DNA of 45,145 nt from Alloprevotella tannerae ATCC 51259 (GTDB lineage Bacteria; Bacteroidota; Bacteroidia; Bacteroidales; Bacteroidaceae), in the NCBI RefSeq assembly GCF_000159995.1, contig NZ_GG700644.1, positions 53,452 through 98,596 of the forward strand. Direction: 5' to 3'. The notes under the pieces are model-generated. The model did no database searches. It worked only from the letters and a program-made list of their open reading frames with translations, and was not told the origin of the DNA. Positions 1 through 45,145 of this stretch are shown here, piece by piece. The first letter of the stretch is position 1; each line of letters starts with the position of its first letter. The translations under genes were made by a program, and so were the position numbers.

Positions 1-377
1 GGGACTTGCCAAGACCCATACTCAAAACATTCTTGAAAGCATCGCCTTTAATTTATACAGAACCCCGGGGATAATTATGTCCTCATTTGTAGGATAAGGC
101 ATAACCACCCTTGAGGAGCTCGTGCAAGCAGCTCCTCAAAGGGGGATTTACAACTACTTTCACTCCTTACTGCCACCCCTTTCACTCGCTCCTTTTATGC
201 CAAGAACTCCTCTTTACTACACCTCCTTATTTTGCAAAGGTCTCTTATTAGGGGCCATTGCTGCCTATTGCTTGTTCCCAAAGAAGCCGTGCATCAATGT
301 ACAAAGGACTATTGATACACAGCTTGCTTTGTTCTGAATTCGTCGAACTCACGTTAATTATATTTCAAAGATCAATA
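1..377. other. gene-free left edge with a long hairpin
   Basis: I see no convincing gene here. The one open frame (122-337, GTG start) has no family signature. The clearest structure is a perfect 10-bp inverted repeat: TTGAGGAGCT at 111-120 and AGCTCCTCAA at 130-139, with a 9-nt loop and flanking C/G runs that could extend the stem past a bulge. The segment at about 337-358 (GAATTCGTCGAACTCACG) resembles sequence I associate from memory with insertion-sequence flanks and intergenic repeats of Prevotella-like genomes. That link is recall, not something provable here. The segment lies just past the 3' end of the restriction-type gene on the minus strand. Confidence 0.35.
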
Positions 378-2414
378 TTATACCTCTTTTATGTTTGCGT
401 TAATACTGCCTTTTACTATTCCGTCTAAGATTCTAGTCCTTGCTTTCTTTTCAAAATCATATATTTCGGGAGTACTCCATTGTTGAGTTTGTCTGACGAT
501 ATCCATCATTTCATTTAGTTTTAAGCTCAATTCGTCTACTCCGTTACCTCTTCCAAAATTATCCAGTTTAGCTTTTGGCATATTGTTGCTAAACTTAGAG
601 TTGATACCACGGCTTATCAAACAAAGATTACCAAAGTCATTCAGTCCTGTAGTTGCGTCTAATTGGGGGTGTCCCTCTAGAGCATGTTGAGGATAGAAAT
701 GTTCAACAGAAGTTCTATATGTAAACTCGAAATTTGTGTATTTGTTTGGATCTTGTTTCCATGTGAGGTAATCGTAGAAGTTGAAGATAAAGTTTTCTAC
801 ATTACACCCATTATCTATGAAATCCCAATGAATTGTATTATTGCTAGCCTCGAAATTATTTTCATAAATGATAGTTTCAAAATCTATCTTCTCTTCACAA
901 AGATACCTGTCAAGCATATATGTACAAGCAAGTGTATATAATTTTGTACGCATTTCCTTCTGATCAATTTCCTTCTGATCAATTTCCTTCTGATCAATTT
1001 TCTTGGTGTAGAGATAATATAGAATAGCATTTAGCCAGTGCTTATAGATTTGGGTCGGAGCAGAAACGTGAAACATCGCTTCAAGCATTTTAATGTCCCT
1101 ACTGATTTCATCTTCAGAGTCTACACCGCTGAAGGTTCCAATATAATTTATTTTACTTCCATATTTCTTTGGCGCTTTGAGACTCCAGCCTTCTTTTCCA
1201 TTATAATTTTCGCGTTTGATAATATAAGAGTCAAATAGATTGCGAATCGTCAACAAGGTAATAATATATCGTTTAACAAAAGCACGTCTATTAGAACTAT
1301 TCTGAAGCACTATTTGAAATATATCAATGAGTCGCTTATCGTCAAGTCTTATTTCTGCATCAATATCAGTTTTATAATCATCTTCTTTGCGGTGATACAT
1401 TACTTTTAAGACTTGTAGAAGAAAGTTTGAGAAGTTTATAATTGACCCGAAACGATCATTTCCACCTTCAAGGCTCTTGTCGGAGTTGGGCAGTTCATAT
1501 TTTACATTATTATCAGCATCAGTGAAGAGGTCTGATAAAGAGCGACTAATGTATTCACCCTCATTACTCTCGTTGTTGTTGCTATCATCCTCATCATTTA
1601 TATGACAATATTTTTTGAGCACATCATCAAAATTATCAGATGAAAGATTTGTCCAATTGTCTGAGAATAATAAACTGCGAAGTTTAGGCTTTATTTTCAT
1701 CTGCACATAAGTACTCATGTCTGCACAAGCCTCCCAAATATCATTAAATAAACACAGATAGTGCTTGTCTTCTTCAAGATGTTCCATTAAGATGGCTTTT
1801 AAAACTTCATGTTTTTCCAACTGCTCTCCTCTAGAATTCATAATTTCGAAGTAATGGTTAAGTTCTGTATCACGTGGTAAGGGGATTCGCATGATAATCA
1901 CATTAGATAGTAGGTAGTCTACAAAATCATTTAAGTTGATTTTCTTGGATTTTAATATATTTGTTAGGTTTTTCTTTAAGATCTGGTACACTTCCGATAT
2001 GCTAGCTGTAGAAGGATGGTCGGAAAAACGCCCTTGTGACAGCAATCTGATAGCTTCATCCCCTTCTTTTCGATGTTCATATGAAAAATTTGCCCTTTTA
2101 AACCAAACCATGCTTTGATTAATTTCTTCTAGTGAACTTAATACATTCATTAGGATGGTCAGAGTGGTAAGTCTTTGCTGCCCATCAATAATTTCATAGT
2201 ATTCATTTTGGCCTTTACTTCGTGCAAATACTACAATAGAGCCGATATAATACATTTTATCTTTTTTCATGGCTGCATAATCAGCGATATCTTCCAATAA
2301 TTGAAGCGATTCTGTTTCCCCCCAATCGTAGTTGCGTTGATATATAGGAATTCTATATTCATCTTGAGAAAGGAGTTCCTTGATATTTAATGGGTCTATA
2401 TTGTTTTCAGTCAT
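378..2414 (-). CDS. DUF262-DUF1524 protein (GmrSD-like restriction/defence nuclease)
   Basis: A 678-aa protein of the GmrSD architecture. The N-terminal DUF262 domain (about residues 10-260) carries the PIYQRNYDW segment, the family hallmark IDGQQRLTTL, and the distal MNSRGEQLEKHEVLKA block. The C-terminal part (about 560-640) has the DUF1524 HNH-like pattern VEHFYPQ ... GNLCLISRGINSKF. In characterised GmrSD, BrxU and SspE proteins DUF262 binds or hydrolyses nucleotides and DUF1524 cleaves DNA; extending this to the present protein is inference. The start overlaps the end of the upstream DUF262 reading frame by 8 bp, which suggests translational coupling. An in-frame 15-bp tandem repeat encodes repeated IDQKE pentapeptides in the linker. 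The DNA is conspicuously AT-rich compared with the housekeeping genes further right, consistent with an acquired module. Confidence 0.8.
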   Translation of the reverse strand: MTENNIDPLNIKELLSQDEYRIPIYQRNYDWGETESLQLLEDIADYAAMKKDKMYYIGSIVVFARSKGQNEYYEIIDGQQRLTTLTILMNVLSSLEEINQSMVWFKRANFSYEHRKEGDEAIRLLSQGRFSDHPSTASISEVYQILKKNLTNILKSKKINLNDFVDYLLSNVIIMRIPLPRDTELNHYFEIMNSRGEQLEKHEVLKAILMEHLEEDKHYLCLFNDIWEACADMSTYVQMKIKPKLRSLLFSDNWTNLSSDNFDDVLKKYCHINDEDDSNNNESNEGEYISRSLSDLFTDADNNVKYELPNSDKSLEGGNDRFGSIINFSNFLLQVLKVMYHRKEDDYKTDIDAEIRLDDKRLIDIFQIVLQNSSNRRAFVKRYIITLLTIRNLFDSYIIKRENYNGKEGWSLKAPKKYGSKINYIGTFSGVDSEDEISRDIKMLEAMFHVSAPTQIYKHWLNAILYYLYTKKIDQKEIDQKEIDQKEMRTKLYTLACTYMLDRYLCEEKIDFETIIYENNFEASNNTIHWDFIDNGCNVENFIFNFYDYLTWKQDPNKYTNFEFTYRTSVEHFYPQHALEGHPQLDATTGLNDFGNLCLISRGINSKFSNNMPKAKLDNFGRGNGVDELSLKLNEMMDIVRQTQQWSTPEIYDFEKKARTRILDGIVKGSINANIKEV
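953..1005 (-). repeat. 15-bp in-frame tandem repeat (IDQKE)n
   Basis: The 15-bp unit TGATCAATTTCCTTC occurs at 961-975 and 976-990, with a diverged third copy at 991-1005 and a half copy before it. It encodes repeated I-D-Q-K-E pentapeptides on the minus strand, in the charged linker between the two domains of the nuclease. Because 15 is a multiple of three, copy-number change would alter linker length without breaking the frame. Confidence 0.85.
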
Positions 2415-4228
2415 TGCTGTATATCTTTTTTAGTTTCTTGAACATTTCACTTATTCTTTCACACTTTGTTGACGAAACATCTTTTTCATCAATACATTTA
2501 AGATTTAAATTGATGATGTCATATGGCGTTTTTGCATTATGTACATATCGGAGCATTGAATCTTCTCGTTTAGCATAATTGTCAATAGATGCCCGTTGAA
2601 CGGCAATGTTCAATAGCCTAAGAGAATATGCCCATACAAAGAACTTCGGAATAACTTTATCTAATTCAACCTTGCCAAACCGATCAATATAATTAATATA
2701 ATACTAATACGTTAAACATGCTGCGAACATACTGATCGCCAGTTCTCTTCATTCCTTCGTAGTTGTTAATACAATTCATTATTTCAGATGCTTTTCCGTT
2801 CTCAGGAAACACTTCAGAAGTCTTGATGGAGTTATATAGGGATAAGTAATGGTGTGCCATATCAAAGAATCTACTACCATTGATTATCTGACCATCTAAA
2901 TTGTATGGGTATTCAATTTTGTTTTGGTCAATTTTACGAATGGGATTATTAGCATATATTTCTGAAAAGATGTGGGCAATAACCTCCTTTTGATAGAAAG
3001 GATACCGCTTACAGTCGTCTAACGATATTCCTTTAAATTCATCAGTATTATTCTTAGTGAAATATCTGGCACTTTTACCCCTTGACCACCTTTTGGCTCT
3101 ATACAAAACAAGAAAGATCTCTTTCAGTACAGCCGTTTTTTGTCGTTGCCATTTGTCTATGTTTTGTGAGTCCGCCTCACTCATATCAACCATTTCGCGA
3201 AGATGGTATGCTTTTAATAAGTCATGGGCTTCAAGGTCTTTTCCTCTTGCATTCTGTGAGTCAAAAAATTGAAAAGCTTCCGATATGTTACTAAGCTCAA
3301 TGACCACAAATTCACATTTTTCTAATATAAAATTGAAAAGCTGATCATCAAACTCCGATTCTCTTCCCTCAATAACATGTATATTTTCAACTATGTTATG
3401 AAGAGAATATCTGTTTGGAAATGTTGTAGACTTCGCGAATAGTTTAATGTTGTCAATATATTTTTTGTAATAAGCTTTTGTCTCCTTATCCTGTAGTCGT
3501 TCGTACATTTTCTTAAGAAGAAGTGCTAATGTTAAGATGCGTTGTTGGCCATCTACAATTTCACCATTATGTAGGACTAAAGTTCCAAGCCTATATTGTT
3601 TCTTGTGTCTAAAAGTAATAATGTCTGTTATTAGCTGGTTAACATTCCTTGATGTCCATTTATATGGACGCTGATATGGAGGGATTGACAATGTGCTAAA
3701 ATCAATCTTCTCAATAGGCTTGACTTCTGGCTGAGGATTGTGGTAATTATTTTCTTCAATTTTTTTTTGTAGTGGCGAAAGTTCTTCTTCTATATTCAAA
3801 GTTCGTTCAGATTGGTGGGCCTTCGTATATTTTTGTATGATAGGATCGAATAAGTTTATGATATCTGTGAGATATTGAATAGCATCTTTTAAGTCATTAA
3901 TCTCATAATTGATTTCACATAATCCTTGTGCCATTCCCATCCATCTTCGCCATTTAATATGATCATCACTCTTTACTTCTTTACGCAAATAGTTAATAAA
4001 GGGTTTGTACTTTTCTTTCTTGAATTTACCTTCAATGTGTAGTTGAACTTTTCCGCAATATAGCTCGTAGTGTAAATCCATATCCTTTAAAGGGGTCGAA
4101 ATTTGGATATAACGACTTCTCTGCCAGGATCCAGGTTTACACATCCATTTAACACGTTTTTGGGGCCAAGTCTTATTTGCAAAAGAATTGATCTGTTTAC
4201 ATAGTTCTTTGTCAATACAAATTGCCAT
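2407..4228 (-). pseudogene. DUF262-domain protein, frameshifted near its C-terminus
   Basis: The first frame (4228 to 2693, 511 aa) holds a DUF262 domain: IPPYQRPYKW (about residue 183), VDGQQRILTLALLL (about 223) and FFDSQNARGKDLEAHDLLKAY (about 318). It stops just after RTGDQYVRSMFNVLVLY. The family continues in another frame without a gap: YIDRFGKVELDKVIPKFF, then WAYSLRLLNIAVQRASIDNY, ending at 2407. Joined length is about 606 aa. The shift lies in the AT-rich stretch at about 2686-2700 and is explained by one extra base or four extra bases (a near-duplicated TTATATTAA tract). The N-terminal 150 residues match no domain I recognise. There is no DUF1524 domain, so this may be the partner or sensor of the downstream nuclease. 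It could be a true mutation, a sequencing error, programmed frameshifting or phase switching. Confidence 0.78.
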
Positions 4229-4681
4229 AACAGCTTGATTTATGCCTATTAACTCAATTTTGGTTTAAGGAGCAGATTTTATCCTGCAAAAGTGTATAAG
4301 TCTCGTTTGACTATTTCTTTAGTTGTTACAAAACAATAAAAGTAGTTGTGAGGCTTAATCAATTGCAAAAGTAGATTTTTATTTTGAGAATGCTATTATC
4401 AGTTTCAAGGATAATTTAAGTTAGCGAAATATTGTTTGTCTCATTTTCTAAATTAGAGCGTGTACATTGCGTTGAAGTACACTTTGAAAAATAATTTTGA
4501 AATATCAAAAGTTTACCCCCTCCTATAATTATTATTGTGAAAAGAATGTGTTTGCAGTCTTGTGCTTGAATATGTGATATAAAACCGGTGTAATAAATGT
4601 CTTTATGGTACTTATATGTGCCTTAATTTGGTTGAATGTGTTGTAGATTTTTTTGTGTATAAGATGTGATCTATTACCTTT
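4229..4681. promoter_or_regulatory. AT-rich divergent intergenic region
   Basis: This is about 450 bp between the divergent DUF262 pair and the TonB-receptor-like operon, very AT-rich and without a gene. On the minus strand a Bacteroidota -7 element TACTTTTG lies at 4366-4373 and would give a leader of about 130 nt for the DUF262 genes; no clear -33 partner is seen. On the plus strand a full two-element promoter lies at the right end (separate entry). Confidence 0.5.
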
Positions 4682-4682
4682 G
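4652..4682 (+). promoter_or_regulatory. sigma-ABfr-type promoter of the barrel/GLPGLI operon
   Basis: TTTG at 4652-4655, a 19-bp spacer and TACCTTTG at 4675-4682 match the Bacteroidota consensus TTTG-N19-21-TAnnTTTG. Transcription would begin near 4689, so the GTG at 4682 cannot be the start codon of the following gene. Confidence 0.7.
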
Positions 4683-4729
4683 TGACGAAATGCATAGATT
4701 GTTCATTTTATTGTAACCAGAAAAGGAAA

Positions 4730-7465
4730 ATGGATCATAAGACCGCTGACGGATTAAATCTTAGAAATGAACTCATATTAAAAGAGAATTTCAAGCAAGT
4801 TTTTGGAAAGATCACTTCAACTAACTTGCTTGATATACCTATAGTATTGATAAAAATAGGTCTTAGATATTTGGGCGCATTGTTTTTCTTTTTGATGCCT
4901 TGCGTGTTATATGGGCAAGCCATACAAACTAAACTTTGGGGAAGTGTTAAGAATATATCCGGTGAGATCATGGATTTTGCCAGTGTTGTGGTTGCGAATC
5001 CACAATCACCCAACAAAATACTTGCTTCAGCATATACTGATGAGCAAGGAAAGTATCAAATGGTCGTTCGCTGTAATAGCGATAGTCTCTTGCTGCGTGT
5101 TTCAAGAATAGAGATGAAGCCTATTACCATGAAGATTCCTAATCAATCAGGAGAATATAATGTTGTGGCAGATGTAAAGGGACGAGAGTTGCGAGAGGTT
5201 ACTGTAAGAGCTAAGAAAGTGTATTCACGAGGGGATACGATCAATTATAATGTGGGCTCTTTTCTTTCGTCATCAGATCAGTCTATCGCTGACGTGCTGA
5301 AGAAGATGCCCGGCATTACTGTCGCAAAGAATGGACAAATATCTTATCAAGGTAAACCCATCAAAAACTTCTATATTGAAGGACTCGACTTGATGAAGGG
5401 ACATTATAATATAGCTGCGAATAATATTGATCCCAAGAATGTAGGAACAGTGCAGGTATTGGAAAGTCATCAAGACATAAAGGCCCTAAAAGGGCTGCGT
5501 CCTGAAGAGCAAGCTTCTATCAATATTCGCCTAAAAGAAGGCGTAAAGGGCGTATTCAATTTAATTACGATCCTTGGAGGTGGTTACGGCAATAATACTT
5601 TGTGGAATAATGGTGCTATTGCTACTTATTTTAAGCGCAACAGCCAGTTTCTTGCCACTTATAAAGGAAATAACACCGGTGAAGATTTATCTCAAGAACT
5701 TTATTCCCTTGATAATGACTTTTCTCGCACAAGTGCAATTTCTCTCATTACCATGCCATCAGCCCCCGGCATAGATAAGCGCTTTTACTATTTCAACCAC
5801 TCTCATAATACAACTTTCAACAATGTCTATCGGATTGGTAAGTCGGGTGAATTAGGCGTTAATGTGGCATATCTCCACGACAAAGACGAGCGGCGCAGCC
5901 TGTCGAGTACAAGCAACATTCTGCCTGATGGTTCACAGAATGTGGTAGAGGAAGCTATGATGGGAGTCGCTAAAGAACAAAAGGCTTATGGAGATATCTC
6001 CTATCTAAGCAATAGTGAACATCGTTATTTGAAAGAGCAACTGAAATTTGATTGGGGAAAAATTAAAGCCAATAGTAAAATTTTAGCCGGTAATAAAGTT
6101 ATAGAACAACTTGGAGGGATAGATGCTTATCGTCTTTTAAATAAGTTACATTTTACCAATCGTAACGCTGCACATTGGGGTTATGAAGTGCTTTCCTTTG
6201 TTAATCTTGAAAAGCGACCTCATTATCTTTCTGTTTACCCAAATCTGTTTCCTCATAGTATTGCCGATAATACATTACATCAGCAAGTTGATGTTCACAA
6301 CTTCTCAACAGATAATACCTTTAGTTTGCTTTCTGCTTGGAGAATTGGTAATGTGAATTTTCATCCTTCTGCGATGGTAGATTTTCAGCACAATTCGCTG
6401 AATAGTTCGCTTGCAAGTTTTCATAACGATCTAACTTTTAATCTCTTCAATGCCGGAATTGGAGCAGAGGCTACATATAATGTTGGTAAACTATATGCTT
6501 CAGTATATTTTCCTATCAGATTTAAGAGTTTTCGACTAACTGATTTTACTACAGGCCAAACAACAAATAAAGCACGATTGCGACTAGAACCAAATCTAAA
6601 TGTTACTTATCGTATTAATAGCAGTCACGAATTAAGGTTAAAATCAGCTATTACATACTCAACACCTGTTATTGAAAATCTATACGCTAATAATATTCTA
6701 ACCTCCTATCGCCAACTTTCGGCATATAGTGTAACGGGTTTATTCGAAGGTTTAAATCAATCTTACACATTTGGCTATTCGTTCAAAAATATCCTTTCGA
6801 TGAGTTTTGCCGGCATTGATTTTTCATTATATCGACAAAGGCCGGAGGTGCTCTATGGCGCTTATTATGATGGTATTACCGAGCGTATCATCAGTCAATA
6901 CACTAAAGAGAACGCTCATACATTCACAACTAAAATTCATGGTAGCCAAGGCTTTGATTGGAAGCGACTCAAAATAGGCTCTTCGCTGTCTTATTCTCAT
7001 TATGATAATCCATTATTAGTGCAACATTCGGTCCTTCGTTATACCGGTGATGCAATATCGACAGGTGTAGATATCAGTCTTACACCCTTCAAATGGCTTT
7101 CCTTTTCGTATATAGGCGACTATTATTGGGCTCGTACAAAGCAAAAAGGGCTCAAACACCAACCTTGGTGGTGTTCAATAAACAATAGTGCCTCTTTGAA
7201 TTTTACGCTACCCGGTGATATTACTTTCTCAACTTCTCTCAATCATTATTATAACAAAATGAATAGTGGTGATAAATCTTTTCTCTTACTCAATGCGGAA
7301 GCAAAATATGCTATTAAGCGATTCAGCTTTATATTGTCGTGCGATAATATATTCAATCGTAAGACCTACTCATATTCAAATCTTTCAGCACTTACAGCGA
7401 CAAAGTCTGTATATGATATTCGGCCTTTGTGTGTTTTGTTAAAAGTCAGATTTAGATTAATATAA
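4730..7465 (+). CDS. TonB-dependent-receptor-like outer-membrane beta-barrel protein
   Basis: About 911 aa from ATG 4730. I chose this over the GTG at 4682 because the promoter -7 element covers that codon; a still later start just before the hydrophobic signal segment (LGALFFFLMPCVLYGQA) is possible. After the signal comes a carboxypeptidase-regulatory-like beta-sandwich (about 55-140; WGSVKNISGEIMDFASVVV), then a plug-like domain (about 150-275; SSSDQSIADVLKKMPGITV and KNFYIEGLDLMKG), then a long aromatic-rich barrel ending in VRFRLI, a typical outer-membrane terminus. No TonB box is obvious. Such barrels sit in Bacteroidota outer membranes; whether this one transports a ligand or secretes and assembles its partner is unknown. 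It forms an operon with the GLPGLI gene 14 bp downstream. Confidence 0.82.
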   Translation: MDHKTADGLNLRNELILKENFKQVFGKITSTNLLDIPIVLIKIGLRYLGALFFFLMPCVLYGQAIQTKLWGSVKNISGEIMDFASVVVANPQSPNKILASAYTDEQGKYQMVVRCNSDSLLLRVSRIEMKPITMKIPNQSGEYNVVADVKGRELREVTVRAKKVYSRGDTINYNVGSFLSSSDQSIADVLKKMPGITVAKNGQISYQGKPIKNFYIEGLDLMKGHYNIAANNIDPKNVGTVQVLESHQDIKALKGLRPEEQASINIRLKEGVKGVFNLITILGGGYGNNTLWNNGAIATYFKRNSQFLATYKGNNTGEDLSQELYSLDNDFSRTSAISLITMPSAPGIDKRFYYFNHSHNTTFNNVYRIGKSGELGVNVAYLHDKDERRSLSSTSNILPDGSQNVVEEAMMGVAKEQKAYGDISYLSNSEHRYLKEQLKFDWGKIKANSKILAGNKVIEQLGGIDAYRLLNKLHFTNRNAAHWGYEVLSFVNLEKRPHYLSVYPNLFPHSIADNTLHQQVDVHNFSTDNTFSLLSAWRIGNVNFHPSAMVDFQHNSLNSSLASFHNDLTFNLFNAGIGAEATYNVGKLYASVYFPIRFKSFRLTDFTTGQTTNKARLRLEPNLNVTYRINSSHELRLKSAITYSTPVIENLYANNILTSYRQLSAYSVTGLFEGLNQSYTFGYSFKNILSMSFAGIDFSLYRQRPEVLYGAYYDGITERIISQYTKENAHTFTTKIHGSQGFDWKRLKIGSSLSYSHYDNPLLVQHSVLRYTGDAISTGVDISLTPFKWLSFSYIGDYYWARTKQKGLKHQPWWCSINNSASLNFTLPGDITFSTSLNHYYNKMNSGDKSFLLLNAEAKYAIKRFSFILSCDNIFNRKTYSYSNLSALTATKSVYDIRPLCVLLKVRFRLI

Positions 7466-7479
7466 AATCAGTATAAGTT

Positions 7480-8334
7480 ATGAAGAGACTTCTTATTCTT
7501 GGTTGTCTGTTTGTTTCACTTACAGCACAGGCACAAATTATCGTACCCATCTCTCAAGATCTTCGGAAAGGTACAGTTATTGATACGGCTAGATACAGAG
7601 TGATCTATAGCCTAAAGTATAAAAATCATCCATCCGACAAGGCTTATTTAGACGACGTTCGCAATGTATATATTGGTCGGAATTATGTGAAAGACTTCAG
7701 TGACATTATTTTTCACTTTGATTCTCTTTGTACAGAAGAGTCAAGGCGTGGAGCTACGGCAATCTCTAATGTGCAAGGAAATCCATGGCCCATAGAGTTA
7801 ACACTTGGAAATAATAACAGAAAGGCAGAAATTAAATATCGTATGCCTATGCAAACAGGTGTTCTACTGTATCAACAAGATGTACCACAACTTGACTGGA
7901 CTTTCACAGAGGAAGTAGATACAATCCTTGGCTATGCTTGTTCTAAGGCTATCGCTCCCTTTGCCGGTAGAGAGTATACGGCATGGTTTTCCATGGAAAT
8001 ACCTCTACCTTTCGGGCCTTATAAGTTTGGAGGCTTACCTGGCTTGATATTAAAGGTACAAGACAATGAGTCGCAATATATTTGGGAGGCTATGGGTTTT
8101 GAGAAAATGAATGTCCCCATATTCACGTATCGTTACGAAGGAGAAAAGAAGTGTTCGGTAGAAGAGGCGAGTAAAACTATCTCTCGTATTTTTAAATCGC
8201 CAATTTCCTTTATTGCTGCCAGTATGGGGGGAGCGAAGATAACCATACTCGATAAAAATGGAAAACCTAACTCATCAGATAATCCTGAAGCTTATGCCAT
8301 TTCATACAAACCCCTAGAAAATGAAGAGAAATAA
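7480..8334 (+). CDS. GLPGLI family protein
   Basis: A 284-aa secreted or periplasmic protein. It has a clear signal peptide (MKRLLILGCLFVSLTAQAQ) and the family-defining motif at about residue 185 (PYKFGGLPGLILKVQDN), preceded by the conserved AWFSMEIPLPFGP strand. GLPGLI proteins (TIGR01200) are confined to Bacteroidota and have no proven biochemical function. They are often encoded next to TonB-receptor-like barrels, as here, with a 14-bp gap and the same strand. The pair presumably works together in the envelope. Length is normal for the family and nothing looks truncated. Confidence 0.9.
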   Translation: MKRLLILGCLFVSLTAQAQIIVPISQDLRKGTVIDTARYRVIYSLKYKNHPSDKAYLDDVRNVYIGRNYVKDFSDIIFHFDSLCTEESRRGATAISNVQGNPWPIELTLGNNNRKAEIKYRMPMQTGVLLYQQDVPQLDWTFTEEVDTILGYACSKAIAPFAGREYTAWFSMEIPLPFGPYKFGGLPGLILKVQDNESQYIWEAMGFEKMNVPIFTYRYEGEKKCSVEEASKTISRIFKSPISFIAASMGGAKITILDKNGKPNSSDNPEAYAISYKPLENEEK

Positions 8335-8428
8335 AGATAAGGCACTTAGGTTGAAGAGTAGGTTTTAAACTTTGTACTTTTACTATGTGCGATTGTTCAT
8401 TTCTCGCATCTGTCGCCAAGAGATTCTT

Positions 8429-8698
8429 TTAACGAGATCGTATTTTATATATGATACTCCCGATTATACACCCTATAATAGCTGTAAGAATAAAATTAAA
8501 AGTAGTAGGTTCCGGATGGTATCCTGTATTAGATGATATCTCAAAAAATAATTCATCGAATTTTGTCAATTCATTTTGATCAAGATCACACTTGTCGCCT
8601 ATAATAAGAGGCGTTATGATGATGTAGTTCACAACAAACAAAGTCAATGTCGGAATAAGTAGAGAGATCAAAAAAACAAGGATCTTTTTCATATACAA
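8429..8698 (-). CDS. small two-TM membrane protein, unknown
   Basis: An 89-aa protein (start at 8698, or MKK at 8692) with two predicted membrane helices: residues about 5-31, rich in I/L/V, and about 66-83 (FNFILTAIIGCIIGSIIY). An acidic extracytoplasmic loop (DKCDLDQNELTKFDELFFE) lies between them. I do not recognise the family. It stands alone between the GLPGLI gene (opposite strand) and the SDR gene. Hydrophobic helices ending in basic residues (KIRSR) make a real gene more likely than a shadow frame, but no homology supports it. Confidence 0.5.
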   Translation of the reverse strand: MYMKKILVFLISLLIPTLTLFVVNYIIITPLIIGDKCDLDQNELTKFDELFFEISSNTGYHPEPTTFNFILTAIIGCIIGSIIYKIRSR

Positions 8699-8812
8699 GT
8701 TCTATATTTAAAGTGATTTGTCGGGCAATGCTATTTATTTTTCTTACTTATGCCTTTTATACAGCTGCAAGGCCTTCTTTCCTGCATTCCGTTAGAAAAG
8801 TTGGGGTGGGTC

Positions 8813-9544
8813 TTATGACAGTTTCATCCGTCGCCAAAGCCGGTTGGGGATGAGGCGCCAAAAGAAGGTCAAGATGCGCCAGCGAGTGTTAATGATGCAT
8901 ACGTGGCGGCGATGCCTGATGGCTTTCATAATACTCCGAGCCACTTGTTCGGTGGTCATCAGCATAGGAAAGTGTTCGCTATCCGTGAGTAGAGGGGTGT
9001 CAACAAAGCCCGGACGGATGTCTGTGAAGTTAATGTTGTGTCGTTTCTTGGCTGCCAACTGTTCCAATGCTTGCAAATAGGTGTTCTGCATAGCTTTCGT
9101 TGCACTATAAGCTGGGGCAGAGCCAAGTCCCTTCGTGCCTGCAATGGATGTGATGCAGACGATATGCCCTCCACCCTTAGCAGCAAAATAACGATAGGCA
9201 GCGCCTACCATTCTTGTAAAGCCGGTGGCATTGGTTTCCATCGTCTTGATTTCTTTCTCTGCCTCCAGCGTAGGATTTTTCCACCCTATTCCGCTTGAAT
9301 GGAAATACAGGTCAAGTCCGCCCATACGTTTTATGAGTTGGAAAAGCGCTACTTCGGCATCTTCATCCGTCACGTCAATCCGTGCCGTGAAGACGCGTTC
9401 CGGAGCATTATCCTTTAAATCGGACAACTTGTCTAAGCGGCGGGCTGCCACGCCTACTGTCCATCCTTGTTCAATAAAAAGCTGTGCTACTTCATGGCCG
9501 ATGCCGCTGCTGGCACCAAGTATAATTACTCTTTTTCTTTCCAT
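8813..9544 (-). CDS. SDR family NAD(P)-dependent oxidoreductase
   Basis: About 243 aa from the ATG at 9544 (MERKRVIILGASSGIG). The open frame extends to 9607 but that prefix is not conserved-looking. Rossmann-fold motifs: GASSGIG for cofactor binding near the N-terminus; FHSSGIG at the position of the usual NNAG; catalytic Ser in CITSIAG; YSATK as the Tyr-xxx-Lys catalytic pair; and FTDIRPGFVDTPL after the active site. The C-terminus is basic (RLWRRMKLS). It is probably cytoplasmic. Substrate cannot be inferred: there is no operon partner and the class covers sugars, fatty acids and xenobiotics. Length is normal for classical SDRs. Confidence 0.88.
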   Translation of the reverse strand: MERKRVIILGASSGIGHEVAQLFIEQGWTVGVAARRLDKLSDLKDNAPERVFTARIDVTDEDAEVALFQLIKRMGGLDLYFHSSGIGWKNPTLEAEKEIKTMETNATGFTRMVGAAYRYFAAKGGGHIVCITSIAGTKGLGSAPAYSATKAMQNTYLQALEQLAAKKRHNINFTDIRPGFVDTPLLTDSEHFPMLMTTEQVARSIMKAIRHRRHVCIINTRWRILTFFWRLIPNRLWRRMKLS

Positions 9545-10097
9545 AATGTCATAAGTGTTCGAACCAAGTTTTAAATCGCAAGTCTGTGCGCGTCGTCCCT
9601 TTGCCATAAATCTGGATTTATGCTTCTACTATTGTCCTGACGATTTTGACACCTGACAGTCGGTTATCGTAAGTGGTGTACAGACCATCTATGTCAAGTA
9701 TAATCAAAAACAACGCTTAAAATGCCTACTTTACGAGGGTCATTAGGTCACAAAAATAAAGAAAAAAACGGAAGAAAGCCTCAATGCTTCTTGAGGATAA
9801 AGTTTTTCATCTATTGGAAGTGTGCTTGATGTACGTATAAATGTCTTTTAAATTACGCACAGAATACAGCTCAACGGCGCGCTTTACCGTGCGTTTGCGA
9901 GACGTCTATATTTGCCTCTCTTTTGCTTAAAACAGCTTGCAATTAGATGAGGTGACGTGACACATACACCCTTATCGTGTGGTATAGAACGCAGAATTAG
10001 CTTGTGTTGACGACTGTCCAACGCTAACTTTGCTATGTGGTCGTATTTTTTTGCTAACTTTGCAGTAACAAGTTAATTCTAAATTAGTTTAAGAGGA
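9545..10097. promoter_or_regulatory. divergent intergenic region before the SulP gene
   Basis: About 550 bp without a supported gene between the minus-strand SDR and the plus-strand SulP gene. It contains a small perfect hairpin (CCTCAA-6 nt-TTGAGG at about 9779-9796). At the right end is a -7 element TAACTTTG at 10055-10062, preceded by TTTG at 10029-10032 with a 22-bp spacer, slightly long for the consensus. AAGAGG directly precedes the ATG at 10098. Nothing else stands out. Confidence 0.45.
10055..10062 (+). promoter_or_regulatory. -7 element of the SulP gene
   Basis: TAACTTTG matches TAnnTTTG and lies 35 bp before the ATG. A TTTG is present 22 bp upstream (10029-10032). Confidence 0.5.
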
Positions 10098-11609
10098 ATG
10101 AAGCTCTTGGGATATGCTCCTGTATTTTGGACATCATTGCGCGGATATAACAAAGAGAATTTAAGTGCTGACGCAATGGCAGGTGTCATTGTTGGCATTG
10201 TTGCATTACCTTTAGCCATTGCTTTTGCAATAGCATCGGGCGTTTCTCCTGAAAAAGGTATTATAACAGCCGTAATTGCGGGATTCATTATTTCTGTTTT
10301 TGGTGGCAGTAAAGTGCAAATCGGTGGTCCTACCGGTGCTTTCATCGTTATTGTTTATGGCATTATTCAAGACTATGGTTTCAATGGACTTATGATAGCC
10401 ACTATTATGGCTGGTCTGTTTCTTATTTTACTTGGTTTTCTGAAGTTGGGAACCATCATAAAATACATTCCTTATCCTATTGTAGTCGGTTTTACAGCTG
10501 GCATTGCTCTTACCATTTTCACAACTCAAGTGAAAGATTTATTTGGTTTGACGGTAACCAATATGCCTTCAGACTTCTTGAGCAAATGGGTAACATACGG
10601 TCAATCGTTAAGTTCCATCAATTGGTGGAGCACTGCGGTTGGTTTTTTAATCATAGTTATTATTACGAACACAAAGCGTTTTTCAAAGAAAATTCCGGGT
10701 TCGTTAGTTGCAATTGTTGTCATGACTTTGGCAGCTTGGATATTGCAGCAATATTGTGGGGTGAACTCTATAGAAACCATTGGCGACCGCTTTACTATTA
10801 GCAACAAATTGCCCGAACTATTTTTGCCAACTATCAACTTTGAAATTATGAAAGGTTTGGTAGCTCCTGCGCTCACAATTGCCTTGCTTGGAGCTATCGA
10901 GTCGTTGCTCTCTGCCACTGTTGCTGATGGTGTAACAGGCGAACGGCACGATTCTAATTCTGAACTGATAGGGCAGGGACTTGCCAATATGCTTGTACCA
11001 TTGTTTGGAGGAATACCTGCTACGGGTGCTATTGCACGTACAATGACCAATATAAACAACGGCGGTAAATCGCCTCTTGCAGGTGTTGTTCACGCTATTG
11101 TGCTCTTGCTCATCTTCTTGTTTATGATGCCTTTGGCGCAATATATACCTATGTCGTGTTTGGCGGGTGTATTGGTTGTAGTGGCTTACAATATGAGCGG
11201 TTGGAGAACTTTTACAGCTTTGCTTAAAACACCTAAGTCGGATATTGTTATTTTGCTTGTAACCTTCCTCCTTACTGTGGTATTCGACCTTACGGTTGCT
11301 ATCCAAGTAGGCTTGCTTATCGCTTGTTTACTGCTGATGCGTCGTGTAGCGGAAATAACAGACGTGCGTCTTATCACCGATAAGATTAATTTGAACGATG
11401 ATACCGATGTGCTGTTGGATAAGAAGTATCTTACCATTCCCGATGGTGTAGAAGTATACGAAATCTATGGTCCTTATTTCTTGGGACTTGGCAACCGTTT
11501 CGAGGAACTTATGTCTACTATGGGTGATAAGTCGAAAGTTCGCATTATTCGTATGCGTAAAGTGCCGTTCATTGACTCTACGGGACTTCATAATCTTGTA
11601 CCCCTATAA
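10098..11609 (+). CDS. SulP family anion transporter, truncated within its STAS domain by a repeat array
   Basis: Encodes the membrane part of a SulP permease (sulfate, bicarbonate or related anion uptake; substrate not readable). The conserved N-terminal block LSADAMAGVIVGIVALPLAI and the segment KVQIGGPTGAFIVIVYGI identify the family. About ten or more membrane helices run to residue 420. The STAS domain begins near 440 (VEVYEIYGPYFLGLGNRFEE) and reaches the phosphorylation-type motif FIDSTGLHNL at about 490-500. There the frame runs into a 22/23-bp repeat array and stops after three more residues (503 aa). The missing C-terminal 60 residues lie in the same frame downstream of the array, so the intact protein would be 562 aa, normal for SulP. 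The truncated transporter may or may not be active; STAS domains affect trafficking and activity in known SulP proteins. Confidence 0.88.
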   Translation: MKLLGYAPVFWTSLRGYNKENLSADAMAGVIVGIVALPLAIAFAIASGVSPEKGIITAVIAGFIISVFGGSKVQIGGPTGAFIVIVYGIIQDYGFNGLMIATIMAGLFLILLGFLKLGTIIKYIPYPIVVGFTAGIALTIFTTQVKDLFGLTVTNMPSDFLSKWVTYGQSLSSINWWSTAVGFLIIVIITNTKRFSKKIPGSLVAIVVMTLAAWILQQYCGVNSIETIGDRFTISNKLPELFLPTINFEIMKGLVAPALTIALLGAIESLLSATVADGVTGERHDSNSELIGQGLANMLVPLFGGIPATGAIARTMTNINNGGKSPLAGVVHAIVLLLIFLFMMPLAQYIPMSCLAGVLVVVAYNMSGWRTFTALLKTPKSDIVILLVTFLLTVVFDLTVAIQVGLLIACLLLMRRVAEITDVRLITDKINLNDDTDVLLDKKYLTIPDGVEVYEIYGPYFLGLGNRFEELMSTMGDKSKVRIIRMRKVPFIDSTGLHNLVPL

Positions 11610-12133
11610 GGACTCCTCTTGTACTCCTATAAGGACTCCTCTTGCACTCCTATAAGGACTCCTCTTGTACCCCTATAAGGACTCCTCTTGTACTCCTATA
11701 AGGACTCCTCTTGTACTCCTATAAGGACTCCTCTGCTTTCCTATAAGGACTCCTCTGCTTTCCTATAAGGACTCCTCTGCTTTCCTATAAGGACTCCTCT
11801 GCTTTCCTATAAGGACTCCTCTTGTACCCCTATAAGGACTCCTCTGCTTTCCTATAAGGACTCCTCTTGCACTCCTATAAGGACTCCTCTGCTTTCCTAT
11901 AAGGACTCCTCTTGTACTCCTATAAGGACTCCTCTTGTACTTATATAAGGACTCCTCTTGTACTCCTATAAGGACTCCTCTTGTACTCCTATAAGGAATC
12001 TTCTTGTACTTATATAAGGACTCCTCTTGTACTTATATAAGGACTCCTCCTGCACTCCTATAAGGACTCCTCTGCTTTCCTATAAGGACTCCTCTTGTAC
12101 TCCTATAAGGACTTCTATAAGGATTCCTCTTGT
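11600..12133 (+). repeat. 22/23-bp tandem repeat array (about 24 copies) inserted in the SulP STAS domain
   Basis: Every unit has the core CTATAAGGACTCCTC followed by an 8-nt linker (TTGTACTC, TTGTACCC, TTGCACTC or TTGTACTT; 23-bp unit) or a 7-nt linker (TGCTTTC; 22-bp unit). By core position I count 15 steps of 23 bp and 7 of 22 bp from 11605 to 12104, plus a final truncated unit at 12116. The array is flanked by CTTGT at 11595-11599 and 12129-12133. Removing one flank plus the array (534 bp, exactly 178 codons) restores HNLV-AVMCEQS without a scar. Linker types are interleaved, as expected from repeated slippage or unequal exchange. Each unit carries TAA, so all frames close quickly. Confidence 0.95.
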
Positions 12134-12320
12134 TGCTGTAATGTGCGAACAATCGCGTAAACAAGGCATACCAATTGTGCTGTCGGGTGTCCTCCCGAAT
12201 GTAGAAAACGTATTGTTGAAAGCCAAATTCGACGAACTTTTAGGTCGTGAGAATATTTGTAGCCATATCAATTTAGCACTGGAACGTGCACAACAAATCG
12301 TAAAGACTACGGTAAAATAA
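12134..12320 (+). pseudogene. severed C-terminal part of the SulP STAS domain
   Basis: The stretch AVMCEQSRKQGIPIVLSG through ENICSHINLALERAQQIVK is the second half of a STAS domain and continues the SulP protein directly after FIDSTGLHNLV. Its frame is identical to the upstream part (the array length is divisible by three). It has no promoter of its own. The ATG at 12141 could in principle start a 59-aa fragment, but half a STAS fold is unlikely to be stable. It is best read as the 3' remnant of the split gene. Confidence 0.85.
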
Positions 12321-12599
12321 GATTAGCTTTGACATTGCGATGCACCGGCAATAGCTTCAATGGCACGCGACAACTATTTATTTATTTATTGAAACTATAT
12401 GGTGCATTGTAGGCGTGAGTTTAGGATGAGTTTAGTATACAAATAGTTCTAACTTTTAAAAGGATTTTCTTAACCAAAACTCGCATAATATGTGAGTTCG
12501 GCATATATTCTGTCTGCAAATAGCTTTCCGAAGAGCCTGTCCGTGAAGGATTTTACATTGATTTATACCGAACAGGCGCTAATTTTAACTGTCTCATAT

Positions 12600-13166
12600 T
12601 TACTCTTTATGCTTAGACTTTGAGGAGTGCTTCTTATGATCGAGCCACACAATCAGCACGATGAGCCCACACCAAGCCACGAAAGCAAGCATCCAGCCCC
12701 AGTTGATTGACTGTGCAGCCTCTTGGATAAGTGCCACTAACTCCGAAAAAGTGCCGCTCCGCTGTAGGAAAGAAAAGAACATCAGGCCGAATAGTGCCAG
12801 GAACCCATTTAAGAAAACAGACGCCATCATCTTTAATTTCCACCTAAAGGGAGCTTTCTTGCCTCCTTCATTGACGTAGCCTTTCCCTATAAGGAAGATA
12901 GAATAAAAGGCAGGAACAAGAATCAAGATGATTCCGCCAGGAACGCCCCCAATATACCAGTTGAGTAAAAGAGTTTTTAGAGGTAAATAATGTTCCGAAG
13001 CCACATAAATCAGGAACAATATCACATAGGTAAACATCATTCCCTGTGAATATTTCAGAACTCCACTCTTTATCTTTTCTAAACAAAGCTCCTTAAAAGC
13101 CCATAATATGCCCATCCAAACGAACAGCAGTAGACCGCCAAGCAGAAAAGCAATCCCCTGATTCAT
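12600..13166 (-). CDS. multi-pass membrane protein, unknown
   Basis: A 188-aa protein with about five hydrophobic helices: residues 5-25 (IAFLLGGLLLFVWMGILWAF), 45-60, 72-95 (a glycine-rich IGGVPGGIILILVPAFYSIFLIG), 110-130 and 153-175. The C-terminal tail is Lys/Ser/His-rich and probably cytoplasmic (HKKHSSKSKHKE). I recognise no family. It lies downstream of ackA on the same strand, about 225 bp away and behind a hairpin, so it is probably a separate transcription unit. Confidence 0.6.
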   Translation of the reverse strand: MNQGIAFLLGGLLLFVWMGILWAFKELCLEKIKSGVLKYSQGMMFTYVILFLIYVASEHYLPLKTLLLNWYIGGVPGGIILILVPAFYSIFLIGKGYVNEGGKKAPFRWKLKMMASVFLNGFLALFGLMFFSFLQRSGTFSELVALIQEAAQSINWGWMLAFVAWCGLIVLIVWLDHKKHSSKSKHKE

Positions 13167-13333
13167 ACTTCCTATTTTCGATTAAAAAGATCCGTTTTTA
13201 CTCAAATAGGTCCCTCTATTTGAAAGAGATTTCGTGTAGAGTTATGAAAACAATTCTACTCCTATAGCGTTTTCAGTCGCGTTCTTATACCGAATCCACG
13301 TATTATGGCATCTTTGATCTTAAATACATGCAA

Positions 13334-13364
13334 CTCGTCCTCGTACCAAAAGGCCGAGGGCGAG
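13334..13364 (-). terminator. hairpin after ackA
   Basis: CTCGTCCTCG at 13334-13343 pairs with CGAGGGCGAG at 13355-13364 (10 bp, one G-T wobble). It lies 27 bp past the ackA stop. No strong U-tract follows on the minus strand, so termination is plausible but not certain. Confidence 0.45.
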
Positions 13365-13390
13365 TAAATTTCAATAGGACTAACTGTAGA

Positions 13391-14590
13391 TTAACATTTA
13401 GCTACCAATTCTTCGGTATCCTTAGCGATTAACAATTCTTCATCAGTCGGGATAACGGCTACGATAACTTTGCTGTCAGGCGTAGAGATGATTTCCTCCT
13501 CGCCAAAGTTTTTCCGATTCTTTTCAAAATCGAGTTTTACGCCGAGATATTCCATGTTTTTGCAAGCTTCCTCGCGCACATCCCATTGGTGTTCGCCCAC
13601 ACCGGCCGTGAAGATAATAGCGTCTACGCCATTCATTGCTGCAGCATAAGCGCCAATGTATTTCTTGATACGATAATCGTACATATCAAGCGCCAATTGT
13701 GCACGCTCGTTTCCGGCCATTGCCGCGTCATCAATGATACGCATATCGCTGGACATCTCAGTGATACCCAAGACGCCGCTCTCCTTGTTGAGAAGATTTA
13801 CAGCCTCTTCTAACGTCTGATGTTCCCGCTCCATAATATAGAGAATGGCAGACGCATCGATGTCGCCGGTGCGCGTACCCATCATAAGGCCTTCAAGCGG
13901 CGTTAAGCCCATAGATGTATCTACGCACTTTCCGTGATCTACGGCTGAGATAGACGCGCCGTTGCCGATATGACAAGTGATGAAGCGATGCTCCTCAGGC
14001 TTCATGTTCAGGAATTCGCCCGCACGCTGTGTTACGTAGCGGTGGCTTGTGCCGTGAGCGCCGTAGCGGCGAATACGCATTTCTGAATAATAACGGTAAG
14101 GAAGCGCATACATATACGCCTTAGGCGGCATAGTTTGGTGGAAAGCTGTATCAAAAACAAAGACTTGCGGTAGATCTGGCAACTGCTCCTTAACGGCCAA
14201 ATAGCCTTTCAAGTGTGCTTCGCTGTGAAGTGGCGCCAATTCCATAAAAGGCTTCCATTGCTCAATCATTTCGTCTGTGACGATTTGGCTCTTCGTGAAG
14301 ATACCGCCTGCGACAATGCGGTGGCCGGCTGCGCTAATCTCGTCCAAACTCTTGATGGCACCGATTTCAGGATCGAGCAGCGTTTTAAACATCAAGCGAA
14401 TACCTTCAGAATGCGTCGGGCATTCGTGTTCAATGACGCGCTTCGTGCCATCTGGGAGTGTTACTTTAAGAAAAGAACCTTCAATGCCGACCTTTTCTAT
14501 ACCACCGGCTGCAATGACGCTATGATTCTCCATCACATACAATTTGTATTTGATGGATGAACTACCACAATTGACTACAAGAATTTTCAT
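13391..14590 (-). CDS. ackA: acetate kinase
   Basis: A 399-aa cytoplasmic enzyme that makes ATP and acetate from acetyl phosphate. Signatures in order: VNCGSSSIKYKLY near residue 5 (ASKHA phosphate-1 loop); FDTAFHQTMP around 145-155; RYGAHGTSHRYV around 175; GNGASISAVDHGKCVDTSMG and GLMMGTRTGDID around 205-245; and FTAGVGEHQWDVRE around 325. Length is typical (about 400 aa). It is the second gene of a pta-ackA operon: pta ends 5 bp before this ATG. Together they convert acetyl-CoA to acetate with ATP gain, the usual fermentative route in anaerobic Bacteroidales. Confidence 0.98.
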   Translation of the reverse strand: MKILVVNCGSSSIKYKLYVMENHSVIAAGGIEKVGIEGSFLKVTLPDGTKRVIEHECPTHSEGIRLMFKTLLDPEIGAIKSLDEISAAGHRIVAGGIFTKSQIVTDEMIEQWKPFMELAPLHSEAHLKGYLAVKEQLPDLPQVFVFDTAFHQTMPPKAYMYALPYRYYSEMRIRRYGAHGTSHRYVTQRAGEFLNMKPEEHRFITCHIGNGASISAVDHGKCVDTSMGLTPLEGLMMGTRTGDIDASAILYIMEREHQTLEEAVNLLNKESGVLGITEMSSDMRIIDDAAMAGNERAQLALDMYDYRIKKYIGAYAAAMNGVDAIIFTAGVGEHQWDVREEACKNMEYLGVKLDFEKNRKNFGEEEIISTPDSKVIVAVIPTDEELLIAKDTEELVAKC

Positions 14591-14595
14591 ATTAC

Positions 14596-15612
14596 TTATT
14601 TTTCTTCTTTGGCAGCAATAGCTTGATTCGCTGTTATGGCTACCATTTTATAAATATCTTCTACACTACATCCACGCGAAAGATCATTGACCGGACGCGC
14701 GATACCCTGCAAGATGGGGCCAAGTGCTTCAGCCTTACCTAAACGTTGCACGAGTTTGTAGCCAATATTTCCCACTTCCAAGTTGGGCGCGATCAAAACA
14801 TTCGCTTTGCCGGCAATATTGCTGCCCGGCGCTTTCTTCTCACCTACAGAGGGCACGAGTGCTGCATCAGCTTGCAGTTCGCCATCCACTTGAAGGTTGG
14901 GATACATTTCTTTTGCGATGCGTGTAGCCTCAACAACTTTATCCACGACTTCGTGCTTTGCACTGCCTTTCGTAGAGAAACTGAGCATCGCCACACGTGG
15001 TTCATCAATTCCGGCTACGCTTTTAGCCGTTTGAGCCGTACAATAAGCGATTTGTGCTAACTGCTCGGCATCCGGCATCGGCGTAACAGCTACGTCGCCC
15101 ATTACAATAATGCCGTCCTGTCCGTATTCTTCAGCTTGAGTCAACAAGAGCATTGCACCGCTCACGACAGAAACGCCCGGCGCACATTTAATAATCTGCA
15201 AAGCCGGTCGCAGCGTTTCGCCCGTCGTACTGAGTGCGCCTGAGATCTGCCCATCGGCGTCATCGCTCTTGATAATCAAGCATCCTAAATAGAGCGGATC
15301 CTTCACCAAGTCGCGCGCCATTTCGATAGACATTCCCTTTTTCTTTCTCAGTTCAAACAATAGTTGAGCGTATTCCTCCATTTTAGGATTGTTTTCCGGA
15401 TCTACGATCTCCGCCTTGTCGATATGCTGTAGGTTCAGTTTGGCTGCCAGCGTGTGAATCGCGTCAGGGTTGCCAATCAGAATGATTTCGGCAAAGCCAT
15501 CGGCCAAGACTTTATCGGCAGCGGTCAGTGTGCGCTCTTCTAAAGCTTCCGGAAGTACGATGCGTTGCTTATTAGCACGCGCCCGTTCAATCAGATTTTG
15601 TGTGATACTCAT
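14596..15612 (-). CDS. pta: phosphate acetyltransferase
   Basis: A 338-aa short-form Pta that exchanges CoA of acetyl-CoA for phosphate. It starts MSITQNLIERARANKQRIVLPE, as usual for the PTA_PTB fold, and contains the conserved segments ISGALSTTGETLRPALQI, MLSFSTKGSAKH, VDGELQADAALVPSVGEKK and GSNIAGKANVLIAPNLEVGN. The end is RPVNDLSRGCSVEDIYKM. It lacks the N-terminal DRTGG regulatory part of long enterobacterial Pta. It is first in the pta-ackA operon. The promoter should lie in the 123-bp divergent gap to tadA, where the minus strand has a near-consensus TATCTTCG. Confidence 0.97.
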   Translation of the reverse strand: MSITQNLIERARANKQRIVLPEALEERTLTAADKVLADGFAEIILIGNPDAIHTLAAKLNLQHIDKAEIVDPENNPKMEEYAQLLFELRKKKGMSIEMARDLVKDPLYLGCLIIKSDDADGQISGALSTTGETLRPALQIIKCAPGVSVVSGAMLLLTQAEEYGQDGIIVMGDVAVTPMPDAEQLAQIAYCTAQTAKSVAGIDEPRVAMLSFSTKGSAKHEVVDKVVEATRIAKEMYPNLQVDGELQADAALVPSVGEKKAPGSNIAGKANVLIAPNLEVGNIGYKLVQRLGKAEALGPILQGIARPVNDLSRGCSVEDIYKMVAITANQAIAAKEEK

Positions 15613-15735
15613 ATTTAAATATGATTTAATTTCTGACGGCGAAGATACAAAGAAAATCTAAGAATATGTTACCTTCGCATCTTCAAAAACAGCGTATTCC
15701 TGTAAAATTACGCATCAAAAAGAAATAGGCAACTA

Positions 15736-16167
15736 ATGACCGATCAAGAATATATGCAAAAGGCCCTGATCGAAGCCAAGCAAGCTTTCGAAGAGGGTGA
15801 GGTGCCTGTTGGCGCAGTTATCGTTTGTCGCGACCGCATTATTGCCCGTGCCCACAACCTTACGGAGCGGCTTACCGATGTTACGGCTCACGCAGAAATG
15901 CAGGCGATCACAGCTGCAGCCAACGCATTAGGCGGAAAATACCTGACCGATTGCACACTTTACGTCACAGTCGAACCCTGCGTTATGTGTGCCGGAGCAT
16001 TGGCTTGGGCGCAGTTGAGTAGGATTGTCTATGGTGCATCCGATCCCAAGCGAGGCTTTTCTGTGTTCGCCCCCAACGCCTTGCACCCGCGCACAGAGGT
16101 GACTGAGGGCGTTTTAGCCGAAGAATGTGCGAACTTAATGAAGGACTTTTTTCAACGCAGACGCTAA
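15736..16167 (+). CDS. tadA: tRNA-specific adenosine deaminase
   Basis: A 143-aa member of the cytidine/deoxycytidylate deaminase fold that converts A34 to inosine in tRNA-Arg(ACG). Zinc and catalytic residues are visible: HAE at 52-54 and PCVMC at 81-85. The N-terminus (MTDQEYMQKALIEAKQAFEE) and the EVPVGAVIV strand are typical of TadA. YraN starts directly after its stop codon, and birA overlaps yraN, so the three form an operon that starts divergently from pta. Confidence 0.93.
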   Translation: MTDQEYMQKALIEAKQAFEEGEVPVGAVIVCRDRIIARAHNLTERLTDVTAHAEMQAITAAANALGGKYLTDCTLYVTVEPCVMCAGALAWAQLSRIVYGASDPKRGFSVFAPNALHPRTEVTEGVLAEECANLMKDFFQRRR

Positions 16168-16563
16168 ATGGCACTTCATAATCAACTCGGCGCACTCGGC
16201 GAAGAGGTGGCGGCGCATTATTTGTCCCAACTCGAGTATCGTCTCTTGGAGCGCAACTGGCGCACGGGGCATTTAGAGGTTGACATCATTGCAGATTATT
16301 ACGGTGAGATTGTATTTGTGGAAGTCAAAACACGCAGTTATGAAGCCGAATATACGGCTTTGGAAGCCGTTGATCGGACGAAGAAAAAGCACCTCGTGCG
16401 TGCAGCCCACGATTATATGCATTTGCACCATTTGGATGCCGCTTGTCGCTTCGACATTATAACGGTCGTCGGGCGAGAGGCGCCTTTTCAGGTTACGCAC
16501 TATATCGACGCTTATTCTCCCAAGAGTATTAAACGCAAACAACAATGCAACTGGAGTTTTTGA
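16168..16563 (+). CDS. yraN: YraN family (UPF0102) putative endonuclease
   Basis: A 131-aa small cytoplasmic protein of the UPF0102 family, which has a PD-(D/E)xK-like nuclease fold. Visible motifs: the N-terminal LGALGEEVAAHYLSQ; YRLLERNWRTGHLEVDIIA; and IVFVEVKTR with the E-x-K pair around residue 52. The family often neighbours rnhB or DNA-repair genes; its substrate is unproven. It begins immediately after the tadA stop and overlaps the next gene by 19 bp, so it is translated within that operon. Confidence 0.9.
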   Translation: MALHNQLGALGEEVAAHYLSQLEYRLLERNWRTGHLEVDIIADYYGEIVFVEVKTRSYEAEYTALEAVDRTKKKHLVRAAHDYMHLHHLDAACRFDIITVVGREAPFQVTHYIDAYSPKSIKRKQQCNWSF

Positions 16564-17273
16564 CGTCTGTCGATTCGACGATGGCTTATTTGCAGCGTCT
16601 TCCTGACGACGTCACCACCGACGATCTTTATGTGGTGGTGGCGGAGACGCAAACGGCCGGTCGCGGACAGCGCGGGACGCATTGGGAGTCTGAATCGGGC
16701 AAGAATCTGACTTTAGGTTTGCGTGTTTACCCTACGTTTTTGAAAGCCGGTGAACAATTTCGCTTGTCTGAAGTTACGGCTTTGGCTATCGCGGAGGCTT
16801 TAGATCTTTATACGGATGGGATTTCGATTAAGTGGCCCAATGATATTTATTGGAATGATCGCAAAATCTGCGGCATGTTGTTAGAACATGATTTGCGCGG
16901 GTCTGAGATTGCCTGCACCCGTATTGGACCCGGCATCAACATCAATCAGCAACAGTTTTTTAGCGACGCACCTAATCCCGTCTCTCTCTATCAAATCCTC
17001 GGTCACGATACCGATTTGACCACCTTTCTCTACCAATTTTTGCAACGCTTCTCATTAGCTTATACCGCCCTCCGTTCCGGCGCGCGCCAAAGCATAGATT
17101 GGCAATATCACCAACGTTTATATCGGCGCGAAGGTCTATTTCCTTACGCCGATGCACAAGGTACATTCCGTGCCCGTCTGATTGGCGTATTGCCCGATGG
17201 CACATTGCAGTTGGAAGATGAAGCCGGCCGCTTACGAAAGTATGCTTTCAAAGAAGTGCGTTTCGTTTTATGA
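16545..17273 (+). CDS. birA: biotin--[acetyl-CoA-carboxylase] ligase, monofunctional
   Basis: A 242-aa enzyme that activates biotin with ATP and attaches it to a lysine of biotin carboxyl carrier proteins. The biotinyl-AMP loop is GRGQRGTHWESESGKNL (about 38-54), followed by ISIKWPNDIYWNDRKICGML (about 96-116) with the catalytic lysine, and GPGININQ. The N-terminal helix-turn-helix of the E. coli bifunctional repressor is absent, so it should act only as an enzyme. It overlaps yraN by 19 bp. A hairpin with a short T-run lies about 70 bp past its stop. Confidence 0.93.
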   Translation: MQLEFLTSVDSTMAYLQRLPDDVTTDDLYVVVAETQTAGRGQRGTHWESESGKNLTLGLRVYPTFLKAGEQFRLSEVTALAIAEALDLYTDGISIKWPNDIYWNDRKICGMLLEHDLRGSEIACTRIGPGININQQQFFSDAPNPVSLYQILGHDTDLTTFLYQFLQRFSLAYTALRSGARQSIDWQYHQRLYRREGLFPYADAQGTFRARLIGVLPDGTLQLEDEAGRLRKYAFKEVRFVL

Positions 17274-17342
17274 AGATTCCATACCTATATATATAATGTG
17301 TAGTCGGTTGCAAGTGATTCCCGGCGCTTGTTTGTGCGCTTT

Positions 17343-17363
17343 CGGCAGATTTGCTGCCGTTTT
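17343..17363 (+). terminator. hairpin terminator after birA
   Basis: CGGCAG, loop ATTTG, CTGCCG, then TTTTC. The 6-bp perfect stem and T-run mark the end of the tadA-yraN-birA operon. Confidence 0.6.
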
Positions 17364-17388
17364 CACCTCCTTAGCACTTGAAAAGGCC

Positions 17389-17396
17389 TAACTTTG
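17389..17396 (+). promoter_or_regulatory. -7 element before the MATE gene
   Basis: TAACTTTG matches TAnnTTTG, 25 bp before the ATG at 17422. No TTTG is found at the right spacing upstream. Confidence 0.45.
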
Positions 17397-17421
17397 CCAT
17401 CGTTCTGAAGCCGTTTTTACG

Positions 17422-18738
17422 ATGAATCGTCAAATTCTTCGCATCGCCATACCGAGTATCATCTCCAATATTACCGTTCCTTTGTTGGGAATGGTTGATA
17501 TGGGCATCTCCGGCCATTTGGGTTCGACCGTCTATATCGGCGCCATCGCCATTGGGAGTATGATTTTCAATATGCTCTATTGGCTTTTCAACTTCTTGCG
17601 TATGGGTACGGGCGGCTTCACTTCGCAAGCCTATGGGCGAGGCGATAAAGCGGAGACCCTCCGCGTGTTGGCGCGCTCGTTGCTCGTAGCCGGCGCCGTA
17701 TCGGCCTTACTGATTGCCGCCCAACTTCCCTTGGTCGATTTCGGACTCTTGATGATGAAAGCCTCCGGCGAAGTTGCCGTGCAAGCGCGTTTATATTTCC
17801 ACATCCTGATATGGGGCGCGCCCGCTGTGCTTGGCCTTTATAGTTTTACGGGGTGGTTTTTGGGCATGCAAGACGCTAAAGTGCCGATGCTTGTAGCTAT
17901 TGTACAAAACGTCTGCAACATACTTTTGAGTGCCTCTCTCGTACTTTTTTTGCATTGGAAGGTGGCCGGCGTCGCCGTGGGTACACTTGTGGCCCAGTAT
18001 GTCGGTTTGCTGCTTTTCGCCGTCGTTTGGTGGCGTCGCTATCGCGCAGATTGGCGGCAAGTCGACCTGCATCGACTCTGGCAAGGGGGCGTTCTCGCTC
18101 GCTTCTTTTCGGTTAATACGGACATTTTCTTCCGCACGCTGTGCATCGTGGCTGTGCAGGTGGCTTTTACGTCTATCGGTTCGGGGCTCGGCGTTGTCAT
18201 TCTTTCGGCCAACGCTTTACTCTTGCAGTTTAATACGCTGCTTTCCTACGTGATGGATGGTTTCGCCTATGCCGGAGAGGCACTTGGCGGCCGCTATTAC
18301 GGAATGGGTGATCGCGCCGCTTTTCTTCGCCTCACGCGGGCCTTGATCCGCTGGTGCGCAGGCTTGGCCTTATGCTTCTCGGTGGCTTATATCATTGGTG
18401 GCGACGCATTGATCCGCCTCTTGACCAACGATGCGGCTACGATTGAGGCTGCTCGGCGCTATGTGGTCTACGTCTGCCTTATCCCCATCGTGGGAACGGC
18501 CGGTTTTCTCTTGGATGGCCTCTTCATTGGTACGACGGCTACGCGCGGGATGCTGCTTTCGGTTTTCTCGGGCGTCGTGTTCTTTTTCTTTCTCCAATCC
18601 TTCCTTGTCAACTTGTGGGGTAACGATGGCTTGTGGGTCGCTTTTGCCGGCTATTTCTTGGTGCGCGGTCTGGTGCAAGCTTTCTATTTCAAGCGCATCT
18701 TGCCGCCGATGCAGCAGGAGGCCGGTAGGAGTGGTTAA
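17422..18738 (+). CDS. MATE family efflux transporter
   Basis: A 438-aa inner-membrane protein with the usual twelve hydrophobic helices in two six-helix halves. The start MNRQILRIAIPSIISNITVPLLGMVDM and the following SGHLGSTVYIGAIAIG are characteristic of DinF-type MATE proteins. The second half starts near residue 225 (FFSVNTDIFFRTLCIV). It exports cationic drugs or metabolites using an ion gradient; the substrate is not readable. It is transcribed alone, with its own -7 element after the birA terminator. Confidence 0.93.
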   Translation: MNRQILRIAIPSIISNITVPLLGMVDMGISGHLGSTVYIGAIAIGSMIFNMLYWLFNFLRMGTGGFTSQAYGRGDKAETLRVLARSLLVAGAVSALLIAAQLPLVDFGLLMMKASGEVAVQARLYFHILIWGAPAVLGLYSFTGWFLGMQDAKVPMLVAIVQNVCNILLSASLVLFLHWKVAGVAVGTLVAQYVGLLLFAVVWWRRYRADWRQVDLHRLWQGGVLARFFSVNTDIFFRTLCIVAVQVAFTSIGSGLGVVILSANALLLQFNTLLSYVMDGFAYAGEALGGRYYGMGDRAAFLRLTRALIRWCAGLALCFSVAYIIGGDALIRLLTNDAATIEAARRYVVYVCLIPIVGTAGFLLDGLFIGTTATRGMLLSVFSGVVFFFFLQSFLVNLWGNDGLWVAFAGYFLVRGLVQAFYFKRILPPMQQEAGRSG

Positions 18739-18753
18739 GTCTTGCGCCTCACT

Positions 18754-18787
18754 TTTGAAGTCAGGCCAAACATTTTGCTTAACTTTG
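18754..18787 (+). promoter_or_regulatory. promoter of pyrH
   Basis: TTTG at 18754-18757 and TAACTTTG at 18780-18787 are separated by 22 bp, one more than the usual spacer. This leaves a leader of about 100 nt before the ATG at 18895. Confidence 0.55.
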
Positions 18788-18894
18788 CCTGCAAACGATT
18801 CGGACGCAAGTTGGTAAAAGACTTTCGTAATAGTCGTGGACGATCGACGGATTTCAGTCGATGATGATCATAAAAACAACAATACAACCAAGAT

Positions 18895-19605
18895 ATGACA
18901 AAATTCAAACGCATTTTACTCAAACTGAGCGGCGAAAGCTTGATGGGCGAACAAGGTTACGGCATCGACGTACAAAGATTAAACGAATATGCGGCGCAGA
19001 TCAAGGAGATTCGCGACCTCGGTGTGCAGATCGGCATCGTAATTGGTGGCGGCAACATCTTTCGTGGACTCAGCGGAACGGGCAAAGGTTTTGACCGGGT
19101 CAAAGGTGATCAAATGGGAATGTGCGCTACGGTGATCAATAGTTTGGCTTTGAGTAGTGCACTTGGTGCTATCGGCGTTAAAGCGCGCGTTCTGACCGCC
19201 ATTCGTATGGAACCGATCGGCGAATTTTATAGTAAATGGAAAGCTTGCGAGGCTTTGGAACGCGGCGAGGTCGTGATTATGTCGGCCGGAACCGGAAATC
19301 CGTATTTTACGACTGATACGGGATCGTCTTTGCGCGGCATAGAAATCGAGGCCGACGTTATGTTGAAAGGGACGCGCGTAGATGGCGTCTATACGGCCGA
19401 TCCGGAGAAAGACCCAAGTGCGGAAAAATTTGAGAAAATCACGTATGATGAAGTGCTTAGCAGGGGTTTGCGCGTGATGGACATAACTGCCATCGCAATG
19501 TGCAAGGAAAACGACTTCCCCATCTATGTTTTCAATATGGACCAACCGGGCAACTTGCGCAAAGTGATCGACGGGGAGCCGATCGGCACTTACGTGCACG
19601 CCTGA
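18895..19605 (+). CDS. pyrH: UMP kinase
   Basis: A 236-aa enzyme that phosphorylates UMP to UDP with ATP in pyrimidine synthesis. It belongs to the amino-acid-kinase fold. Motifs: KRILLKLSGESLMGE at the start; GIVIGGGNIFRG around residue 48; GTGNPYFTTDTGSSLRGIEI around 130; VDGVYTADPEKDP around 162. Length is standard (about 235-240). It is monocistronic here: its own promoter lies upstream and a strong terminator follows 50 bp after the stop. Confidence 0.97.
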   Translation: MTKFKRILLKLSGESLMGEQGYGIDVQRLNEYAAQIKEIRDLGVQIGIVIGGGNIFRGLSGTGKGFDRVKGDQMGMCATVINSLALSSALGAIGVKARVLTAIRMEPIGEFYSKWKACEALERGEVVIMSAGTGNPYFTTDTGSSLRGIEIEADVMLKGTRVDGVYTADPEKDPSAEKFEKITYDEVLSRGLRVMDITAIAMCKENDFPIYVFNMDQPGNLRKVIDGEPIGTYVHA

Positions 19606-19655
19606 ACGACGCATTCTGTTTTTCGGAACACTTAGAAAGTTTCCGCCTTCTACAA

Positions 19656-19690
19656 GCGGGCGCGACCGTTTCTTCGGTCGGCCCGCTTTT
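19656..19690 (+). terminator. rho-independent terminator of pyrH
   Basis: GCGGGC at 19656-19661 pairs with GCCCGC at 19681-19686, with an inner GACCG/CGGTC stem, followed by TTTT. Confidence 0.85.
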
Positions 19691-20154
19691 CGCGTTTAGC
19701 AGTGGCAGCTAAAGTGAGACTGCCGATGGCCGCTGACTTGTTTTTTCTTGCTTCCTCCCCCGCTTTTATTGACGATGAGGCGTTAGTGCATGCACCTCGC
19801 CTCGTTCTTTTTGCCTGTTGGCGCATTTTTCTGTTTCTTCTGTGCTTCGTTGTGTTGTTTGCTGCCGCCAAACTATCGTTTGCTGCCGCCAAACCATTGT
19901 TTGCTCCCACCAAACGAAAGCCGTTTGCTGTCGGCAATCGAAAAAGTGGCTATAAAACAATGAAATATGCAATGCCGGACTGTTCGTTACCGCTTTCTCC
20001 CTGCTGCATTTTATGATCGTCCGCTTCGAGAATAAGTTGGAGATCGTCATATGCCTAAGGTGACCAGCGGAGAAAATACTGTATGCCCTCTGGAACCCCA
20101 AAAATCATATTTGATAAGCAGCTATATGTAATGACAGATTTGTATATTTGCATT
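19691..20154. other. gene-free region holding 21-bp palindromic repeat copy 1
   Basis: About 460 bp between the pyrH terminator and the acyltransferase gene. It contains the four-module repeat at 19857-19937 (separate entry) and a possible -7 element TATATTTG at 20143-20150. Open frames across it on both strands result from the stop-free 21-bp period and show no domain. Confidence 0.6.
19857..19937 (+). repeat. dispersed 21-bp-period palindromic repeat, copy 1
   Basis: Four modules of the form GTTTG-N7-CAAAC with short YATY linkers: starts at 19857, 19878, 19899 (longer GAAAGCC linker after it) and 19923 (last module degenerate, ending GGCAATC). Each 17-bp module is an imperfect palindrome with a G/C-rich centre such as CTGCCGC. 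The same architecture recurs at about 37.43 and 44.60 kb. Confidence 0.9.
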
Positions 20155-21114
20155 ATGATTAGCCCTTCGCTCTCTATTACCACGCACAAGCGTATTGAAG
20201 AATTGGATTTCTTGAAAAGCATCTTTATTCTGCTTATGGTGGCCTTTCATCTACTGTATTTTGCCGACCACTATCCGCTGCTTAAACAGTGGGTTTATAC
20301 TTTCCACATGCCGGGCTTTCTTCTCATATCTGGCTATTTGATGCCCGTAAATAAGGGGGGACGACACATCGCACGCACTTTGTGGTGGTTTACTGTGCCT
20401 TATTTGTTTTTAGAGTCGGCCTATATAGTGCTATCGACAGTTGTTCCGGTACATGATCCTATCAAAGATCTCACCATTCTTGTCTTTGTCGAAAAAATCT
20501 TTTTCAATCCAGTCGGGCCGTATTGGTATTTGCACACGCTTATCTTATGTGGTGCACTTTATTTCGTTGTTTTTCGGTGGTTGAAGGGACCTACCTTATC
20601 GCGCATCTTCGCCTTGGGACTCGCTTATTTCAGTTTGGCTTACGTGGGTTTGGTGGCGTGGGATATGAGCCTCTATTTCGCAATCGGTCTTATTGTGCGA
20701 CAGAGCGGACTCACGTTCCTCCAAGTTTTTCGCCCTTCGTGGTGGGCGCTCCCTGTGCTTGGTTTGTTGGCTTGCCGACCTGACACCTTTCATAAAGGAA
20801 CCTTGGGCGGTATGCTTACGGTTTATGCTGTGATTGCCACAGCCTTAGCCCTTTATCCTCGCCTGCCTCGGGTTCTGAAACGCCTCTTTCTCTTCTTGGG
20901 GCGAAACTCTCTCGTGATCTTTCTTTTTTCTCCGCTTTTCGTTAAGGTGTGTAAGATCTTGCTCCCACGATATCTTGCCTTCGATTCTACCCACCTCCTC
21001 TTTTTATTTATAGCCCTCCCACTTTGCGTAATAGGTTCACTTGCTGTATGCAAAGTCCTTGATCTCTTGCATCTCACTCCTTGGTTTCTCGGGCGCCCGT
21101 CTGCGCTGGCTTAA
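20155..21114 (+). CDS. membrane acyltransferase, acyltransferase-3 (OafA/YrhL-like) family
   Basis: About 319 aa from the ATG at 20155 (MISPSLSITTHKRIEELDFL). The open frame reaches back to 20083, but the extension runs through a likely promoter -7 element. The start LDFLKSIFILLMVAFHLLYF followed by FHMPGFLLISGYLM is the hallmark of acyltransferase-3 proteins: a conserved His in the first helix and an F-M-P-x-F-[LI]-SG block. About ten membrane helices follow. The family O-acylates surface sugars or other envelope molecules; the target here is unknown and no glycan gene lies adjacent. Confidence 0.85.
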   Translation: MISPSLSITTHKRIEELDFLKSIFILLMVAFHLLYFADHYPLLKQWVYTFHMPGFLLISGYLMPVNKGGRHIARTLWWFTVPYLFLESAYIVLSTVVPVHDPIKDLTILVFVEKIFFNPVGPYWYLHTLILCGALYFVVFRWLKGPTLSRIFALGLAYFSLAYVGLVAWDMSLYFAIGLIVRQSGLTFLQVFRPSWWALPVLGLLACRPDTFHKGTLGGMLTVYAVIATALALYPRLPRVLKRLFLFLGRNSLVIFLFSPLFVKVCKILLPRYLAFDSTHLLFLFIALPLCVIGSLAVCKVLDLLHLTPWFLGRPSALA

Positions 21115-21308
21115 TGCAGATACTCTCTATAGAGCACAAAGTTAAAGAGGTCAAAAGGCGTTCGAGGCCAACATTATATCAATGCTTAGGAGTGGATATT
21201 GCACACTGCCGGCTTCGTGTTACCTCTGAGGCCTCTTTTTCTTCCCAACAGAGGCGCCGTTATTGGTCAATATTTCTCCTTTCTCTGGTCGTTCTCAATC
21301 AAAATTAC

Positions 21309-21316
21309 TATTTTTG
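21309..21316 (+). promoter_or_regulatory. -7 element before the export operon
   Basis: TATTTTTG matches TAnnTTTG, 36 bp before the TolC-family ATG at 21352. No good -33 element is seen. Confidence 0.4.
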
Positions 21317-21351
21317 CGGTATCACGACGGGTGAATAAACAATAATATCCA

Positions 21352-22842
21352 ATGATGTGTAGAAGAATTGTTTTGTGTCTGGTGATCATAGCCTGCTCCG
21401 GCGTTTCGCTGATGGCACAAAGAGTACTCACGCTCGATAGTTGTCGGGCACTTGCCTTACGAAATAATAAGAATTTAGCCATTAGTCGAACCAATCGCGA
21501 CGTGGCGCTGAATACGCATAAAGCTGCGCGCACCAATTACCTGCCCAAACTGACGGCGCAGGCGGCTTACATACGCACCGGCAAGGAGATCTCGGTGCTG
21601 AGTAAGGATCAGAAAAATGCATTGTCCAATATGGGGACAAGTCTCTCTGATGCTTTCTCTGGCACTTTTGGACAGATCGCCCAAGGCATTATTGCCCGAC
21701 ATCCCGAGTTGGCGCCGCTCGTGCAGCAGTTGGGCGGCGTAGGCCAAGCCTTTGCCGGCGCACTGAATCAGGCAGGGCGCGGCATCGCAGATGCTTTCCG
21801 CACGGACTCGCGTAACCTCGTCGTGGGCAATATTCTCCTTACACAGCCTCTTTATATGGGTGGGAAGATTCGTGCCTACGATCGTTTGACGCATTATGTT
21901 CAGGATGTGGCGAATCAGCAACTGCGCGTGGATGAGCAAAACTTGATTTTAGAAACAGATCGCGCTTATTGGCAGATGGTATCTTTGGCCAACAAACTGA
22001 AATTGGCGCGCAGTTATCGAGATATGTTGACCCACTTGGATCAAGACGTGACCAAGATGATCGATGCCGGTGTGGCGACAAAAGCCAATCAGTTGCAGGT
22101 AAGCGTAAAACTGAACGAGGCGGATATGATGGTGACCAAAGTGGAGGATGGCTTGACATTGTCGCGTATGCTCTTGTGTCAGCTCTGCGGACTCCCGCTG
22201 GACGAGAATATAGAAGCGGCCGACGAGAATAAAGATAATTTGGAGGTTGACGAAACCGTGGTTCAGGCCGATGAGCAAACGGCTTACGAGAATCGCCCTG
22301 AACTCTGTCAATTACAAAGTGCGATCAACATTGCACAAGAAAAGGTGAACATCGTCCGCTCCGATTACTTGCCGCACTTGGCTTTGATGGGCGGCTACAC
22401 GGTAATGAATCCGGCCATGTATAATGGATTTGAAAAGAAATTTAGAGGCGATTGGAGCGTCGGCGTCACGTTGAGTGTGCCCGTATGGAACTGGGGAGAA
22501 GGTCGCTATAAGATTAAAGCGGCAAAGGCTGAGGAGCAGATCGCTACTTTGCGCGCTGAAGAGGTACGCGAAAAGATCGGGCTGCAAGTAAACCAAGAGA
22601 TGTTTCGCGTAAATGAAATCAACAAACAATTGCGCTTGGCAGAAAAGAACTTGGAAAAAGCCAATGAGAACTTGCGCGTGGCTACGCTGGGCTACAAAGA
22701 AGGCGTGATTAACACGACAGACGTTCTGGCGGCCGAAACGGCTTGGTTGCAGGCGCAGAGTGATAGAATTGATGCGGAGATAGATAGTATGATGACGCGT
22801 TCTGCCTTGCAAAAGGCTTTGGGTATCTTGAGCGCACAATAA
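21352..22842 (+). CDS. TolC family outer-membrane efflux protein
   Basis: A 496-aa outer-membrane channel component. The signal peptide is residues 1-22 (MMCRRIVLCLVIIACSGVSLMA). The mature part starts RVLTLDSCRALALRNNKNLAISR, the classical OEP opening, and two OEP repeats follow with long coiled-coil helices (around 190-260 and 385-460). The stretch NLVVGNILLTQPLYMGGKIRAYD is a typical beta-barrel strand region. The internal GTFGQIAQGIIARHPELAPL insertion is rich in small residues and is an unusual addition to the first repeat. It is the first gene of a four-gene export operon with HlyD and two ABC-2 permeases. Confidence 0.93.
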   Translation: MMCRRIVLCLVIIACSGVSLMAQRVLTLDSCRALALRNNKNLAISRTNRDVALNTHKAARTNYLPKLTAQAAYIRTGKEISVLSKDQKNALSNMGTSLSDAFSGTFGQIAQGIIARHPELAPLVQQLGGVGQAFAGALNQAGRGIADAFRTDSRNLVVGNILLTQPLYMGGKIRAYDRLTHYVQDVANQQLRVDEQNLILETDRAYWQMVSLANKLKLARSYRDMLTHLDQDVTKMIDAGVATKANQLQVSVKLNEADMMVTKVEDGLTLSRMLLCQLCGLPLDENIEAADENKDNLEVDETVVQADEQTAYENRPELCQLQSAINIAQEKVNIVRSDYLPHLALMGGYTVMNPAMYNGFEKKFRGDWSVGVTLSVPVWNWGEGRYKIKAAKAEEQIATLRAEEVREKIGLQVNQEMFRVNEINKQLRLAEKNLEKANENLRVATLGYKEGVINTTDVLAAETAWLQAQSDRIDAEIDSMMTRSALQKALGILSAQ

Positions 22843-22908
22843 AAACTTGCGACAGCAGCGTGAAAGGCTGCCACTTATTTACTCGTAAACAAGAAAAAAC
22901 AAACAGAT

Positions 22909-23901
22909 ATGTCAGCTAAAAAGAGGGAAATCAATCTGATTCCGGCTATTTTAATTATTGTCGGAGTGATCATCTTGGTGATCATCGGCTCGCTTTACGC
23001 TTTCAGAAGTGAACCGGAGACTATTCAGGGCCAAGCAGACGTCACGGAATATCGCGTGTCGAGCAAAGTGCCTGCGCGCATAGCTCAAATACGTGTGTAC
23101 GAAGGCGATTATGTGCACAAAGGAGATACACTGGCCATCTTATCAGCTCCCGAGGTACAAGCCAAACTCCAACAGGCGCAAGGCTTGGCTTCGGCTGCCC
23201 AAGCGCAAAACTTGAAAGCCGATAATGGCGCCCGCCAAGAGCAGATTCGCGGCGCTTACGATATGTGGCAAAAGGCGCAAGCGGGCGTAGAAATAGCACA
23301 GAAGTCGTATGCCCGCGTAAAGAAGTTGGCAGATGAAGGCGTCGTGACCGCACAGAAGCTCGACGAAGCCACGGCCAACTTAAAAGCGGCCATTGCTACG
23401 GCACGCGCCGCAGAATCTCAATACGACATGGCACGCAACGGCGCTCGTAATGAAGATAAAGCAGCTGCCCGCGCCGTAGTGAGCCAGGCACGTGGCGCAG
23501 TCAACGAGGTGCGTTCGTATATTAAAGAGACTTATCTCATTGCATCAGAAGACGGCGAAGTAACGGAAATCTTTCCGGAGCAAGGAGAACTTGTCGGGAC
23601 GGGCGCGCCGATTATGAATGTGGCCCGCATCAATGATATTTGGGTCACGTTTAACGTGCGTGAAGACCATTTGGCAGACTTCGGCCTCCATAAAAAGGTA
23701 AAGATGACGATTCCCGGCCTCAAAGATAAATCGGTTGAAGGAACAGTTTTCTATATCAAGGCCTTAGGCAGCTATGCTACGTGGAAAGCAACGAAGAGTA
23801 CGGGCCAATTTGATATGAAAACATTTGAAGTGCGCGTGCGCCCCACGCAAAAGATCGAAGGTCTGCGTCCGGGTATGACGGCACTTTATCAACATCAATA
23901 A
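22909..23901 (+). CDS. HlyD/EmrA family periplasmic adaptor protein
   Basis: A 330-aa membrane-fusion protein that bridges the inner-membrane pump and the TolC channel. One N-terminal membrane anchor (residues about 11-31, IPAILIIVGVIILVIIGSLYAF). The first lipoyl half is around 45-80 (VPARIAQIRVYEGDYVHKGD), then an alpha-helical hairpin of about 80-195, rich in Ala/Gln/Lys (coiled coil). The second lipoyl half plus barrel begins near 205 (YLIASEDGEVTEIFPEQGE) and ends at LRPGMTALYQHQ. The gap to the TolC gene is 66 bp and the next gene is 60 bp downstream on the same strand. Confidence 0.93.
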   Translation: MSAKKREINLIPAILIIVGVIILVIIGSLYAFRSEPETIQGQADVTEYRVSSKVPARIAQIRVYEGDYVHKGDTLAILSAPEVQAKLQQAQGLASAAQAQNLKADNGARQEQIRGAYDMWQKAQAGVEIAQKSYARVKKLADEGVVTAQKLDEATANLKAAIATARAAESQYDMARNGARNEDKAAARAVVSQARGAVNEVRSYIKETYLIASEDGEVTEIFPEQGELVGTGAPIMNVARINDIWVTFNVREDHLADFGLHKKVKMTIPGLKDKSVEGTVFYIKALGSYATWKATKSTGQFDMKTFEVRVRPTQKIEGLRPGMTALYQHQ

Positions 23902-23961
23902 TACATAGGAGAGAGTAGGCGATAGTTGGCCTCTCTGACCAACATTTATAGACAATAATAT

Positions 23962-25122
23962 ATGAGAACGTTGTGGAACGTAGCGCTACGCGAATATAAA
24001 CGACTGCTTCATCAGCCCATTTATTGGTTTGGGTTGATCTTGGCTCCGCTATTTTGCTGCCTGTTTTTCACGACTTTGATGTGGCAGGGCCTGCCAACAG
24101 ATCTGCCGATGGGCGTTGTAGATGAAGACAACACGCCGACAACGCGGAAGTTGCTGCGCAACCTCGACGCTTTTCAGCAATCAGAGATTGTCGCTACTTA
24201 CCCGACCGTGACGGAAGCTCGCCGTGCTATGCAGGAGGGAAAGATTTATGGCTTCTTTTATATTCCAAAGGGCGTGACGAAGCAGGCTACGCGTGGCGAT
24301 CAGCCGACTATATCGTTTTACTCGAATATGAGTTACTTTATGGGCGGTGCCTTTGCTTCGCGAGATATGCGTATGATGTCGGAATTGGCAGCTGCAGCCG
24401 CCACGCAAAAAACCTTGCGCGCCAAGGGGGCTACGGAGCAGCAGACGCTGGCGTTTATACAACCGATCGTTATTGATACGCACCCGATAGGTAATCCTTG
24501 GTTGAATTATAACATTTACTTGAGCAATCTTATCCTTTATGGCATTCTTGGGATTTTTATCTTTATGCTGACGGTATATAGTATAGGTATGGAAATCAAA
24601 CAGGGGACGGCAAGGCAATGGTTGGCTCTCTCTAAATGGAATATGCTGACAGCTTTGGGCGGCAAACTCTTGCCGCAGACGCTGGTTCTCTTCTTCACGG
24701 CTTGCTGCTTCAATGTGATCTTGTATGGCTTCCTGCATTTCCCCTGCCATAGCGGGTTTATGCAAATGACAATCGTGGCCTTGCTGTTTATCATTGCTTG
24801 CCAAGGACTGGCCGTCGGGATGTTTACGCTGCTGCCGACGCTGCGTTTAGGCTTAAGTTTTGCTTCGTTATGGGGCGTCTTGTCATTTAGTATTTGCGGT
24901 ATGGCCTTTCCGTGCATAGCGATGGATGCACCCTTGCAAGGCTTGGCTTATCTCTTCCCTTTGCGTTACTATTATCTGCTTTATATCAACGGAGCGCTGG
25001 ATGGCTATGACTTATCTAATGCGTTACCTTTTATTGGCGGACTAATAGCCTTTGCTTGCATTCCGCTGGTTGCAGCGCCGTTCTTAAAGAAAGAAGTGCT
25101 GACGATCAAATATCAACCGTAA
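23962..25122 (+). CDS. ABC-2 type transporter permease (first of two)
   Basis: A 386-aa inner-membrane protein of the ABC2_membrane_3 (YhhJ-like) type. One N-terminal helix (around 20-40) is followed by an extracytoplasmic domain of about 130 residues starting LPMGVVDEDNTPTTRKLLRN, then five or six helices from residue 185 on (LSNLILYGILGIFIFMLTVYSIGMEI). The IGMEIKQGTARQWL loop is the usual cytoplasmic coupling segment. It pairs with the related permease 13 bp downstream, probably as a heterodimer. No nucleotide-binding subunit is encoded in this operon or elsewhere in the window. Confidence 0.9.
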   Translation: MRTLWNVALREYKRLLHQPIYWFGLILAPLFCCLFFTTLMWQGLPTDLPMGVVDEDNTPTTRKLLRNLDAFQQSEIVATYPTVTEARRAMQEGKIYGFFYIPKGVTKQATRGDQPTISFYSNMSYFMGGAFASRDMRMMSELAAAAATQKTLRAKGATEQQTLAFIQPIVIDTHPIGNPWLNYNIYLSNLILYGILGIFIFMLTVYSIGMEIKQGTARQWLALSKWNMLTALGGKLLPQTLVLFFTACCFNVILYGFLHFPCHSGFMQMTIVALLFIIACQGLAVGMFTLLPTLRLGLSFASLWGVLSFSICGMAFPCIAMDAPLQGLAYLFPLRYYYLLYINGALDGYDLSNALPFIGGLIAFACIPLVAAPFLKKEVLTIKYQP

Positions 25123-25135
25123 GGAGGACCGGATT

Positions 25136-26446
25136 ATGAATTTACGCAAGGCATTGAAAAGTTTGTGGCGCTATATTACCTATCCGTTCAGAATGGGGCG
25201 GAAAGGTTTTCAGGAAGCTTTGGAGGATTGGAATTATGTCTTTCGCAAAGAATTGAAAACGATATTCCGCGATCCGGGCATCTTGATTTTCCTCATCATT
25301 GTCCCTTTGGCCTATCCTTTGGTCTATACTTACATTTATAATAATGAAGTCATCCGTGATGTGCCGGTAGCCGTAGTAGACGATTGCGCTACGCCGCTAA
25401 GTCGCACTTACCTTCGTAAAGTTGATGCGACGCCCGATGTGGCAATTGCTTATCGTTGTCCGGATATGCAGACCGCACGCGAATTGATCAAAAGGCGCGA
25501 GGTCTATGGCATTATCTATATCCCCAAAGATTTTCAAAAGAATTTGGCGCGTATGCAGCAGACGAAGGTGAGCATCTTTGTGGATATGAGTGGCATTTTA
25601 TATTACAAAGCGATGTTGCTGGCTAATACCAACGTCTCGCTGGCGATGAATGCCGATATTAAAGTGCAAAGGGCCGGCAATACGACCGATGAGCAAGATA
25701 AGGTAACCACTTATCCGATAGCCTACGAACAGGTAGATATTTACAATCCGGAGAGTGGCTATGCTGCGTTCCTGATCCCTGCTGTTTTAATCTTAATCTT
25801 GCAGCAAACGCTCGTGTTAGGCGTTGGCGTAGCTGCGGGAACGGCGCGCGAGAAAAATAGTTATCACGAACTGGTCTTGATTCATCGTCATCACCACGGA
25901 CTTTTGCGCATTGTCTTAGGTAAGGGCTTTGCTTACTTGCTTGTTTATCTTTGGAATATCGTATACGTCTTAGGCGTCATACCGCACATCTTTAACTTGC
26001 CGCAAATAGGAAACCCGGCCTATATATGGATGATCATTATTCCGTTTATCTTAGCCGTTATCTTTTTCTCTATGACTATTTCCGTATTGATTCGACAGCG
26101 CGAGATGGCTTTTATCATTGTCGTCTTTTTCTCCGTTCCGCTATTGTTCTTGAGCGGTATAAGTTGGCCGGCAACAGCTATTCCTACATTTTGGAAATAC
26201 TTCTCTTACGTCTTTCCCTCTACATTCGGCATCAATGCATTTGTGAAGATCAATAGTATGGGCGGCGAGATGATTAGCGTGAAGACAGAGTGGTACGCTT
26301 TATGGATACAAGCTTTTTGCTACTTTATCCTAACACTGTTTGTCTATCGTTACGAAATCATTTCTTCGCGCCGTAAGCGCATAGCTTTATATGAGCAGAA
26401 GAAAGCAGCCTTAGCGCAGCGGAAAAATAACGAGCATCATGCATAG
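25136..26446 (+). CDS. ABC-2 type transporter permease (second of two)
   Basis: A 436-aa paralogue of the preceding permease, with an N-terminal cytoplasmic extension of about 40 residues. Membrane helix 1 is around 50-70 (ILIFLIIVPLAYPLVYTYIY), then an extracytoplasmic domain begins VPVAVVDDCATPLSRTYLRK. Five or six helices follow from about 205 (YAAFLIPAVLILILQQTLVLGVGV), with the coupling segment AAGTAREKNSYHELV. The C-terminal tail is basic and Gln-rich. A ribosome-binding-like AGGAGG at 25122-25127 sits just before the ATG. It is the last gene of the export operon; a strong hairpin follows. Confidence 0.9.
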   Translation: MNLRKALKSLWRYITYPFRMGRKGFQEALEDWNYVFRKELKTIFRDPGILIFLIIVPLAYPLVYTYIYNNEVIRDVPVAVVDDCATPLSRTYLRKVDATPDVAIAYRCPDMQTARELIKRREVYGIIYIPKDFQKNLARMQQTKVSIFVDMSGILYYKAMLLANTNVSLAMNADIKVQRAGNTTDEQDKVTTYPIAYEQVDIYNPESGYAAFLIPAVLILILQQTLVLGVGVAAGTAREKNSYHELVLIHRHHHGLLRIVLGKGFAYLLVYLWNIVYVLGVIPHIFNLPQIGNPAYIWMIIIPFILAVIFFSMTISVLIRQREMAFIIVVFFSVPLLFLSGISWPATAIPTFWKYFSYVFPSTFGINAFVKINSMGGEMISVKTEWYALWIQAFCYFILTLFVYRYEIISSRRKRIALYEQKKAALAQRKNNEHHA

Positions 26447-26474
26447 TTCATTATTTCTTAAGCTACAAGAAACT

Positions 26475-26510
26475 TTTGGGGCGGTATTTCTTTTGAAATG
26501 CCGCCCCAAA
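26475..26510. terminator. bidirectional hairpin between export operon and mcrC
   Basis: A 16-bp stem (26475-26490 with 26495-26510, one T-G wobble) around a TTTT loop: TTTGGGGCGG... pairs with ...CCGCCCCAAA. It lies 28 bp after the permease stop and 69 bp after the mcrC stop on the other strand. The T and A tracts are in the stem arms rather than outside, so its efficiency is uncertain. Confidence 0.7.
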
Positions 26511-26579
26511 AACTATACGCTTACCATATCTGATGAGAACTTGGATAATAGGCGCAACGAAACTTGCATTCTATGCTGT

Positions 26580-27797
26580 TTACCTTATCGTTGGAAGCGA
26601 TACTTCTATCTTGTAAAACTCTAAGAGACCTTTTAATGACTTTCCACATAACATCCTGAGATTATTGCCTAAGAAAGGATTATTTTTTCTTTTCCCTTCT
26701 TTCGGGTATATGATAATACAAGGTATGGGTGACACATCTTTATATTCTAAATGAGTGAGAATGCGCAAATCGCGACCATAGCCGCTCAACTGGCGCACGA
26801 CGTCCTTATCTAAAGACTTCTCATCGTACTTCGGAATATATTTTGTATCTAAGATGGCCTTGTATTCTTTCGACTTATACAAGAAATCAGGAAATCCCGT
26901 CTTACCTTTGAATTGATAAGTAATTCTCTCACGATAGGCTTCGTGAAGCAGCCCATATACATAATGCTCATAGAGTAGCGACATATCAAGCCAAAACGGA
27001 ACGACTTTTCCCTCATGGCTACCTACCTTGCTAATGTTATAATCAAAGAGTCGAAGGATTAGTTTTGCCAGTCGAATTGCTTCATTGTAATTTGTGAACA
27101 ATTTGTGAGCGCGTAGTCGCTTTACTTGTTTAATTTCAACCTTGTCGCTGACCTCACTAAACAGTGCAAGACTTTTATTCAATCGCAACTTTGCTACAGC
27201 TGCGGACCGTTCGTTTAAGCCTTGAAGCAAGCGCTGAGAGAATAAGAGTGCTTTCTTTATCAATCTGTTTTCCGGAATGTCGGCCGAATATTCGTCATAC
27301 TCGCAGAAAACCCTATCGTAGCGCCTAATAGCAATGTTCTGTCGCTCATTCTTCAAGATGCTGATTCGCCCTTTTACCTTCTTCAGGTTCTCACTTCGAC
27401 TGACGTATCCTTTCTTCAATTCCTTAATTCTGCTTACGACGCCAAGGAAGTGCAGCACAAGTAGCGGACTTACGACACTTTGAAGTGCAGGCGCCTTTAT
27501 GCATGGCTTGTCAATGTATATCTCGTAGATGGTAGAGAATGACGCTAAGGATAAGTCAGAAGTAAAGCAGGTCATAAACATCCTCACGAAGTCAATCTGC
27601 TCCATCTCGTGCTTTGTCGTTACTATCAAACTTTCTTGCTCATCGATCCATTCTGCCCCAATTTTGTATGAAGCATAATAAGCTTCAGGCAAAAAGTCCG
27701 TGCGCTTACACCATTCAACAAGCTCCAACCTATCATATTTCTCCTCCTTCTTACTGACAGGCAATTGTTCGTGTTCTTGAAGCTGTATCACACTCAT
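26580..27797 (-). CDS. mcrC: McrC-type nuclease subunit of a modification-dependent restriction system
   Basis: A 405-aa McrC-family protein. The C-terminal PD-(D/E)xK nuclease is readable around 295-325: GFPDFLYKSKEYKAILDTKY, with D of PDF and the D-x-K pair in LDTKY. The N-terminal half (VEWCKRTDFLPEAYYASYKI, ISILKNERQ) matches the McrC region that contacts the McrB ring. McrB translocates DNA by GTP hydrolysis and McrC cuts; the recognised modification is unknown here. The start codon overlaps the mcrB stop by 4 bp (ATGA), so the two are translationally coupled. Confidence 0.92.
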   Translation of the reverse strand: MSVIQLQEHEQLPVSKKEEKYDRLELVEWCKRTDFLPEAYYASYKIGAEWIDEQESLIVTTKHEMEQIDFVRMFMTCFTSDLSLASFSTIYEIYIDKPCIKAPALQSVVSPLLVLHFLGVVSRIKELKKGYVSRSENLKKVKGRISILKNERQNIAIRRYDRVFCEYDEYSADIPENRLIKKALLFSQRLLQGLNERSAAVAKLRLNKSLALFSEVSDKVEIKQVKRLRAHKLFTNYNEAIRLAKLILRLFDYNISKVGSHEGKVVPFWLDMSLLYEHYVYGLLHEAYRERITYQFKGKTGFPDFLYKSKEYKAILDTKYIPKYDEKSLDKDVVRQLSGYGRDLRILTHLEYKDVSPIPCIIIYPKEGKRKNNPFLGNNLRMLCGKSLKGLLEFYKIEVSLPTIR

Positions 27798-29488
27798 TCT
27801 CCCTCTTGCTCCTCTTCTTCGTTGACTTCTTCAATCGTAGCGGGCTGCAAATCGCGCCAGTCCTCAAACGCGGCTTCCTTCTCTTTGCTACTCACGTTTA
27901 AGATACCATCGTTGATATATTCTGAAATAAGTGGCAATACTTCATACTCCATCTTGTCCCGTAGTTCCTCTTCTGAAGCAGACATAAAGTAACTATGACC
28001 AACCATCAAATCATCTATACCCAAGTCGCCGCACTGCTTTTCCTTGATGAATTTTTCAATGTTACCGAACAATGCGAGCGCCTGACTCTTTAGTGTAGGC
28101 TCGGTATTATAATGTTTCTCAATAACCGACTTGTCAGATTTTAATGTAACAAAAGCAAAACGCCGACGCAATGCATAGTCAATCGTGCCCGTACTGCGGT
28201 CGGTGGTGTTCATCGTGCCAATGATATATAAATTTTTGGGCACACTGAACAGCTCCTTGGAATAAGGCAAAGTAACCTGAATAGGATGCTCGCTTCCTTC
28301 CCTCTTATCAACTTCTAACAGCGTTATCAATTCGCCGAAGATCTTGGCTACATTGCCTCGGTTTATTTCGTCAATGATGAGGACTACCTTGTTGTTGCCA
28401 TGTATATTGTATTCCTCTTTTACTGCTTCTATGAAAGCCTTGGCGTATGCAGGCCAATTGTTTTCCACTCCATCTCCTAGAGCTTGATGCTTTACTTTTT
28501 CTATATTAAGAGGCGATGGACTATGTGTTTCGTCACGTGTGATTGTTGAATATTTACTTCTACAGCTAATGGTAGTATTACCCTTATTCCACCAAGCATA
28601 AAACGAAGATATTCCTGTACTTGTAGGAATCTCTCTCTTATTCTCGAATCCGTTAATCTTATGCTCTAAGAAATCGTCAATACATTCGGTTATATCTTTA
28701 CTTTCGTCCATCGTTACAGCTTGGCAGGCCCGCTTAAAGATTCCGTCTTCCGGCTCGTAGGTTACGCCGACGCTTTCCCCTTGCTCATTTGTTTGCACAC
28801 GAGGCTTTAACCCCTCGACAAAGTCTTCATAATCTAAAGACTGATGAAACGTAGTAAAGAAGATGCGCTTACCCGTCAGTTCTTTATATCGCTTTATCAC
28901 GGCCTCGTGGTCTGTTAAATCTATATCAGTTACGCCCAAAACTTTCAGGGCTATACTGGCCGTATTATAAGTTTTACCGGTTCCGGGCGCACCTTGAATA
29001 ATGATATTGCGCTTGTGTTCTAATAGTTGCGCACATTTGTTTGTAAATTCCATATTTTCTATATGTATATGCTTTAACCAATTATTGATGTATTCATATT
29101 GTTTTGTCCCGTGGCCGCATGAGGAAAAAGCTCCTTGCGTGAAGAGTCTAGAATTAGAAGGCTGTTTATAATCCTTAGCCCACGCCAATATTTTAACCCG
29201 CCTGAAATTTTTATGAAGAAACTCATCGGTCAGCTCTCTATCCGTAAAGTTTTCACTAATAATTTGGCATAAAGCAATAGCCTCATTCCCTTCTCGAACA
29301 AGCACTATATCACCATTCTTAATCTTATACTTAAAGTTTTCGCATTGATTGTTGCCCCGTTCACCGATTCCAATAAAAGGTTCCTCTCTTTCTAACATTT
29401 TCTTGGAATCAACTCTCGCTTCATCCTCTTGTCCATAAGGCTTATACATCTGTATATGCCAATACTTCTTATCCCGATCTTTGTTCAT
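27794..29488 (-). CDS. mcrB: McrB-type AAA+ GTPase with N-terminal PUA/EVE-like domain
   Basis: About 564 aa from the ATG at 29488; a GTG at 29500 is the alternative. The C-terminal AAA+ motor has GAPGTGKT (Walker A), KVVLIIDEINRGNVAKIFGE (Walker B) and GTMNTTDRSTGTIDYALRRRF, the McrB signature and sensor region. The N-terminal 140 residues (KYWHIQMYKP ... CENFKYKIKNGDIVLVREGNEAIALCQI) look like a PUA/EVE-type fold that could read modified bases, instead of the E. coli McrB DUF3578 domain. A linker of about 140 residues between Walker A and B holds an insertion rich in Ser/Thr. Role: recognise modified foreign DNA and drive cleavage by McrC. Confidence 0.9.
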   Translation of the reverse strand: MNKDRDKKYWHIQMYKPYGQEDEARVDSKKMLEREEPFIGIGERGNNQCENFKYKIKNGDIVLVREGNEAIALCQIISENFTDRELTDEFLHKNFRRVKILAWAKDYKQPSNSRLFTQGAFSSCGHGTKQYEYINNWLKHIHIENMEFTNKCAQLLEHKRNIIIQGAPGTGKTYNTASIALKVLGVTDIDLTDHEAVIKRYKELTGKRIFFTTFHQSLDYEDFVEGLKPRVQTNEQGESVGVTYEPEDGIFKRACQAVTMDESKDITECIDDFLEHKINGFENKREIPTSTGISSFYAWWNKGNTTISCRSKYSTITRDETHSPSPLNIEKVKHQALGDGVENNWPAYAKAFIEAVKEEYNIHGNNKVVLIIDEINRGNVAKIFGELITLLEVDKREGSEHPIQVTLPYSKELFSVPKNLYIIGTMNTTDRSTGTIDYALRRRFAFVTLKSDKSVIEKHYNTEPTLKSQALALFGNIEKFIKEKQCGDLGIDDLMVGHSYFMSASEEELRDKMEYEVLPLISEYINDGILNVSSKEKEAAFEDWRDLQPATIEEVNEEEEQEGE

Positions 29489-29540
29489 AATTCTATGCAC
29501 TTTAATTCTTATGGTTAATGATTAGTTGTCAGTCGCAATT

Positions 29541-30137
29541 TCATCCCTTGACATACATTTTGCGATAGCGCGAGCCTACGTTGCGGAGCTTGCCTTCCGA
29601 TTCGAGACTGCGGAGGAGGCGATAGGTCATAGATTTGGATAGGTGGAGCGTCGTTTGCAGGTTGTTTGGGAAGATGTAATCCGCGGCGGCGAAGAGGCGT
29701 GTGAGGGCGGCATCGACTTCCGCCGGCGTCGGCGTAGTGTGGAGGCGACTGCGATAGGTGGCGTTCTCAAATTGTGCCTGGCGTAATGTGCGCATAAAGT
29801 CCTTTTCGGCGCGGAAGTTTACGCTCCGCACCTCGGGGTTGCGCAGACGGAAACGGTGCGTTTTGGCATCTTCGCAGATTTCACCCTTGACGGCGAGCGA
29901 GAAGTAACCGAGTCCGGGCAGATGCACGCGGTTGCCTTCCATCAGCTGGTAGGAAATTTCGGTTTTCAGTGCATCGAGCGAACCCGTGAGGTCGGCTGTG
30001 GTTAGCGTCGTAGCCTTTTCGATGTTTTTCCCCATTCGGTCCATTCCGACCGTCATATTTTCGTGTACTACTATACGTAAATCTTTGTTTTTCGGGAGTT
30101 TCCCTCCTATTTTCAATAGTTTGTAAGCTACAGTCAT
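29541..30137 (-). CDS. HU-like DNA-binding protein with C-terminal winged-helix-like domain
   Basis: About 198 aa from MTVAYKLLKIGGK; the open frame extends to 30209 but the prefix looks non-conserved. The first 120 residues resemble the Bacteroidota-specific HU-like domain, with DLTGSLDALKTEISYQLMEG and HLPGLGYFSLAVKGE corresponding to the HU core, and an NFRAEKDFMRTL tail. The last 60 residues (FPNNLQTTLHLSKSMTYRLLRSLESEGKLRN) look like a helix-turn-helix or winged helix. It is expected to bind DNA as a nucleoid or regulatory protein. Its stop lies 52 bp before the mcrB start on the same strand, so it might be co-transcribed with mcrBC. The upstream leader contains regular 22/44-bp repeats (separate entries) that could be its own binding sites. 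Confidence 0.8.
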   Translation of the reverse strand: MTVAYKLLKIGGKLPKNKDLRIVVHENMTVGMDRMGKNIEKATTLTTADLTGSLDALKTEISYQLMEGNRVHLPGLGYFSLAVKGEICEDAKTHRFRLRNPEVRSVNFRAEKDFMRTLRQAQFENATYRSRLHTTPTPAEVDAALTRLFAAADYIFPNNLQTTLHLSKSMTYRLLRSLESEGKLRNVGSRYRKMYVKG

Positions 30138-30239
30138 AAGCTGGTATTTGTTTTTCTGTTCGTATTCTTCCGTTCTCTTCTGCGTCCGGCAACTGAGCAC
30201 TCTGTGCATATTTTGCGATGCCTGCTCCGCTTCTTAGCT

Positions 30240-30372
30240 CTCCTTAGGCATCTTTCCGCAAGTCTCTGTGCACTTTGTTGTAGCTTCTTACGCACCTTGC
30301 CGCAATTTGCACAGCATCTCGTTGCAACTCCTACGCACCTTATCGCAATTTTCTACTCATCTTTTTGCCGCG
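30240..30372 (-). repeat. degenerate 44-bp (21+23) tandem repeat in the HU-like gene leader
   Basis: On the plus strand, units starting CTCCTTAGGCATCTTTCCGC (30240), CTTCTTACGCACCTTGCCGC (30284) and CTCCTACGCACCTTATCGC (30328) are spaced exactly 44 bp apart. Weaker half-units between them (TCTCTGTGCACTTTGTTG, TGCACAGCATCTCGTTGC) give an overall period near 22 bp. Confidence 0.7.
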
Positions 30373-30394
30373 CAACGCATAGTTTTAGATTTTC

Positions 30395-30482
30395 TCCGTG
30401 GTGAAAAATTGGTGTCACCACGGTAAAAAATATTTTTCTCCGTGGTGCTAATTTAGTTGCACCGTGGTGAAACTTTTTCTTT
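30395..30482 (-). repeat. four 22-bp modules with ACCGTGGT/ACCACGGT core
   Basis: Successive 22-bp windows beginning at 30395, 30417, 30439 and 30461 start with TCCGTGGT, ACCACGGT, TCCGTGGT and ACCGTGGT; the second has the core inverted. The rest of each unit is A/T-rich. They lie just downstream of the minus-strand -7 element, between it and the HU-like gene. Confidence 0.85.
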
Positions 30483-30488
30483 TGCCCA

Positions 30489-30496
30489 CAAAGGTA
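30489..30496 (-). promoter_or_regulatory. -7 element of the HU-like gene
   Basis: TACCTTTG on the minus strand matches TAnnTTTG. Transcription would start near 30482, directly at the edge of the 22-bp repeat block, giving a leader of about 345 nt. Confidence 0.55.
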
Positions 30497-30895
30497 CGAT
30501 TTTTACGGAATAATTTTTGAAAAAGTTAGCACTAAATTAGGAAACGTTTAGTAAAAGCTATGTGGCAACTTAGGGAAGAATCTAAAAAGCAATAGTAGTA
30601 CGCGAAAATATGTTGTTATAAGAGACGCGAGAATCAAAGAGATGGGGCAGAAGAGGGTATTTGCTTTTAGGTAAGTAGTTCTTCGTGAGAGGAGTAAATG
30701 AAAAAGCCTGCTTCAATAATATCTTTTTCTGATTTTTCGGCGATGCGTTGCTCCGTATGTACACTCGGCTAAATGTGGCAGAGTGGTCGGCACCGCGACT
30801 GAATCCTATATTAAGGGGAAATTATTTCATGAATATTTCCCGCGTTCTCGTTTGTGCAAGCGTTGTGAAGCAGTCTCTTATTTGAATATATAGTG

Positions 30896-30930
30896 AAGGC
30901 CCTAACATTGGTTTCTGTTTAGGGCCTTTA
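30896..30930 (+). terminator. terminator-like hairpin with no annotated gene upstream
   Basis: AAGGCCCTAA (30896-30905) pairs with TTAGGGCCTT (30919-30928), 10 bp perfect, loop 13 nt, with T residues at the end. No gene on the plus strand lies upstream for several kb. On the minus strand it is downstream of the DUF4834 gene (stop at 31039) and may serve that operon. Confidence 0.6.
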
Positions 30931-31038
30931 TGTCTAAAAGTAAAAAGGATTCGAGGTGGATTTTTTGTTTTGGCATTTCAAATGCCTTCCCTGCATTTGA
31001 TGATAAATAGTCGTGAATGGTAAGTTGTCGTAAGCTGT

Positions 31039-31296
31039 TTATTGCGACTTATTCTCATCAGTGATTTCTTCAAAATCTACGTATTCCCCTTCATCGGGTG
31101 TGAAGATTTTTTTTGTTGGAGTTTGCTGTCGGGATTCTTGCGCGCTTTGCGATCTTCTCTCTTGTGCTTTCGTTGTTTGCTGATAAAAGGTCTTTTTTAT
31201 CTTTTGAAACTGCCGAATTAGGCGTATGATAGGAGAGAGTATGAAGAATAGCAGTACTGCTATTGACAATAAAAATATGAAGAAGAAACCGTCCAT
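31039..31296 (-). CDS. DUF4834 family small membrane protein
   Basis: An 85-aa protein: one strong N-terminal membrane helix (residues 4-25, FFFIFLLSIAVLLFFILSPI), a basic/Gln/Ser-rich middle, and the conserved acidic C-terminus with DEGEYVDFEEI. This layout matches DUF4834, a short Bacteroidota family of unknown role that usually follows pssA. It lies 35 bp after pssA on the same strand, the third gene of the phospholipid operon. Confidence 0.8.
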   Translation of the reverse strand: MDGFFFIFLLSIAVLLFFILSPIIRLIRQFQKIKKTFYQQTTKAQERRSQSAQESRQQTPTKKIFTPDEGEYVDFEEITDENKSQ

Positions 31297-31331
31297 TTAT
31301 GTGTGCTAATTTGAATGACTAATCGGCGTGT

Positions 31332-32048
31332 TTACGCCTGTTTCTTTCCGGAAAAGCAAAAGTTGTTCCAAATAGAGCACAGGATGTAAAGAATGATGAT
31401 AACAGCAAAGCCGCCCCAACCGAGCAGGATAAGCAAGATGACGCTTAGTAAGATGAACGAATAGCGCAGGATGTTGTCGCCTTTCCATTTGAAGTCCTTG
31501 AACTTTAGTGCGAACATAGGTATTTCGCTAACGAGTAACCAACAGCTAATGGCTATTCCAATGAGCAAAACTATCCATTCGTTTGAGCCAAGTAAGTGGA
31601 GGTCGTCGGCATAGTAGTTGCCAATGGCCGCCCAAAATAAGGCATTGGCAGGCGTTGGCAGGCCTATGAAACCCTGGGTCTGTCTTTCGTCGAGATTAAA
31701 CTTGGCGAGGCGCAAGGCTGAGAATGCAGCGATGAGAAAGGCTGAGGAAGAGATTATAAGATGTAGTATGAGGTCTGTAACTGTTTCCGTGTCAACCAAA
31801 AGCGAGAATACGATACCGGCCGGTGCGAAGCCAAACGTAATGACGTCGGCCAGCGAATCAAGCTCTTTCCCGATGGGAGATGAAACTTTGAGTAGTCGGG
31901 CTACGAATCCATCAAAGAAATCGAAGATCGCTCCAATAATAATGAAGATAAAAGCATCTTCAAAATCGCCATTGAGTGAGAAGGCTGTGGCGATGCAACC
32001 TGAAATCAGGTTACAGCAAGTTAGTGCGTTGGGAATATGTTTTTTCAT
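31332..32048 (-). CDS. pssA: CDP-diacylglycerol--serine O-phosphatidyltransferase
   Basis: A 238-aa inner-membrane enzyme that makes phosphatidylserine from CDP-diacylglycerol and serine. The CDP-alcohol phosphotransferase motif D-G-x2-A-R-x8-G-x3-D-x3-D is readable around residues 46-68 (FFDGFVARLL ... IGKELDSLADV). About six to eight helices follow. The start MKKHIPNALTCCNLISGCIA is typical. It follows psd by 15 bp; the two enzymes act in sequence to phosphatidylethanolamine. Confidence 0.95.
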   Translation of the reverse strand: MKKHIPNALTCCNLISGCIATAFSLNGDFEDAFIFIIIGAIFDFFDGFVARLLKVSSPIGKELDSLADVITFGFAPAGIVFSLLVDTETVTDLILHLIISSSAFLIAAFSALRLAKFNLDERQTQGFIGLPTPANALFWAAIGNYYADDLHLLGSNEWIVLLIGIAISCWLLVSEIPMFALKFKDFKWKGDNILRYSFILLSVILLILLGWGGFAVIIILYILCSIWNNFCFSGKKQA

Positions 32049-32063
32049 TTGGAGAAGCCTTCA

Positions 32064-32765
32064 TTATTCGTTGGGCTGAAGGCGTGCAATAATTGTCTGA
32101 TTGCCGACCGTCGTTTGTCCGGGTTGGATTAGGATCTCGGCATTGAGCGGCAAGTAGATGTCGACGCGTGAACCGAATTTGATGAAGCCTAAATGCTCAT
32201 CGATATAGCATTCTTCCTCCGGACGTGCGTAAGTTACAATCCTGCGCGCAACGGCGCCCGCAATTTGTCTTACCAAGATGTCTTGCCCGTCGGGCGTTTC
32301 AATGACAATGGTAGAGCGTTCGTTCTCCGTGCTTGACTTTGGTAGCCAAGCTTTATAAAAATTGCCATTGTGGTGTTCTACCTTTTTTATGATGCCATCT
32401 ACCGGAAACCAGTTGGCGTGTACGTTCCATAAAGACATAAAGATGGAGACCATAATGCGCCGATCGTGGAAATACTCATTCTCCTCTGTTTCTTCAACTA
32501 CGACGACCCTTCCATCAGCTGAGGCGACCACGGTGTTCTCTGTAGCTTCCGCAAAGCGCCGAATGGGGCATCGGAAAAAGTTGATAATAATGCCGTAGAC
32601 CACAAGACTGATAGCCAAGACGACATAAAAAGGAAAGAGTGTGAGATCTCTTAATAAGAAAAATAAGGCTGCGTTGAGTAGTGCCAAAGAAAGGCCTGTA
32701 TAGAGCAATGTATATTTTCCTTCGTTGTGTAGACGAATTCGTTTTATATGCGATAGTTTCCTCAT
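32064..32765 (-). CDS. psd: phosphatidylserine decarboxylase family protein
   Basis: A 233-aa short-type Psd. Two N-terminal membrane helices (about 20-55), then the catalytic domain. The self-cleavage site is the Gly-Ser in [16 protein letters not shown] (about residue 190), which produces the pyruvoyl cofactor. [19 protein letters not shown] holds the conserved catalytic His region. It decarboxylates phosphatidylserine to phosphatidylethanolamine. It is first in the psd-pssA-DUF4834 operon and has a full consensus promoter just upstream. Confidence 0.95.
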
Positions 32766-32796
32766 AAGGAGTGGCTATGTTTGTAAGTAATGAGTG

Positions 32797-32827
32797 CAAA
32801 GTTAGGCTTTTCTGTTAAAAGAACAAA
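32797..32827 (-). promoter_or_regulatory. promoter of the psd-pssA-DUF4834 operon
   Basis: On the minus strand TTTG (32824-32827), a 19-bp spacer, then TAACTTTG (32797-32804): a full match to the Bacteroidota consensus. The leader is about 25-30 nt. Confidence 0.75.
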
Positions 32828-32843
32828 GCGTGCCGCGCCAAAG

Positions 32844-33608
32844 TCACGCAATCCAAGCTTCTGTGAGAATGCGTTCTAGCTCTTCTGCCGTTAATTTGAG
32901 GTGAAAATGTCCGTCTTCTGCCACTGAGATTCTTCCCGTTTCCTCCGAAACAACGATGGCTAAGCAGTCGCTTTGCTGTGTCATACCCAAGGCTGCTCGG
33001 TGGCGTAGTCCGAGAGAGCGAGGAATATCGTTGTTATGCGAGACCGGAAGGATGCAGCCGGCGGCTGTGATGCGTTGTTTGCTGATGATCATAGCCCCAT
33101 CGTGGAGCGGACTATTTTTGAAAAAGATGTTTTCGATCAATCTTTGGTTAATGTCGGCGTCGATAAGTTCGCCCGTGCGTATGATTTCCTTTAAGCCGGT
33201 ATGACGTTCGATTACGATGAGTGCACCCTCCTTTTGCTTGCTCATATTCAGGCAGGCCAAGACGATAGGCATTACGTTTTCGTGCTGCACTTCCTCCTTT
33301 TGACTCTTAAATAATCGCGTCACCCATTTTGAACCGGACGTAGAACCTATGGTTGAAAAGAAATGGCGTATCTCTTCTTGAAACAAAACGACTAAGGCCA
33401 CCATACCGATGTTGACCAAATTGTCCATAATGCTTCCCAAGAGGTGCATTTCGAGGAAGCGGGAGACAATGATCCAACCAATAACGAAGAAGAGAACTCC
33501 CGTAAAGATATTGGCAGCGCTCGATTGCTTCATTAGTTTCCAAATGTAATAGAGCAATAAAGCTACCAGGAGGATGTCGATAATATCTTTGATTCCGAAC
33601 GTCAGCAT
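32844..33608 (-). CDS. cdaA: diadenylate cyclase, CdaA type
   Basis: A 254-aa membrane-bound enzyme that makes c-di-AMP from two ATP. Three N-terminal helices (about 5-75: IKDIIDILLVALLLYYIWKL, AANIFTGVLFFVIGWIIVSR, LVNIGMVALVVLFQEEIRHF) are followed by the DAC domain with the catalytic DGAMI and LGLRHRAALG motifs and SEETGRISVAEDG. The partner CdaR (YbbR) is not adjacent. It follows folP by 16 bp on the same strand, a common pairing in Bacteroidota. c-di-AMP typically controls potassium and cell-wall homeostasis. Confidence 0.95.
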   Translation of the reverse strand: MLTFGIKDIIDILLVALLLYYIWKLMKQSSAANIFTGVLFFVIGWIIVSRFLEMHLLGSIMDNLVNIGMVALVVLFQEEIRHFFSTIGSTSGSKWVTRLFKSQKEEVQHENVMPIVLACLNMSKQKEGALIVIERHTGLKEIIRTGELIDADINQRLIENIFFKNSPLHDGAMIISKQRITAAGCILPVSHNNDIPRSLGLRHRAALGMTQQSDCLAIVVSEETGRISVAEDGHFHLKLTAEELERILTEAWIA

Positions 33609-33624
33609 AAGTTCTTTTCTTGTT

Positions 33625-34476
33625 TTAGACAGCGGTCATTTGTTCAAACATGCACACTACTTCTCGCGCAGCCTTTACGTCGTGCACGCGCAAAATGTGC
33701 GCCCCCTTCAGCAGACTGACCGCGTGGAGCATAGTCGTGCCGTTCAGACTCTCTTCCGGCGTCGTCTCCAGCAGTTTATAAATCATAGATTTCCGTGAAA
33801 TGCCTACCAATAGCGGCTGTTTGAAGACGTGCAACTCCTCTAAATGGTTCATCAATTCATAGTTTTGCTCCAGCGTTTTGCCAAATCCGAAGCCCGGATC
33901 TATGATAATGTCCTTTACGCCCAAGTCGTGCAAGTGCGCTACCTTTTCAGCCAAATACAAAAATACCTCTTTAAGAAAATCCTCGTAGTGTGGCGCTTGC
34001 TGCATCGTTTGTGGCGTGCCCTGCATGTGCATCAATATATAAGGCACTCCGGTCTTTGCTACCGTTCGAAACATATTCCGATCCAGCAGGCCGCCCGAAA
34101 TATCATTGATGATGTCAATGCCAAACTCTTCAATACACATTCGCGCCACGTCAGCCCTAAAAGTATCCACGCTCACTACCAAATCCGGCGCCTCGCGCTT
34201 CACAATCGTCAGGCCACGGCGCAGACGCGCCATTTCTTCTTCGATCGGCACATCATCTGCGCCCGGTCTGCTGCTATAAGCGCCGATGTCGAGCATTGAA
34301 GCCCCTTCATTTGCTATTTGCCGCACCCGCTTGCCGATCTCTTCCTCACTTTGCCATCTGCTTCCGGCGTAGAAAGAGTCCGGCGTGACGTTAAGTATGC
34401 CCATCACCTGCGGACTGTCGAGGCTGAATAAGCGCCCGCCGGCTAAGCGTATCGTATAAGAATGTAGCTCTTTCAT
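33625..34476 (-). CDS. folP: dihydropteroate synthase
   Basis: A 283-aa enzyme that condenses p-aminobenzoate with dihydropterin pyrophosphate in folate synthesis; it is the sulfonamide target. Motifs: VMGILNVTPDSFYAGSRW (about 25-42), MLDIGAYSSRPGADDV (about 60-75), IDIINDISGG (about 115-124), YILMHMQGTPQTMQ (about 140), IIIDPGFGFGKTLEQN (about 190) and GISRKSMIYKLL (about 225). The minus-strand -7 element TATATTTG at 34486-34493 lies only 9 bp before the ATG, implying a very short leader. It heads the folP-cdaA operon, divergent from murF. Confidence 0.97.
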   Translation of the reverse strand: MKELHSYTIRLAGGRLFSLDSPQVMGILNVTPDSFYAGSRWQSEEEIGKRVRQIANEGASMLDIGAYSSRPGADDVPIEEEMARLRRGLTIVKREAPDLVVSVDTFRADVARMCIEEFGIDIINDISGGLLDRNMFRTVAKTGVPYILMHMQGTPQTMQQAPHYEDFLKEVFLYLAEKVAHLHDLGVKDIIIDPGFGFGKTLEQNYELMNHLEELHVFKQPLLVGISRKSMIYKLLETTPEESLNGTTMLHAVSLLKGAHILRVHDVKAAREVVCMFEQMTAV

Positions 34477-34485
34477 AATTCACGG

Positions 34486-34493
34486 CAAATATA
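34486..34493 (-). promoter_or_regulatory. -7 element of folP-cdaA
   Basis: TATATTTG on the minus strand is a perfect TAnnTTTG. It ends 9 bp from the folP ATG, so the mRNA would be nearly leaderless. No clear -33 element. Confidence 0.5.
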
Positions 34494-34697
34494 GTAAGAA
34501 AATCACGTAACTTGAGCGTGCCGAGCGCCTTTTGATACTTATTCTGCCGCATCGGTCTTTTATTTATAAATATCTTGTTTGGGCTGAGCCGTCTCCGACT
34601 TACAGTTTGCGCCGTCATTGTCGCATTTATCGCTTCGGTCGGTGCGCTTATTGTTCAATTTATTTGTAGATCAAGGCAAAGTATCATTGACAAGTAT

Positions 34698-34705
34698 TAC
34701 TTTTG
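34698..34705 (+). promoter_or_regulatory. -7 element that fixes the murF start
   Basis: TACTTTTG lies 19 bp before the ATG at 34725. Initiation near 34712 excludes the upstream frame extension to 34575. Confidence 0.55.
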
Positions 34706-34724
34706 CACGTTAATTGGCAGCGAT

Positions 34725-36017
34725 ATGAACATAAAAGAACTATACGAACAATACCTTTTGCATCCGCAAATCACGACGGATACGCGTGACTGCCCGCCGG
34801 GGTCGATCTTTTTCGCTTTGCGGGGCGAGACTTTCAATGGCAATCGCTTTGCCCACCAAGCTTTAGATAATGGTTGCGCTTTAGCCGTCGTGGACGATCC
34901 TTCAGTAGTCGACGATGACCGACTGATTTTGGTCGATGATGTCTTGACGACGCTCCAAGCCTTGGCAGCCTTCCACCGCCATCAATTTACCGGTCCGGTT
35001 ATTCAGATTACAGGAACCAACGGCAAGACGACGACAAAGGAACTCGTATCTGCCGTGCTCTCCGAGCGTTATAATGTACTCTTTACGCAGGGAAATTTCA
35101 ACAACCATATCGGTGTGCCTAAAACGCTGTTGCGTTTGAACGCATCCCATCAGATTGCCGTGATCGAAACCGGCGCCAATCATCCGGGAGAGATTAAGTT
35201 GCTGAGTGAAATTGTGGATCCCGATTGCGGACTTATCACCAATGTCGGCAAAGCTCATTTGGCCGGCTTCGGATCTTTTGAAGGCGTAATACGAACGAAA
35301 GGAGAGCTTTACGACTATCTGCGCACGAAGTCAGACGCTTTTGTTTTTATCAATGCCGACAACCCTTATTTACAGCCGATAGCGCACGATTTGTTGCGCA
35401 TCACTTACGGGCGGCCCGGTAAAGATTATGATGTGGAAGGCGAAGTGCTGACTTGCGATCCTTGCCTCAATTTGCGCTTCCGCATCAAGGGGGGAGCGTG
35501 GCAGGAGGTCAAGACGCAGCTCATTGGGGCTTATAATATAGATAATATACTTGCGGCCGTGGCTGTCGGCGTGCGCTTTGGCGTGACACCGGAACAAATT
35601 AGTCGGGCAATAGCGGCTTATTGTCCGACGAATAATCGCAGCGAACTCCTGCGCACGGCTACGAATACGCTCATCGTCGACGCTTACAATGCCAACCCCA
35701 CCAGTATGGCGGCTGCCTTAGACAATTTTCAGCTCATCAAGCACCCGCATAAGATGGCTATACTCGGCGGTATGCGCGAGCTCGGCAACGCTTCAGCCCA
35801 AGAGCATCAAGCCATTATCGACAAAGTGGCTACGATGGCTCTTGACGACATATGGCTCGTGGGCGAGGAGTTTCAGCCCTTCGCTGAGCGCTATCGCTAC
35901 TTTCCCTCCGTCGAAGCCGTGGAGCAACAGCTCCGCGAGCATCCTCTCCACGACAGCCTAATCCTCATCAAAGGTAGCAATTCGCAACATCTATACCGCT
36001 TACCCGACTACCTTTAA
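34725..36017 (+). CDS. murF: UDP-N-acetylmuramoyl-tripeptide--D-alanyl-D-alanine ligase
   Basis: About 430 aa from the ATG at 34725 (MNIKELYEQYLLHPQITTDT). The open frame reaches 34575, but that prefix crosses the promoter and lacks MurF similarity. Mur ligase motifs: DCPPGSIFFALRGETFNGN (N-terminal domain, about 22-40); QITGTNGKTTTKELVSAVL (ATP-binding loop, about 95-112); HPGEIKLLSEIVDPDCGLITNVGKAH (about 148); IVDAYNANPTSM (about 320) and AILGGMRELG. It adds D-Ala-D-Ala to the peptidoglycan precursor in the cytoplasm. It is transcribed alone here rather than in a dcw cluster. Confidence 0.96.
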   Translation: MNIKELYEQYLLHPQITTDTRDCPPGSIFFALRGETFNGNRFAHQALDNGCALAVVDDPSVVDDDRLILVDDVLTTLQALAAFHRHQFTGPVIQITGTNGKTTTKELVSAVLSERYNVLFTQGNFNNHIGVPKTLLRLNASHQIAVIETGANHPGEIKLLSEIVDPDCGLITNVGKAHLAGFGSFEGVIRTKGELYDYLRTKSDAFVFINADNPYLQPIAHDLLRITYGRPGKDYDVEGEVLTCDPCLNLRFRIKGGAWQEVKTQLIGAYNIDNILAAVAVGVRFGVTPEQISRAIAAYCPTNNRSELLRTATNTLIVDAYNANPTSMAAALDNFQLIKHPHKMAILGGMRELGNASAQEHQAIIDKVATMALDDIWLVGEEFQPFAERYRYFPSVEAVEQQLREHPLHDSLILIKGSNSQHLYRLPDYL

Positions 36018-36104
36018 GGCCTTTTTCGTCGACAAAACGGCAGTAAAGTGCGTATAAGATGCGTGAAATTCCACACTTAGCTTTTCATATTCAGGCGAAT
36101 TACC

Positions 36105-36112
36105 TATATTTG
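36105..36112 (+). promoter_or_regulatory. -7 element of efp
   Basis: TATATTTG is a perfect TAnnTTTG, 42 bp before the efp ATG. The position of a -33 TTTG is occupied only by CTTTTC. Confidence 0.5.
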
Positions 36113-36154
36113 CACACACAAATATTGAAATAACAAAAATAGAATATAATAGTA

Positions 36155-36721
36155 ATGATCAAATCACAAGACATCAAGAAAGGAACTTGCATCCGCTTAG
36201 ACGGCAAGCTCTATTTCTGCATCGATTTCCTTCATGTAAAGCCCGGTAAGGGCAATACGATTATGCGCACGACGCTGAAAGACGTAGTCAACGGCAACGT
36301 ATTGGAGCGCCGCTTCAATATTGGCGAAGCCTTGGAAGATGTGCGAGTTGAGCGCCGCCCTTATCAGTATTCTTATGCTGATGGTGACGTGTTCCACTTC
36401 TTGAACCAAGAGACTTGGGACGATGTGACGATTGAGCGCGATATGATCACAGGCGTTGACTATATGAAAGAAGGCGACGTGCTCGATGTTGTGAGCGATG
36501 CGTCTACAGATACGATTCTCTATGCCGAAATGCCGGTGAAGACGAAGTTGAAGATCGTTTACACAGAACCGGGATTGAAAGGAGATACTGCGACAAACGC
36601 AACCAAACCGGCTAAGTTAGAGTCGGGCGCAGAAATACGTGTGCCGCTTTTCATCAACGAAGGCGAAACCGTGGAGGTAGATACGCGCGACGGCAGCTAT
36701 CTAAACCGCGTCAAAGTATAA
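36155..36721 (+). CDS. efp: elongation factor P
   Basis: A 188-aa translation factor that relieves ribosome stalling at polyproline. It has the three-domain layout: KOW-like domain 1 with the modification loop HVKPGKGNTIMRT (Lys32 at the position of E. coli Lys34), OB domain 2, and C-terminal OB domain 3 with GAEIRVPLFINEGETVEVDT and ending DGSYLNRVKV. Length is standard. It has its own promoter upstream and a strong bidirectional terminator about 100 bp downstream, so it is monocistronic. Confidence 0.97.
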   Translation: MIKSQDIKKGTCIRLDGKLYFCIDFLHVKPGKGNTIMRTTLKDVVNGNVLERRFNIGEALEDVRVERRPYQYSYADGDVFHFLNQETWDDVTIERDMITGVDYMKEGDVLDVVSDASTDTILYAEMPVKTKLKIVYTEPGLKGDTATNATKPAKLESGAEIRVPLFINEGETVEVDTRDGSYLNRVKV

Positions 36722-36820
36722 GCTATACAATAATGAATATGCATAGGGTGTCGACGAGCGCTGCTTGTCGCCACCTTTTTTATTGGCCGGCGGCGATTGG
36801 CGGCTTATTGCTGAAAAAGA

Positions 36821-36855
36821 AAAAGGCGATAACTTCTGAAAAGTTATCGCCTTTT
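36821..36855. terminator. bidirectional terminator between efp and the tRNA
   Basis: A perfect 15-bp stem: AAAAGGCGATAACTT (36821-36835) with AAGTTATCGCCTTTT (36841-36855), loop CTGAA. T-tracts lie on both ends in the respective directions, serving efp (+) and the tRNA (-). Confidence 0.9.
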
Positions 36856-36857
36856 TG

Positions 36858-36931
36858 TAGCGCGACCCAGGATTGAACTGGGGACCTCATGATTATGAAT
36901 CATGCGCTCTAACCAGCTGAGCTATCGCGCC
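36858..36931 (-). tRNA. tRNA with CAU anticodon (probably elongator Met)
   Basis: Full cloverleaf on the minus strand, 74 nt: acceptor GGCGCGA with TCGCGCT (terminal G-U pair), D arm TAGCTCAGCTGGTTAGAGC, anticodon stem-loop ATGATTCATAATCAT (anticodon CAT), T arm CCCAGTTCAATCCTGGG, discriminator A. No CCA is encoded. A CAU anticodon can be Met-elongator, initiator or Ile2 (lysidine-modified). The initiator is unlikely because the 1-72 position is a G-U pair and the three G-C pairs of the anticodon stem are missing. Between Met and Ile2 I favour Met. Confidence 0.93.
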
Positions 36932-36965
36932 GGCATAAAAGGAGCTTGTTCCCTTTTTGCGAGTG

Positions 36966-36996
36966 CAAAAGTAGAAGATAAATTCTATATGACCAA
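36966..36996 (-). promoter_or_regulatory. promoter of the CAU tRNA
   Basis: On the minus strand TTGG at 36993-36996, a 19-bp spacer and TACTTTTG at 36966-36973. The -7 element is perfect; the -33 is partial. Confidence 0.5.
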
Positions 36997-37687
36997 GCCT
37001 TTTTTAGGAAAATCTTCCGTTCAGCCTTAAAAATACTATTTTGTCTTTGTTATCACGCATCTGCGTGCTATCTCGGTAGGCCTACTGAGGCCCTCGCACC
37101 TAATGGTTGATGCGGCCGATTGATGTACCTGCGCTTTGCGCGTCGTTTACAACCCATAACCTTGCGCCTGCTGCTGCGGAGGGTAGGGCAGTGAGGCTGC
37201 GCATACGCTTATAGTGCAACAAGATCAGCCACTTCCGGCTGCTCGTCTTTTGCCGTAAGAAGTGAGTTGCAGTTTTCGACAAATCCCAACGGCTGAGTGG
37301 CGATGCGGATTGTGCCGGCATCGCTCAGTTACGTACAAATCACGCCTCCAAAGCCTTTTCTTATCATAATTCGCTTGTATTCAGTACGTAAAAGATTGAT
37401 TTGCTGTTCCGGCAAGTGCTTGGCGCTGTGGTTTGCTGCCGGCAAACCATCATTTGGCGGCAGCATACTATCGTTTGGTGGCAGCAAACCATTGTTTGGT
37501 CGGGCCAAACGAAAGATGATTTGGGCGTGCGCCACTGCCATTCGCCACTCGAAAATAGCCGTTTCGTAGTTGTCGATAACCTGCGTTGCGCTGCTTGGCT
37601 CAACGCCTTATTGGCCTTTTGTTAAGTGCATTGGCCGCGTGTGCCCTCCTTTTCTGCTGAATATTTCTTCTTTCAGTATAATTGTAG
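36997..37687. other. gene-free region holding 21-bp palindromic repeat copy 2
   Basis: About 690 bp between the tRNA promoter and the LptF/G promoter. It contains the four-module repeat at 37431-37514 (separate entry) and otherwise G/C-rich DNA. The minus-strand frame at 37100-37321 is open but shows no motif; I could not support it as a gene. Confidence 0.55.
37431..37514 (+). repeat. dispersed 21-bp-period palindromic repeat, copy 2
   Basis: Modules start at 37431 (GTTTGCTGCCGGCAAAC), 37452 (ATTTGGCGGCAGCATAC), 37473 (GTTTGGTGGCAGCAAAC) and 37494 (GTTTGGTCGGGCCAAAC). Linkers are CATC, TATC and CATT; GAAAG follows the last module, as after module 3 of copy 1. The spacing is exactly 21 bp throughout. 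Confidence 0.92.
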
Positions 37688-37695
37688 TACTTTTG
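37688..37695 (+). promoter_or_regulatory. -7 element of the LptF/G gene
   Basis: TACTTTTG matches TAnnTTTG and lies 20 bp before the TTG start at 37716. No TTTG at -33 (TTTC instead). Confidence 0.5.
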
Positions 37696-37715
37696 CTTGC
37701 AAAATAATGTAGCTG

Positions 37716-39698
37716 TTGATCGGAGTAAAAAAGTTGGATCGGTTTGTGCTGGGGAACTTCTTGTTGATTTTCTCCGGCTCCTTCTTTATCACCTTGTTTG
37801 TCCTGATGATGCAATTCACGTGGCGCTACGTCGATGAGATTGTTGGCAAGGGCATAACGATGGACATTCTGGGTCAATTCTACTGGTATATGGCCATTAC
37901 GATGGTCCCGATGGCGCTACCGCTTGCAGTGCTGCTGGCCTCGCTGATCTCCTTTGGTAATATGGGAGAACGGCTCGAACTCTTGGCAATGAAAGCGGCC
38001 GGCGTTTCGCTCCTGCGCATTATGCGTCCGCTTGCCGTGCTCGTCATAGGCCTTGCAGCGGTCTCCTTTTATTTTCAGAATCGTGCAGCGCTTGATGCAC
38101 AAAAAAATCTGACCTCACTTTTGTGGAGTTTGAGAGAGACTTCGCCGGCGCTGGAAATACCGGAGGGCGTCTTTTATGGGAAAATCAACAGTTTCAGCCT
38201 ATACGTAGAGCGCAAAGACGTGGCCACGGGCAAGCTCTACAATGTAATGATTTATAAAACCGACCAGGGATTCGACAAGGCGCAGATCGTAGTGGCCGAT
38301 TCCGGTCGTTTGGAGGTGACAAACGATAAGGAGCATCTCATATTTGATATTTGGAACGGCGAACAGTTTGAGAATCTGCAAGCCGGCGGGGCGCAAGCGG
38401 CGCTCAATACAAAGGGCGTGCCCTACGATCGAGAGACGTTTGAATACAAGCGCTTCATCATCGACTTTAACAGCAACTTCGAGAAGCAGGATGCGGAGCA
38501 GTGGAGCGGGTCGGCCATAACAAAGAATCTGAAGCAGCTGTCTGCTTCGATCGATTCGATGAATACGGCGCTGGACTCCATAGGACAAGACAATTATAAA
38601 CAGGCAAAGCAGACGACTTACTGTTGCCCGCCGCTTCAACCTCAACACGCAGCTGCTCTGAAACGGTTGGGCAAAGGCGCGAAGTTTGACTTTGATACGA
38701 TTATGGCCCGTATGCCGGCTGAAAAACGCGTGCAAACCATTCGCGCAGCCGCAGCTTCGGCAGCTACATACGCTTCTGAATTAGAGTGGAAAAGCCTGAC
38801 TACGGAAGAAGGCGATAAGAGCGTGCGCACACACCGCATCCAGTGGCACCAGAAGTTTACGATGTCTATAGCCTGCATATTTTTCTTCTTCATTGGTGCA
38901 CCCTTGGGGGCTATTATTCGCAAGGGAGGACTGGGTATGCCGACCATCATCGCCGTGATTCTCTTCATTTTCTATTACATCATCAACACTTCGGGCATGA
39001 AGATGGCGCGCGACGGCGCTTGGAATATGATCTTCGGTATGTGGATTTCGACTGTGGTGCTCACTCCCTTGGGTTGCTTCCTGACGTATAAGGCTAACAA
39101 TGATTCCGTTGTGTTCAATGCCGATGTTTATACAGCCCTCTTTAAACGCTTGCTGGGCTTGCGCTCGAAACGTAACATCACGCGTAAAGAAGTGATTATC
39201 GAAATGCCTGATTATGCGGCGCTTCTTGAAGAAATAGACGAGTTGGAGCAGATTTGCAAGGCTTATGCGGACCATAAACGCCTCTATGCAGCACCGAGTT
39301 ATATACGTGCTTTCTTCAAATCGCGCCCCGATCACGCTGCAGAAGATATACAACAGCGCGTAGAGCAACTTGTGGAGGCTTTATCCAATTCGGATCGACG
39401 CGAAATCCTCTATCGCTTGAACCAATTGCCCTTGATTTATGCACGGGCACATACCTCACCGTTTGAAAATAAGCGCCTCAATATCCTTTGCGGCGTATTG
39501 CTTCCGGTAGGTTTTATCTTATGGTTTCGCATATGGCGCTTCAGGCTTCGCCTCCATAAAGATATGAAACAAATCACAGCTGTTTGCTCTGCCTTGCGCC
39601 CCCTTGTGGCGAAAGCTGCAGGCAAAGAAGCTGCATCATACGATTTATTAACTTCAAAACAAAACCCCATTAATCAATACAATAATCATGATGAATGA
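37716..39698 (+). CDS. LptF/LptG family permease (lipopolysaccharide export)
   Basis: A 660-aa inner-membrane permease of the YjgP/YjgQ family, which extracts LPS with the LptB ATPase. It starts with TTG at 37716 ([19 protein letters not shown]) or TTG at 37734, which has a GGAG 8 nt upstream; no ATG is available near the promoter. Three N-terminal helices and the segment [31 protein letters not shown] (about 68-98, the LptB coupling helix) are diagnostic. A periplasmic jellyroll follows (about 125-380), then helices 4-6. A C-terminal extension of about 150 residues with a further hydrophobic segment is longer than in E. coli LptF/G (about 360 aa) but is usual in Bacteroidota. It overlaps ribBA by 11 bp. 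Confidence 0.88.
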
Positions 39699-40908
39699 AA
39701 AATACGAGTTGGCTTCTGTAGAAGAGGCCTTGGAAGATCTGAAAGCCGGCAAATTTGTCGTAGTCGTAGACGATGAAGATCGCGAAAATGAGGGCGATCT
39801 CGTTATGGCGGCTCAGTTTGCCACTCCGGAGAGCGTTAATTTTATGCTAAAATATGGTAGGGGCGTATTATGCACACCTATTACGAACCAACGTTGTCAC
39901 GAACTCGGTCTGGCGCGTCAGGTGGATTCAAATACAAGTATGTTGGGCACACCGTTTACGGTTACGGTTGACAAACTCGAAGGCTGCACGACGGGTGTTA
40001 GCAGCCACGATCGCGCAGCTACTATCCGCGCCTTGGCAGATCCGACCAGTACGCCGGAAACCTTTGGCCGCCCGGGTCATATCAACCCCTTATATGCGCA
40101 GGATCGCGGCGTCTTGGTGCGTGCCGGACACACGGAGGCATCAGTTGATATGTGCCGACTCGCAGGTCTGTATCCGACCGCCACACTCATTGAAATCTTA
40201 AACGAAGATGGGACGATGGCGCGCATGCCGCAGTTGCAAGTATTCGCCAAAGAACACGGCTTGAAGATCATGACGATCAAGGATCTGATAGCTTATCGCT
40301 TGAAAATGGAATCTTTGGTGGAGAAGGGAGAAGAAGTGGATATGCCTACTAAATATGGACACTTCCATCTTATTCCTTTTCGCCAAAAGAGTAATGGAAA
40401 GGAACACGTCGCGCTGATTAAAGGCGAATGGAAAGATGATGAGCCCGTTCTGGTCCGCGTTCACTCTTCTTGTGCGACGGGAGACATCTTTGGCAGCAAG
40501 CGTTGCGACTGTGGCGACCAGCTCCACAAAGCGCTTGAGATGGTAGAAAAAGAAGGTCGAGGCGTTGTGCTCTATCTGAATCAAGAAGGGCGTGGTATTG
40601 GACTGATGGCAAAGATTGCTGCCTACAAACTGCAAGAAGAAGGCTATGATACGGTAGATGCCAATATCCATTTGGGCTATGACCCGGATGAGCGAGACTA
40701 TGGCGTCGGCGCACAAATACTGCGTATGCTCGGCGTGAGAAAGATGCGGCTGATGACCAATAATCCTGTGAAGCGCGTGGGCTTGGAAGCCTACGGATTG
40801 GAGATCACAGAAAACGTGCCCATAGAAATTACACCCAATCCTTATAATGAGCGCTACCTTCGTACGAAGAAAGAAAGAATGGGTCACACCCTGCATTTTA
40901 ATAAGTAG
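39688..40908 (+). CDS. ribBA: bifunctional DHBP synthase / GTP cyclohydrolase II
   Basis: A 406-aa riboflavin-pathway enzyme. The N-terminal domain (about 1-205) is 3,4-dihydroxy-2-butanone 4-phosphate synthase: [30 protein letters not shown] and the [10 protein letters not shown] block. The C-terminal domain (about 210-406) is GTP cyclohydrolase [22 protein letters not shown] with the zinc cysteines, and [33 protein letters not shown]. Both active sites look complete. It overlaps the LptF/G gene by 11 bp, so it is translated from the same transcript, and a strong terminator follows 30 bp later. Confidence 0.97.
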
Positions 40909-40936
40909 TATATAGTAAATTAAAAACGAAAGGCGC

Positions 40937-40959
40937 GCGCCGCTGGCGCGGCGCTTTTT
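40937..40959 (+). terminator. rho-independent terminator of ribBA
   Basis: GCGCCGC (40937-40943), loop TGGC, GCGGCGC (40948-40954), then TTTTT. Confidence 0.9.
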
Positions 40960-40976
40960 ATCAAAAATAAAAGAAT

Positions 40977-41687
40977 ATGGAAGATAAAAATGTAGTAAAC
41001 TATACTTCAACCGCGTCACGCCCGGCGGCTTTCGCTGCTCTGATGCGTGATGTGTATGCTTGGATGGCCTTGGCTTTAAGCTTGACAGGACTAATGGCAA
41101 TGTTCGTTGTGCAGCAACCGCAATTGGTACAATTGATCTTTGCCAATCGCTTCGTCTTTTATGGTCTGCTCCTTGCAGAAGTAGGTTTGGTGATGTATTT
41201 GTCGGCCTGTTTAATGGAGATGTCTTTCGCAAAAGCCGGCATTCTTTTTGTGCTCTATTCCATCTTGAATGGCGCGACCTTATCCTGCGTGTTCTTTGTT
41301 TATACAACAGAAAGCATCGCCGTAACCTTTTTTGTCACGGCCGGCATGTTTGGCGCTTTAGCTTTATTGGGCACATTTATTAAGCGCGATCTCTCATCTT
41401 TTGGGCGCTTTTTATACATGGCGCTCATCGGATTGATTATCGCAAGTGTTGTAAATCTGTTTTTTGCTAGTTCTACCTTATATTGGATTACGACGTACGC
41501 AGGTGTGTTCATCTTTATTGGCCTTACAGTCTACGATACAAAAAAGATTCGGGAGTTGCTTTACCTATATGGTGAAGAACGCAATGAAGAATCGATGAAG
41601 ATGGCTTTAATTGGCAGCTTACAGTTGTATCTGGATTTCATCAATCTGTTCTTATATTTGTTGCGCATCTTTGGTCGACGTCGCTAA
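40977..41687 (+). CDS. Bax inhibitor-1/YccA family membrane protein
   Basis: A 236-aa protein with seven hydrophobic helices. The opening FAALMRDVYAWMALALSLTG is the classical BI-1/YccA start, and YDTKKIRELL plus the late LYLDFINLFLYLLRIFG helix are family hallmarks. Members are calcium-leak channels or modulators of membrane proteolysis (YccA inhibits FtsH in E. coli); the role here is not known. It starts 18 bp after the ribBA terminator, and no separate promoter was found in that gap, so it may depend on read-through. Confidence 0.93.
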   Translation: MEDKNVVNYTSTASRPAAFAALMRDVYAWMALALSLTGLMAMFVVQQPQLVQLIFANRFVFYGLLLAEVGLVMYLSACLMEMSFAKAGILFVLYSILNGATLSCVFFVYTTESIAVTFFVTAGMFGALALLGTFIKRDLSSFGRFLYMALIGLIIASVVNLFFASSTLYWITTYAGVFIFIGLTVYDTKKIRELLYLYGEERNEESMKMALIGSLQLYLDFINLFLYLLRIFGRRR

Positions 41688-42031
41688 GTCCAATCTCTTT
41701 TATTGCGTATGCTGTTCTTTTGATGCTCGATCGTTGGTTGCCGCATTAGCAAGCGCTTCGAGGAGCTGAAATGACAGTATACGCAATAGTATTCTTGCCT
41801 TGGTTTTGGCTGAGGCTTACAAAAAATGCATTAAATAAAGGAACAAAAAAACGCGGCGTGTGCAATGCGTGGCTAAAAAGGCTCTTTACTCTTTGCTTTC
41901 TGCGAGAAGAATGCATTTATATCGTTCCCTGTGGCTTTCAGATAAAGAAAATTACTACTTTTGCAAGTCATTTACTATAATGCCTTGCGTCGATGATAAA
42001 GAAGAAGGCGTTGTAGATTTGCAATGATAGA
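41688..42031. other. intergenic region before the lipid acyltransferase genes
   Basis: 344 bp without a supported gene. A -7 element TACTTTTG lies at 41956-41963, placing transcription start near 41970 and leaving a leader of about 60 nt. The small frame at 41771-41980 overlaps this promoter and has no recognisable domain. Confidence 0.5.
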
Positions 42032-42859
42032 ATGGACGGCACAATCTTCAAAATAGATATCGATAAAGTGTTGCACGATAAAGCCGGAAAGAAGGCCGGC
42101 TATATCCCCCGCTTTATGGTGAGTTGGCTAAAGAAGACAATTCACCAAGAAGAAATCAATGCTTTTCTCGAAGAAGAGGGCGACCGTCAAGGAGTTCCTT
42201 GGCTTTGGGATTGTCTGCGCTATTTAGGTGTTGAGTTGAAGGTCGAAGGCCGCGAGAATCTCCCCTCGCCGAGTGATGGAAAGCTGTATACATTTGTGAG
42301 CAATCATCCGCTGGGTGGTCAAGATGGCGTTGCTTTAGGCGCAGTTCTTGGTGAGCATTACGATGGTCGCATTAAATATTTGGTGAACGACATTTTGATG
42401 AATCTGCACGGCTTAGCGCCGCTCTGCATTCCCATCAACACAACCGGAAAAAAAGGCCGTGACTTTCCAAAAATGGTAGAAGCAGGTTTTGCGGGCAATG
42501 ATCATATTATCATGTTCCCGGCCGGACTCTGCAGTCGTCGGCAAAAAGATGGGCAAATTCGAGATCTTGCGTGGAAAAAGACGTTTATTACGAAAAGCAT
42601 TAGTTCGCAGCGCGACGTTGTTCCCATTTATTTTAGCGGGCACAACTCAAATTTCTTCTACAGACTTGCAAATATCTGCAAGTGGCTGCATATAAAGTTT
42701 AATGTTGCGATGCTTTTTCTCGTAGATGAGATGTATAAGAACCGAAATAAAACTTTTACAATCAAGATAGGCGAACCCATCCCCTGGCAGACCTTTGATC
42801 GTTCACGCTCCGACCAAGAATGGGCCGCATATGTGAGAGAAAAGGTCTACCAACTCTGA
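42032..42859 (+). CDS. glsA: lysophospholipid-type O-acyltransferase (probable glycine-lipid GlsA)
   Basis: A 275-aa PlsC-superfamily acyltransferase. The catalytic block is FVSNHPLGGQDGVALGAV (about 88-105), an H-x5-D spacing that replaces the usual H-x4-D. Later blocks are PINTTGKKGRDF and IIMFPAGLCSRRQKDGQIRDL (about 160-180), the substrate-binding FPAG motif. No membrane helix is strong, so peripheral membrane binding is likely. Next to it lies an OlsB-like N-acyltransferase; in Bacteroides thetaiotaomicron the equivalent pair (GlsB, GlsA) makes N-acyloxyacyl glycine lipids. The assignment rests on family plus context, so glycine versus another amino acid is inference. Confidence 0.78.
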   Translation: MDGTIFKIDIDKVLHDKAGKKAGYIPRFMVSWLKKTIHQEEINAFLEEEGDRQGVPWLWDCLRYLGVELKVEGRENLPSPSDGKLYTFVSNHPLGGQDGVALGAVLGEHYDGRIKYLVNDILMNLHGLAPLCIPINTTGKKGRDFPKMVEAGFAGNDHIIMFPAGLCSRRQKDGQIRDLAWKKTFITKSISSQRDVVPIYFSGHNSNFFYRLANICKWLHIKFNVAMLFLVDEMYKNRNKTFTIKIGEPIPWQTFDRSRSDQEWAAYVREKVYQL

Positions 42860-42910
42860 AACTCTTTGTTTGCAGAAACAATTTGACTACAGGCTGAAAA
42901 TAAATAAAGA

Positions 42911-43900
42911 ATGGAAGAAACGATCATCGCCCCCGTAGAGCGAGACCTATTGGCCGCCGAATTGACGCCCGAGCGAAAACTTCGCACCACCAATAAGGGA
43001 GGTAACGAAATCTATGTCGTTACCTATCATCAAGCGCCTAACGTATTGCGTGAAATAGGGCGCTTGCGCGAGATTGCCTTTCGTACGGCTGGCGGAGGCA
43101 CCGGAAAGGCCTGCGATTTAGACGAGTCGGATGTTTGCGAACATCCCTATTACCAATTAATCGTCTGGAATCCTTCCTCTTTAGAGATCTTAGGAGGCTA
43201 CCGTTTCTTACCGGGTGCCGAAGCCGCGTTTGATGAGTCCGGGCAGCCCATCTTAGCTACAAGCCATCTCTTTCATTTCTCTGATGAATTCTTGCGCGAC
43301 TATTTCCCGCGCACCGTAGAGTTAGGGCGCTCTTTCGTCACCTTAGAGTATCAGAGCAGCAGAGCAATGACCAAAGGCCTGTTTGCCTTGGATAATTTGT
43401 GGGATGGCTTAGGCGCACTCACAGTAGTCATACCCGGCTTGAAATATTTCTTCGGAAAAATGACGATGTACCCCTCTTTCGATCGTCAAGCCCGAGATAT
43501 GATCCTCTTCTTCTTGCACAAGCATTTTGGTGATAGAGATAATTTAATCACCCCCCTTCAACCCATTCGCTTGGAGTCAGAACAAAGAGATCTGGAGCAA
43601 CTTTTTTGCGAAGACGATTTAAAAAGAGACTATTTAATATTGAACAAGGCCGTGCGCCGCTTGGGCTACAACATCCCGCCCTTAGTCAATGCTTACATGG
43701 GGCTTAGTCCGACGATGCGCTGTTTTGGTACAGCTGTCAACGATACCTTTGGCAATGTCGAAGAGACTGGTATCCTTATAGCAGAAGACGAAATCTTAGA
43801 AGAAAAGCGCAAGCGCCATATAGATAGCTTCATCAAGGAGCATCCCGATTGGATCAATAACTTTAGCAATCTCGTTTTGCGCAAATCCACGACCCGCTAA
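42911..43900 (+). CDS. glsB: OlsB-like amino-acid N-acyltransferase (probable glycine-lipid GlsB)
   Basis: A 329-aa GNAT-type acyltransferase of the hemolysin/ornithine-lipid OlsB family. Signatures: VLREIGRLREIAFRTAGGGTGKACDLDE (about 46-73), YYQLIVWNPSSLEILGGYRF (about 80-100), ELGRSFVTLEYQSSR (about 137-151) and LFALDNLWDGLGALTVVIPGLKYFFGKMTM. It would attach a 3-hydroxy fatty acid to the amino group of glycine (or a related amino acid), after which the upstream O-acyltransferase adds the second chain. The gene order here is glsA then glsB with a 51-bp gap on one transcript. Such lipids matter for stress resistance and host signalling in Bacteroides. Confidence 0.82.
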   Translation: MEETIIAPVERDLLAAELTPERKLRTTNKGGNEIYVVTYHQAPNVLREIGRLREIAFRTAGGGTGKACDLDESDVCEHPYYQLIVWNPSSLEILGGYRFLPGAEAAFDESGQPILATSHLFHFSDEFLRDYFPRTVELGRSFVTLEYQSSRAMTKGLFALDNLWDGLGALTVVIPGLKYFFGKMTMYPSFDRQARDMILFFLHKHFGDRDNLITPLQPIRLESEQRDLEQLFCEDDLKRDYLILNKAVRRLGYNIPPLVNAYMGLSPTMRCFGTAVNDTFGNVEETGILIAEDEILEEKRKRHIDSFIKEHPDWINNFSNLVLRKSTTR

Positions 43901-43985
43901 GCGCAGCCTTCGTTCAAGAAAAATAAACTAATAAGTGACATCACTGAACAAGACTATAGTATTAACAATTTAAACAATTACTACG

Positions 43986-44150
43986 ATGAAAAAGTATCGC
44001 TGTACAGTTTGCGACTGGGTTTATGACCCCGAATTAGGCGACCCAGATGCTGGCATAGCTCCGGGCACAGCCTTTGAAGATCTTCCAGATGATTTCGTAT
44101 GCCCCCTCTGTGGCGTAGGAAAAGAGGATTTCGAACCGATTGAAGACTAA
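43986..44150 (+). CDS. rubredoxin
   Basis: A 54-aa small iron protein, easily missed because of its size. It starts [20 protein letters not shown] and ends [15 protein letters not shown]. The four iron ligands are the paired cysteines of CTVC and [24 protein letters not shown] between them is standard rubredoxin. It carries single electrons in the cytoplasm, in anaerobes often to oxygen- or peroxide-detoxifying enzymes; its partner is not in the window. A terminator follows directly. Confidence 0.97.
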
Positions 44151-44175
44151 ATTCTTTTTAGTCAATACATAATAG

Positions 44176-44214
44176 AAAGTCGGACGATACACAAAAAGCA
44201 TCGCCCGACTTTTT
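44176..44214 (+). terminator. rho-independent terminator of the rubredoxin gene
   Basis: AAAGTCGGACGAT (44176-44188) pairs with ATCGCCCGACTTT (44200-44212; one mismatch), loop of 11 nt, then T residues. Confidence 0.85.
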
Positions 44215-44603
44215 CATTCTGCCCTCATAGCCCAAATGCAAAAACGATGATGTCTCATACAACGATTCCCTCAGTCAACGCCGGCGACACGCGTTGATGA
44301 AATATCGAACACTATCTCAATTTGCACAAGCTTCTCTAATGCATCACTCATCCTCAACGATTATCGCCTACTTAAATATTCGCTTTTTCTTGCGGATGTA
44401 AACAATTGCAAATTCCGTGTCGCATAGAGTAACGCTCCAAGCCAATTTGCATAAACACCCGCAATCATACTTTGATAAGACAATCCCGCCCATTATTCAC
44501 TACCATATAATATGGTATAGCCGGCGCCATTCAATCCTTCACCCAACTCTGCAATATCCGTAACTTTTTCAAACAATAGCAAGCGTAGCCCTTCGAGATC
44601 TAT

Positions 44604-44687
44604 TGTTTGCTGCCGGCAAACTATCGTTTGCTCGGAAGAAACTATCGTTTGGTGGCAGCAAACCATAGTTTGGCGCCACCAAACCAT
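44604..44687 (+). repeat. dispersed 21-bp-period palindromic repeat, copy 3
   Basis: Modules start at about 44605 (GTTTGCTGCCGGCAAAC), 44626 (GTTTGCTCGGAAGAAAC, most diverged), 44647 (GTTTGGTGGCAGCAAAC) and 44668 (GTTTGGCGCCACCAAAC). Linkers are TATC, TATC, CATA and CATA. The spacing is 21 bp and the orientation of the YATY linkers is the same as in copies 1 and 2. Confidence 0.92.
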
Positions 44688-44998
44688 ATAAAAATAAAAG
44701 TTGATCACTCAAGGCTTGAGGCGACAGGAATATTTTTTTAAGATAATTAGAATCCGATGCACCATCATCGAAAAATAAAGGGAAAACGCCGAACTTGATC
44801 GTAAATTCACGGATTTTTTCCCTTAGATCCCCCTTCAATGTTTAATGTTTATAATAAAAAGAAGGGAAGGGGAGCAGCAAAGACCGTTTTTTTAATCCCG
44901 GTTTTAGGTTGTCTTTTGGGGATTCTGCTATTTCTGCATGTCAAATTTTGCCATCTCCGGATTTATTTTCGTTTTTGCGTAAAAAAGTTTGTTGTGTG

Positions 44999-45030
44999 TT
45001 TGGTTGTAATGGGATTTTGTTCTACTTTTG
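44999..45030 (+). promoter_or_regulatory. consensus promoter for the gene at the right edge
   Basis: TTTG (44999-45002), a 20-bp spacer, TACTTTTG (45023-45030): a perfect match to the Bacteroidota consensus. Transcription should start near 45037. Confidence 0.75.
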
Positions 45031-45104
45031 CACTCGCTTTCCAGCGCCGAGGCGTTAGGTTTAGCATCAAGAAAGCGATCTTTGAAAGAATTCCATAGAC
45101 TTTT

Positions 45105-45145
45105 ATGCAGAAGAAGCAGAAAGAGTTTCAATCCGAGGATGCTTC
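45105..45145 (+). CDS. start of an unidentified gene (truncated by the window edge)
   Basis: ATG at 45105 follows the consensus promoter by about 70 bp. The 13 complete codons read MQKKQKEFQSEDA and remain open to the edge. The lysine-rich start gives no family. The call rests on the promoter and start position only. Confidence 0.5.
   Translation, partial: MQKKQKEFQSEDA

Follow-up and report, generated by a model that had tools for sequence, protein, structure and literature searches.

In Alloprevotella tannerae ATCC 51259 an array of short tandem repeats interrupts the gene of a SulP anion transporter, which raises the question of how such an array came to lie inside a coding sequence and whether its removal could give the gene back. 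The locus lies on contig NZ_GG700644.1, in a stretch of 45,145 nucleotides that was analysed as a whole and is called the window here. A first-pass annotation had considered a recent amplified insertion, a reversible off-switch and a mobile minisatellite as explanations.

The array and the gene that it interrupts

Splitting the array into units gave 534 bp with 24 TATAAGG cores, and TRF reported a period of 23, 22.9 copies and a score of 739 for 11594-12113. Both confirmed the about 24 copies of a 22/23-bp repeat that had been described before. The array was made up of 15 full units of 23 bp and seven full units of 22 bp, together with a leading partial unit, one unit truncated to 12 bp and a final partial unit. 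The exact 15-mer CTATAAGGACTCCTC was present in 18/24 units, and all seven 22-bp units carried the linker TGCTTTC. Linkers of five types, A (TTGTACTCC), B (TTGCACTCC), C (TTGTACCCC), D (TGCTTTCC) and E (TTGTACTTA), followed each other in the order C A B C A A D D D D C D B D A E A A E E (B-like) D A, with the 12-bp unit and the last partial one at the end. The CTTGT claimed for both borders was present at both; counting one base upstream, the border repeat is 6 bp long (TCTTGT). None of the three frames of the array was open (5, 10 and 9 stops).

Features of the interrupted SulP locus, in positions of the window
Feature	Position	Strand	Basis
Truncated SulP anion transporter ORF, 503 aa	10098..11609	+	Pfam Sulfate_transp PF00916, E 1.8e-86
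Minisatellite array, 24 TATAAGG cores	11595..12128	+	TRF, unit split
CTTGT, left border, shared with the repeat unit	11595..11599	+	Sequence
CTTGT, right border	12129..12133	+	Sequence
Separated 3' SulP part, C-terminal half of STAS, open in frame to its own stop	12129..12320	+	Joined frame, conserved columns

Some other identities of the array were considered and rejected. A CRISPR array does not fit contiguous units of 22/23 bp with five recurring linker types and no unique spacers. Rfam models for structured RNAs and self-splicing introns gave 0 matches at gathering scores in window 8000-14000, and the reading as an intron-like RNA was rejected. By eye, the spacing of AAGGA...TTG in each unit looks like a ribosome site and start codon; a 97-aa ORF starting within the array had no Pfam match and is regarded as chance.

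The truncated ORF consisted of 499 residues encoded upstream of the array, followed by four array-encoded residues and a stop, so that translation in the frame of the host gene ended in ...HNLVPL after 503 aa instead of about 562. In an intact relative (L035) the STAS domain (PF01740) spans residues 452-551, and with the array entering after residue 499 the reported split of the gene inside STAS was verified. This was the single SulP match in the genome. Truncated before the second half of STAS, the transporter has most likely lost its function. Such a loss may be tolerated, since 18/57 other genomes of the genus, many of them incomplete, were without a SulP match.

When the flanks were joined 534 bp apart, one open frame of 562 aa was obtained. 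To this extent the earlier statement that a 534-bp deletion scarlessly rebuilds a 562-aa protein stands, but the word scarless is probably wrong by one codon. The spacing from DSTG to LSGV was 20 residues in the joined protein, while a motif search gave 19 in 107/109 relative loci, the motif being absent in 2. By unfiltered tblastn alignment the spacing was 19 in 108/109 relatives, and the remaining one (L068) aligned only up to query residue 510. The 109 loci include one duplicate (L045 = L140), and stops were found in six of the aligned stretches, all at query residues 558-561, which is the normal end of the protein. The 534-bp join is thus probably not the exact ancestral allele. In the simplest reading the original allele would have been one codon shorter and the insertion would have added a duplication of 3 bp. 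The excess of 3 bp could also be an older, lineage-specific codon, an alternative that we count against our preferred explanation.

The separated 3' part has kept the conserved residues of the family. In the 19 residues before the insertion, 15/15 strongly conserved columns were kept, and after the insertion 14/15 columns conserved at 95% or more, the sole exception being the extra residue. The alignment behind these columns took only relatives with the 19-residue motif spacing, and the gap at the extra residue in 107/107 of them is a product of that selection; the claim on the spacing rests on the motif search and the unfiltered tblastn. The kept columns of the 3' fragment would fit a recent insertion. 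Accelerated decay of the gene was tried as a reading and rejected: ranked from the lowest conservation among 108, its three regions took places 7, 3 and 19. The gene is rather divergent over its whole length, and the lowest place does not belong to the stretch that follows the insertion.

The open joined frame also bears on the proposed off-switch, by which the gene would pass reversibly between an array-bearing and an array-free state through recombination at the CTTGT ends. A short direct repeat at both ends, the open frame of the joined flanks, a length of 534 bp that is divisible by three and the conserved columns of the 3' fragment all agree with this proposal. Full excision, however, would rest on just 5-6 bp of homology and exchange between units retains at least one unit; since each of its three frames contains stops, the array would still close the frame after a change in unit number. 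The joined frame is moreover one residue longer than in 108/109 relatives, and the exact 16-mer of the repeat occurs in 0/57 other genomes of the genus. With stops in every frame and 5-6 bp for excision the off-switch was not supported; we consider it very unlikely as an account of the locus, and an efficient reversible switch is unlikely. A phase-variable coding repeat was likewise discarded, because changes in unit number cannot toggle the frame where all three frames hold stops.

The repeat family in the genome and in relatives

The search for the core throughout the genome and in relatives, which had been suggested as a check, was carried out. The 15-mer core occurred 25 times in the genome: 18 copies in the SulP array, 4 at C5:357k, 1 at C6:924k and 2 at C6:1191k. 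Allowing mismatches added neighbouring units and a variant array of 14.8 copies at C6:907k, in which TTATAGGA replaces TATAAGGA. The genome therefore holds at least five arrays of the 23-bp family, the SulP array included, and TRF gave a period of 23 in 5/5. Judged from ORF positions, the other four are bordered on both sides by open frames, none of them shorter than 139 aa. The variant array was located between frames of 306 and 829 aa, and each of the three others between a lipoprotein-like gene (assigned by eye) and an HU-like gene. The HU-like gene tested, in L031, matched HU-HIG (PF18291), and the lipoprotein-like gene tested, in L030, had no Pfam match. The three HU-like genes were 96-100% identical to the query. 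In L029, L030 and L031 alike, the near-identical HU-like gene is preceded by a 23-bp array and a diverged lipoprotein-like gene. Among the three loci, similarity runs in one main block that stops at or within the array, and it resumes in patches of 75-93% farther away, towards and past the start of the lipoprotein-like genes. The array may thus mark a recombination boundary at these loci, as far as the aligned sequences indicate. As neighbours of copies of one gene, three of the four sister arrays may share one origin.

The linkers relate the SulP array to its sisters. Its A linker was also found in three other arrays, and linkers of type B and E are common to it and the array at C6:1191k, because of which an array like that at C6:1191k is a possible donor. 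The linker TGCTTTC occurred exactly at 7 places in the genome, all of them in the SulP array, and four others were found at 2-3 mismatches. This class could derive from a donor array since lost. The same linker speaks against an assembly artefact, in which the assembler would have misplaced units of another array into the SulP gene. Repeats are known to disturb assemblies, as noted in PMC4596501, and such disturbance is the subject of PMC5771137. The two flanks nevertheless belong to one gene in one frame, and 7 units carry a linker without an exact copy elsewhere in the assembly; we rate an artefact as highly improbable.

Further repeats were seen in the genome. Pure AC/TG tracts of 32, 40 and 9 units (L029 2999-3063, L030 7355-7435 and L031 3099-3116) precede the presumed starts of the three lipoprotein-like paralogues by some 400 bp and are possibly phase-variable promoters. 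At L032 4944-5017 another 23-bp array, of a different unit (TATAAGTCCTCGACATCTTTAAG), adjoins the variant array in the same intergenic space. A 21-bp dyad repeat (GTTTGSTGSCRSCAAACNATN) gave 76 pattern matches at about 48 loci (hand count), with 0 for the reversed control, and is much commoner than the 23-bp family; inverted copies often share a locus. It was located at window 19857-19915, 37431-37500 and 44605-44688, where it overlaps only short mechanical ORFs of 89-111 aa, and at L031 172-257. A 15-bp repeat of 3.5 copies, with a period that is a multiple of three, lies at window 952-1004 within the minus-strand ORF 378-2414.

In the relatives, the exact 16-mer was present in 0/57 other genomes of the genus, and an exact tandem pair in 0/300 other genomes of the family, 20 of them from the same genus. 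A SulP match with an E value of 0.001 or better was found in 39/57 other genomes of the genus, 32 at 60-70% and 7 at 34-36% identity. All 39 main matches lay in frames that stay open over 565-653 aa and have no internal stop; in G014 there is also a secondary, partial match with one stop. At the level of the genus, where this was checked, it is thus not the case that relatives share the array and have no intact SulP. The nearest SulP relative is 70% identical, and this distance counts against our preferred explanation.

A tandem pair of the shorter core TATAAGGA gave 17 matches in 6/57 other genomes of the genus against 2 in 2 for the reversed control. Across the family sample there were 16 matches in 9/160 other genomes against 18 in 13 for the control, and the core was rejected as a general conserved signal. 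Most of the genus signal came from G033 (8 matches on 4 contigs) and G045 (4 matches at one locus), which have 22-bp arrays of their own, with the TATAAGGA core and linkers unlike those of the SulP array. In L161, L164 and L165, from these two genomes, the arrays lie just downstream of an apparent gene end when inspected by eye.

Outside cellular genomes, a blastn search of plasmids and phages with the array region gave no match, in a search that low-complexity filtering makes weak; a mobile element as vehicle was set aside. The 15-mer was seen in 2 IMG/VR contigs, with a single copy in each, which we judged to be chance. A scan of a genome-contig database with a 20-mer returned 0 matches, from a scan in which near records may be absent.

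Probable origin of the insertion

The probable explanation, in which we place good confidence, is that a dispersed, normally intergenic minisatellite of 23 bp was copied into the SulP gene and there expanded and homogenised in place. The insertion is best read as recent and specific to the species, judging from the sequence comparisons. The intact SulP genes of relatives, the 14/15 kept columns and the dispersal of the repeat family in the genome support the recent amplified insertion proposed before, and the array was rightly called a minisatellite.

Entry would have taken place at the short match between gene and unit, TCTTG/CTTGT, leaving both borders at one and the same phase of the unit; a target duplication of 3 bp probably accompanied it. 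The direction of transfer would have been from intergenic space into the gene. Copying may have proceeded by a microhomology-guided template switch into a sister array and back, or alternatively by integration of an already copied array; either route fits, because of the TCTTG/CTTGT match and the equal unit phase at the borders. Expansion and homogenisation in place are suggested by the TGCTTTC linker, which is exact only in the SulP array (7/24 units).

Local expansion would have occurred by slippage or unequal exchange, aided by the quasi-palindromic sequence TCCT-ATA-AGGA-C-TCCT of the core. The minus strand of the array folded better than 100/100 shuffles both as RNA (z -6.8) and as DNA (z -6.3), whereas the plus strand showed no excess folding, as RNA (z -1.3, 11/100 shuffles as good) or as DNA (z -1.2, 14/100 as good). 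We count the minus strand for and the plus strand against this explanation; a strand bias of folding could favour slippage on one template strand. The 12-bp truncated unit, which keeps the array from being made of whole units throughout, is a further point against it, as are the possible loss of a donor array for the TGCTTTC class and the possible common origin of three sister arrays.

Two other readings let the array itself move. In one, which we hold to be unlikely, it would be a mobile minisatellite free of terminal repeats, whose arrays copy themselves into short matching sites, genes included, so that the satellite itself transposes. A single-stranded or circular intermediate, or template switching during replication, could serve such a movement and keep the unit phase at the borders. 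In the other, a resident transposase acting in trans would have moved a MITE-like element with a minisatellite body and duplicated 3 bp, by a mechanism like that of BrickBuilt and without the BrickBuilt terminal repeats. The dispersed copies and the 3-bp excess, which is compatible with a target duplication, suit such an element. A terminal repeat of the BrickBuilt type (one consensus, at most 1 mismatch) was however absent from the five arrays and the 600 bp around each, the SulP codons directly abut the array on both sides, and the flanks of the single Y1 transposase that was detected lack the core. We regard the transposed element as distinctly unlikely.

Copying into the gene with expansion in place is at its core an ordinary explanation: a dispersed minisatellite landed in a gene that many relatives lack. 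What is uncommon is a bare array that interrupts a coding sequence. The locus gives a concrete example of a minisatellite in a bacterium that lies outside intergenic space, with the gene interrupted and the borders readable, and it illustrates one route to the loss of a SulP transporter. Taken as the loss of one gene, it is of modest weight; if it were true that the arrays move on their own, it would represent a new mode of spread. Among the top-ranked titles and abstract openings of open PMC papers we found no fitting report of a minisatellite of this type inserted within a bacterial gene, and we do not claim its absence from print.

Comparison with known repeat systems

Bacterial intergenic minisatellites (VNTR loci) consist of tandem units with local homogenisation. 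The SulP array resembles them in both respects and differs by its position in a coding sequence and in having sister arrays of its unit dispersed at other loci.

REP/BIME palindromes, which are associated with RAYT (Y1) transposases and treated in PMC3733652, have a short dyad core and are extragenic and repeated. The present family shares these features with them, and the genome holds one Y1_Tnp gene, but here direct tandem arrays occur at few loci. Within about 1.5 kb on each side of the Y1 gene (L160) neither the TATAAGGA core nor the 21-bp repeat was found, and with a single Y1_Tnp match and no core in its flanks this reading was rejected. By eye, this single, IS200-like transposase gene is flanked by short palindromes of the type AACCC...GGGTT, which are perhaps a REP-like family of their own.

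The closest parallel is BrickBuilt of Porphyromonas gingivalis, described in PMC4596501 as a dispersed 23-nt minisatellite/MITE with leader, tail and IS5-like terminal repeats. In the same paper its location is reported as always intergenic and its host range as P. gingivalis and P. gulae; 11/19 copies have portions of both leader and tail and 4/19 both terminal inverted repeats. Measured against this description, the present family likewise has a tandem unit of 23 nt without spacers (the SulP array has 7 units at 22 bp), arrays that are dispersed, vary in copy number and contain imperfect units, a narrow host range in a Bacteroidales host, and repeats rich in stops. The consensus AGAYCATARTATCCTCTCRTRTG published there, however, matched the five arrays with 600 bp of flank at best with 7-10 mismatches, where shuffles averaged 8.3-9.0, and the terminal inverted repeat GAGACC[TA]TTGCA as given there (one consensus, at most 1 mismatch) was not found within 600 bp of them. 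BrickBuilt is intergenic in that account, whereas here this holds for 4/5 arrays and the SulP array lies inside a gene. On the published description, with leader and tail judged by one form of the terminal repeat, the family is a BrickBuilt-type dispersed minisatellite in its behaviour and not a member of BrickBuilt by sequence or anatomy. The spread of such arrays in Bacteroidales, which PMC4596501 leaves open, becomes testable with the present locus.
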